Positions 1 to 59,984 of a stretch of DNA of 59,984 bases are shown here, one piece after another. The translations under genes were made by a program, and so were the position numbers. Within the stretch, counting starts at the first letter, position 1; each line of letters begins with the position of its first letter. The stretch comes from Gammaproteobacteria bacterium (GTDB lineage: Bacteria; Pseudomonadota; Gammaproteobacteria; Pseudomonadales; Azotimanducaceae), in contig VYFT01000046.1 of the NCBI GenBank assembly GCA_009842245.1, positions 1 to 59,984 on the forward strand. The letters run 5' to 3'. Below the pieces are notes generated by a model. It ran no database searches and was not told the DNA's origin. It saw nothing but the letters and a program-made list of their open reading frames with translations.

Positions 1-247
1 GAAGTATTCATCAGTAACAATTATATTTCGCAGTAGTCTTAAGAAAGTTTGCGTACGTAGCGAGTAAAGTACTATCCCACAAAATACAGTGGTTCTAGGA
101 AAGAGCTGGCAGAATCGGGTTTGCTCGACTCTTTACGGTGCTTAAATACAGAGTTCGAAGTATGCGACTATGCCGATGTTCTTCGATCACGACAGACCTG
201 ATGTCCACTAGTTCTTAACATTAACGCTTCGAAAGCTTATCTGGAAT
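1..247. other. Leader region before hemJ, no gene seen
   Basis: No open frame with coding character and no RNA gene is recognisable here. The region presumably carries the promoter of the hemJ-hemL-kinase run, but I cannot point to convincing -35 and -10 boxes. The gene upstream is outside the window. Confidence 0.4.
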
Positions 248-688
248 TTGAGATTGAGTAGTCTGTCTCCATGGTTGCGGGTGTTGCATCTCACGTTTAT
301 GGTCACGTGGTTTGCAGCGTTGTTTTACCTCCCAAGATTGTTCGTGTATCACGCTGAGACAACCGACCGTACGAGTTTGTCTCGTTTCGAAGTGATGGAA
401 CGGCGTTTGTACTATGGAATTCTCTTACCTTCATCGATACTCACGATCGTTCTGGGTGTCGTGCTATCGGCATTAGCTTGGGACGCTTACGCAACAAAAA
501 CTTGGTATTGGGTTAAACTTGCTCTCGTTGTCTCGTTGTTTGGCTACCAAGGAATGTGCTCTCGCTTCCGCAAACAATTTGTCCGCAATCAGAACTCTAG
601 GTCTCATACTTTTTACCGTTGGTTCAACGAAGTCCCATTAGTATTTCTGTTATTGATCCTGATCATGGTTGTTGTTCAACCCTTTTGA
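248..688 (+). CDS. hemJ: Protoporphyrinogen oxidase HemJ-like membrane protein
   Basis: A 146-residue, four-helix membrane protein of the HemJ/UPF0093 family, which oxidises protoporphyrinogen IX to protoporphyrin IX in the inner membrane. The N-terminal helix holds the family's typical HLTFMVTWFAALFYLPRLFV stretch with a conserved His at residue 14. A Lys lies in the third helix (WYWVKLAL). Length is normal for the family (about 140-150). The start is a TTG at 248; a second in-frame TTG lies two codons later and no upstream in-frame ATG is visible. hemL follows 35 bases downstream on the same strand, so both ends of the tetrapyrrole pathway sit together, which supports the call. The enzymatic role is inferred from family membership. 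Confidence 0.82.
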   Translation: MRLSSLSPWLRVLHLTFMVTWFAALFYLPRLFVYHAETTDRTSLSRFEVMERRLYYGILLPSSILTIVLGVVLSALAWDAYATKTWYWVKLALVVSLFGYQGMCSRFRKQFVRNQNSRSHTFYRWFNEVPLVFLLLILIMVVVQPF

Positions 689-723
689 TCCATCTGTTCT
701 CAAGTCTTTGCTAGGGAGATTTC

Positions 724-2004
724 ATGCAAACTCAATCTGCTGAAGCATTTCAGCGTGCCCTCCAACTATTTCCAGGTGGTGTAAATTCGCCCGTACGGGC
801 TTTTAAAGGAGTTGGCGGTACCCCAATATTCTTTGAATCAGGACAAGGTCCGTATCTCATTGATCTAGACGGCAACAAGTACATTGACTACGTTGCGTCC
901 TGGGGTCCAATGCTTCAAGGCTACAGTTTCGCTCCGGTTGTGAAAGCTCTGAGTACACAAGCTCAACAAGCGACCAGTTTTGGCGCACCTTCTTTACTCG
1001 AAATAGAACTGGCAGATCTGCTAGTCTCTAGAGTTCCATCCCTTGAAAAAGTACGAATGGTAAACTCGGGTACTGAAGCTACGATGTCTGTAATCCGGTT
1101 GGCAAGAGGAATTACAGATCGCGATCGCATCGTAAAGTTTACTGGGTGTTTCCATGGTCACGCGGACTCTCTTCTCGTCCAAGCTGGCTCTGGTGTGTTA
1201 ACTTTGGGTCTTCCAGACTCACCTGGAGTACCGGAAGCACTAGCTCAGCAGACGCTGTGTCTACCGTACAACGATGTACGAGCAGTCAAGGATGCCTTTA
1301 AACGTTTTGGTAACGAAATTGCAGCAGTTATCGTCGAACCGATTGCTGGAAACATGGGGTGTATTCCTCCGATATCAGGTTTTCTGGAAGAACTTCGAGC
1401 TCAGACTACGAAACATGGTAGCCTACTGATTTTCGATGAGGTTATGACGGGATTTCGTGTAGCTTACGGCGGTGCGCAGGAACTATTCGGCGTCAAACCA
1501 GATCTGACGACACTGGGTAAGGTCATTGGCGGCGGACTACCTGTTGGAGCTTTCGGTGGATCCTCGGAACTTATGGACCAACTGGCACCCGACGGACCAG
1601 TGTACCAGTCCGGTACTCTCTCTGGTAATCCTCTTGCAATGGCTGCAGGACATGCACTGCTAGATTCGTTCGAGAATGACTTCTACGATCAACTTGAAGA
1701 TCGGACAAACCATCTCGTCGAAGGTATTCGAGACTTAGCCAAACAACATCGCACAAGTCTATTCGTTAACGCGACCTGCGGGATGTTTAGTGTCTTCTTC
1801 ACAACACAATCGAGTGTACTCAATTACCACGACGTTACTCAGTGTGACGCAGACACATACTCCAAGTTCTTTCATGAAATGCTTCGGCAGGGTATCTATT
1901 TTGCGCCGTCGGCGTATGAATGTGCGTTCGTCAGTGGCAGTCACACAGCAACGGAAATAGATCAGACTCTCGACTCATTCCATGATGTACTAAGGCGACT
2001 GTGA
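724..2004 (+). CDS. hemL: Glutamate-1-semialdehyde 2,1-aminomutase
   Basis: A 426-residue PLP enzyme of aminotransferase class III that converts glutamate-1-semialdehyde to 5-aminolevulinate, the first tetrapyrrole precursor, in the cytoplasm. Visible family signatures are the N-terminal FPGGVNSPVRAF motif, the PLP phosphate-binding NSGTEATMS segment, the FDEVMTGFR segment, and the Schiff-base lysine K266 in TLGKVIGGGLPVGAFGG. Length equals that of typical HemL (about 426). The ATG has a good ribosome site (AGGGAG at 713-718). The stop overlaps the GTG start of the next gene by four bases (GTGA), suggesting coupled translation. Confidence 0.97.
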   Translation: MQTQSAEAFQRALQLFPGGVNSPVRAFKGVGGTPIFFESGQGPYLIDLDGNKYIDYVASWGPMLQGYSFAPVVKALSTQAQQATSFGAPSLLEIELADLLVSRVPSLEKVRMVNSGTEATMSVIRLARGITDRDRIVKFTGCFHGHADSLLVQAGSGVLTLGLPDSPGVPEALAQQTLCLPYNDVRAVKDAFKRFGNEIAAVIVEPIAGNMGCIPPISGFLEELRAQTTKHGSLLIFDEVMTGFRVAYGGAQELFGVKPDLTTLGKVIGGGLPVGAFGGSSELMDQLAPDGPVYQSGTLSGNPLAMAAGHALLDSFENDFYDQLEDRTNHLVEGIRDLAKQHRTSLFVNATCGMFSVFFTTQSSVLNYHDVTQCDADTYSKFFHEMLRQGIYFAPSAYECAFVSGSHTATEIDQTLDSFHDVLRRL

Positions 2005-3011
2005 GCCCTGAATATCACCTGTTTGGGATTGGCAACGCGTTACTCGATACCGAGTATCAGGTCCAAGAGGAATTTCTCACTCAGAACAGCATAGAAAAGG
2101 GGCGCATGACCTTAATTGACTCTGCGCGGCGAAATGAACTAATTAGATCCGTGGGCAGTACTCCCTACGGAGTAGGTGCGGGCGGTTCTGTCGCGAATGC
2201 CATTTATGCTGCTCAAGGATTTGGGTGTCGCAACTTCTTTGCTGGGGTAGTCGGAGAGGACGAAGTTGGAAAGACATTCGTTGACGAATTGACTCAAGCC
2301 GGTATCGACACTCTACCTCCACTCAAGAATAAGCTAGGAAAGTCTGGTCAGTGCCTGATTTTCGTTACACCTGACGGGGAGAGAAGTATGAACACAAGCA
2401 TCGGCATCGCAGACTCATTCCACTTAGGTGACCTACCTAAATCGCGAATCCAAAGTGCTAAGTTTGTGTTTGTAGAAGGGTATCTAGCTAGTTCACCCCG
2501 CGGGCGCGACGCGGCACGAAGAGTTATCACCACTGCTCGCGAAGCTGGTGTCCAAACTAGCATGACTCTTGCTGACGTTTCGATAGTAAAGAACTTCAAA
2601 GCTGCGCTCGAGTCCATCCTCGTTCCCCAGCTGGACATCGTGTTTTGTAATGTCGAAGAAGCTCTCGCATGGAGTGACGCGAATACTGTGGAAGCTAGCT
2701 ATGAGACCATGCTTGCCTTGGCGCGACTCTGTGTCATCACGCTTTCCGATGCAGGTTGTATCGTATTGGAACGAGGACATTCTCCCCTGCATGTGTCAGG
2801 GTTTCAACAAACACCAATTGACTCAAACGGGGCTGGAGACATGTTCGCTGGAGCGTTTCTTACGGGAGTCGTTAACAATTGGGATAGCTATCGTTGTGCC
2901 CGGTTCGCTAATTTTGCTGCATCCAAGATAGTCACTCAAGTTGGAGCTCGACTGAACTCGATGGAATCGTACCGAGAGTTGTGGCTAGCTTTTAGTCACG
3001 AATCAATGTAA
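2001..3011 (+). CDS. PfkB-family sugar/nucleoside kinase (adenosine kinase-like)
   Basis: A 336-residue ribokinase-fold (PfkB) kinase. The N-terminal substrate-side signature GAGGSVANAIYAAQGFG and the C-terminal DSNGAGDMFAGAF motif are both present. D280 is the expected catalytic base and the GAGD turn forms the anion hole. The family phosphorylates sugars or nucleosides using ATP. The N-terminus (GIGNALLDTEY) resembles bacterial adenosine kinase-like members, but substrate cannot be settled from sequence. Translation starts at GTG 2001, overlapping the hemL stop, so it is probably the last gene of the hemJ-hemL unit. Its 3' end overlaps the convergent sfsA by 16 bases. Confidence 0.88.
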   Translation: MSPEYHLFGIGNALLDTEYQVQEEFLTQNSIEKGRMTLIDSARRNELIRSVGSTPYGVGAGGSVANAIYAAQGFGCRNFFAGVVGEDEVGKTFVDELTQAGIDTLPPLKNKLGKSGQCLIFVTPDGERSMNTSIGIADSFHLGDLPKSRIQSAKFVFVEGYLASSPRGRDAARRVITTAREAGVQTSMTLADVSIVKNFKAALESILVPQLDIVFCNVEEALAWSDANTVEASYETMLALARLCVITLSDAGCIVLERGHSPLHVSGFQQTPIDSNGAGDMFAGAFLTGVVNNWDSYRCARFANFAASKIVTQVGARLNSMESYRELWLAFSHESM

Positions 3012-3691
3012 AAAGGCACCTCTCGATCGAGAGTCATCTCTGTAGGAGAGAGCTTCCACCGGTACGCCACGATCTTGACTTCCCGTCGTTGGGCTTCCTT
3101 CATCGCGTTGCTGTAATCTTCATCAATCTCAGTAGCAACCGTTACCTTTTCAACTCCCGTATGCATCACGGCAAAGAGGAGAATGGCGTTATATCCTTGT
3201 GTCGCTAGTTTTTGAAGTGCTTGCACATGACGCGTAGCTCGCGCACTACGAGCATCTGGAAATCGACCGATACCTCCATCTCCCCACGTTACACTTTTCA
3301 CCTCGATCACAATCGACTCGTTTCCAAAATCAAATCTACCTTGTTCACCGGGAATCTTGAATTCGCGCAGAAGTCTTTCACTTCTTGGAACCGGACAAAC
3401 CAGTCCGCTCTCTAATACTTCTGCAACTAATTGATTAGCCCGAGCTGTGTTCACGCAGACTAAGTGTCGTTCGTCGGTTTCGACGAGTTCAATGGAGTGT
3501 TTCAACTTTCGTTTTGGATTAGAGCTCGTCGAATACCAAATTCGATTACCTGGTGTACTACAACCTGTCATGGCACCCGTGTTCGCACAGTGCACCGTCA
3601 CTGTCATACCATCGGGGGTAGCTATGTCAACGAAGAATCTCTTATACCGCTTTAAAAAGATTCCTTCTTCAAGTCTGCTGTCAAATTTCAC
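2996..3691 (-). CDS. sfsA: SfsA, DNA-binding/nuclease family protein
   Basis: A 231-residue SfsA protein, first described in E. coli as a sugar fermentation stimulator and having a nuclease-like fold. Seen: the N-terminal EGIFLKRYKRFFVDI segment, the CANTGAMTGCSTPGN motif, and the C-terminal block FDFGNESIVIEVKSVT with acidic residues, followed by FPDARSARATRHVQ. These are hallmark SfsA blocks. Length is normal (about 230-235). In E. coli sfsA lies directly before dksA. Here it is next to dksA but divergent from it, with a 78-base shared promoter region (3692-3769). The cellular role of SfsA is not well understood. Confidence 0.93.
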   Translation of the reverse strand: MKFDSRLEEGIFLKRYKRFFVDIATPDGMTVTVHCANTGAMTGCSTPGNRIWYSTSSNPKRKLKHSIELVETDERHLVCVNTARANQLVAEVLESGLVCPVPRSERLLREFKIPGEQGRFDFGNESIVIEVKSVTWGDGGIGRFPDARSARATRHVQALQKLATQGYNAILLFAVMHTGVEKVTVATEIDEDYSNAMKEAQRREVKIVAYRWKLSPTEMTLDREVPFYIDS

Positions 3692-3769
3692 GACAAAAGA
3701 ATTTGTAAAATTCCGTGCTTCATTTTTTCTTTCACTTACTTTACTCGGCTCAGTTCTTCGAAATCAAGC

Positions 3770-4993
3770 ATGACAACCAAGAAATCATCTACGGGCGCAA
3801 AGGTAAAAACACAGAAAAATGATCAAGTTACTAAGGACATAGCTCCGTCTGGCTCGTCTAGGCGCACCCAGCAGTCAAAAAAATCCCCGTCAAAGAAAAA
3901 TACTGCCTCACGCAGTGCTCGAGTGGTGCAGCGTCGTTCTCCGAATACTGAGGCTGCTTCCAAAGTAGTTTTGAAATCCGTAGCAAATTATGTCGCTTCT
4001 AAGCCAGACCCAGCCCAACTCACCGAAACGTCAAAAAGTCAGGCAAAAAAACGCAAGCAATCCACCGAGAAACAAGTACGTTCAAAGCAAGAGTCTCGCA
4101 CCCAGAAAGCAAAGATTCTAGATGAAGGAGCGAAGAAAAGAGCACCTCGTCCCGCCAAAAAGAGTGCGACCACGGAAAGCACTGCCAAAAAGCAACAACG
4201 GCCGACAACAAAGAAAAGAGCTACCAAAAAACAGAGTGCGAAAAGAGTTCAAAGTGCTATCCGAGATGCTGAAGTCCAGAAACCTGATGGCAAAAAAACT
4301 GAACGAAAACGACTTCGTCCGCAGACAAGAACGTCAAAGTCTACCGTAGTCAAGTCCAAAACTACTCCATCGAAACAGACACTTCCCGATACTCCGCCAA
4401 AAGCTTCACCTCGGAAGACTTCAGCTAAGGCAACGGATCAAGCAAAGAGAGCAACTGCAAAGACCAAGAGCAAGACTCAGGCAAAGAAAAAACCGAGTCG
4501 AAAGGTGAGGAAGTCTTCGGCACAGGCACGTACTCACCAGCCTGCAGAGAAACTTACTGATGATTTTGTCATTGGCTTCCAAGGGATCTACTACAAGCCA
4601 TACCGTCTCACCTCAAGGGACCTGTTCATGTCCGGCGCGCAACAGGATCACTTCATGGATATCCTCACACGCGCAAAAGAGAAACTACTGGCCGAAGAAG
4701 CTGACCGTGCAAGTCAATTACAAGAAAATGACGCGAGCAACCTTCCAGATCCGCTAGATCAAGGAACTAACGAAGGAGTTTTTCACAACCAGCTACGAAC
4801 ACGAGATCGAGAGAGTCAGTTGGTTCGAAAAATCAACCGCGCGATCGACTGTTTGAAGACTGGGTCCTACGGCTATTGCGAAGCATGCGGCTGTGAGATT
4901 CCAATTCGTCGATTAGAGGCAAGACCTATTGTGACTAAGTGTATCGACTGTAAAGAACGCGATGAATTACGCGAACGTCAGTTAGGTCAATAG
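3770..4993 (+). CDS. dksA: DksA-type RNA polymerase regulator with long basic N-terminal tail
   Basis: A 407-residue protein in two parts. Residues 1 to about 262 are low-complexity and rich in Lys, Arg, Ser, Thr, Ala and Gln, like eukaryotic H1 tails or AlgP-type proteins. Residues from about 264 to 407 are a complete DksA: coiled coil, then a zinc finger using C370, C373, C391 and C394, including the IRRLEARP block. DksA binds the RNA polymerase secondary channel and works with ppGpp in the stringent response. At the coiled-coil tip the usual D-x-x-D-x-A reads D327-P-L-D330-Q-G332, so the alanine (E. coli A76) is glycine here. Typical DksA is about 150 residues, so the tail is an unusual fusion. 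The ATG opens an uninterrupted frame through the tail, which argues against mis-assembly. The next gene starts 275 bases downstream. Confidence 0.9.
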   Translation: MTTKKSSTGAKVKTQKNDQVTKDIAPSGSSRRTQQSKKSPSKKNTASRSARVVQRRSPNTEAASKVVLKSVANYVASKPDPAQLTETSKSQAKKRKQSTEKQVRSKQESRTQKAKILDEGAKKRAPRPAKKSATTESTAKKQQRPTTKKRATKKQSAKRVQSAIRDAEVQKPDGKKTERKRLRPQTRTSKSTVVKSKTTPSKQTLPDTPPKASPRKTSAKATDQAKRATAKTKSKTQAKKKPSRKVRKSSAQARTHQPAEKLTDDFVIGFQGIYYKPYRLTSRDLFMSGAQQDHFMDILTRAKEKLLAEEADRASQLQENDASNLPDPLDQGTNEGVFHNQLRTRDRESQLVRKINRAIDCLKTGSYGYCEACGCEIPIRRLEARPIVTKCIDCKERDELRERQLGQ

Positions 4994-5124
4994 TTATCGT
5001 CGAACTCAGGAAGAATTGCAACACTCGAGCAATCTTGAGGTGCCGTAATACAGCACAAACGACAATATCACTACGCTCGATTCATTCACCTCAAGAGTCG
5101 TACTGATAGACTGTTCGGCTTCAC

Positions 5125-5148
5125 TAAAATAGTTTCTTCAGTTGGAGG
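5125..5148 (+). promoter_or_regulatory. Conserved leader block of array gene 1
   Basis: TAAAATAGT (5125-5133) followed by GTTGGAGG (5141-5148). The same pair occurs before gene 3 (9501-9530) and a related pair before gene 2 (7300-7330), each 115-150 bases upstream of the start codon. TAAAAT is a plausible -10 box, but no good -35 box is seen at the right distance. Repetition across copies is what supports function; the role as promoter is inferred. The rest of 4994-5268 holds no gene. Confidence 0.4.
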
Positions 5149-5228
5149 TTGGAACGGAACTTTCTAGTTCTACATTAGACGATCGAAACACTCGGTTCGT
5201 TCTCTCTCCATCATCGCTCATTTAACGC

Positions 5229-5246
5229 GAGCCACCCAGATCACTA
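5229..5246 (+). repeat. 18-base leader motif shared with array gene 3
   Basis: GAGCCACCCAGATCACTA here differs by one base from the copy at 9607-9624. Both lie just before an almost identical ribosome-binding segment (GAGGAAATTGATCC then ATG). The conservation could reflect recent duplication or a site acting on translation. Confidence 0.6.
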
Positions 5247-5268
5247 ATTCATGAGAGGAAATTGATCC

Positions 5269-7107
5269 ATGAAAAATTTATTTAAAGTTCTCGGCCTGCT
5301 GTGCATTTTTGCTTTCGTGGCAGTTTGGAGTTATGCAAGCCCATCCATGCCCTACAAGATTACAGGCGAACTCATTTCAATAGAACCGGAAGTTAAAGAA
5401 GGAGAAGCGGCACAGTCCGAGGACGATGCTGAGGCTGAAGTGACTCCTACAGAAGATCCAGCATTCGAACCTGTTGACCTATCCGAAGCAACGCTGACGG
5501 TTTCGTATGACACGCCCAACGCAGAAGGAGAGACCGAAACAGTAGTGCTGTTCGAAGGTCCATACCAAGAGAATTTTGCGAATGTAGTTCAAGTATCAGA
5601 ACCTACCGAAGTCAAAATCTCGCTACAACTTACCGAAGATAGCGCTCCTATGACGATAAACGCCGTTATAGGTACAAATTCTGATGTTCGTTTTGCGTAC
5701 TTAGACCGACCAGGTCCACGCGACCAATTTCTACTCGTTGGATCTACAAATCAAGTGATGAATCCGGAGAATCGGTTTTCCATATCGGGAGACTTGGGCT
5801 TTCTCGGTTCCGATATTTCGAGCGTGACAACAGTTTCCGTGGACGTTATGTATTTCGATGACGAAGGACAACGCCGATTCAAATCTTGGGGAACAGTCCT
5901 ATTAAAGAACGACTCGTTTTCAATTGAAGGAGATGTAGATCGTCCTCTGATGGCGCGAATGTGGGTCAACGACGGCAACAACTATTACACTAGGGCTGAT
6001 GTCATTCTCGAACCGCAATCAGATCTAGTCGTATCACAGTTAGGAAACCAAACTCAGGAGCTAGGCGTAACGAGTGGAAGTGGATACCACAGCAAGCTTG
6101 TTGAGAGTTATCAACAAGACAGTAAATACATCTCTATGATCGAAGCTTATGCTACCGAATACGACCAATACATTAAACGCTGGGAGGCTGGGGAACCGGA
6201 ACCTGAAGCGTCAGATGATGAGGACTCCGATGTAGCAGAAAGCGAGAGTGATGACGAAGGTTCTTCCGAGTCAGAAGATGTCGTCGAGACGCTTACGCCC
6301 GCAGAAGGTTGTGAAGACGCCGTCGCTCAAGAGACCGACATCCCAGATTCGTCCTATACACCTCCAGCTTACTATCGATTACAGCAAAAAGCGACTGCGT
6401 TCAAAAATGACAAGTTAATCGAAATCGCTGAAGGCGATGAGGATCCAATGGCGCGCTATCTAGCTCTCGAATTTGGCCCGTACGGATATTTCGACCCAGA
6501 ATCGCAACTCGCTGCCACGCAATCGCTTGTTGAAGAGTTTGACGAGCAATTCGTTGAATCCAACTTAACGCCAAAAATTGAACAACTTGAGATGAGTTTA
6601 TTGCTTGTCAATAACGATGCGGCATTGGTACCGGGTCAAAAAGTCCCTGAGTTTTCATTAGCAGACTATGATGGCGAAGATCGTTCGCTATATAGTCTAT
6701 TAGCTGATAACGATATAGTCTTAATCGACTTTTGGGCATCTTGGTGCGGACCCTGCATCGCTGACTTTCCCGAACTCAAGAAGCTCCATGCTGCTTACAC
6801 CGACGAAGATTTTGAAATCGTAGGGGTGTCCATTGACAGCACGCAAGAAGATTGGATTGGTGGTGTTGACGAGCACGAACTGCCTTGGATCAACCTTGGT
6901 GAAGTGAAGGGCTGGGAAGGACCAGTGTCAACCATGTATGGCGTGAACGCCATTCCGAAGGGCTTTCTAGTCGATTCGCAGGGATGTATTTATAAGAAGA
7001 ACATCCGACCTGCTGCACTGAAAGATTTCCTCGTCGATCGTTATGGCTTGGATGAATCATTAGAAGAGCCAGAAGAAACGGAAGACGCACCCGAGGTTTC
7101 TAGCTAA
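5269..7107 (+). CDS. Exported TlpA-like thioredoxin-fold protein, array copy 1
   Basis: A 612-residue exported protein. Residues 1-23 form a signal peptide with a likely cleavage after SYA. Residues about 28-285 are beta-rich and resemble the DUF4369-type domain found before TlpA modules (ends in a GDVDRPLMARMWV / SGSGYH pattern). Residues about 300-345 are an acidic Glu/Asp/Ser linker. A helical region follows to about 450. Residues about 460-595 are a TlpA/ResA thioredoxin fold with FWASWCGPCIADFPELKKL, active-site C493 and C496, and a cis-proline in NAIPKGF. The tail is acidic. Besides C493/C496 the mature chain has only C348 (AEGCEDA) and C573 (SQGCIY), both kept in all four copies. Predicted to do disulfide reduction or isomerisation in the periplasm; the target is unknown. 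The start has a strong GAGAGGA site. Confidence 0.88.
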   Translation: MKNLFKVLGLLCIFAFVAVWSYASPSMPYKITGELISIEPEVKEGEAAQSEDDAEAEVTPTEDPAFEPVDLSEATLTVSYDTPNAEGETETVVLFEGPYQENFANVVQVSEPTEVKISLQLTEDSAPMTINAVIGTNSDVRFAYLDRPGPRDQFLLVGSTNQVMNPENRFSISGDLGFLGSDISSVTTVSVDVMYFDDEGQRRFKSWGTVLLKNDSFSIEGDVDRPLMARMWVNDGNNYYTRADVILEPQSDLVVSQLGNQTQELGVTSGSGYHSKLVESYQQDSKYISMIEAYATEYDQYIKRWEAGEPEPEASDDEDSDVAESESDDEGSSESEDVVETLTPAEGCEDAVAQETDIPDSSYTPPAYYRLQQKATAFKNDKLIEIAEGDEDPMARYLALEFGPYGYFDPESQLAATQSLVEEFDEQFVESNLTPKIEQLEMSLLLVNNDAALVPGQKVPEFSLADYDGEDRSLYSLLADNDIVLIDFWASWCGPCIADFPELKKLHAAYTDEDFEIVGVSIDSTQEDWIGGVDEHELPWINLGEVKGWEGPVSTMYGVNAIPKGFLVDSQGCIYKKNIRPAALKDFLVDRYGLDESLEEPEETEDAPEVSS

Positions 7108-7114
7108 AAGTTGG

Positions 7115-7137
7115 GACGTTCCGCCTTGCGGTTCGTC
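7115..7137 (+). terminator. Small inverted repeat after array gene 1
   Basis: GACG-tt-CCGC-ctt-GCGG-tt-CGTC, eight bases after the stop codon of gene 1. It could be an mRNA-stabilising hairpin or part of a two-hairpin terminator with the next element. There is no strong T-run. Confidence 0.35.
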
Positions 7138-7152
7138 TATTTACATTCAGAT

Positions 7153-7205
7153 GAGTGCCTAGCCGCGTAGGTGATTAGTAAGTACCCGACGCGCGCTAGG
7201 CACTC
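7153..7205 (+). terminator. Hairpin terminator candidate after array gene 1
   Basis: GAGTGCCTAGC (7153-7163) pairs perfectly with GCTAGGCACTC (7195-7205), an 11-base-pair stem immediately followed by CTTTT. The loop is 31 bases and itself contains complementary CG-rich parts. It would separate gene 1 from gene 2, so each copy is probably its own transcription unit. Confidence 0.6.
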
Positions 7206-7299
7206 CTTTTACATCTTCTACAGACTTCTCACCGCTCACGACATGCCCTACGTCCGACAGACTAGTGAGACCGCTGTTAAGTACGGTAATTCCTTCCGT

Positions 7300-7330
7300 T
7301 AAAATAGCATTCCTCGTTATCGGGATGAGG
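7300..7330 (+). promoter_or_regulatory. Conserved leader block of array gene 2
   Basis: TAAAATAGC (7300-7308) and GATGAGG (7324-7330) match in order and spacing the TAAAATAGT / GTTGGAGG pair of genes 1 and 3. It lies 116 bases before the start of gene 2. Likely promoter and leader; function inferred from repetition only. The 308-base gap 7108-7415 holds only this block and the hairpins. Confidence 0.35.
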
Positions 7331-7415
7331 TGTCATGTGATTCAGTTTCAAAACTCGAACACCTACTACATCTTCCGTTGATAACGCTAAATAACTGTCG
7401 TGAGGAAATGTACCA

Positions 7416-9260
7416 ATGAAAAAATTATTTGATTACATCAGCTTGTTTAGCGCTTTGGCATTGTTGGTAATCTGTGTTCACGCTAATGCATCTATACCCT
7501 ACAAGATTAAGGGTGAAGTAATCTCCGAGTTACCCGAAGTATCCGAACAAGACGAGACAGAGGCAGAAACGGACGGCGATGAGTCCAATGTGGTTGAGGA
7601 GGAATCAGAAACTTCTACTGAAACTCCAGCAGTCGAGCCAGTGAACCTCTCCGACGCAGTTCTGACTATTTCTCACGAAGTGACCAACGATGAAGGTGAA
7701 GTTGAAACGACTATACTTTTGGAAGAACACTTTAACGGTGATTTTGACTACGAAGGCGTGATTGATGAACCGACAGAGGTTAAGATCACACTGAAGGTCT
7801 CTGAAGACTTGGAGCCTATGGAAATTGATACCGTCATCGGCACGGGTCGAGTTATTCATTTTGCCCTACTTGACAATCCCGGCCCGGGAGATGGTTTTTC
7901 ACTCCTTGGGACTTCGAGCACTGTATTAAATCAGAAGAATAAATTCACTATTACAGGTGATTTGAGCTTTCTGGGTGTCGATCTTGATAGAACGATGATC
8001 ATGTTCACTTGGGACAAGATGGGTGCTGACGGTGAATCCCGACGTCATACGAGTGAACTTTTGACACACAACAATTCCTTCGTGATCGAAGGTGATACGT
8101 CAATACCTCAAGTTGCAGACTTGTATGTGATCGGATCGGAAGTTCCAGGGTTTTTTCTTATATTCGATGTCGTGTTGGAACCACTAGGAGAGTACACTGT
8201 TTCGCAATTAGGCGACCTCTCCGAGGAGATCAGTGTTTCCAGTGAATCGGGATATCACGCTCTGCTCATCGATAGCTGGCAACAACAAGAAGACTACCTT
8301 GCTTTAAAAGAAGAGATGGCGAAACAGAATGAGTGGTTGCAAGAACTAATTGATAGTGGAGCTGAAGACACAGACGATGCTGACGACAAAGCTGAAGTAG
8401 TTGCTGTTTCCACAACTCCAGCGCCGGCGGAGGGTTGCGAAGACACAGTTGCCAAAGCAGAAGAGGAAGACGTTTCACAATCCAAGGACGTCGTAAAGCA
8501 CAAGACACTGAGGTCGAAGATAGCGGCTATGAAACAGGATTTAGACAATCGTCGAGCGCAAGCAATTAAAGAAGTCGCGAAAAACCACAAAGACCCTATG
8601 GCTCGTTATTTAGCGGTTCGGCTGAACCCTTGGGGTAGGCTCGAATACTCTCCGCGAATTTCCATTCTTCGAGAGCTTGAAACAGTCATGGAAGCAGACT
8701 TCGTTTCAGTCCACATCACGCCATTGATTGAAAGAATGGAGCGTTCAGCGTTGAAAGCAAACAACGACACGAATCTTGTCGTCGGGCAGCGGGTCCCAGA
8801 GTTTAGCTTAGCGAACTATGACGGTGAAGATGTAGCACTATTCGATCTCCTTGGGCAAAGAGATCTGGTACTGATCGACTTTTGGGCGTCTTGGTGCGGA
8901 CCTTGCATCGCGGACTTTCCGGAACTCAAGAAGCTTTATTCTGCGTACGAGGATGAAGGATTTGAAATCGTTGGTGTTTCAATCGATGACAACATGGAAG
9001 ATTGGAAAGAAGGTGTAGACGAACATGAACTGCCTTGGGTCAACCTCGGTGAACTCAAAGACTGGGGTGGCCCTGTCGCAGTAAGTTATGGTGTTAGTGC
9101 AATCCCTAAAGGATATCTCGTCGACTCTCAAGGATGTATTTATGAGAAGAACATTCGACCTGCCGCGCTGAAAGAATTTCTAGTCGATCGTTATGGCATG
9201 GATGAGTCGTTAGAAGAACCGGAAGTCGAAACCGACGACGCGCCAGAAGTCTCAAGCTAA
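7416..9260 (+). CDS. Exported TlpA-like thioredoxin-fold protein, array copy 2
   Basis: A 614-residue paralogue of copy 1. Signal peptide 1 to about 25 ends in ANA. The N-terminal beta-rich domain begins YKIKGEV and ends near SGYH. The acidic linker is shorter than in copies 3 and 4 and carries the conserved AEGCEDT cysteine. A Lys/Arg-rich helical stretch follows (KHKTLRSKIAAMKQDLDNRR), then the TlpA domain with FWASWCGPCIADFPELKKL and cis-Pro in SAIPKGY. The SQGCIY cysteine and acidic tail ending in EVSS are kept. The start has GTGAGGAAATG upstream as a ribosome site. Substrate and partner are unknown. It could serve as a redox chaperone for envelope proteins, but no target gene is adjacent. 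Confidence 0.87.
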   Translation: MKKLFDYISLFSALALLVICVHANASIPYKIKGEVISELPEVSEQDETEAETDGDESNVVEEESETSTETPAVEPVNLSDAVLTISHEVTNDEGEVETTILLEEHFNGDFDYEGVIDEPTEVKITLKVSEDLEPMEIDTVIGTGRVIHFALLDNPGPGDGFSLLGTSSTVLNQKNKFTITGDLSFLGVDLDRTMIMFTWDKMGADGESRRHTSELLTHNNSFVIEGDTSIPQVADLYVIGSEVPGFFLIFDVVLEPLGEYTVSQLGDLSEEISVSSESGYHALLIDSWQQQEDYLALKEEMAKQNEWLQELIDSGAEDTDDADDKAEVVAVSTTPAPAEGCEDTVAKAEEEDVSQSKDVVKHKTLRSKIAAMKQDLDNRRAQAIKEVAKNHKDPMARYLAVRLNPWGRLEYSPRISILRELETVMEADFVSVHITPLIERMERSALKANNDTNLVVGQRVPEFSLANYDGEDVALFDLLGQRDLVLIDFWASWCGPCIADFPELKKLYSAYEDEGFEIVGVSIDDNMEDWKEGVDEHELPWVNLGELKDWGGPVAVSYGVSAIPKGYLVDSQGCIYEKNIRPAALKEFLVDRYGMDESLEEPEVETDDAPEVSS

Positions 9261-9282
9261 CCGATTAATAAATAGTCTTTGC

Positions 9283-9298
9283 GAGTAGCTGACTACTC
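9283..9298 (+). terminator. Short hairpin after array gene 2
   Basis: GAGTAG-ctga-CTACTC, a perfect six-base-pair stem 23 bases after the stop of gene 2. It has no T-run and is probably a 3' mRNA structure accompanying the next hairpin. Confidence 0.4.
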
Positions 9299-9358
9299 AT
9301 GGTCGGCTTGCTGACTTATGCCGTCGGCAGAAATCGATTCTTGTTCTGGTGAATGAAC

Positions 9359-9391
9359 AGTTCGCGCGGGAAACAATTGCTCACGCGAACT
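9359..9391 (+). terminator. AGTTCGC-type hairpin after array gene 2
   Basis: AGTTCGCG (9359-9366) pairs with CGCGAACT (9384-9391), followed by CTTGCATTC. Related hairpins with AGTTCGC arms occur after gene 3 (11679-11708) and gene 4 (14099-14136), so the element was copied with the genes. Terminator or bidirectional boundary is the likely role. Confidence 0.5.
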
Positions 9392-9450
9392 CTTGCATTC
9401 ATCTCAGTACTGCGCACCACGCTCAAACTCTCGTAATTTTCTCAAACGCA

Positions 9451-9530
9451 AGGATTCCACAAACGAACTAGCATCACAAATCGTACTTGACACGTTGAAG
9501 TAAAATAGTAATACAACACAACGTTGGAGG
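9451..9530 (+). promoter_or_regulatory. Upstream block of array gene 3
   Basis: Contains AGGATTCCACAAAC (9451-9464), repeated with one change before gene 4 (12004-12017); TTGACA (9486-9491); TAAAATAGT (9501-9509); and GTTGGAGG (9523-9530), the last two shared with gene 1. TTGACA is a good -35 match, but its spacing to TAAAAT is too short for a normal promoter, so the true start is open. The 389-base gap 9261-9649 holds this block, the hairpins and the leader motif only. Confidence 0.4.
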
Positions 9531-9606
9531 ACGAAGACTTTTAACCGCAGTCAGAAACTATGTCGCGCGCGAGGAATACCTCCTCCATCCAAGCTCAAAC
9601 ACTCTT

Positions 9607-9624
9607 GAGCTACCCAGATCACTA
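9607..9624 (+). repeat. 18-base leader motif shared with array gene 1
   Basis: GAGCTACCCAGATCACTA, one base different from 5229-5246. The following CGCGAGGAAATTGATCC is also nearly the same as before gene 1. Confidence 0.6.
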
Positions 9625-9649
9625 TATATTTTCGCGAGGAAATTGATCC

Positions 9650-11560
9650 ATGAACTACTTTCAAAGAATTCTTAGCCTGTTATGCGTCTTCGCGCTGTTT
9701 GCGATATGCAATGCAGGTAACCCACATGCGTTTAACGTATTTACGGGCGAAGTTATCACAATTGAACCAACAGTTTCAGACGAAGCCGTCGAGACTGAAT
9801 CCGCATCAACAGACGCACCGACAATCGAGCCCGTAGATTTTTCCAACGCAGTCTTGACAATTTCATACGAAACAACAAACTCAGAGGGAGAGGTCGAAAC
9901 CGAATCGATCTACGAAGGTTCGTTTAATGAAGACTTCGTATATGTCCCCATGGAAAACAACGGGCGATCCCCTGATTTCTCGGAACCGACTGATCTCAAG
10001 ATTTCGCTCAAAATTTCTGAAGACAGCGAGCCGATGACCATCAACACTGTTATTGACCAAGGACGTGATTTTCATTTCGCATATATAGACCATCCTGGTC
10101 CGAGAGATGAATTTCTTTTAAAGGGGTCAAGCAGTCAAGTCATGAACTCAGAGAACAAATTTACCGTAACTGGACATCTCGGTTTTTTGAACAACGATTC
10201 TCTGCACACTACATCGGCGTTTGTGTGGGCGACATTTAGAAACGCTGACGGCGACCGACAGTCTAAGCAATTCGGACCTGTCCTCGTGGAGGATGGATCG
10301 TTTTCGATTGAAGGAGACGTAGACCGACCTACGTCAGCAACTTTGTACATTCGAAATCAAGCTAGCTTCGTCAATGCTACTGCTAGTCTCGTTCTGGAAC
10401 CGGATGGCCACCTTGTAGTTGCAAAGTTAGGAAACCAGACACAAGAAATTAGTGCAGTGAGCGGCACTGGCTACCACGCGCAATTGATTGAGAGCTGGCA
10501 ACAGAGCAACGAGTACGTTGCACTTGTTGAAGCGTGGACCACTGAGCAAGAACGCGCCCGCAACGCACCACCCGAACCTGCTGAAGCGTCTGATGAGACA
10601 GAAGCTGAAGGAACAACCGACTCCGAAGAAGATGTTGCTGATAACGAAGAAGAAAGCGAAGCTGACTCTGAAGACGCATCGGAAACCGAAGTAAGTGTTG
10701 AACTAGTTGATGCTGTCGAACCAGCAGAAGGTTGTGAAGATGCAGTGGCTCAAGAAGAGGAAGAGGAATCTGAACCAGAAGTGCAAACGACAGCGTACGA
10801 GTATCCGAAGTGGTATACATTGAGAATGGAAGCGTCTGCTTTCCGAACTGAGAAGTTGCAGGACATCGCAAAGAATAGCGAAAGTCCACATGCTCGACTA
10901 CTAGCTATGCAAATGGGTGTATTCAGTCCGTACGATGATGCAGAAGAAGCTTTGACTGTGTGGCGATCTCTCGCTGAAAGTTTTGCTGATGACTTTGTAG
11001 CTACCTACATCACACCAGAGATGGAAAGAATTGAACTGGTACACACTCGTACCCTAAACGATGAAGCTCTGATTCCTGGTCAAAAAGTACCTGAATTTAC
11101 GCTCGCAAGTCTAGAAGGTGAAGACGTAGCAATCTACGACCTCGTGGGAGAAAAGGACATGGTCCTGATTGACTTCTGGGCTTCTTGGTGTGGTCCCTGT
11201 ATTGCAACTTTCCCCGAGCTGAAGAAACTTCATGCAGCCTATACCGACGAAAATTTCGAAATTGTGGGCGTGTCAGTCGATGACAATTTTGAAGATTGGT
11301 CAGGCGGCGTTGAAGAACATGAACTACCATGGGTGCAACTCGGTGAATTAAAGGACGCTGACAACGGTAGTCCGGTGTCAAAGAGCTATGGTGTAAACTT
11401 CATCCCCAAGACTTTCTTGGTTGATTCTCAAGGTTGTATTTATCGAAAGAACATACATCCAAATGAATTGAAGACCTTCCTCGTTGATCGATACGGGATG
11501 GATGAATCACTGGTAGAACCGGAAGAAGAGCCGGAAGAGTCCCCGGAAGTCTCGAGCTAA
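9650..11560 (+). CDS. Exported TlpA-like thioredoxin-fold protein, array copy 3
   Basis: A 636-residue paralogue. The N-terminal 23 or so residues are a signal peptide (hydrophobic core to AICNAG); the cysteine there does not sit in a convincing lipobox. The N-terminal domain resembles copy 1 closely (DHPGPRDEFLLKGSSSQVMNS-like segment). The acidic linker is long (about residues 300-370, dominated by Glu, Asp, Ser and Ala) and ends with the conserved AEGCEDA. The TlpA domain has FWASWCGPCIATFPELKKL, one substitution from the other copies, and cis-Pro in NFIPKTF. The SQGCIY cysteine and the acidic tail ending EVSS are kept. Strong GAGGAAA ribosome site. Predicted periplasmic thiol-disulfide role; substrate unknown. 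Confidence 0.87.
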   Translation: MNYFQRILSLLCVFALFAICNAGNPHAFNVFTGEVITIEPTVSDEAVETESASTDAPTIEPVDFSNAVLTISYETTNSEGEVETESIYEGSFNEDFVYVPMENNGRSPDFSEPTDLKISLKISEDSEPMTINTVIDQGRDFHFAYIDHPGPRDEFLLKGSSSQVMNSENKFTVTGHLGFLNNDSLHTTSAFVWATFRNADGDRQSKQFGPVLVEDGSFSIEGDVDRPTSATLYIRNQASFVNATASLVLEPDGHLVVAKLGNQTQEISAVSGTGYHAQLIESWQQSNEYVALVEAWTTEQERARNAPPEPAEASDETEAEGTTDSEEDVADNEEESEADSEDASETEVSVELVDAVEPAEGCEDAVAQEEEEESEPEVQTTAYEYPKWYTLRMEASAFRTEKLQDIAKNSESPHARLLAMQMGVFSPYDDAEEALTVWRSLAESFADDFVATYITPEMERIELVHTRTLNDEALIPGQKVPEFTLASLEGEDVAIYDLVGEKDMVLIDFWASWCGPCIATFPELKKLHAAYTDENFEIVGVSVDDNFEDWSGGVEEHELPWVQLGELKDADNGSPVSKSYGVNFIPKTFLVDSQGCIYRKNIHPNELKTFLVDRYGMDESLVEPEEEPEESPEVSS

Positions 11561-11583
11561 AGGACGCTTTTTAATTTACAACC

Positions 11584-11631
11584 GCATACCGATGATTGAT
11601 TTTCGAATCATATTGAAAGCCATCGGTATGC
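11584..11631 (+). terminator. Long hairpin after array gene 3
   Basis: GCATACCGATG (11584-11594) pairs with CATCGGTATGC (11621-11631), an 11-base-pair stem. Inside it TGATT-ttcg-AATCA (about 11597-11610) forms a second small hairpin. It lies 24 bases after the stop of gene 3. Confidence 0.55.
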
Positions 11632-11678
11632 ATTAACACACTCGCGAATCGCAAGTCGTGCGTCATACGATTGAATAG

Positions 11679-11708
11679 TTCGCACGGGAATCTTCCTACC
11701 CGTGCGAA
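11679..11708 (+). terminator. AGTTCGC-type hairpin after array gene 3
   Basis: TTCGCACGGG (11679-11688) pairs with CCCGTGCGAA (11699-11708), a perfect 10-base-pair stem with a 10-base loop, followed by TTTC. It belongs to the same hairpin family as those after genes 2 and 4. Apart from this and the motif at 12004, the 537-base gap 11561-12097 shows no credible gene. Confidence 0.6.
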
Positions 11709-12003
11709 TTTCAATCCTTCATCTCTTTCTGACTTTCTCTTCGTCGATACCAAATCACGAATTTGTGGTAGTGGTACGCACGAAACAAGTTTTAAAGAGA
11801 GAGTCCAAACACTCAACATTTCGTACTTTTCTGCGATATAGACTTGGGTAGGACAGCTATTTGAAAGTTATCGAATCAGAGCTCCGCACCGGTCTATTGA
11901 AATTCTGCGCACACTAAGCTGATTACAATTATCCGTCTCAAAATGTCTGTCGACACGAGGATTTATTGCGCGACACGTCCCATCTTTGAGACCACGCCAT
12001 AGC

Positions 12004-12017
12004 AGGATTCCATAAAC
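12004..12017 (+). repeat. Upstream motif shared with array gene 3
   Basis: AGGATTCCATAAAC matches AGGATTCCACAAAC at 9451-9464 with one change. The next 40 bases also align loosely (TACTTGACAC before gene 3, TACTTAATACAC here). It indicates that upstream DNA was duplicated with the gene. Confidence 0.5.
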
Positions 12018-12097
12018 AGCTTGCTAAATTTTTACTTAATACACTACATTTTCGAAACACACACATCTCAACATTGAACATACGACGAGGTCAATCA

Positions 12098-14008
12098 ATG
12101 AAAACACTACTCAAAACCCTCGGTTTGCTGTGCATCGTACCTTTGTTCGTTGCATGCACTCAGAATCAGGCACCGACGCCCTACAAAATTACGGGTGATT
12201 TCATCTCCATGCATCCAGAGCTATCCGAAGAAGTAGCGCCTGGCGATGAAACTTCGACCGATGAGGCTGAAACCGAAGAGACTGAAGCGGAAACACCATT
12301 GGAGCAAGAGGTGGATACATCGCTTGATCTTTCTAATGCTACGTTGACGATTTCATACGAAACCACAGATCGGCAAGGTAACGTCGAAACGATCTCTTTG
12401 GTTGAACAAGCCTTCGATGGAAATTTCGAATTCGAAAGCGAAACTATAGAACCCACCGAGGTAACTATTTCGCTGCAGGTTTCAGAGGACACAGACCCAA
12501 TGGAGATTAATACTGTGATCGGTACTGGGCACGATATACACTTCACGCTGATTGATCATCCGAGCCCGAGAAACCCTCAGTTTGTGTTAGCGGGCACTAC
12601 TAGTTACGTCATGGACCCAGAAAGCAAGTTCGTTGTATCAGGTGACCTTCGCTTTCTCGATGTAGATCTAACCGAAGACACCACAGTATTAGCGTATGCA
12701 CGAGTCTATGATGAAGAGGGCAATAGTAGTTGGCAAGAGTGGGGTCCGGTGTTGGTGCAAGACAATTCCTTTCACATCGAAGGCGATGCAAAGGAACCCC
12801 TTGTAGCAACACTGAACATCAGTGGGAGCAATTACTACGGTAGTACGAGCATGATTCTTGAGCCCCATGGAGACTACACAGTAGCTAAATTGGGTAACCA
12901 AACGGAGGAATTAGGAACCACGAGCGGCTCAGGATACCACGCTATGCTCATCGAAAGTTGGCAACAGACCGATGAATACATCGATTTGGTCGATGCCTGG
13001 ACGACAGAGTTTGAATTATTTAGAAATCCTCCCGAACCCTCCGAGTCGGAAGAAGTTGAAGCACAAACACCCAAAGACGAAGACGCTGGGGATGTTGCGG
13101 TTGAAGAAGAAGTTGATGATCTAGAAGAAGATGCCGCAGACAACGAAGAGTCTGACGCTGATGCAATTGAACTTGTCGCTGCCGTGGAACCAGCGGAAGG
13201 CTGTGAAGACGCAGTCTCGGAAGATTCGCAACAACCAGAGCCTTTTTCATCGTCTCAAAACTACGTACCGAAATACTATACGCTACGAGAACAAGCTCGA
13301 GAAGTACGGGCAAAGACACTTCAAACACTTTTTGAATCGAGCGAAGACTCTACGGCGCAGTATCTCGCCATGGCTCTTGGGCCATATACAGACCGCGCAA
13401 AGACTCTCTCCGGATGGCAATCCCTAGAAGTTAAGTTCGACGAGAAATTTGTTGCGGCGCGGATCAAACCGGAGATAGACTTTCTGAATTGGTCGGTCAC
13501 TGCTCAAGCAAACAACGCGGCTCTTATTCCTGGACAACGCGTTCCTGAATTTACGTTGGCAAACGCAATGGATGAAGACTTAGCTCTATATGATCTACTC
13601 GGAGAAAAGGATATGGTGCTGATTGATTTTTGGGCTTCTTGGTGCGGACCCTGTATCGCAGATTTTCCCGAACTCAAGAAACTTCATGCAGCTTACCAGG
13701 ATGAAGACTTTGAAATCGTGGGCATTTCCATCGATAGCGAAAAAGAAGACTGGATCGAAGGTCTCGAAGAACACAAGCTACCATGGATTAATCTCGGTGA
13801 ACTTAAGGATTGGGAAGGTCCAGTAGCTACCAGTTACGGTGTCATGGGAATCCCAATGGGTTATCTTGTCGATTCGCAAGGGTGTATCTACGACAAGCAC
13901 GTTCGCCCTGCTGCGTTAAAGGAGTTTCTTGTCAATCGATATGGCGAGGATGAATCCCTCGTGGAACCAGAAACAGAAACCGACGACTCACAGGGAGTCT
14001 CCGGCTAG
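12098..14008 (+). CDS. TlpA-like thioredoxin-fold lipoprotein, array copy 4
   Basis: A 636-residue paralogue. I start it at ATG 12098 rather than the upstream in-frame TTG 12074. GAGG at 12087-12090 is correctly spaced for 12098, and the resulting N-terminus MKTLLKTLGLLCI parallels copies 1 and 3. The signal peptide ends in FVA-C20 (CTQNQ), a fair lipobox, so unlike copies 1-3 this one is predicted to be lipid-anchored. Asp is not at +2, so outer-membrane sorting is possible. The rest follows the family: beta-rich N-domain, long acidic linker with AEGCEDA, helical part, TlpA domain with FWASWCGPCIADFPELKKL, cis-Pro in MGIPMGY, the SQGCIY cysteine, and an acidic tail. Substrate unknown. Confidence 0.87.
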   Translation: MKTLLKTLGLLCIVPLFVACTQNQAPTPYKITGDFISMHPELSEEVAPGDETSTDEAETEETEAETPLEQEVDTSLDLSNATLTISYETTDRQGNVETISLVEQAFDGNFEFESETIEPTEVTISLQVSEDTDPMEINTVIGTGHDIHFTLIDHPSPRNPQFVLAGTTSYVMDPESKFVVSGDLRFLDVDLTEDTTVLAYARVYDEEGNSSWQEWGPVLVQDNSFHIEGDAKEPLVATLNISGSNYYGSTSMILEPHGDYTVAKLGNQTEELGTTSGSGYHAMLIESWQQTDEYIDLVDAWTTEFELFRNPPEPSESEEVEAQTPKDEDAGDVAVEEEVDDLEEDAADNEESDADAIELVAAVEPAEGCEDAVSEDSQQPEPFSSSQNYVPKYYTLREQAREVRAKTLQTLFESSEDSTAQYLAMALGPYTDRAKTLSGWQSLEVKFDEKFVAARIKPEIDFLNWSVTAQANNAALIPGQRVPEFTLANAMDEDLALYDLLGEKDMVLIDFWASWCGPCIADFPELKKLHAAYQDEDFEIVGISIDSEKEDWIEGLEEHKLPWINLGELKDWEGPVATSYGVMGIPMGYLVDSQGCIYDKHVRPAALKEFLVNRYGEDESLVEPETETDDSQGVSG

Positions 14009-14034
14009 CCTCACATCTTAGTAAATGAATAGCG

Positions 14035-14076
14035 CACCGATGAGTTCCTACAGTATAGCGAGGAGTCTTGTCGGTG
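14035..14076 (+). terminator. Weak hairpin after array gene 4
   Basis: CACCGA (14035-14040) can pair with TCGGTG (14071-14076) with partial pairing inside. It is in the same position as the long hairpin after gene 3 but is shorter. Confidence 0.3.
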
Positions 14077-14098
14077 TATCCTACTCCTTTAGACTTTC

Positions 14099-14136
14099 AA
14101 GAGTTCGCTAGAGAAGCCAAATCTGCGCGAACTCTT
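14099..14136 (+). terminator. AGTTCGC-type hairpin after array gene 4
   Basis: AAGAGTTCGC (14099-14108) pairs with GCGAACTCTT (14127-14136), a 10-base-pair stem with an 18-base loop, followed by AATTTCC. It closes the array before pcnB. Confidence 0.55.
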
Positions 14137-14199
14137 AATTTCCGATTCCTCGCGATAGTTTGAAGATCAATCCTTTCCGATTCTGGGAAGGTCTCCCCA

Positions 14200-15453
14200 T
14201 TGCCGAAACTTAAACGACACAAAAACCTAATTGATACGGCACAAATACCGAACTCTGTACGACGCATAGTTCAGAAGCTGCTCGACAATGGATATGACGC
14301 AAAACTCGTCGGTGGCTGTGTCCGCGATCTCCTACTAGGCACTAAGCCTAAGGACTTCGATGTGGTGACCAGTGCGACACCGCTTCAAGTTAAGCGTATA
14401 TTTAAACATGCGCAAATTATCGGTCGCAGATTTCGCATTGTGCATGTCAAGTCTGAGATTGGTGTCGTTGAAATCTCCACCTATAGAAAGACTGGCATAG
14501 ACCGCAAAGATCCCGCCACTCCGACGCGATCCTTGGTGCGAAGTCCAAAACAAGTCGGAACGATGAAGAAAGATCATCTACTACGCGATTTCACAGTAAA
14601 TGCGCTCTACTTCGACATCAAGCGCAATGTCATCTTTGACTACGTCGGTGGTTTACGAGACCTAAAGTACCGGCAGTTGAGATGTATTGGCGATCCAGAA
14701 ACTAGATTCCATGAAGACTGCCACCGTCTTCTACGGGCATTACGATTCGTATCAAAGACAGATCTGAAACTCACGGAAGAACTTGATCGGTCTCTGCATT
14801 CCCAGAGAGATCTGCTACAACATTTAGAACCACACCGATTGAGCTACGATCTCGAGAAAATGCTTCTGCATGGCTACGCTCGTGCCCTCTTTCGAAACTT
14901 TGCGAAGTACAAGTTCTTAGCCTATATCTTTCCGGAAATCGAGAGCAATAATGCGTTGACTCTAGCTGCTTTAAAAAACACAGATCAACGAGTTAAAAGG
15001 GGAAAACCGGTTCGCTTTGCGTTTTTACTCGCTGCTTTCTACTGGCATCACTATCGTGATCTTAATATTCGCAACGACCGCGAGGCCGAGATTCTTGCGG
15101 CAAAGAAAGTTTTGGAGATTCCATCCCAACGAATAGCTCTGCGAGCTGATGTACGGGACTTCGTAATTGAAACATGGCGTTTGCAAGCGAAGCTGGAAAA
15201 TCGTCCCTTACGTAACGGTAAACAGGTGCTTCAGCGTAAGCGTTTTCGAGCAGGTTATGACTTACTGTGTATGCGTGCCAACCTTAGCGACGCTAATCAG
15301 GAGATCGCAAGCTGGTGGACTAAAATTCAAGAAGTACCGGAGACTGAGCAAGAACAGATGCTCAAAGAAGTGTCCCCCGTTCGAAAACGTAAATCTAAAC
15401 GTCGTCGAAAACCCCGTAGAACGAGTCAACAAGTCATAGCTGCCTCTTCATAA
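14200..15453 (+). CDS. pcnB: Poly(A) polymerase I
   Basis: A 417-residue class II nucleotidyltransferase that adds 3' poly(A) tails to RNA and promotes decay. The catalytic signature LVGGCVRDLLLG...DFDV carries metal-binding D52 and D54. The following IIGRRFRIVHV segment matches poly(A) polymerase rather than CCA-adding enzyme. The C-terminus is strongly basic (RKRKSKRRRKPRR), as in PcnB, and would bind RNA. The start is TTG 14200 with GGGAAGG just upstream; no better start is in frame. It heads a same-strand run pcnB-panB-panC-pgi-acs. folK, which usually follows pcnB, is absent here. Confidence 0.93.
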   Translation: MPKLKRHKNLIDTAQIPNSVRRIVQKLLDNGYDAKLVGGCVRDLLLGTKPKDFDVVTSATPLQVKRIFKHAQIIGRRFRIVHVKSEIGVVEISTYRKTGIDRKDPATPTRSLVRSPKQVGTMKKDHLLRDFTVNALYFDIKRNVIFDYVGGLRDLKYRQLRCIGDPETRFHEDCHRLLRALRFVSKTDLKLTEELDRSLHSQRDLLQHLEPHRLSYDLEKMLLHGYARALFRNFAKYKFLAYIFPEIESNNALTLAALKNTDQRVKRGKPVRFAFLLAAFYWHHYRDLNIRNDREAEILAAKKVLEIPSQRIALRADVRDFVIETWRLQAKLENRPLRNGKQVLQRKRFRAGYDLLCMRANLSDANQEIASWWTKIQEVPETEQEQMLKEVSPVRKRKSKRRRKPRRTSQQVIAASS

Positions 15454-15483
15454 ACCAACAATTAGAAGCTCGGAATCTTTTCA

Positions 15484-16305
15484 ATGAGTAACCAATCCGC
15501 TAAAACACCAGTGTCCATTACAACACTTGCTAAACGAAAAGCAAATGGTCAAAAGTTTGCTTGTTTAACCGCTTACGATGCGTTGTTTGCAGAACTTATT
15601 AGTTCAAGTGGGATCGAAGTTTTACTAGTCGGTGATTCTCTTGGAATGGTACTTCAAGGACACGATAGTACCTTACCGGTAACTATTGAAGAAATGGTGT
15701 ATCACATGCATTGCGTTCGCCGTGGTAATCAAGGCAGTCTCATCATGGCTGATCTACCATTCATGAGTTACGCGTCTTCTAATCAGAGCTTGGAAAGTGC
15801 TGCGGCATTGATGCGCGCGGGAGCGCATATGGTCAAGCTGGAAGGGGGTGCTTGGCTCGCAGAAAGTACTCGTTTACTCGCGGAACGCGGCATTCCCGTC
15901 TGTACTCATATGGGTCTAACTCCACAGTCGATCAATCGGCTCGGTGGATTTCGAGTGCAAGGTAGAAATCCGGATCAAGCTTCTACCATGCTCGAAGAAG
16001 CACAACTCCTAGAGGATTCCGGAGCTTCTGTGCTACTATTGGAATGCGTACCGGTTTCCTTGGCGAAGGCTATTACCGAAAAGCTCCAAATACCGGTTAT
16101 TGGCATTGGAGCGGGTCCCGATACGGACGGTCAGATTATGGTCATGCACGATATGCTGGGGATTACTCCTACGACTATCCGCACACCAAAATTTGTTAAA
16201 AACTTTCTTCCCGAGAGTGCTGATGGAATTCGCGGGGCGTTCGAGGCATACGCTGAAGCGGTGCGTTCAGGAACGTTTCCCAGTGCCGAGCATAGTTTTA
16301 ACTGA
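15484..16305 (+). CDS. panB: 3-methyl-2-oxobutanoate hydroxymethyltransferase
   Basis: A 273-residue PanB, which transfers a hydroxymethyl group from methylene-tetrahydrofolate to alpha-ketoisovalerate, giving ketopantoate for coenzyme A synthesis. Signatures: the [13 protein letters not shown] start, [21 protein letters not shown] with metal-binding Asp, and the HMGLTPQSI block. Length is standard (about 264-275). panC follows six bases downstream. The ribosome site is weak. Confidence 0.97.
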
Positions 16306-16311
16306 GACTAC

Positions 16312-17160
16312 ATGAAAGTCGTTCGGACTCCCAACGAACTTCGGGAAACTCTACAGAGTCTTCGTTTAGATACTACCGTTGGTATGGTTCCAACGATGGG
16401 AAACCTCCATGAGGGACACTTGGCACTCGTTCGTCGCGCGAGAGCTGATTGCGACGCTGTGGTCGCCACGATCTTCGTTAATCCACTGCAGTTCGGAGCT
16501 ACCGAAGATCTTGACAGCTACCCGCGATCGTTCGAAGCCGACTGTAAAGTCCTAGACTCTCTTGAAGTCGAGATTTTGTTCAGTCCCACACCGGAAACGA
16601 TGTATCCTCATGGTCAAACTGAGCAAACTAAGACGATAGTTCCAAAACTTGGAAGTTCGTTGTGTGGTGAGCGTCGCACGGGCCACTTCGACGGCGTGAC
16701 TACGGTGGTAGCGAAACTCTTCAATTTGGTTCAGCCAGATAAGGCCTATTTTGGAGAAAAAGATTGGCAACAACTCACGATCATTCGAAAAATGGCAGCT
16801 GATCTAAATTTTCAAATCGAAGCAATCGGCGTGCCTACCGTGAGAGCCGAGGATAACCTAGCACTCTCAAGCCGCAATCAGTATCTAAGCGAGGAGCAAC
16901 GACAATTAGCCCCCCAACTGTATCAAGAGTTGTGCTCGGTCCGTGAGGCCGTACGTTCTGGGAACACTGACTACTCGTATCAAGAAGAAAGAGCGATGCA
17001 TGCGCTACGTGCGCTTGGCTTTCGACCAGATTACGTCGCAATCAGAGATGCCGACTCGCTCAATCCTCCCAAAGCAAACAGTAACAATCGTCGAGTGTTC
17101 GGTGCCGCCCATCTGGGACAAGCTAGGCTCATCGACAATATTCCCATAGATCTGGCATGA
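16312..17160 (+). CDS. panC: Pantothenate synthetase
   Basis: A 282-residue ATP-dependent ligase that joins pantoate and beta-alanine. The HIGH-type motif PTMGNLHEGH and the KDWQQLTIIRKMAADL block with the PDKAYFGEKD segment are present. Length is standard. Its TGA overlaps the ATG of pgi by four bases (ATGA). panD, which supplies beta-alanine and in Pseudomonas lies just after panC, is not in this window. Confidence 0.97.
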   Translation: MKVVRTPNELRETLQSLRLDTTVGMVPTMGNLHEGHLALVRRARADCDAVVATIFVNPLQFGATEDLDSYPRSFEADCKVLDSLEVEILFSPTPETMYPHGQTEQTKTIVPKLGSSLCGERRTGHFDGVTTVVAKLFNLVQPDKAYFGEKDWQQLTIIRKMAADLNFQIEAIGVPTVRAEDNLALSSRNQYLSEEQRQLAPQLYQELCSVREAVRSGNTDYSYQEERAMHALRALGFRPDYVAIRDADSLNPPKANSNNRRVFGAAHLGQARLIDNIPIDLA

Positions 17161-18692
17161 CCGAGCAAAGTACAAATAGTGAGCTGTGGGCAGAGCTACG
17201 CACACACGCGCGTCGCATACTGAACTCAGATTTGAATCAGTTCCTCGATGACGCTAGTCGCTTTACCGACTGTCATTTGACCGTAGAAAAATTACTTGCT
17301 GATTGGTCGCGACAACTAGTCGATCGGCCCATTCAAGAACTCCTCCATCAGTTAGCAGAAAGTAGTCGAGTGCACGAATTCCTTCAAAGCATGAGCCGGG
17401 GAGATCTCGTGAATGCTACGGAATCGCGATCGGCAACCCATACGGAGCAACGATGTTCGGATAGCTCTGACGGATCACTTCAATCTATGCTGTGCCTCGC
17501 GGAGGAGATTCGCGAAGGAACAAGAGTTGGGTATTCAGGGAAAACATTTTCAGATGTTGTAAATGTAGGTATCGGGGGATCACACCTCGGACCAGAACTG
17601 GTTTACCGAGCGTTGGAACAGAAACGAGGACCGCGGATCCACTTCTTGACGAATTTACACCCCACTGTACGCAGCAATCTTCTAGATTCACTCAATCCGG
17701 AATCCACTCTGTTCATCATCGCATCCAAATCATATGGTACCTTCGAGACCATCGACAACGCCCGTTATATCCGGCAATGGATGATCGAACGTGTTCCACC
17801 TGAAGCGGATCTCGCAAATCATTTCATCTATATAACTAGCAATCCAGAACGAGTCTCAAATAACGAAACTGTTCTCGAAGTTCCAGTTTCAATCGGCGGT
17901 CGTTTTTCTCTTTGGTCGGCGATGGGACTCTCAATCGCCATTGCTTTTGGTGCAGATGTGTACCAGGAATTACACGCCGGTGCTCGTACGATGGACCTCC
18001 ATGTACTTGAAACCAGAGACGTCGCACGTAATCTTGCCATCAAGTTGGCCCTACTCGCGGTCTGGAATACAAACGTACTCAACACCGAATCGCATTTGAT
18101 TCTACCCTACGACCCGCGACTCCAATTATTACCACCATACCTTCAGCAACTTGAAATGGAGAGCAATGGGAAGAGCGTATCCAAGGACGGTGAACCTATA
18201 AGTCATCAGACTTGCCCGATCGTCTGGGGTGGCGTCGAAACTGACGGACAACATGCATTCCACCAGTTACTTCATCAAGGGACCAGAAAGTATAGCGCCG
18301 ACATCATAGTCACGCGATCTGAAGTCTCACTGGATGATGACACGAACGCTGACGATTGGAATCTGGCAAACGCGGTGGCACAAAGTACAGTGATGTTTGC
18401 GGGTTTCCAAGCTCCCAGTGGACAAACATTCAAGAATATCTCGGGAAGACATGGCTCCACAATATTCGTGTTGAAAGAACTCAATGCTTTCAATCTTGGA
18501 GCTTTGATTGCACTTTATGAACACAAAGTAGCTTGTTTGGGACATCTCTGGAACGTGAATTCGTTCGACCAGTGGGGAGTCGAAGCGGGAAAACTGCTCG
18601 CGGACGATGTTTTTGGTTATTTGCGCCGCGACCAAGCCAAAAATGTACCCCCTACCACGACTCACCTGCTTGATAAAATTAGCAAGATGTAG
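17157..18692 (+). CDS. pgi: Glucose-6-phosphate isomerase
   Basis: A 511-residue Pgi interconverting glucose-6-phosphate and fructose-6-phosphate. Seen: the VGIGGSHLGPELVYRAL phosphate-binding block, the SKSYGTFET segment (with Tyr where many enzymes have Thr), the SIGGRFSLWSAMGLSIA signature, and the C-terminal FDQWGVEAGK motif. It is somewhat shorter than the 549-residue E. coli enzyme, mostly in the N-terminal part. It is translationally coupled to panC by a four-base overlap. Confidence 0.95.
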   Translation: MTEQSTNSELWAELRTHARRILNSDLNQFLDDASRFTDCHLTVEKLLADWSRQLVDRPIQELLHQLAESSRVHEFLQSMSRGDLVNATESRSATHTEQRCSDSSDGSLQSMLCLAEEIREGTRVGYSGKTFSDVVNVGIGGSHLGPELVYRALEQKRGPRIHFLTNLHPTVRSNLLDSLNPESTLFIIASKSYGTFETIDNARYIRQWMIERVPPEADLANHFIYITSNPERVSNNETVLEVPVSIGGRFSLWSAMGLSIAIAFGADVYQELHAGARTMDLHVLETRDVARNLAIKLALLAVWNTNVLNTESHLILPYDPRLQLLPPYLQQLEMESNGKSVSKDGEPISHQTCPIVWGGVETDGQHAFHQLLHQGTRKYSADIIVTRSEVSLDDDTNADDWNLANAVAQSTVMFAGFQAPSGQTFKNISGRHGSTIFVLKELNAFNLGALIALYEHKVACLGHLWNVNSFDQWGVEAGKLLADDVFGYLRRDQAKNVPPTTTHLLDKISKM

Positions 18693-18727
18693 CACACAGG
18701 ATCGACAATGTATTGGAGAGCTCTTAA

Positions 18728-20662
18728 GTGTCTGAATTGATTCCAGTACCGGCCGAACTGGCCCAAACATCCCACATCAACAAAGCCAAGTACGACGCTC
18801 TCTATCGTCGCTCCATCGAACATCCCGATGAATTTTGGGCTGAACAAGCGAATGCGAATATTGACTGGTTCCAGGGCTTTAGTCAGGTATGTGAAGGTTC
18901 GTTTGTTGAAGGACGATTTCACTGGTTTCGAGACGGTGTACTCAATGTGTCCTACAACTGCATCGACCGCCATCTCGATACCCGCGCTGATCAAGTCGCA
19001 ATTATTTGGGAAGGCGACGACAGCCAGCAAAGTAAACGCATAACTTATCGAGAACTATGTCACGAGGTCTGTCGACTCGCGAATGCTCTTCGAGAACGTG
19101 GAGTATCCAAAGGCGATCGCGTGTGTATCTATCTTCCGATGATTCCCGAAGCCGCGTTCGCCATGTTGGCTTGCGCTCGGATCGGTGCGATCCACAGCGT
19201 CGTATTCGGTGGATTCTCAGCGAATTCCCTACGCGATCGAATCTTGGATTCTGACTGTCAAACGGTAATTACCGCGGACGAAGGCATTCGAGGCGGAAAG
19301 ACAATTCCGCTAAAAGTAAATACGGACGCGGCGTTGCCAGATTGTCCAAACGTCCACACCGTTCTAACGGTACGTCGAACCGGTGGTAACATCGAGTGGA
19401 ACGCATCCCGAGATGTTTGGTATCACGAAATCGTCCCGCGCCAAAACGAGTACAGCGAACCTGAAAAAGTCGAGTCTGAAGATCCCCTGTTTATCCTTTA
19501 CACATCCGGTAGTACCGGAAAACCTAAAGGCGTGCAACACGGTTCAGCTGGCTATCTATTGCATGCAACGTTGAGTTTTAGGTACATTTTTGACTACCAC
19601 GAGCACGACATTTACTGGTGTACTGCCGATGTCGGCTGGATTACCGGACATTCGTACATCGTATACGGGCCACTTGCCAACGGCGCGACCACGTTGATGT
19701 TTGAAGGCGTGCCTACCTTTCCGGACGGATCTCGATTTTGGCAAGTCGTAGACAAGTACCAAGTAAATATTTTTTATACTGCGCCCACAGCCATCCGACA
19801 GCTCATGGCACTTGGGGATGACTTTGTAAACAACACCTCACGGAAGTCGTTGCGCTTACTTGGGACAGTTGGTGAACCTATTAACCCCGAAGCTTGGGAG
19901 TGGTACCACCGCGTCGTTGGCGAGCGTCGTTGTCCTATCGTAGACACATGGTGGCAGACAGAAACAGGTGGCATCATGATCTCCCCATTACCAGGAGCAA
20001 CCGCACTGAAAGCTGGTTCAGTTACTCGTCCTTTCTTTGGAATCAAACCTGCACTAGTGGACGATTCCGGAAACATCCTAGAGGAGAATGAAGTATATGG
20101 GAATCTCGTGATGTTGCAGCCTTGGCCGGGACAGATTCGTACTGTGTATGGTGATCATCAGCGCGTAGTCGACACATACTACAGTAGGTTTCCGGGCAAA
20201 TACTTCACCGGCGATGGTGCTCGACGTGATAGCGATGGTTACTACTGGATAACTGGCAGAGTCGACGACGTCATCAATGTCTCAGGCCACAGGCTTGGCA
20301 CCGCAGAGATTGAAAGTGCTCTAGTACTTCACGAGCAGGTGGCCGAAGCAGCTGTGGTCGGAGCACCACATGCGATTAAGGGAGAGTCGATCTACGCCTT
20401 CGTTACACCGATGGTTGGTGTGGATCCAGCTCCGTCTTTAAAAGACGATCTATGCCAACTGGTGCGAACCGAAATTGGACCGATTGCTCGACCCGACGCA
20501 ATTCAATGGGCTCCGGGCTTACCGAAGACAAGATCCGGAAAAATAATGCGTCGTATCCTTCGAAAAATCGCAGCAAACGACACGGAAGACCTTGGCGATA
20601 CGACTACTCTAGCCGATCCCAGCGTCGTTTCTAATCTTGTCCAAGATCGAATAGAGTCTTAA
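18728..20662 (+). CDS. acs: Acetyl-coenzyme A synthetase
   Basis: A 644-residue AMP-forming ligase making acetyl-CoA from acetate, ATP and CoA. Visible are the ATP-binding [11 protein letters not shown] loop, the [10 protein letters not shown] motif, the [20 protein letters not shown] hinge region, and the regulatory lysine K605 in [10 protein letters not shown], the site acetylated by Pat-type enzymes in the family. Start GTG 18728 with GGAGAG seven bases upstream. It ends three bases before the convergent pnp stop, with no room for a separate terminator. Confidence 0.97.
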
Positions 20663-20665
20663 AGC

Positions 20666-22771
20666 CTAAACGTTCGGAGGTTTACCTCGGTAGCGTTCAA
20701 CGTCTACCATGGACAACTGCACTCGTCCACGATCATCGATCTCAGTTATAACAACTTCAACGATCTGTCCAACCGATAGTTCGTCGTTCACCTTTTCAAC
20801 GCGACCGCGCTTAATACGAGATATATGTAGTAAACCATCCTGTTTCGGGAGTATCGTCACGAACGCGCCAAACTTCATAATCGACGCAACTTCGCCCGAA
20901 TAGATCTTGCCTACAACAGGGGTCTCGGTCAGATCGAGAATTCGCTGACGGATCGCGGCTTCCTTGGCTCGATTCTCAGAGTACACTCTAATTTCGCCGT
21001 CATCTTCGACATCGAACTCTGCGTTAAATTCGTCTCGCAGCCCACGGATCGTTGCACCACCTTTTCCGATCACGACGCGAATCATTTCTGGATCAATGCG
21101 TATCGAGAACACAGCAGGCGCGTATTCCGACAGAGCTCCTCGGGGTTTGTCGATCACTGCATCCATCTGATTCAGAATGTGTTTTCTAGCATCGTGAGCC
21201 TGGGCCAACGCCTGACTTAAGATCTCCTCAGTAATTCCCTCAATCTTGATATCCATTTGCAACGCAGTGACACCATTCGAGGTTCCCGCGACTTTAAAGT
21301 CCATATCGCCGAGATGGTCTTCGTCGCCAAGAATATCCGTTAGGACAACAAATTTGTCGCCATCCTTTATGAGTCCCATAGCAATACCTGCTACGGAGGA
21401 TGGAATTTGTACACCTGCGTCCATTAGCGCCAGCGACGCGCCGCAAACTGAAGCCATCGAACTAGAACCGTTGCTTTCTGTGATCTCTGAGACCACTCGA
21501 ATCGTATATGGAAACTTATCGCCATCGGGGATGAGATATTCCAGTGATCGTCGTGCTAAGCGACCGTGACCAACTTCCCTGCGACGCGGTCCCATTAGCC
21601 GACCTACTTCTCCTACGCAGTATGGCGGAAAGTTGTAGTGCAACATGAACTGATCAGTTGACTCTCCACTCAACGATTCGATCAACGCCGCGTCGCGAGT
21701 TGTTCCGAGTGTAACAGTCACAATTGCTTGCGTCTCTCCCCGCTGGAATAGAGCTGAACCGTGAGTACGTTTCAAAATTCCTACGTCAATGTCGAGATCG
21801 CGAACTTCATCGTGTCGCCGACCGTCGATTCGTGGTTGACCCTCCAGAACTCGTTCGCGAACTAACTTCTTACCGAGCGATTGCAAGATTGAACTCACTT
21901 CAGAAGGATCAATCGTCTCATCTGCCTCAGTGAGAGTCTCGACGGTCTGATTCTCTAATGTCTTGAGCTGGTCTCGACGTTCCGCTTTGGTGGTGATTTG
22001 ATATGCTTCGTGTAACCCGTTCCCAATCTCTTTTGAGACCGCGTCTAACAGTTCTTTGTTTTCTACGGGTGGACTATAGACCCACTTCTCGTTCCCCACT
22101 GCTTCTACCAGTTGATTGATCGCTTGAATTTGGATCTGCATCTCTTGGTGTGCAAACAGAACCCCTCCTAACATCTGGTCTTCGGAAAGTTCGTGTGCCT
22201 CACTCTCAACCATAAGCACTGCATTCTCCGTACCTGCAACGATCATGTTGAGTTTGGAGTCCGCTTGCGCCGAAATACGCGGATTCAATACATAGAGATT
22301 GTCGATAAAGCCCACTCGGTTCGCACCAATTGGACCACTGAAGGGCACACCTGATAGCGTCAATGCCGCGGAAGTCCCAATCATTGCAACCACATCTGGA
22401 TCTACATCTCGGTCCACAGACATCACGGTTGCGATCACATGTACTTCGTTCTGGAAGCCATCATGAAAGAGCGGTCGAATCGGTCTATCGATGAGTCGGC
22501 TAGTGAGGGTCTCTTTCTCAGTTGGACGACCTTCACGTCGGAAGAATCCTCCGGGGATTTTTCCTGCCGCATAGGTTCGTTCTTGGTAATCCACCGTAAG
22601 TGGGAAGAAACTAACTCCTTCACGTGGTTCAGGGGCAGCCACCACAGTGCAAAGCACCGAGTTATCGTCCATGTGAGCCATCACCGCCGCGGTCGCTTGG
22701 CGCGCGATCCGCCCGGTTTCAAGAGTTACTTTATGGTCGCCGAGTTCAAACTCGACCTTTGAAGGTTTCAA
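20666..22771 (-). CDS. pnp: Polynucleotide phosphorylase
   Basis: A 701-residue 3'-5' phosphorolytic exoribonuclease of the degradosome. Two RNase PH-like cores are present ([14 protein letters not shown] ... and [13 protein letters not shown] ...), followed by a KH domain ([13 protein letters not shown]) and an S1 domain ([19 protein letters not shown]). Length is standard. It is the last gene of the rimP-nusA-infB-rbfA-truB-rpsO-pnp operon, 20 bases after rpsO. Confidence 0.98.
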
Positions 22772-22791
22772 ATTTTTTCCTTATATAGTGA

Positions 22792-23061
22792 TTAACGGCG
22801 GATGCCAAGCTTGGCGATGAGAGTTGCGTAGCGGTCAAGATCCTTTGAACGCAAGTAGTCGAGTAATTTACGACGTTGTGCGACCATGTTCTGTAAACCG
22901 CGACGAGAGTGATTGTCCCCCTTGTGAACCTGTAGATGTTCTTGCACACTTTGAATATTCTTTGTCAAGAGTGCTATTTGAACCTCGGGCGAACCCGTAT
23001 CGTTCTCTCCGCGACCAAACTCCTGCAATAGTTCTTGCTTTGTCTCGGTTGTTAATGTCAT
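22792..23061 (-). CDS. rpsO: 30S ribosomal protein S15
   Basis: An 89-residue S15, which binds 16S rRNA centrally. The [23 protein letters not shown] and [25 protein letters not shown] blocks are diagnostic, and length is exactly typical. Placed between truB and pnp as in most gammaproteobacteria. S15 autoregulates through an mRNA structure near its start in E. coli; I did not confirm such a structure here. Confidence 0.98.
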
Positions 23062-23103
23062 GATTTCTCCTTATCGATTGTTGTTGTTGTCTGTCAGTTC
23101 GAG

Positions 23104-24021
23104 TTAGCTGATTATCCGTCGTGGAGCGATTCGACCATCTTCCAGTATTTCACCGACTCCTAAAAATTTCGTGCGTGCATCGTCGACAATCTCACAAATT
23201 TTGACCCAACCTTCAGTCGGTGCATTGTTGACCCGTACAGCTTGACCGTGTCGAATGTTGTAAGCTATACCTCCGCGCACAAATATGGTTGGCCAGCCCT
23301 CAACTGTACTTGAGGTGGGTAGAAGCAATTCATCAATCCTTTGTTCTTCTCGGGCTTCGTGCAGCTGTTCCATGGTTATCGCACCGCTCTCATCGTACGG
23401 TCCCGCTTGGGTACGACGCAAAGCGACAACATGCGCACCACTACCTAGTTTCGTACCGATGTCTGTAATCAAAGTACGAATGTAAGTACCCTTACTACAG
23501 TGAATGTGCAACTGAAAACGATCGCCTTCAAAACTGGCTAGTTTGTTTTCGTGAATCATTACTGGACGGGGTTCGCGAGGAACTTCTTTGCCTTGATGCG
23601 CCAGCTTGTATAAAGGTTGGCCATTTTGCTTTACTGCTGAAAACATGGAAGGTATCTGTTGAATGTTCCCTCGAAAGTCAGTTAACACGGTATTGATTTG
23701 CTCTTCGGTCACGTGGGTGTAGGAAGCTTCGCTAACGACCGTACCATCGGCATCGCCACTATCGGTGGTAACACCTAGGACTGCATCCACGACGTAACGC
23801 TTATCTGCTTGAAACAGAAAGTGGGAAAATTTCGTAGCCGCGCCAAAGCACAACGGTAAAACACCAGTTGCAAGCGGATCCAAGCTTCCGGTGTGACCTA
23901 CTTTCTTAGCACCGAATAGTCGCTTTGCTTGCTGTGTTGCTCTACTTGAAGTCAAGCCGGGTGGCTTATCAAGCACGAGTACGCCGTCGACGTCGCGACC
24001 GCGGGAACGTCGTTTACTCAC
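23104..24021 (-). CDS. truB: tRNA pseudouridine(55) synthase TruB
   Basis: A 305-residue enzyme forming pseudouridine 55 in the T-loop of tRNAs. The catalytic Asp is D48 in HTGSLDPLATG, the same position number as in E. coli. LVLDKPPGLTS and the later CSKGTYIRTLI block are typical. Start GTG 24021 overlaps the end of rbfA by eight bases. Confidence 0.97.
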   Translation of the reverse strand: MSKRRSRGRDVDGVLVLDKPPGLTSSRATQQAKRLFGAKKVGHTGSLDPLATGVLPLCFGAATKFSHFLFQADKRYVVDAVLGVTTDSGDADGTVVSEASYTHVTEEQINTVLTDFRGNIQQIPSMFSAVKQNGQPLYKLAHQGKEVPREPRPVMIHENKLASFEGDRFQLHIHCSKGTYIRTLITDIGTKLGSGAHVVALRRTQAGPYDESGAITMEQLHEAREEQRIDELLLPTSSTVEGWPTIFVRGGIAYNIRHGQAVRVNNAPTEGWVKICEIVDDARTKFLGVGEILEDGRIAPRRIIS

Positions 24022-24430
24022 AGTGAGTTTCTATTCTCGAAGTCTCACGAGCAATTGCTTGATCAATTAAAGAGTCGATGTGCGATCCTTCGTCCTCGAC
24101 GCTGTCATATTGAAACTCTAGTGCTGGAGTGGTTCTCATCGAATGGCGTTTGGCTAATTCAGAGCGCAAAAATCCTGCCGCCCGTTGCAATACTTGCACC
24201 AGTTCGTCCCGATTGACTGAGTGGTCGAGATCAAGTGCCCGAACGTACACATTCGCAGACGCTAAATCACTTGAGACGCGCACGTCACTCACAATTACGT
24301 CCTGATCTGTGACGCGAGGATCTCGCATCTTCTGTCTAATCAACGTTGTTAGTTCTTTACGAATCAGTTCAGCAACTCGTTCTTCGCGCCCAAAGGAGCG
24401 ATCTCGATTAATAATTCGAACCCGACGCAT
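24014..24430 (-). CDS. rbfA: 30S ribosome-binding factor RbfA
   Basis: A 138-residue KH-like ribosome maturation factor acting late in 16S rRNA processing. The N-terminal RVAELIRKELTTLIRQKMRDPR and the FLRSELAKRHSMRTTPALEF segments are family hallmarks. Its ATG overlaps the infB stop (TAATG) and its end overlaps truB, so it is translationally coupled on both sides. Confidence 0.96.
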   Translation of the reverse strand: MRRVRIINRDRSFGREERVAELIRKELTTLIRQKMRDPRVTDQDVIVSDVRVSSDLASANVYVRALDLDHSVNRDELVQVLQRAAGFLRSELAKRHSMRTTPALEFQYDSVEDEGSHIDSLIDQAIARETSRIETHCE

Positions 24431-27213
24431 TACAACGCTCGAGCCACTTCGCGGGAATCAAATACTTCGATGCGATCTCCTTCGCGCACGTCGTTGTAGT
24501 TCCGAACACCGATTCCACACTCAAGGCCGTTGCGTACTTCGCTGACATCATCTTTAAATCTTCGGAGGGACTCTAGCTCTCCTTCGTAAATCACGGTGCT
24601 GTCGCGCAGTACTCGAATTTTCTTGTGCCGAAAAACGGTACCCTCGACAACTCGACATCCAGCAATTTGTCCAAATCGAGGAGAATGAAATACATCGCGG
24701 ACTTCTGCAGTCCCGACGATCTCCTCGCGAACTTCTGGAATCATCATGTCTTCTAAGATCTTCTTGATATCGTCGAGTAGTTCATAAATCACACTGTAGT
24801 AGCGAACATCTAGTGAGTTCTGCTCAGCGACGACTTTGGCTGATTTTTCTAGGCGCACATTGAAACCAAAGATCATTGCGTCATAGGTGAGTGCCATATT
24901 GACATCGGACTCGGTGATACCACCAACTCCAGAGCCCAACACTTGCACCCCAACTTCCTCATTCCCAATCGTGATGCAAGCTTCAGTGATAGCTTCTAAA
25001 GACCCTCGTACATCGGTCTTTAAGATTAACTTTAGGATTCGTTTTTCGCCTTTTCCTAAGTTTGCAAACATGTTCTCGAGACGAGACGATTGACGCATTG
25101 ATGTGATCTTGTGTTGGTACTTGGTCGCACGGGCACTTGCTAGTTGCCTTGCTTGACGTTCATCCACGGTGACGTTGAACATATCTCCCGCGACCGGGGC
25201 TCCGTTAAGCCCAAGCACTTCCACTGGAATAGAAGGTCCTGCCTCTGAGACAACCTTTCCTTGATCTGAGACTAGTGAGCGGACGCGACCAAAATATTCT
25301 CCCGCTAAAACAACATCCCCACGTGCTAACGTGCCTTGTTGTACGAGTACGGTAGCTACGGGACCTCGTCCTCGATCCAACCTGCTCTCGATTACGACGC
25401 CCTGCGCTGTCCCTTGTCTGACCGCGGTAAACTCTTCTACCTCGGAAAGTAAGACGATGGCTGACAGGAGATCATCGATACCCTCGCCCGTGGTTGCAGA
25501 AACATTTACAAATTGAGTGTCTCCACCCCACTCCTCAGGAGTGACTCCGATACTATTCAGTTCAGTACGCACTCGATCGGGATCAGCACCGTCTAAATCG
25601 ATCTTGTTGACAGCCACGATCATTTGTACTGAAGCTGCTTGTGCGTGCTGAACCGCCTCTTGGGTTTGGGGCATTACGCCGTCGTCAGCCGCGCATACAA
25701 GTATGACAATGTCTGTCGCGTTCGCTCCTCGGGCTCGCATCGCGGAAAATGCTGCGTGACCAGGAGTATCTAAAAATGTGATCGCACCTTGCTTCGTAGT
25801 CACGTGGTATGCGCCAATATGTTGGGTTATACCACCTTGTTCTTCACTGACGACGTGTGCGCTTCGAATGTAGTCAAGGAGCGAAGTTTTACCATGATCG
25901 ACGTGCCCCATGACGGTGACAACCGGCGGGCGTGGCTCCGGTTCACCTTCGGTCTTTTGGGACAATACAAGTTCTTCTTCCATTCGATCGCTCGCGACCA
26001 GCTTAACTTTATGTCCCATTTCTTCGATGACTAACACCGCAGTATCTTGATCAATAGTTTGGTTGATGGTCACCATTTCACCCATGTCCATCAACGCTTT
26101 GATGACTTCTCCGGCTTTCACAGACATCCGCCGAGCAAGCTCGCCGACGGTAATCGCGTCCGATACTTCAACTTCTCGCACAATCTTTTGCACGGGTCGC
26201 GAGAACTCACCACCTTGTTTTTCAACTTCAAGCGCAGCTTTTCGACGTCTCCGGAGACCCAATGAACTCTGATTTTTTTCTTGGGAACGTCGCCTACCGA
26301 GTGCTTTGCCTTCAAGCGTACGACCTCTCTGCTTCGCTCCCTTCTCATCTCGAGAGCGCTTAGCGCCACTTTTCTCTGTCGCTATTGCTTCTGCTTCGGC
26401 ACGAGCTCGAACTTCTTCCGCTTCACGTTGAATTCGTTCTTTTTCTTCCAGCTCTGCTTTGCGCGCCGCTTCCTCGGCTAGACGAGCTTGCTTTTGTTGT
26501 TCTTCACGCTGCCGTTCTTCTTCTTTCTTGAGACGAGTTTCTTCTTGCCGTTGCGCCTTTTTACGACGAATCTCACCTTCCGCTTTGCGACGCGTCTCTT
26601 CCTCCGCACGGATCTTTTCCTTCTCCAGCGTCAGTTGGGAAGGTACTGCCGATTCCTTAGGTTTGTCGTCCAATTGAGAATCAGACTTCTTAGCCTTCGT
26701 CTTTGCTGGTGTCTTTTTAGTCGGTTTTTCAGTCTCGACCGTATCAGTCTGTTTGATCTCCTCATCTGTTTTGGGATCGGGAGAAGTAGAGTCCAAAGGT
26801 GTTGGTTCTTGAGTTTGCTGAGTCTTCGACGGCTTCACGATCCTTCGCCGTTTCACTGTAGCAACTTTTACCTCTGGAGCAGACTTTCTTTGAACACTCA
26901 AAGTCCCAGTTCTTCGTGTCAGCGGAGCCGCTAAGCCAGGGTTTGAGGTCCCCGAACTCGCAGTTTCGGGACTGCGTTCGCCTGCCGTCGAGCGGCCAAG
27001 GGTTCGAGAAATTACGGTATCAGAACTTTTGGTATCAGCTTCCTTGAGTCCCTTCAGGTAGACCTGCAATATTTGCATGTCCGAATTTGAAAATTCTTCC
27101 TCGGCAAGCGTTTGCGGAAGACCAGCAGCATGAATGTTCTGTAGTAGCAACGCTACGTCAATTTTCAAACGTCCGGCGACGTCGGCGACCGTGTTCATGC
27201 TCTGTGTTTCCAT
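24430..27213 (-). CDS. infB: Translation initiation factor IF-2
   Basis: A 927-residue GTPase that places initiator tRNA on the 30S subunit. An N-terminal IF2-N domain ([24 protein letters not shown]) is followed by a long charged Lys/Glu/Arg region (about residues 80-330), then the G domain starting with GHVDHGKT at residue 436, with the NKID motif and the C-terminal domains. A second in-frame ATG five codons later (27198) is an alternative start; neither has a strong ribosome site. It sits between nusA and rbfA as expected. Confidence 0.98.
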
Positions 27214-27234
27214 TTTTACGTACGGTCTGCTCGC

Positions 27235-28809
27235 TTATTTACTCTTTGAGTCGACGAACATAGGTTCTCGCGCGGTCATTATCAATTGACCAGCCAGTTC
27301 CTCGCCGATTCCAATTTCCAAATCCAATACGTCTGGGATCGCTAAATCCGCTAGGTCCTCAACCGTATAGATTCCTTCGGCTGCGAGTCTCCATGCTAGA
27401 GTGTCGGTCATCCCTTCCATGCCGAGAAGTTCTGCGCTGGGTGCGTTAGACGGAGACCCGTCGGACACGCCCGCTTCTTTGTCTTCTTCGAGTGCTGCTT
27501 CTGCTCGAGATCGCAATATTGAGACAACGTCTTCAGAAAAACCCTCAATCGCGAGCATCTCATTTATGTCGCAATAGGCGATTTCTTCCAGTGAATTGAA
27601 ATTCTCTTCGATCAGTACAGAAGCTAAATCCTCGTCGACAAGTAATCTCTCCATGTACAACTCGACAAGTTGCTGTTCTCGAGCTTCTTGCTCTTGAATG
27701 ACTTCATCGTAGCTGCGAATGTTTAACTTCCACCCACTAAGTTCGCTAGCCAAACGGACATTTTCTCCGTTCGTTCCGATAGCGGCAGCGTGATGTTCCG
27801 GTTGTACAAGGATGTCCATGGAATGTAAGTCTTCATCCTTGATGATTTGTTCGATTGTCGCTGGACTTAAAGCACTGATAACGAGTTGAACAGGATCGTT
27901 GTGCCACAGCAAAACGTCGACGCGCTCGTGCCCCAATTCCGTAGACACGGCCTGTACTCGGGAGCCGCGCATGCCAACACAAGCACCGACTGCATCGATT
28001 CGGCCATCGTTGGTCGTAACTGCGATTTTCGCTCTTTGTCCAGGAATCCTAGCTGCAGCTCGAATTTCAATAACGTCTTCAGCGATCTCAGGAACTTCGA
28101 GCTTGAACAGTTCAATCAACATTTCCGTGCAAGTTCTGGACAGTATCAACTGCGGTCCTTTGTTCTCCGGGTCGATTTTCATTAAGTAAGCCCGAATTCG
28201 ATCGTCGACTCGATAATGCTGGCGAGGGATCATGTGTTCTTTGAAAAGAATTGCCTCGACATTGCCCGCGAGCTCCACAATGAGAAAGTCTCTGCCCATG
28301 CGTTTGACGGTTCCGTGAACGAGTTTGCCTACTTGAGCGTTAAACTCATCGGCAACTCGATTACGTTCGGCTTCACGAACTTTTTGAAAGATTACTTGAC
28401 GTACGATTTGTGCCATGATGCGCCCGTGGTCCACCGTCTGCCAAGGTTCCTCCCATTTATCGCCTAGTTTCAGATCGGGATTTTTCTCCTTAGCGTCCTC
28501 CAACGTAATATGAGCATCGGGATTAAACACCTGAGTTGTCCAATCGCCGGCGTCATATTGCTCCCACCGACCAGCGCGATCCGCAACCTCTTCGGCCATT
28601 TGAGCTGGGTCGACGACAGTCCACACACGGAACGTGTTGCACGTCGATGTCATCCAGTCTATCGAAACGCGAAAATCAGCGTCTTCTCGGGTGCGACGTT
28701 TAGTCGCAGTAGCGAGAGCGGACTCAATTGCAGCAAAAACGATTTCCTTCGAAATTCCCTTTTCGTTAGACACGGATTCCACCGCGTTACTTATTTCTTT
28801 GAAGTTCAT
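27235..28809 (-). CDS. nusA: Transcription termination/antitermination factor NusA
   Basis: A 524-residue NusA that binds RNA polymerase and modulates pausing and termination. I start it at ATG 28809 (MNFKEISNAVESVSNEKGI), the usual NusA N-terminus. An upstream frame to 28845 would overlap rimP and adds no conserved sequence. Domains: N-terminal RNA polymerase-binding region, S1 (VHGTVKRMGRDFLIVEL), KH1/KH2 with GACVGMRGSRVQAV and AIGTNGENVRLAS, and two C-terminal acidic helix-hairpin repeats. The gap to rimP is 13 bases. Confidence 0.96.
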   Translation of the reverse strand: MNFKEISNAVESVSNEKGISKEIVFAAIESALATATKRRTREDADFRVSIDWMTSTCNTFRVWTVVDPAQMAEEVADRAGRWEQYDAGDWTTQVFNPDAHITLEDAKEKNPDLKLGDKWEEPWQTVDHGRIMAQIVRQVIFQKVREAERNRVADEFNAQVGKLVHGTVKRMGRDFLIVELAGNVEAILFKEHMIPRQHYRVDDRIRAYLMKIDPENKGPQLILSRTCTEMLIELFKLEVPEIAEDVIEIRAAARIPGQRAKIAVTTNDGRIDAVGACVGMRGSRVQAVSTELGHERVDVLLWHNDPVQLVISALSPATIEQIIKDEDLHSMDILVQPEHHAAAIGTNGENVRLASELSGWKLNIRSYDEVIQEQEAREQQLVELYMERLLVDEDLASVLIEENFNSLEEIAYCDINEMLAIEGFSEDVVSILRSRAEAALEEDKEAGVSDGSPSNAPSAELLGMEGMTDTLAWRLAAEGIYTVEDLADLAIPDVLDLEIGIGEELAGQLIMTAREPMFVDSKSK

Positions 28810-28822
28810 TTTGACTGATTCA

Positions 28823-29290
28823 CTAGTTAAACTCAGGGACCACACGCGCTCGACGAACTTGTTCGAATCGAATCTCGAACTCTTGCTCGTCCATTTCTAC
28901 TAAGAAAGAGTCCGCGTTACAGCTATTGAGCCGCCCACGAACATGCGTTCGACCTTCTACTGGCCAAGATAAGCGCACATCTATGAGGGTTCCGACGCGA
29001 CTCGCAAATTGCCGAGGTTTGAACAAAATTCGATCCAATCCAGGCGAAGACACCTGTAGTGTCATGTTTTGCGGGAACTGTGCCTCCACATCCAAGACAC
29101 CCTCTATTTGGTTACTCACTTCAGCGCAATCGTCGACCGTGATTCCCTTATCTGAATCGATGTATACGCACAGATTAACACGGCTCTTAAAGATGGTGTA
29201 GTCAACGCCCCAAATTTCGTACCCCATTGCCTCAATGGTAGCGGATAACAACTCTTCTATGTTGGTATTTCTAGAACTCATGGTCCGCAA
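28823..29290 (-). CDS. rimP: Ribosome maturation factor RimP
   Basis: A 155-residue RimP needed for 30S assembly. The YEIWGVDYTIFKSRVNLCVYID and ITVDDCAEVSNQIEGVLDVE segments are diagnostic, as is SSPGLDRILF. It is the first protein gene of the nusA operon, downstream of tRNA-fMet, exactly as metY-rimP-nusA in E. coli. Confidence 0.96.
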   Translation of the reverse strand: MRTMSSRNTNIEELLSATIEAMGYEIWGVDYTIFKSRVNLCVYIDSDKGITVDDCAEVSNQIEGVLDVEAQFPQNMTLQVSSPGLDRILFKPRQFASRVGTLIDVRLSWPVEGRTHVRGRLNSCNADSFLVEMDEQEFEIRFEQVRRARVVPEFN

Positions 29291-29330
29291 ACGTCAAATG
29301 TATAAATACTCTCTACTCGGCCTCAAACCG

Positions 29331-29353
29331 TACGGCACCTAAAAGGTGCCGTA
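29331..29353 (-). promoter_or_regulatory. Perfect hairpin in the rimP leader
   Basis: TACGGCACCT (29331-29340) and AGGTGCCGTA (29344-29353) form a perfect 10-base-pair stem with a three-base loop, between tRNA-fMet and rimP. On the minus-strand transcript no U-run follows it, so it is less likely to be a simple terminator than a processing site (RNase III type) or attenuator that separates the tRNA from the rimP-nusA message. Inferred. Confidence 0.5.
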
Positions 29354-29516
29354 AAACACACTAAAGGGTAGAACAGGCGACTGTAAGCTAATTCACTTAC
29401 AAGGTATGAACGTTTTTGAAGTGCGCGCTCTTCCCATCGTCCGATGCGAGTCGCAAACGCTAGATGATCTAGTAGTTAAATTGAATCTCCACTACCGATA
29501 TTTCTGTTGACCACCG

Positions 29517-29592
29517 TGGTAGCGGGGGAAGGATTCGAACCTCCGACCTATGGGTTATGAGCCCATCGAGCTACCAACTGCTCCACCCCGCA
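29517..29592 (-). tRNA. metY: Initiator tRNA-fMet (CAU)
   Basis: A complete 76-base cloverleaf with encoded CCA; anticodon CAT at 29557-29559. Initiator features are present: three G-C pairs (GGG/CCC) in the anticodon stem, A11:U24 in the D stem, and an unpaired first position. Here the 1:72 mismatch is U:U instead of the usual C:A. Location upstream of rimP-nusA matches metY of E. coli. Confidence 0.95.
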
Positions 29593-29700
29593 TCAGAAAC
29601 CTGCATATTATAAGAATGACCGTTGTACAGGACAGACCTCGACAGCAACCATGAGCTTTCCGTAAAAAGCGACGAATGTTGTACTGAGCGCGTGTTGGAT

Positions 29701-29787
29701 TGGTGCCGAAGAGAGGACTCGAACCTCCACGAGCATACGCTCACCACCCCCTCAAGGTGGCGTGTCTACCAATTTCACCACTTCGGC
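29701..29787 (-). tRNA. leuU: tRNA-Leu (GAG)
   Basis: An 87-base class II tRNA with a long variable arm, acceptor GCCGAAG pairing with CTTCGGC, encoded CCA, and anticodon GAG (complement of 29751-29753). It lies between secG and tRNA-fMet, the same place as leuU in E. coli. Confidence 0.96.
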
Positions 29788-29866
29788 AAGAATTTCGCTA
29801 TATCATTGAAGCGAGTTTAGTGATACTAGCCCCAATTAGACTGCTACCCTCCTCAGTGCGAACACT

Positions 29867-30379
29867 CTACAGATCCGGAAGCGTATCTCCATCTTCAGAT
29901 TCTGTCTCTGGTGGGGGTAACGTGTCTCCATCCTCTTCTTCTTCGTTGAGGAGTTGTTCGAGTATATCACCTTCATCTCTAGGATCACTAGGTGTCTCGT
30001 CATCTTCGGGCGTTGACGTGGTATCGGATTCATCGGAGGGTAGCAGATCTTCCTCTGTAGGAATTGAGAAATCATCAAGAGTCTCTTCGTTATTCTGAGG
30101 AAGGTCTCCAAAGTTATAACCTTCAGATTGTTCTTTTGACTTTTCCTTCGCGGTATACGCCAGCGTAAAGGTAACAGCAAAGAACCCTATAGCCAGCATA
30201 GCGGTAAATTTAACCAAAAAGGGAGTTGCGCCACTAGAACCAAAGATGGTGTTTGCAGCTCCACTACCAAATGCTGCACCGATGTCTGAACCACGACCTT
30301 GCTGAATCAACACTAAAGCACCGAGCGCAACGCAAACGACTACCAAAAGTATTAGTAGTACGATTTCTAACAATTCCAT
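29867..30379 (-). CDS. secG: Protein translocase subunit SecG with acidic tail
   Basis: A 170-residue SecG, the small subunit of the SecYEG channel. Residues 1 to about 78 hold the two membrane helices and the LIQQGRGSDIGAAFGSGAANTIFGSSGATPFL loop region typical of SecG (the family spans about 75-110 residues). The remaining 90 or so residues are a Glu/Asp/Ser/Pro-rich low-complexity tail. In the known SecG topology both ends face the periplasm, so the acidic tail would be periplasmic. It lies two bases after tpiA and upstream of tRNA-Leu. Confidence 0.93.
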   Translation of the reverse strand: MELLEIVLLILLVVVCVALGALVLIQQGRGSDIGAAFGSGAANTIFGSSGATPFLVKFTAMLAIGFFAVTFTLAYTAKEKSKEQSEGYNFGDLPQNNEETLDDFSIPTEEDLLPSDESDTTSTPEDDETPSDPRDEGDILEQLLNEEEEDGDTLPPPETESEDGDTLPDL

Positions 30380-30381
30380 AA

Positions 30382-31119
30382 TTAACTTCTACCCACTATT
30401 TGACAAATAGAGTTGAACGAACCAGGATCGAGCGAAGCGCCGCCGACTAAAAAACCATCAATGTTTGGTTGGTTAATTAGTTCCTCCGCGTTCTTTGGAT
30501 TGACACTTCCTCCATACAAAATACGTAGATCACTTCGTTCGCTTCCGAGGTACTCCCGAATTTTACCGTGCATCTCTTCAGCATCAACTGGACTCGCCGA
30601 AATTCCGGTACCGATAGCCCAAATGGGTTCGTACGCGACTACTACTTCGGCTATCTGAATCGTCTCAAGCAAATTCTTCAGCGCTTGAAGTTGATGTTGC
30701 ACAACAGTCTGCGCACTTCCCTCTTGGCGCTGTTCCAATGACTCTCCAACACACAACACTGAAATCAAGTTCGCATCCAAGCAGGACTTCAGTTTCCGGT
30801 CAACTATTGTATCGTTTTCTCGATAAATGGTCCGTCGTTCCGAATGCCCGACAATTGCGAATGTCGCGCCAGTGTCTCCAACCATAGTCGCAGCAACCTC
30901 CCCAGTAAAAGCACCTTGGACGTCCCCGTGGACATTCTGTGCGCCCACTGAGACAAATCCTCGAAGGCGCGTATCACAAGCTAAGGTATGAACATACACA
31001 AATGGAGGTGCAAGCCAAATATCAACACCGGGAACTTCTTCTAACCGAGCAGAAAACTTGGAACACAGATCTCGCGAACCGTTCATTTTCCAGTTTGCTA
31101 CGACTAAAGGGATACGCAA
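30382..31119 (-). CDS. tpiA: Triosephosphate isomerase
   Basis: A 245-residue glycolytic enzyme interconverting dihydroxyacetone phosphate and glyceraldehyde-3-phosphate. The N-terminal VVANWKMNGS lysine, GHSERR histidine, catalytic Glu in VAYEPIWAIGTG, and ILYGGSVNPKN phosphate loop are all present. Length is standard. A TATAAT box sits about 35 bases upstream of its start. Confidence 0.97.
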   Translation of the reverse strand: MRIPLVVANWKMNGSRDLCSKFSARLEEVPGVDIWLAPPFVYVHTLACDTRLRGFVSVGAQNVHGDVQGAFTGEVAATMVGDTGATFAIVGHSERRTIYRENDTIVDRKLKSCLDANLISVLCVGESLEQRQEGSAQTVVQHQLQALKNLLETIQIAEVVVAYEPIWAIGTGISASPVDAEEMHGKIREYLGSERSDLRILYGGSVNPKNAEELINQPNIDGFLVGGASLDPGSFNSICQIVGRS

Positions 31120-31152
31120 GATATCAGTCGTGATTACCTAGAGAATCGAGAA

Positions 31153-31158
31153 ATTATA
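31153..31158 (-). promoter_or_regulatory. Possible -10 box before tpiA
   Basis: A perfect TATAAT on the minus strand (complement of ATTATA), 34 bases upstream of the tpiA ATG. The -35 candidate (CGGACA at a 15-base distance) is poor. It could drive tpiA-secG-tRNA-Leu-tRNA-fMet-rimP onward. The rest of 31120-31328 shows no gene. Confidence 0.4.
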
Positions 31159-31328
31159 GGCAACGTTTTACAGTGTCCGATGCCCCATGAAGTACGACCA
31201 CAAATAGCACCGTACGAACATTCTTGAAACAGCTGAGGTACGACCAACCCGTATATCTCGGTTTGTTTTCTGGATGCAGTGTGTCCTAACGATTCGATTC
31301 CGATCGGTATTCATCAAGGTAAGAGAAA

Positions 31329-32675
31329 TTAACAATTTTGAATGAAGTTTGCTAAGGCTTGTGCCTCTTGTTCGACCAATGTGGCGTCAGGTCCCTCCAC
31401 CATGACGCGCACCACCGGTTCCGTCCCTGATGGTCGAACCAAAACACGATAGCAGTCATTATGTGCTCGATTGACTTCTTCCACTCGATCCATGACCTTG
31501 GATTTGGCCACTACTAACTCCGGTTGACAAGATGGTACGTTCAGCAATACTTGTGGAAACTGTTCCATATCTGCGACCAATTCCGAAAATGGACACTTTT
31601 GTCTCCAACTAGCCTGCACTATTTGCAACGCTGAGATGATTCCGTCCCCGGTTGTCGTACTACGATGACAAAGAATGTGGCCAGAAGTTTCACCTCCGAG
31701 CCCCCATCCAAGCTCAGTGAGTCTCCTACTCACATGTCGATCGCCTACCGCAGAACGAGAAAACGGTATCCCTAATTTACCTAAAGAACGTTCAAGACCT
31801 AAATTTGACATGTCGGTTCCAACTACGCCACCCTCAAGGGTCCCGTTCAACTGCTGCATCTTTGCCAATCCGTAGAGTATGCGATCGCCATTCAGGATCT
31901 GTCCATCGGCAGCAATCGCGATAACACGATCACCGTCGCCGTCAAGTGCAAATCCAATGTCTGCATCGCGTTTTTGAATTTCTTCTTGTATGGCTACAAG
32001 TGCAGTAGAACCACAGTGTTGGTTTATGTTGAAACCGTTTGGGCGCGTACCGATCGAATAGACTTCCGCACCGAATTCTCGAAAAATAGTAGGTGCTAGG
32101 CTGTAGCAAGCACCGTTAGCACAGTCCAATACGACCCGAAAGTTGGTTAAATCCAAGTCTGGGTTGACTGTCGACTTGCAAAAGTCGATGTACTGTTCCC
32201 GCGTATTCGCTGGCCTTTTCGCGCGCCCCAATTCTTCAGCATCCACCGTCGTAATCGGTAGATTCATCGAATCTGCAATACTCGACTCCTGTGAGTCCGA
32301 CAACTTGCGACCGTTTTGATCGAAAAACTTGAAGCCGTTGTCTTGGTAGGGGTTATGCGACGCGCTAATCACAACCCCGAGATCCGCGTTCGAGTTGCGC
32401 GTAAGAAATGCAACACCTGGTGTTGGAAATGGACCGAGCAATCCTACGTCCACTCCAGCGGCGATAAGACCAGCTTCAAAAAGGGACTCGAGCAGATATC
32501 CAGAAATCCTCGTATCTTTGCCGACTAGGACATACTGACCATTTCGTTGTTTGACTTCGCGACCAATAACCCAGCCTAATTTCAAGCACAGATCAGGGGT
32601 AATCGGAGCTTCGCCGACCCGACCACGAATGCCGTCGGTGCCAAAAAGTTGGAAGTCTACAGGACGGTCGCCCAT
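31329..32675 (-). CDS. glmM: Phosphoglucosamine mutase
   Basis: A 448-residue enzyme converting glucosamine-6-phosphate to glucosamine-1-phosphate for peptidoglycan and LPS precursors. The N-terminal FGTDGIRG, phosphoserine loop ISASHNP (S106), metal loop DGDGDR, and C-terminal RPSGTEPVVRVM are diagnostic. It lies 23 bases after ftsH. folP, which in Pseudomonas and E. coli lies between ftsH and glmM, is missing here. Confidence 0.97.
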   Translation of the reverse strand: MGDRPVDFQLFGTDGIRGRVGEAPITPDLCLKLGWVIGREVKQRNGQYVLVGKDTRISGYLLESLFEAGLIAAGVDVGLLGPFPTPGVAFLTRNSNADLGVVISASHNPYQDNGFKFFDQNGRKLSDSQESSIADSMNLPITTVDAEELGRAKRPANTREQYIDFCKSTVNPDLDLTNFRVVLDCANGACYSLAPTIFREFGAEVYSIGTRPNGFNINQHCGSTALVAIQEEIQKRDADIGFALDGDGDRVIAIAADGQILNGDRILYGLAKMQQLNGTLEGGVVGTDMSNLGLERSLGKLGIPFSRSAVGDRHVSRRLTELGWGLGGETSGHILCHRSTTTGDGIISALQIVQASWRQKCPFSELVADMEQFPQVLLNVPSCQPELVVAKSKVMDRVEEVNRAHNDCYRVLVRPSGTEPVVRVMVEGPDATLVEQEAQALANFIQNC

Positions 32676-32698
32676 TAGGGTCGCTGACCTACGTGCTA

Positions 32699-34648
32699 CT
32701 AGGAATCTTCAGCTGGTTTGGTAAACGGGGGAGGTGCAGACTCGGAGCTGATGTCTTCGGTTTTATCTTTGAGCTTCTTCTTCTTCGGCGGCGGTGCATC
32801 AGTCGGCTCTTCCGGTGCTCGTGGTTTGCCTCCGGCCATGATATCGCCAACTTGTTCAGGACTGAGCGTCTCGTACTCCATTAAAGCCTCAGCCATGACA
32901 TGCAACTTATCCATATTTTCTTGAAGAATCTCTTTCGAGCGTTGATACAATCGAGTAACAATTGATTGAACCTCGGCATCAATCTTTTCTGCAGTAGCTT
33001 CCGACACGGACAACGGTTTATTCCCAGCCGACATGCCAAGAAATACCTCGCCGTCATTTTCGTCGTATGTAAGTACACCGAGTGATTCAGAAAATCCCCA
33101 CTTTGTAACCATGTTTCGAGCAAGTTGCGTGATCCGTTCAATGTCATTGGACGCGCCAGTGGTTACTTTTTCCGAACCGTTTATCAATTCTTCAGCAATA
33201 CGACCACCGTAGAGAGAACAAATTTGAGACTCGACAGCGGTCTTACTCAAGCTGTATTTATCCTCCTCAGGTAAGAACATAGTGACACCTAATGCTCTTC
33301 CTCTGGGTACTACGGTTACTTTATAGACTAAGTCGTGCTCTGGAACTAGATACCCTACTATCGCATGTCCAGCTTCATGGTAGGCAGTAACAAGTTTTTC
33401 TTTTTCTGACATGACCATGGATTTGCGCTCCGAGCCCATCATGATCTTGTCTTTGGCTTTTTCAAACTCTTCCATGCCGACAAGTCGTCGAGCCGCACGA
33501 GCACCGAATAGCGCCGCTTCATTTACGACATTTTCTAGGTCTGCGCCAGAAAATCCTGGAGTCCCACGTGCAATGGTTAGTGGATTTACATCGTCTGCGA
33601 GCGGAACACGACGCATGTGTACTTTCAGTATCTGTTCCCGTCCACGAATGTCAGGAAGCGGTACCACGACTTGTCGATCAAAACGGCCTGGACGCGTTAA
33701 CGCTGGATCCAGCACGTCCGGTCTGTTTGTTGCCGCAATCACAAGGACACCGTCATTTGCTTCAAAGCCGTCCATTTCAACCAAGAGTTGATTCAGTGTT
33801 TGTTCCCGCTCATCGTGGCCATTTCCTAAGCCAGCACCACGATGCCGACCGACGGCGTCGATTTCATCGATAAACACTATACAAGGAGCATGCTTCTTGG
33901 CTTGCTCAAACATATCCCGTACTCTCGAAGCACCAACTCCGACGAACATCTCCACGAAATCGGACCCTGAGATGGAGAAAAACGGAACTTTCGCTTCGCC
34001 CGCAATCGCTTTTGCGAGAAGTGTCTTTCCGGTTCCAGGTGCTCCGACCATGAGTGTACCTCGTGGAATGCGGCCACCAAGCACTTGGAAGCGAGACGGA
34101 TCTTTCAGAAACTCTACGAGTTCTTGGACATCTTCTTTAGCTTCGTCGACACCCGCTACATCTTCAAAGGTTGTCTTGATCCTTTCGTCAGACAGAAGTT
34201 TCGCTTTGCTTTTACCGAAGGCCAACGGACCACTGCGCCCTCCTACTCCCTGCAACTGTCGCATCATGAGTAAGAAAAGACCAACAATGAGCAATATCGG
34301 CAGAAGCGTGAGAAACACCTGCATCCAAATGCTGTTTCGATTACTGGGTATGGTGTTAACTTCAACACCTTGAGCCACGAGCTCGTTAGCCAGTGAAGTG
34401 GGGTCTGTGTTCGGCAATAGATTCACAAGAAACGACGTGCCGTCCTTTTCCTCCCCCAACACAATAATTGATGTGCTAGACTTTTCCTGGATCTTAACCT
34501 TTGAAATTTCTTGCGAATCGACAAGAGTCCTAAATTGAGTGTAATTTATCGCATTCGGACCCGGCCGTTGTACTAAGCTGTTAAAGAGGAACAGCAGTAC
34601 CAATACTACGACCACCCAAAGAATAATATTTTTTGCGGTTGAGCTCAA
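32699..34648 (-). CDS. ftsH: ATP-dependent zinc metalloprotease FtsH
   Basis: A 649-residue inner-membrane AAA protease that removes misassembled membrane proteins and short-lived regulators. Two N-terminal membrane segments flank a small periplasmic domain. The AAA module has Walker A GAPGTGKT and Walker [12 protein letters not shown], and the zinc site is HEAGH (H424, E425, H428). The C-terminus ends in a Pro/Lys/Glu-rich tail. Upstream, 34649-34920 is 272 bases without a gene; rlmE (ftsJ) and yhbY, often found there, are absent. A CTTGAA followed by AT-rich sequence lies in that gap but does not make a convincing sigma32 promoter. Confidence 0.98.
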
Positions 34649-34920
34649 CAGATCAGGCCTCTTGCCTTGAATTTATTCCTTGTAGACAGGTCTATAGACC
34701 CATTCAAATTTGTTAATTAGCGTTGTATATTCAACATATATTGTATAGGTAGTGCTGATTTATGTCGTTTCAAGACGGCATTGTGACAACACTCATCATT
34801 ATTAGATTGTTTACTACTTGCAGAAGTTACGACCTAACAAATCCGTTCAATCGACGAATGTTTTGTCCTGTGCTTGATCTTCCATTCGCCCAAGGTACAT
34901 GGGCTCTTTGCAGTAGCAAA

Positions 34921-35391
34921 CTAAATATGCTCTACAGCTAGGATCAGCCACTCCTTCTCGCGAACTCCCTCCCCTACATAGAAGGATTGTTGTACTTTCT
35001 TGCCCATCATGGCTCGCGCTAACGGCGAAATATTCGATATCAGACCAGCACGTACATCGGACTCATCTTCGCCGACGATTCGATAACGGACCTGAGTCCC
35101 CGCTTCGAGATCCTCTAGAGTTACGGTTGCACCGAAGATCACCGTGCCCGTATTTTCGATCTTTGAAACATCAATCACTTGTGCCGCGGCTAGCTTCGCT
35201 TCGATGAAGCGAATTCTTGCTTCCATCAAGCCCTGTTTCTCCTTGGCTGCGTGATAATCAGCGTTCTCGCTCAAGTCCCCGAGTTTTCGTGCATCGCCAA
35301 TCGCCCGCGATACGGTTCCGCGTTCATTTTTTAGTGCTTCTAACTCGGTGCGTAATTTTTCAGCACCGGCCACCGTTAATGGGGCTGGCAT
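34921..35391 (-). CDS. greA: Transcription elongation factor GreA
   Basis: A 156-residue factor that rescues backtracked RNA polymerase by stimulating transcript cleavage. The N-terminal coiled coil with the [19 protein letters not shown] tip (conserved acidic pair) and the C-terminal FKBP-like domain are seen. Its start overlaps the end of carB by 16 bases; carA-carB-greA is a widespread gammaproteobacterial order. Confidence 0.97.
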
Positions 35392-38300
35392 ACCTGTGCT
35401 CCTTCGTATAGCTCCTGTAATCTTCGCACATGTAGCGGTCTTCCAAACGCGATCGACTTACAGATCGCCGCCCCACCAGCTAAGGTTGTGGTATAGGGAA
35501 CTCGTTTTTGTAGTGCTAAGCGTCGAATCACGGCTGAGTCAGCAATACTTTGTTTACCTTCTGTCGAATTCACAATTAATGCAACATCGCGTTCATTCAA
35601 CAGATTTGTGACGTCAGGTGGACCTTCTGTTACTTTATTCACCACTTCAGCTTCGATACCGTTTTCTTTAAGCACGCGTGCAGTCCCTCGTGTCGCAATG
35701 AGTGAAAAACCAAGTTCACACAAATTCTTTGCGACGGCAGCAACATACGGCCGATCTGAAGTTTTGACACTAATTAACGCTAATCCGTTTTTAGGAGGTA
35801 CTTCACCCGCAGCGATTGACGCTTTTGTAAATGCTTCTGCAAACGAATCTCCAATACCCATTACTTCGCCCGTCGATTTCATCTCAGGTCCAAGGATAGG
35901 ATCAACTCCAGGAAATTTAATGAAGGGAAATACCGGTTCTTTCACAAAAGTATGTACTGGTACGACCTCTTCCGTATATCCCTGTTCTGCTAGACTCTTA
36001 CCCACCATACATCGTGCGGCAACCTTTGCTAGCGAGTACCCGATACATTTTGACACGAAAGGTACGGTTCTTGACGCACGCGGATTCACTTCCAGTACGA
36101 ATACATTCTCGTTTTGTACCGCCAATTGGACATTCATTAGACCAACGACGTGCAATTCGTAGGCAAGATCTTTCACTTGCTCGCGAATAGCTCTTTGAAT
36201 TGCAGGACTCAGCTCATGAGGAGGGAGCGAACACGACGAATCTCCAGAATGCACACCAGCTTGCTCAATGTGTTGCATGATCGCGCCGATCAAAACAACT
36301 TTACCGTCGGAAACAACGTCAACGTCGACTTCTACAGCTTGGTCAAGAAAGCGATCAAGTAGGACAGGAGCAGCATTGGAAACCGGAATAGCACTAGCGA
36401 GATAGACTTCTAACTCTTCTTCGTTGAAAACCACTTCCATGGCGCGGCCACCCAAAACATAGGAAGGACGTACGATAATTGGATACCCTATTTCTCGAGC
36501 CGCGCGGATACCGTTCTCTAGGGTAGTTGCCGTACGGTTGGAAGGTTGTCTTAAACCCGTTTGTTCGATGACCTCTTGAAAGCGCTTTCGGTCCTCGGCA
36601 CGGTCGATAGCGTCCGAACTTGTCCCAATTGTGGGTACCCCCATATCGGTAAGCCGATCGACCAACTTCAAGGGTGTCTGACCACCAAATTGGACAATCA
36701 CGCCATCTGGTTGCTCTACATCAATGATTGCTAGTACATCTTCCAACGTTATTGGTTCGAAGTACAGTCTATCCGATGTATCGTAGTCAGTCGATACCGT
36801 CTCCGGGTTGCAGTTCACCATGATGGTCTCATAGCCGTCCTCGCGCATCGCCATCGCCGCGTGGACACAACAATAGTCAAACTCGATTCCTTGGCCAATG
36901 CGATTCGGTCCGCCGCCTAAAACTACGATTTTCTTTCGATCACTAGGAAACGCTTCGCATTCCTCTTCGTACGTTGAGTACAAATAAGCGGTGGTGGCGG
37001 GAAACTCTGCCGCACAGGTATCTACGCGCTTGAATACTGGTTGAATACCACGTTCGATTCGCCACTCTCGTACTTTTCGTTGAGTGCTTTGTAACAAGTC
37101 CGCGATCCGTAGATCAGAAAATCCATCTTGTTTCCACGCATACATATCTTCCGCGCTCAGTTCTTCTAATGACGACTCTGAAATCCTCCGCTCAACTTCG
37201 ACGAGCTCAGCGATTTGCGCTAGGAACCAAGGATCAATATTTGTTGCGTTGTGTACTTGGTCTAAAGAGAAATTTTGGCGAAATGCATCGGCTACATACA
37301 GTATCCGATTTGCACTCGGTTGATGTAATTCTTCAAACAATCGTCGGTAGTCTTGCGGAAAGACATACTCGATACCAACGGGCTCCATACCAGAGATACC
37401 GATTTCGAGACTGCGAAGGGCTTTCTGAAACGATTCTTTGAAAGTTCGTCCGATGGACATGACCTCGCCCACAGACTTCATCTGGGTGGTCAGTTGATCT
37501 TTGGCTTGATCAAACTTCTCAAACGTAAAACGAGGAATCTTGGTAACAACGTAGTCAATTGACGGTTCAAACGACGCTGGCGTTATGCCGGTGATATCGT
37601 TTTGTAGTTCGTCCAAGGAAAAACCAATCGCAAGTTTTGCTGCTACTTTTGCGATGGGAAATCCAGTAGCCTTGGAGGCAAGCGCGGAGGATCTCGAAAC
37701 CCGAGGGTTCATCTCAATCACGATCATGCGCTCGGAATGCGGATCCAAGGCAAACTGCACGTTTGAACCCCCAGTCTCCACCCCGATTTCCCGGAGCACC
37801 TCGATCGCGGCGTTCCGCATTCGTTGATACTCCTTGTCAGTGAGCGTTTGGGCTGGAGCGACTGTAATCGAGTCGCCGGTGTGGATGCCCATAGGATCGA
37901 CGTTCTCAATGGAACAGACAATAATGCAATTGTCTTTGCAATCTCGCACGACTTCCATTTCATACTCTTTCCAACCAAGTAAAGATTCGTCGATCAGAAG
38001 TTCATGCGTTGGCGAGAGTTCCAAACCGTGCGCGCAGATCTCGTCGAATTGAGCCATGTCGTACGCAATTCCACCGCCCGATCCACCCAGGGTAAAGGAA
38101 GGTCGAATAATACAAGGAAATCCCAGTTGCGCTTGTACTTTGTGGGCGTCGTCTAAGTTGTGCGCAATCCCCGAACGCGCAGTTTCCAGACCTATGTTTT
38201 TCATGCATTGGTCGAACAGTTCTCTGTCTTCTGCTTTATCGATAGACGTCCGACTAGCACCGATAAGTTCTACGTTAAATTTCTCTAAGATCCCCTCACG

Positions 38301-38609
38301 CGCGAGATCAAGAGCACAGTTCAATGCCGTTTGTCCGCCCATTGTGGGTAGTAGCGCATCCGGTTTCTCTCTTTCAATGATCTGAGCAACGGTTTGCCAT
38401 TCAACGGGTTCAACGTACGTTGCAGCAGCTGTCGCTGGATCGGTCATAATGGTCGCAGGATTGGAGTTCACCAAAATGACGCGAAGTCCTTCAGACATTA
38501 GAGCTTTACACGCTTGGGTGCCAGAGTAATCAAACTCGCATGCTTGACCTATTACAATTGGACCTGCGCCCAATACAAGGACAGAATTAAGATCAGTTCG
38601 TTTAGGCAC
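35376..38609 (-). CDS. carB: Carbamoyl-phosphate synthase large subunit
   Basis: A 1077-residue synthetase making carbamoyl phosphate for arginine and pyrimidines. It has the two internally related ATP-grasp halves (first with [14 protein letters not shown], second with [12 protein letters not shown]), an oligomerisation region between them, and a C-terminal MGS-like allosteric domain. Length is standard. It overlaps carA by eight bases. Confidence 0.98.
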
Positions 38610-39759
38610 TTTTCTGCTTATACCGATGCATTAGATCCACAAACTGATCGAATAAGTACTGACAATCTTGAGGACCTGGGCTCGCTTCTGGATGTCCTTG
38701 AAACCCGAACGCTGGTACTTCTTTGTGGCGAAGTCCTTGCAGTGAATTGTCAAAAAGTGATATATGGGTGACTTCTAGATTTTTTGGTAGGTCCTCTGTA
38801 TTGACACAGAAACCGTGATTCTGACTTGTAATGACCACTTTACCCAACTGAATGTCCTGAACGGGGTGATTCGCGCCGTGGTGGCCGTGGTTCATCTTTA
38901 CAGTCTTCGCTCCCGCGGCTAGAGCAAGCAACTGCAATCCTAAACAAATTCCGAAAACGGGTATGCCGATTTTGAAAAATCCTTGAATCGCTTCAATGGC
39001 GTAAGTGCATGGCTCGGGGTCGCCGGGTCCGTTTGACAAGAAAATTCCATCTGGGTTGTATTGCATGGCCGCCTCGACGCTAGTGTCTGCGGGAACCACA
39101 ATCACGTCAATATGCCTATCCACCAAAAGACGCAAGATGTTGCGCTTCACACCGAAGTCGTAAGCTACAACGCGATACTGTACGTGGTTCCCTCTTTGGT
39201 ACCCGGCAGTTGGATCCCACGATCTTTCTCGCCATGTGTAAGGAGCACTACAAGTAACCTCTTTTGCAAGATCCATTGCAGTTAGACCGGGAAAATCACG
39301 AGCTAACGCGAGCGCTTTCGCAGAGTCGCATTGATCTCCAGCTATGATACAACCTGCTAGTGCGCCTTTGGTACGCAGTATTCGCGTTAACTTTCGAGTA
39401 TCGATCGAGGATATAGCGACGACGTTTTCTCGGAGTAAAAACTCCCGAAGCGAATATTCCGATCGGCGGTTACTCAATAAATTGGGAACATCTCGAACTA
39501 TAAGCCCTTCGGACCAAACAGAACTAGATTCCATATCGTCGTCGTTGGCACCAGTGTTACCAATGTGTGGGTAGGTAAGAGTCACGACTTGTTTCGCGTA
39601 GGAAGGATCGGTGAGAATTTCCTGATATCCAGTCATCGCGGTGTTGAACACGACTTCTCCCACAGCAATCCCAGCAACGCCCGCGGAGAGTCCTCGAAAC
39701 TCAGTACTGTCTTCCAAAACTAAGATTGCTGGGACTTGACTAGCCACTGAACGCACCAC
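38602..39759 (-). CDS. carA: Carbamoyl-phosphate synthase small subunit
   Basis: A 385-residue glutamine amidotransferase subunit supplying ammonia to CarB. The class I amidotransferase triad is visible: C272 in [13 protein letters not shown], and His-Glu in [13 protein letters not shown]. The start is uncertain among GTG 39759 and nearby in-frame GTG codons; none has a strong ribosome site. It follows dapB by 29 bases. Confidence 0.97.
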
Positions 39760-39788
39760 CCATTAGGAGTACCTGATCTGCATACGAG

Positions 39789-40595
39789 CTACCTGAGCCC
39801 CAAGACTTCACTCATGCAATATGTTCCGACGGACCCTTCATCTAGCTTTTTGCCAATAAACGCTGCTCCCTGTAATGCTCCAACCGCAAAGTTGGTTCTG
39901 CTGGAAGCCCGATGCGTGATTTCTAGTCTTTCTCCCTTTCCAAAAAACGTCACCGTGTGTTCACCAACGACATCTCCGCCGCGCGCGGAATGAAATTCGA
40001 TATGTTTAGGGTCGGTCGGCTCGGCTGGTTCAGTTGTCGCGATGTCCGAACGATTTTGCGCAAGCGTGGATGTAATAATTTCACCCATTCGTTTCGCTGT
40101 ACCCGACGGTGCATCTAGTTTGTTTCGATGATGAGCTTCATAAACTTCGATATCGACATCTGCATCAAGCATTCTAGTAGCCTGTTCAACTAGATTAAAG
40201 GCTACATTGACGCCAATGCTCATGTTGGGAGCGACCAATATGGGTACTTCTTTCGCCGCGTGCTCGATCAAGTTCAGTTGCTTGTCATTGAATCCTGTGG
40301 TTCCAGTTACAAGACCGAGATGTTGTGCAGTGCAATAGTCCAACAATGCCGTAGTAGCATCAGGCACACTGAAATCTATTACAACGTCTGTGTCTCTAAG
40401 TGTCTCGTATGAAATTGTGGTAGCGGGAATACCAAGTTCCGTAGTACCAGCTAACAATCCGATATCACGTCCAAGAGCTTTTGACTCTCGGTGCGTGATT
40501 GCAGCTTTCAATTGAAAACGGGGATCATCGACCAGCAGTGACGCTATCGTTCGTCCCATTCGGCCGGTTGCGCCATTGAGTGCAATGGCCGTCAT
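39789..40595 (-). CDS. dapB: 4-hydroxy-tetrahydrodipicolinate reductase
   Basis: A 268-residue NAD(P)H-dependent enzyme of the lysine/diaminopimelate pathway. The N-terminal NGATGRMGRTIA dinucleotide loop, the TGTTGF motif, and the active-site EAHHRNKLDAPSGTAK block are diagnostic. It lies 13 bases after dnaJ, as in Pseudomonas. Confidence 0.97.
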   Translation of the reverse strand: MTAIALNGATGRMGRTIASLLVDDPRFQLKAAITHRESKALGRDIGLLAGTTELGIPATTISYETLRDTDVVIDFSVPDATTALLDYCTAQHLGLVTGTTGFNDKQLNLIEHAAKEVPILVAPNMSIGVNVAFNLVEQATRMLDADVDIEVYEAHHRNKLDAPSGTAKRMGEIITSTLAQNRSDIATTEPAEPTDPKHIEFHSARGGDVVGEHTVTFFGKGERLEITHRASSRTNFAVGALQGAAFIGKKLDEGSVGTYCMSEVLGLR

Positions 40596-40608
40596 GAATT
40601 CGAGAACA

Positions 40609-41754
40609 CTAACTAGGTGTTATACGGTCGATAAATTCTTTAACCGACTTAAAGAAAGAACTCCCTTTCGGGGTATGTCGTTTTGAACTTTTAACGGTCG
40701 ATTCCAATTCTTCTAAGAGTTCGCGCTGGTGTGCACACAACTTCACAGGGGTTTCCACGACCACGCGACAGAGCAAGTCTCCTCTAGCCCCACCGCGAAG
40801 CGACGGAACACCGCGACCACGCAGGCGGAACAACTTCCCGGTTTGAGTTTCAGCCGGTATCCGTAATTTTACGTGTCCCTGTAAGGTTGGTATCTCGACT
40901 TCAGTTCCTAATGCTGCTTGTGTGAAGGTGATTGGTACTTCACACAAGAGGTTGTTGCTTTGTCGTTCAAATACTTTATGAGGTTGTACGCTAAACTCCA
41001 CATACAAGTCGCCAGATGGTCCACCGCGTAGTCCACTTTGCCCTTCACCGGATAGTCGTAAGCGGGTTCCTTGGTCGACTCCGGGTGGAATGGTAATGGA
41101 CAACTCTCGTTCTGTGTGTACTCGACCTTGTCCGCGACAATTTTCACAAGGACTCTCCAACACTTCACCAGCTCCTCGACAGCGACCGCAAGTTCGTTGC
41201 ACGAAGAAAAAGTCCTGCCTTGACTGAAGCATGCCGGTACCGTTGCAGTCTCCACATGTCTTTCTTGAACTCCCACTTGCAGCACCGGATCCTTGACAAT
41301 CTCCGCAGGTACGATAGGTGGGGATAGAAATTTGAATCTTGTCACCCTTAACGGCTTGTTCTAGTGTTATCGAAAGAGAGTACTGAAGATCCGCCCCGCG
41401 CTCTTCCAATCCACGACGTCGGACATGCCGTACGTCTTGGAACATGTCACCAAACACGCTATCGAGGTTGTTCAGAATGTCATGCAGCCCTGCTCCGTTA
41501 GCAAAAGGATTGAAACCACTCGCCATGCCTTCGACACCTTGATGTCCAAAGCGATCGTACCTGCTTCGCTTGTCATCGCTTGACAAGACATCAAACGCTT
41601 CGGTAGCTTCTTTGAACTTCTCTTCGGCGTTTGGATCGTCTGGATTGCGGTCTGGATGGTGTTCCATCGCGAGGCGACGATAAGCGCGTTTTACTTCGCT
41701 TATGTCGGCATTTCTATCAATACCTAATACCTCGTAATAGTCCCGCTTTGCCAC
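40609..41754 (-). CDS. dnaJ: Chaperone protein DnaJ
   Basis: A 381-residue Hsp40 co-chaperone of DnaK. The J domain has HPD (HHPDRNP), followed by a Gly/Phe-rich part, the zinc-binding domain with four CxxCxGxG-type repeats (CGDCQGSGAASG, CGDCNGTG, CGRCRGAGEV, CENCRGQGRV), and C-terminal substrate domains. I place the start at GTG 41754, giving VAKRDYYEVLG, the usual N-terminus. GTG 41763 (MSTVAKRD) with AGGT upstream is an alternative. The frame extends to 41808 without conserved sequence. Confidence 0.96.
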   Translation of the reverse strand: MAKRDYYEVLGIDRNADISEVKRAYRRLAMEHHPDRNPDDPNAEEKFKEATEAFDVLSSDDKRSRYDRFGHQGVEGMASGFNPFANGAGLHDILNNLDSVFGDMFQDVRHVRRRGLEERGADLQYSLSITLEQAVKGDKIQISIPTYRTCGDCQGSGAASGSSRKTCGDCNGTGMLQSRQDFFFVQRTCGRCRGAGEVLESPCENCRGQGRVHTERELSITIPPGVDQGTRLRLSGEGQSGLRGGPSGDLYVEFSVQPHKVFERQSNNLLCEVPITFTQAALGTEVEIPTLQGHVKLRIPAETQTGKLFRLRGRGVPSLRGGARGDLLCRVVVETPVKLCAHQRELLEELESTVKSSKRHTPKGSSFFKSVKEFIDRITPS

Positions 41755-41846
41755 TGTACTCACTACTCTGTTACCTGCACGCGAAAAATCCGATAGGTTT
41801 TTCCTCAAAGAGAAAGAACCGTATCGGACTTAAATGTGTGTGGATA

Positions 41847-43793
41847 TTACTTGTCGTTCTTTACCTCTTCAAATTCTGCGTCGACGACATCATCGTCCCC
41901 GGTAGAGGGACTTTCGGTTTCTGGTGGAGGCTCGTCGGTCGGCGCATCGCTTGGACCAGGATTTGCTTGAGCTTGAGCATCTTGATACATTCGTTGTACG
42001 ACCGGCTCCGTGGCACGGTTTAGCTCCTGCAACTTCGCCTCAATTTCATCTTTGTTGTCCGTTTGCACGGCTTGTTCCAAAGCTTCAATAGCGGTCGTTA
42101 TCGTAGTCTTTTCTGATTCGCTGACCTTATCGCCACTATCTTCTAGCATTTTACGCGCGGAATGAATCATTGAATCGGCTTGATTCCGCAACGTTACCAA
42201 CTCCGCAAACTTAGCGTCCTCAGCCGAGTGCGACTCTGCATCACGGATCATTTGTGTGACTTCGTCGTCAGATAAGCCACTAGAGGCTTTGATCACAATT
42301 GATTGCTCTTTATTAGTCGCTTTATCAACTGCTTTAACGTTCAAAATCCCGTTAGCGTCAATATCAAAACTCACTTCTATCTGCGGAACGCCACGCGGTG
42401 CCGGAGGTATCCCAGTGAGATCAAATTGACCCAAGGACTTGTTTTGCGCCGCTTGCTTGCGCTCACCTTGCAGTACATGAATCGTTACTGCTGGCTGATT
42501 GTTTTCCGCAGTCGAGAACGTTTGGTTCTTCCTGGTCGGAATAGTGGTGTTTTTCTCAATCAGAGGAGTCATTACACCGCCAAGTGTCTCGATACCCAAG
42601 GACAATGGGGTAACGTCGAGAAGTAACACATCTTTGATGTCGCTTGAGAGTACGCCACCTTGAATGCTAGCACCAATCGCCACGGCTTCGTCTGGATTGA
42701 CGTCTTTTCGCGGCTCGCGTTCGAAATATTGCTTCACTCGCTGTTGAACCAACGGCATTCGAGTTTGACCACCGACAAGAATCACTTCATCGATTTCACT
42801 TACACGCACACCCGCGTCTTCAATTGCAGTCTTACAAGGCCCCATGGTACGCTCTACTAGTTCTTCGACTAGAGACTCAAGTTTGGCTCGAGTGACTTTT
42901 ACCACCAAATGTTTCGGACCAGTTTGATCTGCGGTGATAAAAGGGAGATTCACATCAGTTTCTTGGCTCGAAGAGAGCTCGATCTTAGCTTTTTCTGCGG
43001 CTTCTTTCAGTCTTTGCAAAGCTAACGGGTCATTCCGGAGATCTATACCGTGGTCGTCTTTGAATTCTGTTGCTAAATATTCAATCACACGAAGATCAAA
43101 GTCTTCACCACCGAGGAACGTATCGCCATTGGTGGACAGAACTTCAAACTGCTGTGAACCGTCGACGTCCGCAATCTCGATAATGGAAATGTCAAAAGTA
43201 CCACCGCCGAGGTCATAGACCGCGATCTTAGAATCACCGCGTTTTTTGTCCATACCATAGGCTAGTGCAGCCGCTGTCGGTTCGTTGATAATACGCTTAA
43301 CGTCTAAACCGGCGATTTTGCCAGAGTCCTTAGTTGCTTGACGTTGTGAGTCATTAAAGTAAGCCGGGACGGTAATTACTGCTCCGTCAACACTTTCACC
43401 GAGGTAATCTTCGGCAGTCTTTTTCATCTTCTTCAAAACTTCCGCCGAGACCTGAGGCGGTGCTTTCGTCTCACCGCTAACTTCAACCCATGCATCGCCG
43501 TTTGCAGCAGCGACGATCTTGTACGGTACCATTTCTTCGTCTTTTTGGACCACTTCGTCTTCATAGCGACGACCTATCAGTCGTTTCACCGCAAACACGG
43601 TATTCTTGGGATTCGTTACCGCCTGGCGTTTTGCGCTTTGCCCTACCAAGACCTCTCCCTTATCAGTGTAAGCTACTACCGACGGAGTCGTGCGATCACC
43701 TTCAGAGTTCTCGATAACTCGAGGCTTTGAACCTTCCAATACTGCGACGCATGAATTGGTGGTTCCTAAGTCGATTCCTATTGTTTTTGCCAT
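41847..43793 (-). CDS. dnaK: Chaperone protein DnaK
   Basis: A 648-residue Hsp70. The ATPase signatures [27 protein letters not shown] and [13 protein letters not shown] are present, followed by the substrate domain and an acidic C-terminus ending in the usual EEVK-type motif. It lies between grpE and dnaJ, with a 92-base gap to dnaJ. A sigma32-like promoter lies in the 128-base gap upstream. Confidence 0.98.
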
Positions 43794-43865
43794 TGTGTAT
43801 TTCCTGTTCTAAATTTGATCACCACGAACTATATTCGAAATTTCAAAGGTGATCTGTAGTTGAAT

Positions 43866-43894
43866 AGTTAGGGACGAATTTATGAAATTTCAAG
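43866..43894 (-). promoter_or_regulatory. Sigma32-like promoter before dnaK
   Basis: On the minus strand CTTGAA (43894-43889) is followed after 15 bases by CCCTAACT (43873-43866), close to the heat-shock consensus CTTGAA-N13-15-CCCCATNT. It lies 73-101 bases upstream of the dnaK ATG. The -10 part is weaker than that of the grpE promoter. Confidence 0.5.
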
Positions 43895-43921
43895 AACCAC
43901 GAACGAAGTTCTCTGGATACG

Positions 43922-44563
43922 TTAGCTGTCTTCTTCGCTAGGCGGATCGGGTTCCTTCGCGACGACAACTTCTGCTCCTCTAATGAGTCTGTCGTTTAAC
44001 AGATACCCCTTCCGAAAAACTTCGATTACACTACCTGGTTCAGCATCTGGATGCGGAACATATGTCATCGCTTTGTGTTTTTCAGGGTCGAATACCTCGC
44101 CATGCGGGTCGAAGCCGATGATCCCAAACTTTGCCAAAGCATCTGCCAAAGACTTCACCGACAGTTCAAATCCTTGTAATACTTGGTCGGAAACCCCTGC
44201 GTCCTTTGCGGACTGCAATGCAATGTCAAACGTATCGAGAGGCGATAACAGTGCTTGCGCGAATTCACTCAACGCGTATTTATGTGCTTTTTCAAGCTCT
44301 CGTTCCATGCGACGGCGAACGTTTTCGACCTCAGCATGCGCTCTTAACGCATACGCGCTAGCTTCTTCTAGTGCGCGCTCAAGTTCCTCAATCCGAGCTT
44401 GAAGTTGTTCAAAGTTCTCTTGTTCCTGACCCTCGTCGTTCTCAACAGAAATCTCGACCTTTACTTCTGCCTCAGAATCCTCATCAGTTGAGTCTTCGGG
44501 CAGCGGTTCTTCTTGGTTTTTCGGTGATTCGGATTCCGGTGGTGTTTTAGTCTTCTTTGCCAC
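43922..44563 (-). CDS. grpE: Nucleotide exchange factor GrpE
   Basis: A 213-residue DnaK nucleotide exchange factor. An acidic N-terminal region of about 55 residues is followed by a long coiled coil (ARIEELERALEEASAYALRAHAEVENVRRR) and the C-terminal beta domain with FDPEKHKAMTYVP. Order hrcA-grpE-dnaK-dnaJ on one strand. A good sigma32 promoter precedes it. Confidence 0.96.
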   Translation of the reverse strand: MAKKTKTPPESESPKNQEEPLPEDSTDEDSEAEVKVEISVENDEGQEQENFEQLQARIEELERALEEASAYALRAHAEVENVRRRMERELEKAHKYALSEFAQALLSPLDTFDIALQSAKDAGVSDQVLQGFELSVKSLADALAKFGIIGFDPHGEVFDPEKHKAMTYVPHPDAEPGSVIEVFRKGYLLNDRLIRGAEVVVAKEPDPPSEEDS

Positions 44564-44602
44564 GAATGATTAGTCCTTGAAATGCGTGCGCTCAGGTCAC
44601 GC

Positions 44603-44630
44603 ATATATGGGCGAGAGTCAGATTTTCAAG
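44603..44630 (-). promoter_or_regulatory. Sigma32 promoter of grpE-dnaK-dnaJ
   Basis: On the minus strand CTTGAA (44630-44625), a 13-base spacer, then CCCATATAT (44611-44603), a close match to the heat-shock consensus. The -35 box overlaps the hrcA stop codon, and the -10 box is 40 bases upstream of the grpE ATG. Confidence 0.7.
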
Positions 44631-45702
44631 AATGCGTGTGATCCAACGCTTTACCAAGTAATCGGGCAGCCGTGTCGACAATTGGAATCACCTTCTGATA
44701 GGGCATTCTCGTTGGTCCGATGACGCCCATCGCCCCTGCAATCGATCCTTCAACTTCGTATTTCGCGCTGATGAGACTGTACTCGCCCAGTGGTTCGTAC
44801 CCTGACTCCGAACCGATGAATAGTTTTACGCCTTCGGACGCCATACAACGATCTAACAGATCAACCATGGAACTCTTACTTCTAAACGCATCCAGCAACA
44901 CTTGTACTTCTTCCGATGAAGAGAGTAACCCAAGTAAGTTTCTTTCACCGTGAAACACGAAGTCGTGATCAAGTTCGCTTTCCTGCGCGAAAGATTTCGC
45001 GGCCACGTCCAGTGCAATTTGCATGAGACGATTCATTTCCTGCTGATCTTGTCTCATACTATCCAACAACTGTTGACGGATCGCCATCAATGAATGACCA
45101 GAAAATTCTTGGTTTAAGTAGTTTGCTACTTCATTTAGTTCGATGTTTGAGTAGTTCTTTTCGGTTTCAATAACGCGATTTTGAACTTCGCGTTCGTTCA
45201 CAACGATGATGGCTAACACCTTGTGCTGCGTCAACGGCAGAAACTGTATCTGCCTCAGTTCTATCTGCTCTGGGCGTGGTGTTGTGACTACTCCAACAAA
45301 GCATGTCAAATCAGCGAGTAGTTTGGAAGCCTTTTCCACTAGTTCTTTCGGAGAAAGATCCTCACGCAGGGACTCGCTCAGATCAGCAACGACGCGTCGA
45401 TCTAAAGGTTCCATTGAGATTAGGCTGTCCACAAAAAATCTCAATCCCTGTTCAGTGGGCACCTTACCGGCAGAAGTATGCGGAGAAACGACTAGCCCTT
45501 GATCCTCAAGACTAGCCATAATGTTGCGCACGGTCGCTGAGCTAATCCTGAAAAAAGCGCGATCTGCGACGTGCTTTGAACCGATAGGCGTACCGTGCTT
45601 GAGATAGTCTTCGACCAAAATTTTGAACAAGCTCTGCGTGCGCTTGTCGATGGAGCGACCCGTTTTTGACTGGGTCGTATCTTTTTTCTCAGAGGTACTC
45701 AT
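44626..45702 (-). CDS. hrcA: Heat-inducible transcription repressor HrcA
   Basis: A 358-residue HrcA, the repressor that binds CIRCE inverted repeats in front of chaperone genes. The N-terminal winged helix (SLFKILVEDYLKHGTPIGSKHVADR, then SSATVRNIMASLEDQGLV) and the HTSAGKVPTEQGLRFFVD motif are diagnostic; the GAF-like part follows. It is divergent from recN across 69 bases. I found no CIRCE repeat (TTAGCACTC-N9-GAGTGCTAA) in front of hrcA, grpE or dnaK, so its target may be groESL elsewhere. Confidence 0.96.
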   Translation of the reverse strand: MSTSEKKDTTQSKTGRSIDKRTQSLFKILVEDYLKHGTPIGSKHVADRAFFRISSATVRNIMASLEDQGLVVSPHTSAGKVPTEQGLRFFVDSLISMEPLDRRVVADLSESLREDLSPKELVEKASKLLADLTCFVGVVTTPRPEQIELRQIQFLPLTQHKVLAIIVVNEREVQNRVIETEKNYSNIELNEVANYLNQEFSGHSLMAIRQQLLDSMRQDQQEMNRLMQIALDVAAKSFAQESELDHDFVFHGERNLLGLLSSSEEVQVLLDAFRSKSSMVDLLDRCMASEGVKLFIGSESGYEPLGEYSLISAKYEVEGSIAGAMGVIGPTRMPYQKVIPIVDTAARLLGKALDHTHS

Positions 45703-45771
45703 AATTAATTGCTAATCTGAGCATTATCTACTTTGTGACTTCGAAAACTCTTCAGTTCTGAATCTTTCTTC

Positions 45772-47421
45772 ATGCTCGCCACTCTGACGGTCCGAAACTT
45801 CACGCTCGTACGGTCTTTAAATATTGATTTTAGTCCAGGTCTTACTGTTATAACGGGAGAGTCTGGAGCTGGAAAATCGATCTTGCTCGATGCTCTATCT
45901 CTGGTACTGGGAGCGAGGGTACGTCAAGACCAAATAGCTGCTGGATCAGAGAACTGTGAAGTAATAGCGGAGTTTGATCTATCGCAGTCACCTGCAAGCC
46001 AAAAACAAATAGAACAACAAGGGCTCTCAGACTCGCACGATCCGAATCTATGTATCGTGCGACGTACCGCCACCACTGGGGGGCGGTCTCGAGCGTGGCT
46101 CAACAGTACGCCAACAAACTTGGACTCCATACGGGATCTGTGTGAGTCTTTAATTGGAGTACACGGCCAATTCGAACAACATCAACTTTTAAATCGAGAC
46201 GCACAACTGGAGTGGTTTGACGACTTCGCAATTGATCAAAAACAATTGACCGAAGTGCAGCGACGGTATCAGTCGTGGCAAGACAGCAAAGACGAACTAA
46301 GGGCTCGTTCAGATGAACTAGGGCTTGAATTGAGTCAGAAGGAACTGTTAGAGTATCAGTGCTCAGAACTAGACAGTCTCGAATTGGAAGAGAATGAGTT
46401 TACAACTCTCATGCGAGAATTTAAACGGCACACCCAAGCGCGAGAGATTCTCGCGGTTCTAGCCGAGGCCGAAGAAACAATAAATAACTCCATCCAGCCC
46501 TTAGTCGCAAGAATATCTCGTCAAATGCAGGGAGTTGACGACGAAGAACGTAGTCTTAATGAAACCCGAGAACTCCTTTCAAGTACAGAAATACAACTCG
46601 AAGAAGCTAGAAATTCACTGAGCAGATATCGTGAGTCAGTCGATATAGATGACAGTCAATTGGAAGCTCTAGACCAGCGAATCAATCTAATCCACGATGT
46701 TGCACGTAAGCACAAAGTCAGTCCAAACTCGCTCTACGAACACATCTCAAGAGTACAAACTCGACTAGAACAACTGAAACAGTCCGAATCGGAATTAAAG
46801 CGTCTCCACAATGCTGTGGAAGAACGAGAAGAACAGTTCAACAATTATTCGGAGGAATTGTCGAAGTCGCGGCAGAAGCAAGCAAAACAGTTTTGCGCCG
46901 AGGTCCTACAGACATTGAGCGCAATCGCCCTACCCGACGCGAGATTCAAGATCAACTTTACTCGCACTCAGAATAGTAGAGGCGTCGATGCACTGGAATA
47001 TCTGATTTCGACCAACAAAGGCTACGACGCGATGCCGTTAAATCGTGTAGCATCCGGTGGCGAACTGTCTCGGGTTGCACTCGCAATCCTGCTCGTCGTC
47101 GCTCGCCAATCACGGTTGCCGACTCTAATACTAGACGAAGCGGACATCGGTGTTGGTGGCACAACTGCAGACGTGATTGGTAGAATGCTACGCTCGCTTG
47201 CACAAAATAACCAAGTCATTTGTGTGACGCACGCACCTCAAGTTGCAGCTCTGGGAGACGCACATCTCTTTGTATCTAAATGCAACACCTGGGGTATCAC
47301 TGTAGAATCACTCACAGGAGAAGAACGAGTAACAGAGATTGCTCGCATGGTAGGAGGACGCGCAGTAGATGACCGTAGTCGCACATATGCACGCGCGCTT
47401 TTACAAGATGCGTTGTCATAG
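45772..47421 (+). CDS. recN: DNA repair protein RecN
   Basis: A 549-residue SMC-like ATPase acting in double-strand break repair. Walker A GESGAGKS is at residues 29-36, long coiled coils fill the middle, and the C-terminal ABC signature SGGELSRVALAI and Walker B LILDEADIGVGG are present. Length is standard. recN followed by bamE is conserved in gammaproteobacteria. I saw no LexA box upstream. Confidence 0.97.
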   Translation: MLATLTVRNFTLVRSLNIDFSPGLTVITGESGAGKSILLDALSLVLGARVRQDQIAAGSENCEVIAEFDLSQSPASQKQIEQQGLSDSHDPNLCIVRRTATTGGRSRAWLNSTPTNLDSIRDLCESLIGVHGQFEQHQLLNRDAQLEWFDDFAIDQKQLTEVQRRYQSWQDSKDELRARSDELGLELSQKELLEYQCSELDSLELEENEFTTLMREFKRHTQAREILAVLAEAEETINNSIQPLVARISRQMQGVDDEERSLNETRELLSSTEIQLEEARNSLSRYRESVDIDDSQLEALDQRINLIHDVARKHKVSPNSLYEHISRVQTRLEQLKQSESELKRLHNAVEEREEQFNNYSEELSKSRQKQAKQFCAEVLQTLSAIALPDARFKINFTRTQNSRGVDALEYLISTNKGYDAMPLNRVASGGELSRVALAILLVVARQSRLPTLILDEADIGVGGTTADVIGRMLRSLAQNNQVICVTHAPQVAALGDAHLFVSKCNTWGITVESLTGEERVTEIARMVGGRAVDDRSRTYARALLQDALS

Positions 47422-47473
47422 TAAGAATTGAAACAGTAACTATTATTACCGGTTATATCGTTTGGTTTATCGA

Positions 47474-47956
47474 ATGTATTTACGCAAGTCTGTCAAGTTG
47501 TTTTGGACCGCAATCGCTCTGGTGTTCGTTTTGCTGTGTCTGCACGGATGCAAAGTGCCGGGTATGCATCAACCGGAAATCGAACAAGGCAATATCGTGA
47601 CTCAGAAAATGGTGGATCGACTCAAGCCAAAAATGACCAAGGCACAGGTCGAGTTCGTGCTTGGGAGACCCGTGTATCAGAACACATTCGATGTCAATCG
47701 ATGGGACTACGTATACACCAAAGAATCCCGCACAGGAGAACGAATACGTCGAGTATTGACGCTCACGTTTGAAGAAGACGCACTAGTTGGGATTAGTGGA
47801 GACTATCGACCGGAGGGAGACGCTGCGGAAGCGTTGGAAGAAATATTAGAACCTGCAGAAGACCCCGAATCAGAGGACGAAGTATCCGAAGAAGAAGAGA
47901 CGGAACTCGATGACTCCGTTGAAGTGACCGAAGACGAAGTCGACTCCACGAATTAA
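47474..47956 (+). CDS. bamE: Outer membrane assembly factor BamE with acidic tail
   Basis: A 160-residue lipoprotein of the BAM complex. I start at ATG 47474 rather than the upstream TTG 47462. The signal peptide ends in LHG-C26, a lipobox. The SmpA/OmlA fold follows: TQKMVDRLKPKMTKAQVEFVLGRP, then NRWDYVYT. The last 45 or so residues are almost all Glu, Asp, Ser and Val, which is unusual; E. coli BamE is 113 residues. The tail would lie in the periplasm. It is followed by a weak hairpin (AGTTC-taa-GAACT at 47963-47975) and the convergent 48005 gene. Confidence 0.93.
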   Translation: MYLRKSVKLFWTAIALVFVLLCLHGCKVPGMHQPEIEQGNIVTQKMVDRLKPKMTKAQVEFVLGRPVYQNTFDVNRWDYVYTKESRTGERIRRVLTLTFEEDALVGISGDYRPEGDAAEALEEILEPAEDPESEDEVSEEEETELDDSVEVTEDEVDSTN

Positions 47957-48004
47957 CAGGATAGTTCTAAGAACTTCCCTAACTCTCTTTGTAGTTTAAA
48001 ACAG

Positions 48005-48985
48005 CTACGTTTCTAGTTCATTGCGCTTTGCGACAAGCAAGCGCTCGATGTCAATTTTTCTCATTTGCATCATCGCGGTATGGACGCGTTCATGCACTGT
48101 TGGATCAGAAGAGCTGAGCAAAGTAAGTAATACACTTGGTATGATCTGCCAAGTTACACCGTACCGATCGGTGAGCCAACCGCACGGCATTTCTTTCCCG
48201 CCGTCCCGTGTAAGTGCTTCCCACAAACGATCGGTATCTTCTTGGTCTTCGGAAATGACCGAGATTGAGGTTGCTGGGGAAAGTTGGAAATGTGGACCAC
48301 CTTCAAAAATCTGATACGGTACGTCCCTTAGGGTGAAATTAACTATCAATATTTCACCCGCTGGATCTGGGTGATACGCTCGCTCAACATAGCTGTTCGG
48401 TAACAACGATGTGTAAAAATTAGCGGCTTCTTCACCGCGACTCTCTAACCACAGACATGTCCGTACCAGATGAGTGGCTCGTGACCCAAGACCAGAGCTC
48501 GTATCCTCTGATTTTTGTTTACCGAATACTCTCTGTGCTAGTTCATCAAGTTGGTCAACAGCAGTGTTCCAACCCGTTTCAAAACCCATGTCAAGATGTA
48601 GTTTGACATCTTCCTCGTTTCGGTGACACGCGGCCCATGTCATCTTCGTTCGTTTGTTGTTTTCGTCCGCGAGCTCCACAGACCAGGTTAAAAATGGGTC
48701 GGCGGTCGGTACGAAACCTTCGGAAAACGCATCTGTCCACACTAATCGGGAGTATGGAACTACGTCGAGCAAGATTCCGTTTGCGACAAATCTTTCATTA
48801 TCGGGACCTTCCATGACTGTGTTCATGCGTCCTCCTGGTCGAAGTTCAAACTCAGCATGCGTAACCTGTAACGGTCGGGGACAAAACCATTGCTTGAACA
48901 ATGTTAGATCTGTCCAACACTGCCAAACTATGGAACGTGGTGCATTAATGATCCGTTCAATCTTTAAAGTCAGTTTATTGGACAT
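48005..48985 (-). CDS. Fusion of AHSA1/SRPBCC and VOC (PhnB-like) domains
   Basis: A 326-residue cytoplasmic protein. Residues 1 to about 150 are an AHSA1-type SRPBCC domain (IERIINAPRSIVWQCWTD, then FELRPGGRMNTVMEG and the C-terminal GFETGWNTAVDQLDEL). Residues about 165-325 are a VOC/glyoxalase-fold domain of the PhnB/3-demethylubiquinone methyltransferase-like family (CLWLESRGEEAANFYTSLLPNS, WEALTRDGGKEMPCGWLTDRYGVTWQIIP). Each domain is usually a separate protein, and the two are often neighbours, so this is a gene fusion. Specific function unknown. It starts 14 bases after rnfH and so is probably the last gene of that operon. Confidence 0.85.
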   Translation of the reverse strand: MSNKLTLKIERIINAPRSIVWQCWTDLTLFKQWFCPRPLQVTHAEFELRPGGRMNTVMEGPDNERFVANGILLDVVPYSRLVWTDAFSEGFVPTADPFLTWSVELADENNKRTKMTWAACHRNEEDVKLHLDMGFETGWNTAVDQLDELAQRVFGKQKSEDTSSGLGSRATHLVRTCLWLESRGEEAANFYTSLLPNSYVERAYHPDPAGEILIVNFTLRDVPYQIFEGGPHFQLSPATSISVISEDQEDTDRLWEALTRDGGKEMPCGWLTDRYGVTWQIIPSVLLTLLSSSDPTVHERVHTAMMQMRKIDIERLLVAKRNELET

Positions 48986-48999
48986 TTCTGTCGTGATCC

Positions 49000-49287
49000 T
49001 CAGTCTGGGTCGGGTTTGTTCAATTTGGCATACATTCGGCGTCGTTCCATCGGACTCACGACGAGATCTCTCAAGATTTCTAAGCGGTCCCCGTCCTGCA
49101 ACACGTGACTTCGACGTACCACTTCATTCCAAACTGCGAACGTCTCTTCGCCTTTTAGTTCGACTTCTTTAAACTCGTTCTCCTCTAAGGCTAGTTCAAC
49201 AGCTTCTATAACCCGCGTGCCAGTCGGGCACTCTAAATCGACTTCCCATGCTTGCCCAACGACTGCGTAAACAACGTTTACTCGCAT
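49000..49287 (-). CDS. rnfH: RnfH family ubiquitin-like protein
   Basis: A 95-residue small protein of the RnfH family (beta-grasp). The VVYAVVGQAWEVDLECPTGT start and the LQDGDRLEILRDLVVSPMERRR block are typical. It overlaps ratA by 10 bases, the usual ratA-rnfH arrangement. The family function is poorly defined. Confidence 0.93.
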   Translation of the reverse strand: MRVNVVYAVVGQAWEVDLECPTGTRVIEAVELALEENEFKEVELKGEETFAVWNEVVRRSHVLQDGDRLEILRDLVVSPMERRRMYAKLNKPDPD

Positions 49288-49721
49288 TCGACGAGTTGCG
49301 ATTGAGCCCTACGGACGAACGAATGGAGTATCTTCTCAACAGACTTCTCAATGAAGTGAGAAGCCAACGAAATCAAGAGATGTCGTTCTACATCAAAAGA
49401 AAGATCTAGAGTCGCCTTACTACCAATGCCTAGATCCAAGAATCTCCATTCGCCGCTAAACTGTGAAAACGGACCTTTCAGAAGTTTCATCTCAATCTTC
49501 TTATACGGCTTCAAAATATTTTTGGTTACGATTCGCTCAGTTAAACCTGCGTATTGAACCTGTAGGGTTCCTACTACGTACTCGTCAGTACTCTCAATGA
49601 CCTGAGACTTCTGACACCAAGGCACGAACTCTTCATAGGCATCAACGTCCGACACCAACTCGAACATGTCCGATACCGCATAGGGTAGCAAGACACTTCG
49701 TTCGATGTGGTGTAATTTCAT
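49278..49721 (-). CDS. ratA: RatA/coenzyme Q-binding START-domain protein
   Basis: A 147-residue SRPBCC/START protein. I start it at ATG 49721 (MKLHHIERSVLLPYAVSDMF), the family start; the frame extends upstream to 49832 only inside the transporter gene. The YEEFVPWCQKSQVIES and GPFSQFSGEWRFLDL segments identify the RatA/Coq10 family. E. coli RatA is reported to act on the 50S subunit; Coq10 relatives bind ubiquinone. Its ATG overlaps the transporter stop (ATGA). Confidence 0.93.
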   Translation of the reverse strand: MKLHHIERSVLLPYAVSDMFELVSDVDAYEEFVPWCQKSQVIESTDEYVVGTLQVQYAGLTERIVTKNILKPYKKIEMKLLKGPFSQFSGEWRFLDLGIGSKATLDLSFDVERHLLISLASHFIEKSVEKILHSFVRRAQSQLVECE

Positions 49722-51154
49722 TGTTGATTCGGAAGAAGCGGAAGTATCACCTCTACGTATATCGTGAAGAAAAACACAGTCAATATGGCTAAGGGTGCAA
49801 CGAAGCGTATGCAAACAATCCAAACTATCCACGCCACGGTACTCGACAGATCGAGTGCTTTACGAACCCGTTCCCAAGGCACGAACCAACCAACAAAAAT
49901 TGATATGACAAGACCTACGATGGGTAGCACGAGATAAGTGGTAAACTTGTCGAAAAAGTCCATAAACGTCCAATTTAAGAAAAGAGTAAACTCTCCCAGG
50001 ACATTGCTTGACAATACTGAAAGAATTCCAAGCAACCATGTAGCGACTCCAATCACTAGTGCTACAACGACTCTGTTAGTGTTGAATCGCTCTACGAAAT
50101 ACGCAATTGCCGGTTCCGTGAGCGAGATCGCTGAGGTGAACGCTGCAAAACCAACAAACAAGAAAAACAACCCTCCAAATAGCGCTCCGAGGGGGAGATT
50201 CCCAAAAGCGACGGGAGCCGTCTTAAACAGTAAACTCGTCCCAACGGCAGGATCTAATTTCAATGCGAACACAATGGAAAACAGTGCGAGACCAGCCAAT
50301 ATCGCTACCAAGGTATCGATCACAACGATTATCCCTACCGCTGATTTAACCGAACCTTCGCGTGGCATATACGCCCCATATGCCATGATTGCTCCCATAC
50401 CAATCGATAGTGTGAAGAACGCATGTCCCATTGCAGCAACAGGAGTATCCCATTTCATTTTTGAGAAGTCAAAATCGAACATGAACCGAACTGCATCCAT
50501 TAGACCACCCTGTGTTAATCCATACACAAGCATGACGATGAGGAGCACGAACAATAGTGGCATGCAAATCCTAATCGCGAGTTCGAGTCCTTTATTCACG
50601 CCTCGGGCGACAAAAAATATTGTGACGGCCATAAATGCGGTGAACCATGCGAAAACACTCCATGGGTTGCCCACGAAAGTCTTCCATTTAAACTCTACAT
50701 CAGCAGCATCTGCACCATTGAACTCGCCGGAAAATAGTCGCCAAATGTAAAACATGATCCAACCGGCGACTACCGCGTAGAACGAGAGGATTAAGATTCC
50801 TCCGAAGACTCCCGTCCAACCCATGAACGCCCAATTTTTGGACCTATTGCTTTCTCGCGCTAACTTGAGCACGGAATTTACGGGGCTCATTCTTCCTTCG
50901 CGGCCGATCATAATCTCCGCGGCCATAACCGGAAAACCAATCAAAGCGATACAAAACAAGTAGATGAGAAAGAAAGCTCCACCACCCTGTTCGCCCATCA
51001 TATAAGGAAACTTCCAAATGTTCCCCAGTCCCACGGCTGAGCCGACAGCCGCAAGCACGAAAAACAATCTGCTCGACCACATCCCGTGTTGTGATCGATC
51101 ATTAACGTTTGTAGTTACATTATTCTCGCTCAATTTCAACTCTCCAGGGGCCAA
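49718..51154 (-). CDS. Sodium-dependent transporter, NSS (LeuT) family
   Basis: A 478-residue membrane protein with about 11-12 hydrophobic helices. The first helix carries the NSS signature SSRLFFVLAAVGSAVGLGNI and WKFPYMMGEQGGGAF, the Na+ and substrate region of LeuT. Bacterial NSS proteins import amino acids or related amines with Na+. The substrate cannot be told. It is the first gene of a four-gene minus-strand unit (transporter-ratA-rnfH-fusion) and overlaps ratA by four bases. It is an insertion relative to the conserved smpB-ratA neighbourhood. Confidence 0.92.
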   Translation of the reverse strand: MAPGELKLSENNVTTNVNDRSQHGMWSSRLFFVLAAVGSAVGLGNIWKFPYMMGEQGGGAFFLIYLFCIALIGFPVMAAEIMIGREGRMSPVNSVLKLARESNRSKNWAFMGWTGVFGGILILSFYAVVAGWIMFYIWRLFSGEFNGADAADVEFKWKTFVGNPWSVFAWFTAFMAVTIFFVARGVNKGLELAIRICMPLLFVLLIVMLVYGLTQGGLMDAVRFMFDFDFSKMKWDTPVAAMGHAFFTLSIGMGAIMAYGAYMPREGSVKSAVGIIVVIDTLVAILAGLALFSIVFALKLDPAVGTSLLFKTAPVAFGNLPLGALFGGLFFLFVGFAAFTSAISLTEPAIAYFVERFNTNRVVVALVIGVATWLLGILSVLSSNVLGEFTLFLNWTFMDFFDKFTTYLVLPIVGLVISIFVGWFVPWERVRKALDLSSTVAWIVWIVCIRFVAPLAILTVFFFTIYVEVILPLLPNQQ

Positions 51155-51605
51155 ATATCGCCCTAATCACTTTGTGTACAAGCTCATAAGAATAATCAAA
51201 ACAATCTATCTTTGCTTTAACGCAAGAATGGACACATCTGTTTCATTCGAACTCGAACCTTCATAATTGTGCAAACCTGTCAAAGAAGGTGCCACCAAAC
51301 TCTAGCGAATTTCTTAATCGATCTGAATCGAGATAGCCACTTAAGGTGATTGCGAAACTTGAGAAGAGTACTTTCTTTAAAAATGCCCAACGACAACGAT
51401 TTTGGAATATGCTGCTGGCAGAACTGAAACAACCGTATGCTTACTTCCGGGCATGTTGTCTTTTAAACAGTCTGAGTGTGCTAGGGAGAAGCGGGCTGTT
51501 AACGACTCTTAAGTGTGATGCGCTATAGGTGTGTCTTTCGACAAATTCCTCCTCTCAGTCGATTGGACGAAGAGGGGAAAATTCAAGCTTTGTTAGTTCG
51601 TATCC
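51155..51605. other. Intergenic region before the transporter gene
   Basis: 451 bases without a convincing gene. A short frame at 51346-51528 has no ribosome site or family resemblance. The region must hold the transporter promoter, but no clear boxes stand out. It includes the hairpin at 51546-51579. Confidence 0.4.
51546..51579 (-). terminator. Hairpin after the decarboxylase gene
   Basis: On the minus strand TTCCCCTCT pairs with AGAGGAGGAA with one bulge, followed by TTTG, 27 bases after the decarboxylase stop codon. A likely terminator for the ada-decarboxylase unit. Confidence 0.4.
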
Positions 51606-53009
51606 TTATCTGACTTGAACTAGACTCAGGAATTCGACGAGCGTGTCAATATCTGTCTCGGAGGTCCTAGCGTTCGTTACACATGCACGCAGGACCGATC
51701 GGCCTTCAAAAGTTACTTCAGATACCCAGAAGCGACCATCTTCAAGAACGGCGTGCACGAAATTTTGAACTGCTTCACATCCTTGAGGAGGTATCAGGCA
51801 AGCCACGGCCATCGGCGAACTATTCACGAGCGACCATCCTCGACTCTGTAATTGTCGCGCAAGCCGATTTGTCAAACGAATGGAGTGTGCGACATGTCTT
51901 GCATAGCCATCCCATCCTGCCGCGCCGAGGGCAAGAAACAACCGTAAGCCGACGAACCTGCGAGACCACTGGTTGGAATTGGCATAAAAATCTTTACCTT
52001 TCTCCACTGAAGGCATATAGCTCGCGTTTACTCTGAAGGCTTGAGAAGGAATTTCGGGTTTAGTCGTGAGGAACATTCCGGCTCCCATCGTGGTAGCGAA
52101 CCATTTGTGCGCGTCAATCGTGATCGAATCCGCCTGCTCAATGCCGTCAAGGCAGTCTCGATGACTATCGTTAGCAATCAGTGCGCCACCCCAAGCAGCA
52201 TCAACGTGGAACCATGTGCCGTATTGTCTAGCGATCTGGTTACACTGTTTCAACGGGTCAATCATACCCGCGTTTGTAGTACCAGCAGTTGCAGCGATCA
52301 GGATTGGCACAAAATTCTGCTGAACATCGGCTGCAATGGCTTCATGCAAACTGTTCGAATTCATTCGTCCATGACCGTCGGTATTGATCAGACGAACAGC
52401 ATTCCGTCCTATCCCGGTCGCGTGAGCGATTTTCAACCATGCCATGTGGCTTTCCTTCGACACGTAGACTACTGGTGGTCCAGTAAACGCAGCTAAGCCG
52501 TACTCACCGTAGCTTGGACATTTCTCCTGCAGCGCGCATAACACCGCTGTGTAGTTGGCTTCCGCTCCACCGCTCGTGAAGTGTCCGCTTGACCCATTTG
52601 GTAACCCTGCACGGCGTGCCACTTCTCGAATGACGTGTAATTCGATCTCGACAGCCGCAGGAGCATGTGAATATACGCAAATCTGTGGATTGAAAACCGC
52701 CACGATACGATCTGCACATTCGGCCGCGAAAGTCGGGGCGGGATTAAACAGACCAAGATGACCAGGATGAGTCATATGCACGATTCCACTCTCAAGACCG
52801 TCGATCACCCAATTCATCAAATCTGCTAGCTCTCTTGGCCGGTCGAAGTGTAAGTCTTTCAACTCTTGAGTCCAAGCAGTACACGATCCAGTAGCGATTG
52901 CCTTCCGCGAAGCCGACGCGTTGCGCACCGCATTCAGCCTATCAGTGAGAGCGATTTCGGCTGCTCTGAGGGCAGCAAAATTGGGAAACAGGGGGTCCAA
53001 TCCTTTCAT
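51606..53009 (-). CDS. PLP-dependent amino acid decarboxylase (group II)
   Basis: A 467-residue pyridoxal phosphate enzyme of the aromatic-L-amino-acid/glutamate decarboxylase superfamily. Visible: GSSGHFTSGGAEANYTAVL (cofactor phosphate region), HVDAAWGGALIA (Asp contacting the PLP ring nitrogen), and the Schiff-base lysine K302 in TIDAHKWF. Length is typical of group II enzymes. The substrate (aromatic amino acid, diaminobutyrate, aspartate or other) is not decidable. It follows ada by 12 bases on the same strand, so the two are probably co-transcribed. Confidence 0.88.
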   Translation of the reverse strand: MKGLDPLFPNFAALRAAEIALTDRLNAVRNASASRKAIATGSCTAWTQELKDLHFDRPRELADLMNWVIDGLESGIVHMTHPGHLGLFNPAPTFAAECADRIVAVFNPQICVYSHAPAAVEIELHVIREVARRAGLPNGSSGHFTSGGAEANYTAVLCALQEKCPSYGEYGLAAFTGPPVVYVSKESHMAWLKIAHATGIGRNAVRLINTDGHGRMNSNSLHEAIAADVQQNFVPILIAATAGTTNAGMIDPLKQCNQIARQYGTWFHVDAAWGGALIANDSHRDCLDGIEQADSITIDAHKWFATTMGAGMFLTTKPEIPSQAFRVNASYMPSVEKGKDFYANSNQWSRRFVGLRLFLALGAAGWDGYARHVAHSIRLTNRLARQLQSRGWSLVNSSPMAVACLIPPQGCEAVQNFVHAVLEDGRFWVSEVTFEGRSVLRACVTNARTSETDIDTLVEFLSLVQVR

Positions 53010-53021
53010 TTATCGATCCGA

Positions 53022-54134
53022 TTAAACCAAACCGCTGCGCGAATCAAAATCAGGAAGAGTCTCTCTGGAGAGCAAAGCTTTCTTGCGTTCCACTCCCCAA
53101 CGATAACCGCCGAGTGAGCCGTTGTTCCTAATCACACGATGGCAGGGAATAGCCACCGCTAGCGGGTTGGAAGCGCACGCAAGTGCGACCGCGCGCGCGG
53201 CCTTTGGCGAACCTACGCGTTCGGCGATCTTGCTGTAGCTGGAGGTCATACCTGCTGGAATCTCTTGCAGAACTTCCCAGATGCGCCGCTGAAACGTCGT
53301 TCCACGGATATCGAGTGGTAAATCGATACCTTGTACAGGGTCTTCGATGAGACCGACAACCACTGCAACGAGAGACTCAAACTCCTTGTCTCCCCCAACG
53401 AGTTCCGCCCTCGAAAACTGGTCGTCCAATTCCTGCACCAAGGCGGCAGGTTCGTCACCTAGTTGGATTGTGCAGACTCCATTGACGGTCGCGGCCACGA
53501 GAATTGACCCCAGTGAACACTCACCAACAGCAAATCGAATCGTTTCACCTACACCGCCGTTTCGGAACGTCCCAGGAGCCATCCCCAGTATCTCTGAAGA
53601 CTGTGTGTAGAAAGACCCCGTTGAATTAAAGCCAGAGTCGTAGATAGCGTCGGTGACTGAGCGCGACGACCGTAATTTCTCTCTAATTCGATTCGCACGG
53701 TGAGCAACGGAGTAAGTACGCGGTGTAAAGCCGGTGACTGCTTTAAAAACTCGGTGGAAATAATACTTGCTCATTCCCGCTGCCTGCGCGAGAGTGTCGA
53801 GGTTTTGTAGTTTCTCCGATGTCTCGATAAGACGGCATGCAGTAACCACTGACCGAACGTGGCGTGCGGCTAGTGGAGCGTGCTTCGGACGGCAGCGCTT
53901 ACATGGTCGGAATCCAGCATTCTCTGCATCCTCACACGAAGTGTAAAAACGCACATTCTCGCGTCGAGGTCGGCGAGCCGCGCAACCGGGTTGACAATAA
54001 ACACCGGTCGTCGTCACACAATAGACAAACTCGCCGACTGCGGAATGATCTCGATCCACAATCGCTGCCCAGCGTTCATCATCGCTATGAAATTGCCTCG
54101 TCTTCGACAAACTCACACTTAGTGAATTGGTCAT
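53022..54134 (-). CDS. ada: Ada: DNA methyl-repair protein and transcription activator
   Basis: A 370-residue three-part protein. The N-terminal Ada zinc domain has C47, C51, C78 and C81 (GVYCQPGC, FRPCKRC); C47 is the expected acceptor for methylphosphotriester methyl groups. An AraC-type helix-turn-helix region follows (AAGMSKYYFHRVFKAVTG). The C-terminal O6-methylguanine methyltransferase has the active Cys C331 in IPCHRVI. The family senses alkylation and activates repair genes. The ribosome site AGGAGGAAATG is excellent. No clear Ada box could be assigned upstream. Confidence 0.96.
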   Translation of the reverse strand: MTNSLSVSLSKTRQFHSDDERWAAIVDRDHSAVGEFVYCVTTTGVYCQPGCAARRPRRENVRFYTSCEDAENAGFRPCKRCRPKHAPLAARHVRSVVTACRLIETSEKLQNLDTLAQAAGMSKYYFHRVFKAVTGFTPRTYSVAHRANRIREKLRSSRSVTDAIYDSGFNSTGSFYTQSSEILGMAPGTFRNGGVGETIRFAVGECSLGSILVAATVNGVCTIQLGDEPAALVQELDDQFSRAELVGGDKEFESLVAVVVGLIEDPVQGIDLPLDIRGTTFQRRIWEVLQEIPAGMTSSYSKIAERVGSPKAARAVALACASNPLAVAIPCHRVIRNNGSLGGYRWGVERKKALLSRETLPDFDSRSGLV

Positions 54135-54709
54135 ACGTCATTTCCTCCTGATGCTCCCACACAATTTGCATCTATGAAGTGTAAATTGAAATTAACAATG
54201 ATAGTGCGATCACTGTAGCCGCGCACTCCGGATATTGCTCTTAAATTCATTCTTTCAGTCGTTGTTGAATTCAATTTAGATCTAGATTTACGCCTTGACG
54301 GACTAGTCATCCACTGACGGTGGGGATCGCTAATTTAGGACATATACATGTAGCAGGAAATACTAACATGACCAAGCAGTTCGAACAAAACTTTTGCAGC
54401 ACAGCGGAATCTCGCGGCTGATGTTTATTTTCCCCGTAGGCTTTTAGAAATTGAAAACCGATTGAGTACTTCGGTGAGGACATGTTTACATCAAAGACAT
54501 TAGAAGCGAATAGGCTCAAGAAACCGTACTACCAGTAAGAAGTGACTACGAAGCACTGAGCTTACTTCAAAAAAACTCTTCGCACCGCCTAATTGTTATT
54601 TTTGCTCTTCCGTCTATCATGTATTAGTTGCACTGTGCCACGACTTCTAAGTACAAATGTGATCACATCCTATTCATTGTTGGTATAAGCAATACCATCG
54701 TCTTCTTGT
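54135..54709. other. Intergenic region between ada and smpB
   Basis: 575 bases between divergent ada and smpB. I checked it for tmRNA (ssrA), which often lies near smpB, and saw no tRNA-like ends. A small frame on the minus strand (54307-54519) has no supporting features. A short hairpin, TGGTAT-aagca-ATACCA with a one-base shared edge, lies at 54681-54697 just before smpB. Nothing else is recognisable. Confidence 0.4.
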
Positions 54710-55174
54710 ATGCCCCAACCAAACAAACAATGCATCATCGCGCGTAACCGAAAAGCGCGATTTGATTATGCGTTCGACCGATTCTTTGAGGCGGGAATCG
54801 CACTCGAAGGTTGGGAAGTGAAGAGTCTAAGAGCTGGTAAAGCTAATCTCACCGATTCCTATGTCATAATGGAGAATGGTGAAGCATATTTAAAGGGATT
54901 GCGGATCGACCCCCTCGCAAGCGCATCAACTCACGTCGATGCAACCGCCAATCGAACGAGAAAACTACTCCTACACAATCGCGAACTTGGACAAATTTAT
55001 TCCGCTACTCAAACCAAGGGTCGAACGTGTATCGCATTGTCGATCTATTGGCGTGCACACCTGGTGAAAGTCGAAATTGGTCTCGCAGTCGGTCGCAAGA
55101 AAGTTGATAAACGCAATCTAATACGAGAACGGGAGACCAAACGCGAACAAGAGCGCACATTACGCTCTCGTTAA
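54710..55174 (+). CDS. smpB: SsrA-binding protein SmpB
   Basis: A 154-residue partner of tmRNA in ribosome rescue. The NRKARFDYAFDRFFEAGIAL, GWEVKSLRAGKANLTDSYV and C-terminal VGRKKVDKRNLIRERETKRE blocks are diagnostic; the basic C-terminal tail enters the mRNA channel in the known complex. Length is standard. No good ribosome site precedes the ATG. It ends six bases before the convergent SDR gene. Confidence 0.97.
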   Translation: MPQPNKQCIIARNRKARFDYAFDRFFEAGIALEGWEVKSLRAGKANLTDSYVIMENGEAYLKGLRIDPLASASTHVDATANRTRKLLLHNRELGQIYSATQTKGRTCIALSIYWRAHLVKVEIGLAVGRKKVDKRNLIRERETKREQERTLRSR

Positions 55175-55180
55175 CCAACG

Positions 55181-55930
55181 CTACCCCCTTCCCATGAACG
55201 GCATTTCGGAAGCGAGAATAGTCAAGAACTGTACGTTCGCGTCGAGCGGCAGACTGTCCATGTAGACGATCGCCTCTGCAACGTGTTCAACATCGAAGGT
55301 GGGTTCAGGCTTTCGAGTGCCATCCGGTTGCAATACACCTTCCTCCATTAGAGACGTCATCTCCGTAGCAGCATTTCCAATGTCTATTTGACAACACACG
55401 ACATTGTGATTTCGGCCGTCAAGAGCTGTCGATTTCGTCAATCCGGTTAGAGCGTGTTTAGTAGCCGTGTATGGTGCGGATAAGGGTCGAGGAGAATGCT
55501 GTGCCGCGATGGAGCCGTTGTTGATAATCCGCCCGCCGCGAGGAGTCTGATATTTCATGATCTTCATGGCGGCACGAGTACACAAAAATGCCCCCGTTAG
55601 ATTCGTTTGCACAACGCGTTCCCATTGCGAGAGAGTCAATTCTTCGATTGGAACCGCTGGCGCGCCGACGCCAGCATTATTAAAGAGGAGGTCTAGACGA
55701 CCAAACCGAGACACAGTGACATCAAAGAGTCGGATCACGTCGCTCTCCTTCCCGATATCCGTAGGAACCGTAAACAATCGGTCATCTGCCCCAGCAATCT
55801 CTTCCAACTCGTCGAGTTTACTTTTCCTTCGACCAACGGCTACAACATAATACTCTCTTTTCAAAAGCGCTAGCGTCGTGTGTTTTCCTACACCGGTACC
55901 GGCACCCGTAATGATTGCTACTTTACTCAT
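55181..55930 (-). CDS. Short-chain dehydrogenase/reductase
   Basis: A 249-residue classical SDR. The nucleotide motif [12 protein letters not shown] is at the N-terminus, followed by the NNAGVGAP loop and catalytic Y154 and K158 in [12 protein letters not shown]. The family uses NAD(P)H on alcohols, ketones or sugars; the substrate is not identified. AAGGAG ribosome site nine bases upstream. It is divergent from the HAD gene across 140 bases. Confidence 0.9.
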
Positions 55931-55950
55931 CGATAAAACTCCTTATTGCA

Positions 55951-55965
55951 CGACCTCCGAGGTCG
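55951..55965. promoter_or_regulatory. 15-base palindrome before the SDR gene
   Basis: CGACCTC-C-GAGGTCG, a perfect 7-base palindrome around one base, 21-35 bases upstream of the SDR start and in the shared region with the HAD gene. Too tight to be an RNA hairpin, so an operator is the more likely reading. No matching regulator is nearby. Confidence 0.4.
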
Positions 55966-56070
55966 GACTTATTCTCACCGTATTCTTCTTAAGAGACTGC
56001 GTTTTATAAATTGCAAGAACGATATGATAGATAGTTTTCCAGATGTTGCTATAAACTAGTCTAGTTGTAA

Positions 56071-56784
56071 ATGACTCTGTCTTCAAACTCTATTCGCGCC
56101 GTATTTTTCGATCTTGGGGAAACTTTGTTCCAACCTTTGGACAACTGGGTTACCTCAGGAAATATCGCCAAACTAGCGGGAACGGTACAAATCCCGATAG
56201 GTGGTGATGAACTAATCACGCAATACCGAAAACTTAGGGAAGAAGTAACACTAGATTTTGCAAAGCGTTCATTCTATTTGCACAAGGACTTTGTCAATGA
56301 AGCGATGAGCCGATTGTTCGAACACTATGAACTCGAAGACGCAAAGAAAGTCATCGAAGACTTTGCGTATGCCCAACGAGATGCTGTGATTCAGTACTTA
56401 AAGCCACAATCCGATTGTTTTGAAGTACTGAAAGACCTTCGTGATCAAAAGTTTAAACTTGCAATTGTGTCGAATATTGACGACGATTGGCTAGATCCTC
56501 TAATCGAAATCTGGAAACTTGACAGCTACGTAGATTTCATCCTCAGTTCAGAAACAGCACAGTCGTGCAAACCGGACAGTTCGATTTTTATGCAAGCTAG
56601 CCATGCTTTGGACATAGTGCCGCATCAAACTATATTCGTGGGTGATTCCTTTGTGAATGACGTCGTCGGAGCAAGCAATGTCGGAATGCACCCTGTATGG
56701 CTGAACCAACACGATGCACAACCAACTCAGAAACTCTCAGTACCGCAGATTGAAACTCTAAGCGCTCTGCTCGAGTTGCTTTGA
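56071..56784 (+). CDS. HAD-superfamily hydrolase
   Basis: A 237-residue haloacid dehalogenase-like protein with a helical cap. Motif I is FFDLGETLF with nucleophile D14, but the second position, usually Asp, is G16. Motif II (IVSNIDDDW), a motif III lysine (SCKPDSSIF) and motif IV (FVGDSFVNDVVGA) are present. Substrate unknown. The loss of the general-acid Asp makes ordinary phosphatase activity uncertain. It overlaps the convergent 56758 gene by 27 bases. Confidence 0.85.
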   Translation: MTLSSNSIRAVFFDLGETLFQPLDNWVTSGNIAKLAGTVQIPIGGDELITQYRKLREEVTLDFAKRSFYLHKDFVNEAMSRLFEHYELEDAKKVIEDFAYAQRDAVIQYLKPQSDCFEVLKDLRDQKFKLAIVSNIDDDWLDPLIEIWKLDSYVDFILSSETAQSCKPDSSIFMQASHALDIVPHQTIFVGDSFVNDVVGASNVGMHPVWLNQHDAQPTQKLSVPQIETLSALLELL

Positions 56785-57696
56785 TATCTCTTTCATTTCC
56801 TGTAGCGTTTCGTTAAGTTTCTTTACGCCACCACCCTGCCAACCGAGTCGATTTAACCCGGTAGTACCCATGTTGTTTATCGGTGGTTGAAGTTGGTCAT
56901 CGACCAGGTCACCAGATGGTCCGTCTAGAAGAATCTGACATTTGCGTACAAGATACTGCTCACTCACCGAGATATCCGAACAGTTAAACGCGCGGCGGTG
57001 TATATCGCTGTGTTCCTGCTGTAATAGTAAAAGAACTGCGCTAGCGACATCGGCACCGTGTACTTCGGTGAAGACTTTGTTGGAGAATGATGACAAATCT
57101 CGGTCGTTAGTCGGTGTGTCCGTTACTAGGTTCCACCATTTCGTACGCGTGCGCGGCCATGTTAGACCGTAAACTCCAGTGGGGCGGAGTGAACAGAACG
57201 TCATATCGTCGTAGAGTCTAGCGAGCTGTTCACCGGCTAGCTTTAGCAAACCATAATGGTTGACTGGGATTGGTTCATCAGTGTCTTCGACAGGTCTGTC
57301 CTTGATGTGACAACCGTCGAACACAGCCCGCGACGAGAGAAAAACAAATTTCGCAACTTTGGCTGTTTGGCATGCTCGGAGTAGTCGTAAAGTACCGCAG
57401 AAGTTTTGTTCCCAAAACCACGTCGGATCAGCCCCTTCGCCGCCCCGATAGCTTCCTGTAGCAGACATGAACGCCATATGGACTACTGCGTCGCATTGAT
57501 CAACCAAGGCTTCAAGTGATGCAACATCCTCCATGTCGCCGCAGAAGAACTCTAGCTCGCTATCGTATGTTGTTAAGGGGTCAGGTGTGTTCAGAGTCGA
57601 GCGTACTTGCGCAGCTACAGTATGACCCGCGTTCAACAATGAGTCGACAACGAAACGACCAAGATAGCCCGTAGTGCCGGTGACTGCGACTCTCAC
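56758..57696 (-). CDS. NAD-dependent epimerase/reductase, SqdC-like by context
   Basis: A 312-residue extended SDR protein: VTGTTGYLGRFVVDSLLNAGH at the N-terminus, DAVVHMAFMSATG, and the catalytic HYGLLKLAGEQ (Tyr-x3-Lys). On sequence alone it is a generic NAD(P) sugar epimerase/reductase. Its place after an SQD1-like synthase and a glycogenin-like transferase matches sqdB-sqdD-sqdC, where SqdC is a reductase-like protein needed for sulfolipid formation. It overlaps the gene at 57693 by four bases. The sqdC assignment rests on context. Confidence 0.75.
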   Translation of the reverse strand: MRVAVTGTTGYLGRFVVDSLLNAGHTVAAQVRSTLNTPDPLTTYDSELEFFCGDMEDVASLEALVDQCDAVVHMAFMSATGSYRGGEGADPTWFWEQNFCGTLRLLRACQTAKVAKFVFLSSRAVFDGCHIKDRPVEDTDEPIPVNHYGLLKLAGEQLARLYDDMTFCSLRPTGVYGLTWPRTRTKWWNLVTDTPTNDRDLSSFSNKVFTEVHGADVASAVLLLLQQEHSDIHRRAFNCSDISVSEQYLVRKCQILLDGPSGDLVDDQLQPPINNMGTTGLNRLGWQGGGVKKLNETLQEMKEISKQLEQSA

Positions 57697-58496
57697 GATG
57701 GAGGGGTATAGGGTGGAATGTCGTCAGGAATCTTTCGGTCTTCCAACACAGAATACCACAAGTCAATTAGTGGCTTAAGTTGTTCACTTCGTTCGTGTCC
57801 GCTCTCCCAAGGTTTTTCATACTGATAGTGCACTACCCTTATCGACTCCCACTGCCATAACAAAGGTAAATTGAAATACACATACTGCAGTACGTTATAG
57901 ACGTACGGTAGACCGTGCCAATCGGGAAAGTAAGTTTCTAAGAAAGTCTGATCTGTGCGTTTCCAAAATGTCTCCGGTACTACTAACTTCTCGAGCATGC
58001 GGTTGTACGTCGCCTTGGAAGGCTCAGCGACAAACACCCCCGAATTTAGTCGGTGCATGTCGTGAAGTGTTTCGTATAGGTTCGGTGCAGCAGAAAACTC
58101 GGGATAGCCGAATAGTCTGTCAACGTTGCGGACGACTACGGTATCGGCATCCAGAAAAACAACGCGTCGAAATTCTTCAAACTCCCACAGACGTAGTTTG
58201 CAAAAGTTATCTAAGGGATCGTGAAATTTTGGCTTCGTTCCCTTGGTAAACGGTGCTACTGAGTGTTGTCGTTCTCGCGAATGTCTCGACAAAAAGTCAT
58301 CCGAAAACTCGGGACGTGGCACAAACCTAATATCGCATCCCTCGCGTTCGAGTCGGTCTAAATGCAGTTCCGACCGAGTTGCCATGACAACAATGTGCCG
58401 GCCTGGATTGGACAGCTTTAACGAACGCACCAATGCAAGGGCGCCGAGTGCATAGTCTTCGTTTGTGACCAGAGTCACAAACGCCGAATCTGACAA
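57693..58496 (-). CDS. sqdD: Glycosyltransferase family 8 (glycogenin-like), SqdD-like
   Basis: A 267-residue GT8-type transferase. It begins FVTLVTNEDYALGALALVRS, has the metal-binding DxD motif in RVVFLDADTVVV, and the HRLNSGVFVAEPS block typical of glycogenin-like enzymes. In Rhodobacter sphaeroides the sqdD product is glycogenin-like and is proposed to transfer sulfoquinovose from UDP-sulfoquinovose. Directly after an SQD1-like gene (one-base gap), this is the likely role. Cytoplasmic or membrane-associated. Confidence 0.78.
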   Translation of the reverse strand: MSDSAFVTLVTNEDYALGALALVRSLKLSNPGRHIVVMATRSELHLDRLEREGCDIRFVPRPEFSDDFLSRHSRERQHSVAPFTKGTKPKFHDPLDNFCKLRLWEFEEFRRVVFLDADTVVVRNVDRLFGYPEFSAAPNLYETLHDMHRLNSGVFVAEPSKATYNRMLEKLVVPETFWKRTDQTFLETYFPDWHGLPYVYNVLQYVYFNLPLLWQWESIRVVHYQYEKPWESGHERSEQLKPLIDLWYSVLEDRKIPDDIPPYTPPS

Positions 58497-58497
58497 A

Positions 58498-59718
58498 CTA
58501 CCGTTTTCTTTTCGCCGTCGAGATGTCTACGACAGACGAAATTTTTGATTGAAGCTCGTGAGTCCAAGCTGACTGTGCCGGAATTTTGGACTGATCAATA
58601 CGATGCGCGTATTTCTGGGCAACGTGAACCAGCTCCTCAAGCATCCCCACGCGTAGAGTCACCGGTTCGAGTCCAAGTTCCAGCAATTGTTTGTTACTAA
58701 CTTTGAGATCGTTTTCATCTGCTTCTTTTCGTGGATTTGGCAGGTTGATAATCTCCACACCACTCATGTCGGACACCAGCTTAGCCAAGTCGCGAATTCT
58801 GAACGTCTCAGTCATCTGATTAAAGATCTTAGGACGATCGCCATGAGCAGGCGGGTTATTCACTGCAATTTCAATGCATCGAACCGAATCCTGGATGTGA
58901 ATGAACGCTCTGGTCTGACCGCCCGTGCCATGTACGGTCAACGGATGTTTCACAGCTGCTTGAATCAGGAATCGATTAAGAACGGTGCCGTAATCTCCGT
59001 CGTAATCAAACCGGTTTACGAGCTGTTCGTGTCGTCGCGTCTGATCCGTATGCGTTCCCCACACTACTCCTTGATGTAGGTCAGTGATGCGCAAAAGATC
59101 GTTACTCGCGTAGAACGCAAACATCAACTGGTCCAGACACTTAGTTAAGTGATAAACGCTGTTTGGATTGGTGGGGTAGAGAATTTGCCGTTGAAAGTCC
59201 GTTCCATCGTCAGCGGGTATTTTGACATCAAGATATCCCTCCGGAATGGTAGCACCGACATCGCTATAGCCATAAACACCCATCGTTCCTAAATGTACGA
59301 AGTGCGTATCAAGCTCTAGTTCAACCAAAGCACTCAGGAGGTTATGCGTGGCGGCGACATTGTTATTCACCGTATAGGTCTTCGACCGATCATTCTTCAT
59401 CGAATACGGCGCTGCACGTTGTTGTGCTAAGTGAATGAGTGCGTCCGGTCGATATTGATCTAGCCAGAGTTTGACACGAGTGTACTCTTCCGCGATATCG
59501 AGCAACTCAAAACGCATCGTTCGCCCAGAAACGTTTTTCCAGATTCGCAATCGTTCTTGGATGGAATCCATCGGAGTCAGAGATTGAACCCCCAATTCGG
59601 TGTCGATCCGACGACGGCTGAGATTGTCGACGATCGTTATTTCATGACCGGCGTTCGACAAATGTAAACATGTCGGCCAACCAACGAAACCGTCTCCACC
59701 GAAAACTGCTATACGCAT
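58498..59718 (-). CDS. sqdB: UDP-sulfoquinovose synthase (SQD1/SqdB-like)
   Basis: A 406-residue extended SDR enzyme. The N-terminus IAVFGGDGFVGWPTCLHLS, the LGVQSLTPMDSIQERL stretch, HLAQQRAAPYSM, HLGTMGVYGY, catalytic Y189-x3-K193, QGVVWGTHTDQT, YGTVLNRFLIQAAVKHPLTV and GQTRAFIHIQD correspond block by block to plant SQD1 as I remember it. SQD1/SqdB makes UDP-sulfoquinovose from UDP-glucose and sulfite, the head-group donor of the sulfolipid SQDG. The ATG has GAGG nine bases upstream. First gene of a three-gene operon. A short repeat (TTGGTT...AACCAA, 59788-59805) lies upstream with no evident role. Confidence 0.88.
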   Translation of the reverse strand: MRIAVFGGDGFVGWPTCLHLSNAGHEITIVDNLSRRRIDTELGVQSLTPMDSIQERLRIWKNVSGRTMRFELLDIAEEYTRVKLWLDQYRPDALIHLAQQRAAPYSMKNDRSKTYTVNNNVAATHNLLSALVELELDTHFVHLGTMGVYGYSDVGATIPEGYLDVKIPADDGTDFQRQILYPTNPNSVYHLTKCLDQLMFAFYASNDLLRITDLHQGVVWGTHTDQTRRHEQLVNRFDYDGDYGTVLNRFLIQAAVKHPLTVHGTGGQTRAFIHIQDSVRCIEIAVNNPPAHGDRPKIFNQMTETFRIRDLAKLVSDMSGVEIINLPNPRKEADENDLKVSNKQLLELGLEPVTLRVGMLEELVHVAQKYAHRIDQSKIPAQSAWTHELQSKISSVVDISTAKRKR

Positions 59719-59836
59719 TTTTACTTGCCTCTAAAACGAAAGAGTGATAGCCTAGAAAACAAGAACACTCTAATGTAGCACATAGTGTTGGTTCTTTTCA
59801 ACCAAAAAACTTCGAGAATCTGCGATTTGAGTGCAT

Positions 59837-59984
59837 CTACTCTTCGTCCTCCAACTCTTCCTCAAAGTCATCCTCAGTCGCGTGAATATTGAATTTTAAT
59901 TTGCCTGACAGCTCACTTCTAGCGACATCAAAATCTTTCTCCAAATACTTGTTTACTAAATCGTCAAAGGGTTTTCCCTCAGTC
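59837..59984 (-). CDS. C-terminal end of an unrecognised acidic protein (partial)
   Basis: Only the last 48 codons are in the window, ending in TAG at 59839-59837. The readable part runs TEGKPFDDLVNKYLEKDFDV and ends with an acidic stretch, FEEELEDEE. I do not recognise the family. It lies 118 bases upstream of sqdB on the same strand and could belong to the same transcription unit. Confidence 0.55.
   Translation of the reverse strand, partial: TEGKPFDDLVNKYLEKDFDVARSELSGKLKFNIHATEDDFEEELEDEE

Follow-up and report, generated by a model that had tools for sequence, protein, structure and literature searches.

Introduction

Why should a gammaproteobacterium keep, between dksA and pcnB, four consecutive genes for large, apparently exported proteins with a TlpA-type thioredoxin domain, and do these genes supply one function in quantity or several different ones? 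The original prediction for this locus, which lies in a stretch of 59,984 nucleotides (the window), proposed a dedicated envelope redox system consisting either of paralogues specialised for different partners or of repeated doses of one function. As outlined here, a gene next to a membrane electron pump seems to have given rise, within one small bacterial group, to an extensive family of thioredoxin-like proteins with apparent export signals, and a single pump may therefore serve many specialised proteins. No description of this expansion was found in the literature searched.

The four-gene array

The array consists of four consecutive forward-strand open reading frames (ORFs) encoding products of 612–636 amino acids (Table 1), and the common plan originally described for them is confirmed, with the refinements given below. 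All four contain a TlpA/AhpC-TSA domain (Pfam AhpC-TSA, E values from 7.4e-16 to 3e-19), the motif WASWCGPC in the multiple alignment and an acidic stretch of 47–75 residues with 30–40% D+E. For copy 4, the alternative TTG start at position 12074 called by the ORF finder gives a protein of 644 aa. The paralogues are 45–50% identical in pairwise alignments; in the multiple alignment, identity with copy 1 is 50–53%. They also share 300-nt blocks of 67–73% identity. The gaps between the copies (308–537 bp) and their conserved leaders hint at separate expression. Because of these shared blocks, the orthologues present in other species and the purifying selection described below, the array is considered more than a product of chance. 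By inspection of the ORFs, panB/panC also flank the locus. Rfam identified two tRNAs only over the window and no known structured RNA at the array locus, and a promoter scan was uninformative (3 found vs 12.5 in shuffles). The data do not support simple expansion of the array in situ from a lone gene next to pcnB: the single pcnB-adjacent family gene of genome G010 groups with C12-type proteins and not with the window copies.

Table 1. Positions in the window of the array genes, their flanks and selected protein features.
Feature	Position	Strand	Basis or remark
Upstream flank, dksA-like gene	3770..4993	+	Pfam DksA_N and zf-dskA_traR
Copy 1, TlpA-family, 612 aa	5269..7107	+	ORF, Pfam, alignment, dN/dS
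Copy 1 D1, DUF4369-like, first of two (residues ~26-162)	5344..5754	+	hhalign
Copy 1 D2, DUF4369-like, second of two (residues 163-275)	5755..6093	+	hhalign; Pfam DUF4369 19.4 bits at 192-250, cut-off 25
Copy 1 acidic linker (residues 284-344, 36% D+E)	6118..6300	+	Composition
Copy 1 linker Cys348 (PAEGC)	6310..6312	+	Alignment
Copy 1 active site C493-G-P-C496	6745..6756	+	Alignment
Copy 1 hairpin Cys573 (SQGC)	6985..6987	+	Alignment
Copy 2, 614 aa	7416..9260	+	ORF
Copy 2 linker Cys341	8436..8438	+	Partner Cys574 9135-9137; CxxC 8895-8906
Copy 3, 636 aa	9650..11560	+	ORF, Pfam, orthologues
Copy 3 linker Cys362	10733..10735	+	Partner Cys596 11435-11437; CxxC 11189-11200
Copy 4, 636 aa from ATG	12098..14008	+	ORF, Pfam; lipobox-like LFVAC (Cys20)
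Copy 4 linker Cys369	13202..13204	+	Partner Cys596 13883-13885; CxxC 13643-13654
Downstream flank, pcnB (poly(A) polymerase)	14200..15453	+	Pfam PolyA_pol and two further PolyA_pol domains

Putative export signals and N-terminal domains

Judged by eye only, the putative export signals of copies 1–3 look ordinary and that of copy 4 is lipobox-like (LFVAC); across four genomes, a loose regular expression picks out a sequence resembling a lipobox in 43 of 77 proteins. The N-terminal half had been assigned one DUF4369-like domain. The homology stands at the level of the family, but the domain count does not, because profile–profile comparison (hhalign) resolves this half into two DUF4369-like domains in tandem, D1 and D2. 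These match each other with Prob 98.4–98.6 (E 1.1e-14 and 9.6e-16; Prob of negative controls 3.1 or less), a result that required an alignment of 73 diverse full-length proteins of 540–729 aa, whereas a 22-sequence alignment gave a weak Prob of 0.7–0.8. DUF4369 is matched at E≤0.1 by 33 of the 39 family N-terminal regions (best 2.1e-9), and any other Pfam family is hit by one of these 39 at most. The gathering score of 25 bits is passed by four genus relatives (L052:8947, 30.9; L059, 25.3; L205, 25.3; L232:877, 30.6). All four window proteins fall below it (14.7–23.0 bits) and are therefore termed DUF4369-like instead of being filed as members of PF14289. The search for a sequence match to solved structures gave none (best E 0.11).

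Family size, distribution and probable founder locus

The array of four is a fragment of a larger family, with 31 profile matches in the source genome. Among 18 genomes of the genus, ten contain 15–42 matches and the other eight 0–4, counts obtained with a profile built from source-genome members and in which pieces of one gene may be counted twice. A pcnB tree unites the ten match-rich genomes in a single clade (100/100). Names of the genome records (SB06.., CO36404bin, Plut) suggest that these may be metagenome-assembled genomes from sponges and corals. No match was found in G005 and G012 and one weak match in G001 (G001 and G012 are 77–78% complete), and the system is therefore dispensable in the wider genus. 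The surprise originally expressed at finding such an array in a gammaproteobacterium is lessened by the bacterial family of the source organism: of 120 genomes from that family, 22 reach E≤1e-20, 16 of them from outside the genus and six from within it. Across the class, 1 of 370 sampled genomes, namely the source genome, matches at E≤1e-35 with six candidates scored per genome; these are thus not common single-copy housekeeping proteins of the class. The clade-wide expansion, like the N-terminal domain duplication and the loss of CxxC in 7 of 77 proteins, had not been foreseen.

A family member lies tail-to-tail with the gene for the membrane reductase DsbD in 14 of the 18 genus genomes, and in G010 and G014 one small or unassigned ORF separates the two. 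In the four DsbD-family loci scanned, the large head gene is invariably a TonB-dependent receptor (Pfam) with the family member behind it. In G009, the gap between receptor and TlpA gene is 4 bp, and there is a 4-bp overlap between the two TlpA genes (mechanical start calls). Each of the ten match-rich genomes has exactly one DsbD-type match (PF02683), G009 and G017 each have two DsbD-type genes, and DsbB occurs in 17 of the 18 genus genomes. In the source genome, DsbD and the window array are located on different contigs. DsbD proteins of related genera carry an extra TlpA domain (G088 and G023 by Pfam, G120 by motif), in which DUF4369 was not found (Pfam scan, E≤0.01). Both the adjacency and the fusions support the dedicated envelope redox system initially proposed. 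In the phylogenetic tree, the 85-row expanded clade (support 97, starred) is joined, by a branch with support 91, to the proteins encoded next to DsbD in four other genus members (100, starred), and midpoint rooting suggests that the DsbD-adjacent member is probably the founder.

Active-site and additional cysteines

Apart from the active site, two further cysteines are invariant in the window copies, one in the linker (PAEGC) and one in the TlpA domain (SQGC, in a hairpin). They are present or absent together in 147 of 149 family proteins (out of 172 distinct ORFs, those running off the locus or without the hairpin column being dropped), and of the two discordant rows one (L070) is an incomplete frame of 273 aa and the other (L018) comes from the outgroup. 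The 149 include many orthologues, which are therefore not independent; on the tree, the pair undergoes at least six joint changes, three of which are forced by supported branches. The CxxC motif is kept in 70 of 77 proteins, including one whose match is in two pieces (L045, identical to L050:9900-11717) and which contains WASWCGWC. The seven proteins that have lost it come from four genomes and all retain both extra cysteines, and not every family member is therefore a redox enzyme. Six of these seven belong to one clade spanning four genomes (support 94, not starred; one row long-branched).

Orthology, selection and alternative explanations

For every window copy, a separate orthologue exists in two further species, G004 and G007. 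Those of copy 1 are 82–85% identical and those of copy 2 reside at a second locus (L070 10113-11987 in G004, L068 12096-13970 in G007). All four copies are under purifying selection (omega 0.07–0.26), and dS between the window paralogues is above 3 or saturated. Individual orthologues, paralogue identities of 45–50% and low omega values together favour specialisation over dosage, the two options that the original prediction had left.

Within copy 1, omega is 0.02–0.08 in the TlpA domain, up to 0.15 in D1, 0.17–0.32 in D2 and 0.10–0.38 in the helical part. The faster evolution of D2 relative to TlpA, and the clustered CxxC-less proteins with their retained extra cysteines, are what would be expected of a binding-protein repertoire in which the N-terminal domain pair diversified for ligands or receptors and TlpA mostly persists as a scaffold. 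This explanation is nevertheless doubtful, given that most members preserve the CxxC, that constraint within copy 1 is strongest in the TlpA region and extends to D1, and that DsbD adjacency and fusions point to redox chemistry. With D1 constrained and the helical part as variable as D2, diversification is not clearly a property of the DUF4369-like pair.

Somewhat less likely is that the family protects the cell generally from oxidative or metal damage, in which case many copies would mean more envelope reducing capacity and their differences would be incidental. Thioredoxin-fold proteins are linked with oxidative stress in other systems, according to passages of PMC7084401, and a six-gene array of the C12 type adjoins an outer-membrane efflux gene (Pfam OEP) and RND metal efflux-like genes (by inspection). 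However, of the 15 source-genome stretches mapped, one was seen to have efflux neighbours, and dosage would predict near-identical copies instead of divergent paralogues with separate orthologues; a four-gene dosage array was rejected on orthology and divergence. Neutral or selfish amplification with ongoing decay is improbable: it would explain why relatives have copies that are split or truncated (L069, L071) and why some profile matches contain in-frame stops, but is contradicted for the window copies, which are intact and under purifying selection. The least credible proposal, cytochrome c maturation by CcmG-like proteins, draws on the resemblance of the TlpA domain to DsbE/CcmG (NCBIfam TIGR00385, 54.5–67.9 bits), but all four copies miss the cut-off of 123.15 bits, their array is flanked by dksA and pcnB and not by ccm genes, and a separate 183-aa CcmG-like gene is found in an apparent ccm cluster (L064, by inspection). 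Assignment to ResA (PRK03147 subfamily) was likewise rejected (59.0–76.3 bits vs an NCBIfam cut-off of 170).

Proposed mechanism and significance

In the preferred model, to which we assign a probability of roughly 0.55, a single DsbD supplies electrons to many TlpA reductases with differing client-binding parts, and the window contains four members of this lineage-specific DUF4369-like/TlpA family. The founder was probably a gene of a locus encoding DsbD, a TonB-dependent receptor and at least two TlpA proteins. DsbD would take electrons from cytoplasmic thioredoxin and pass them across the inner membrane to the CxxC of a wide range of TlpA proteins, which, periplasmic or lipid-anchored, would reduce disulfides or other oxidised thiols of putative envelope clients. 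Client choice may reside in the duplicated DUF4369-like domains together with the linker and the helical part, while the linker and TlpA hairpin cysteines are predicted to form a structural disulfide clamping the linker to the catalytic domain. Members without CxxC would act as binding proteins only; these seven are left unexplained by a pure reductase reading. Also counted against the model are the sub-threshold DUF4369 scores of the window proteins, the lack of DUF4369 in the DsbD fusions, the location of the window genes and DsbD on different contigs, the constraint on D1 and the variability of the helical part, the dispensability of the system in the wider genus and the second DsbD-type gene of G009 and G017. 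A bolder version is put forward tentatively, namely a one-to-many envelope electron network in which a single DsbD would supply dozens of TlpA proteins, duplicated recognition domains would assign clients or receptors, the conserved linker–catalytic disulfide would be a clamp or a redox switch, and dead members would serve as binders or competitors.

These observations bear on DUF4369, a domain of unknown function, and on the reasons for the multiplicity of exported TlpA proteins in some bacteria. The clade and its sister genomes differ sharply (15–42 vs 0–4 matches), the likely founder locus with receptor, TlpA and DsbD is still visible, CxxC-less members provide natural dead-enzyme controls and the cysteine co-occurrence signal is almost perfect. 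Both the DsbD link and what the DUF4369-like domains do can thus be tested directly.

Comparison with known systems

DsbD/ScsB-type membrane reductases work with periplasmic thioredoxin-fold partners, as in the pairs DsbD-CcmG, DsbD-DsbC and ScsB-ScsC. The DsbD of the source genome is similar in containing DsbD_N, transmembrane and thioredoxin domains and in being encoded beside TlpA genes. In contrast, here one DsbD would serve the products of 15–42 profile matches, and the source-genome protein scores far under the NCBIfam DsbD cut-off (131 vs 330 bits).

The DUF4369-TlpA proteins of Bacteroidota show the same order of DUF4369, helical part and TlpA with WASWC-x-x-C, and TonB-linked receptors occur near TlpA in two of five fetched loci (TlpA then receptor in L245; SusC-SusD-TlpA-cysteine synthase, with CcdA further on, in L247). 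However, the five Bacteroidota proteins are shorter (374–396 aa), have one DUF4369 domain that passes the Pfam cut-off in all five where the window proteins have two DUF4369-like domains, and lack the acidic linker (by inspection). None has both extra cysteines present in the window proteins; that of L246 has one cysteine upstream of CxxC and none in the hairpin. In Muribaculaceae, a thioredoxin-domain outer-membrane lipoprotein near TonB transporters is described in parts of a 2026 preprint, which names DUF4369 in a domain-figure legend (PMC13404670). From the description given there, the hemin-binding HBP35 of Porphyromonas gingivalis (thioredoxin plus Ig-like fold) is also an exported thioredoxin-domain protein tied to uptake, although its secretion by T9SS is a feature of its own. 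In all, the window family is best read as a variant of the DUF4369-TlpA kind known in Bacteroidota.

Organization and history of the tandem array

The original prediction of four consecutive genes encoding proteins of 612–636 residues was borne out, and a TlpA/AhpC-TSA domain and an acidic linker are present in all four copies, the linker with 30–40% Asp and Glu. The copies share 45–50% pairwise identity and are flanked by dksA on one side and pcnB on the other. They are separated by gaps of 308, 389 and 537 bp; a common leader ending GAGGAAATTGATCCATG precedes copies 1 and 3 and is kept in five and four species, respectively, and the leaders of copies 2 and 4 differ from it. Because of these gaps and this leader pattern, the copies are likely transcribed separately. 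A DksA-like protein of the window is extended at its N terminus by about 290 residues, among which K, R, S and A are abundant, and its DksA domains begin at residue 291.

Two congeneric genomes, G004 and G007, contain a separate orthologue of every copy, that of copy 2 lying at a second locus, and the lone pcnB-adjacent family gene of G010 groups with proteins of the C12 type (a six-gene TlpA array elsewhere in the own genome), not with the window copies. Whole-gene omega is 0.07–0.26 for copies 1–4; by region, copy 1 gives 0.02–0.08 for the TlpA domain, at most 0.15 for the first N-terminal domain (D1), 0.17–0.32 for the second (D2) and 0.10–0.38 for the helical part. Paralogue dS is >3 or saturated. 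Between the own genome (G000) and other species, dS is 0.61–0.78 for copies 1 and 2 versus 1.00–1.85, about twofold higher, for copies 3 and 4, pcnB and panB. This halving relative to neighbouring genes gives a hint of recombination at copies 1 and 2, a weak one since dS of copy 1 among the other species is not low. In relatives, some copies are split into two reading frames, which points to decaying genes or to errors of assembly.

Expansion of the family in one clade

The four window genes are part of a family explosion. With copy 1 as query and the best 34 or fewer candidates scored per genome, there were at least 43 matches in the own genome, at least 1–49 in 17 genomes of the same genus and at least 2–13 in 20 genomes outside it. 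A profile of the linker-to-end region (E≤1e-12), which counts matches rather than curated genes and also catches a few other TlpA proteins, was applied to the 18 genus genomes. Ten are rich (G004 and G007, 42 each; G000, 31; G013, 30; G014, 27; G002, 25; G011, 24; G008, 20; G010, 16; G006, 15) and eight poor (G017, 4; G009 and G016, 3 each; G003 and G015, 2 each; G001, 1; G005 and G012, 0), the low counts of G001, G012 and G003 being those of assemblies 77–87% complete. In G000, the 25 classified untruncated members alone make up 1.6% of the genome. The rich genomes form a single clade (100/100) in a tree of one gene, pcnB. Across the bacterial family, the full-length profile has matches at E≤1e-20 in 22 of 120 genomes (six congeneric, 16 not; best 10 or fewer candidates scored in each), and across the class the own genome is the one match among 370 at E≤1e-35 (best six or fewer).

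The own genome encodes an 817-aa protein that joins an FGE-sulfatase (SUMF1-like) domain to a TlpA domain and has a sub-threshold DUF4369 match. Four proteins of 607–674 aa close to TlpA copies, at three loci of which one is in a relative, have no Pfam match above cut-off. Inspection also showed other repeated families of unknown function in the own genome, made up of small proteins that look exported; three of these proteins that were scanned gave no Pfam match at E≤0.01. The C12 array adjoins an outer-membrane efflux protein and, by inspection, genes resembling RND metal efflux.

Domain duplication and an additional cysteine pair

In an alignment of 73 full-length proteins, D1 (22–162) and D2 (163–275) matched each other with Prob 98.4 and 98.6 (E 1.1e-14 and 9.6e-16), versus at most 3.1 for the controls (reversed profiles, TlpA domain and helical part); with only 22 close sequences the match was weak. 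From this profile match, the N-terminal half most likely arose through domain duplication. DUF4369 is the sole Pfam family recurring in this half (it matches 33 of 39 members, with E down to 2.1e-9), with the window proteins under the Pfam cut-off, and a sequence search against solved structures gave no match to the N-terminal part (best E 0.11). In the DsbD-adjacent proteins of G009 (503 aa; 23.5 bits) and G015 (492 aa; 20.0 bits), a single weak DUF4369 match directly follows the signal, and therefore the extra domain was probably gained along with the family expansion.

The linker and the TlpA hairpin of family members can each carry a cysteine in addition to CxxC, and these two cysteines would form a structural disulfide. 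Both occur in 78 of 149 untruncated proteins, neither in 69 and just one in two, with at least six changes of state on a 118-protein tree, of which supported branches require three. CxxC has been lost in seven of 77 proteins (four genomes), all of which keep both extra cysteines; six belong to a single clade that spans four genomes (support 94, one row long-branched). The CxxC dipeptide is GP in 56 proteins, AP in seven and one of seven others once each.

The DsbD and receptor locus

Most of the 18 genus genomes have a single DsbD-type (membrane reductase) gene, as do all ten rich ones; G009 and G017 have two, and none was found in G012. DsbD lies tail-to-tail with a family member in 14 of the 18; a single ORF intervenes in two of these, one of 195 aa in G010 and one of 490 aa, without a Pfam match, in G014. 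The exceptions are G003, in which DsbD adjoins a receptor and the TlpA genes are on a different contig, G001 (a lone weak match elsewhere), G005 (no match) and G012. A TonB-dependent receptor (Pfam) heads the TlpA genes in all four loci scanned (G000, G006, G009 and G015), the remaining loci being cut or outside the scan; in G009 it lies 4 bp from the first TlpA gene, and the TlpA genes overlap each other by 4 bp. Three genomes of related genera encode a DsbD with one more TlpA domain at its C terminus (G088 and G023 by Pfam, G120 by motif), and in G066 the two are separate adjoining genes. Midpoint rooting of the family tree places the expanded clade of 85 rows (97*) together with the DsbD-adjacent proteins of G009, G015, G016 and G017 (100*), the joining branch having support of 91. 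The DsbD/TlpA/receptor locus is thus likely the founder locus of the family. A protein with a DsbD_N domain only is encoded upstream of DsbD, and genes of similar size occupy that place in loci L232 and L236.

In the best reading, a single DsbD would reduce many TlpA proteins, forming a one-DsbD, many-TlpA reductase system. The founder TlpA protein would have served a TonB-dependent receptor, and the non-catalytic parts would choose the putative client; iron or heme as substrate is a guess.

Coordinates of features in the window and at compared loci (L-numbers)
Feature	Coordinates	Basis
Four-gene array	window 5269-14008	
Leader of copy 1	window 5230-5268	
Leader of copy 3	window 9610-9649	
Copies 1 and 2, possible recombination	window 5269-9260	halved dS
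DksA-like protein	window 3770-4993	
Split copies in relatives	L069:10114-11768; L071:10654-12540	
FGE-sulfatase–TlpA fusion	L051:3544-5997	
Proteins of 607–674 aa	L051:8163-10019; L056:1372-5257; L068:9932-11755	
Repeated small exported-looking proteins	L050:41-4008; L053:3102-7253; L051:12275-15082; L057:8391-8981	inspection
Efflux protein beside C12 array	L050:16800-19001	
DsbD_N-only protein	L052:2022-2939	
DsbD-TlpA fusion	L233:2147-5518	Pfam
DsbD-TlpA fusion	L234:2720-5968	motif
DsbD-TlpA fusion	L235:2896-6174	Pfam

Comparison with Bacteroidota systems

This kind of protein is already known. The literature searched yielded no description of the duplicated domain or the linker cysteine pair, nor of dead members or such scale in one gammaproteobacterial clade. 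Both extra cysteines occur in none of five Bacteroidota DUF4369-TlpA proteins, and receptors are found in two of their five neighbourhoods (L245 and L247). The link to receptors in Bacteroidota is supported by two papers: a thioredoxin-domain lipoprotein lies close to TonB transporters in Muribaculaceae (PMC13404670), and iron-response tables of Bacteroidota include a DUF4369 protein (PMC10434189) whose expression, according to PMC13404670, is raised in all of three species.
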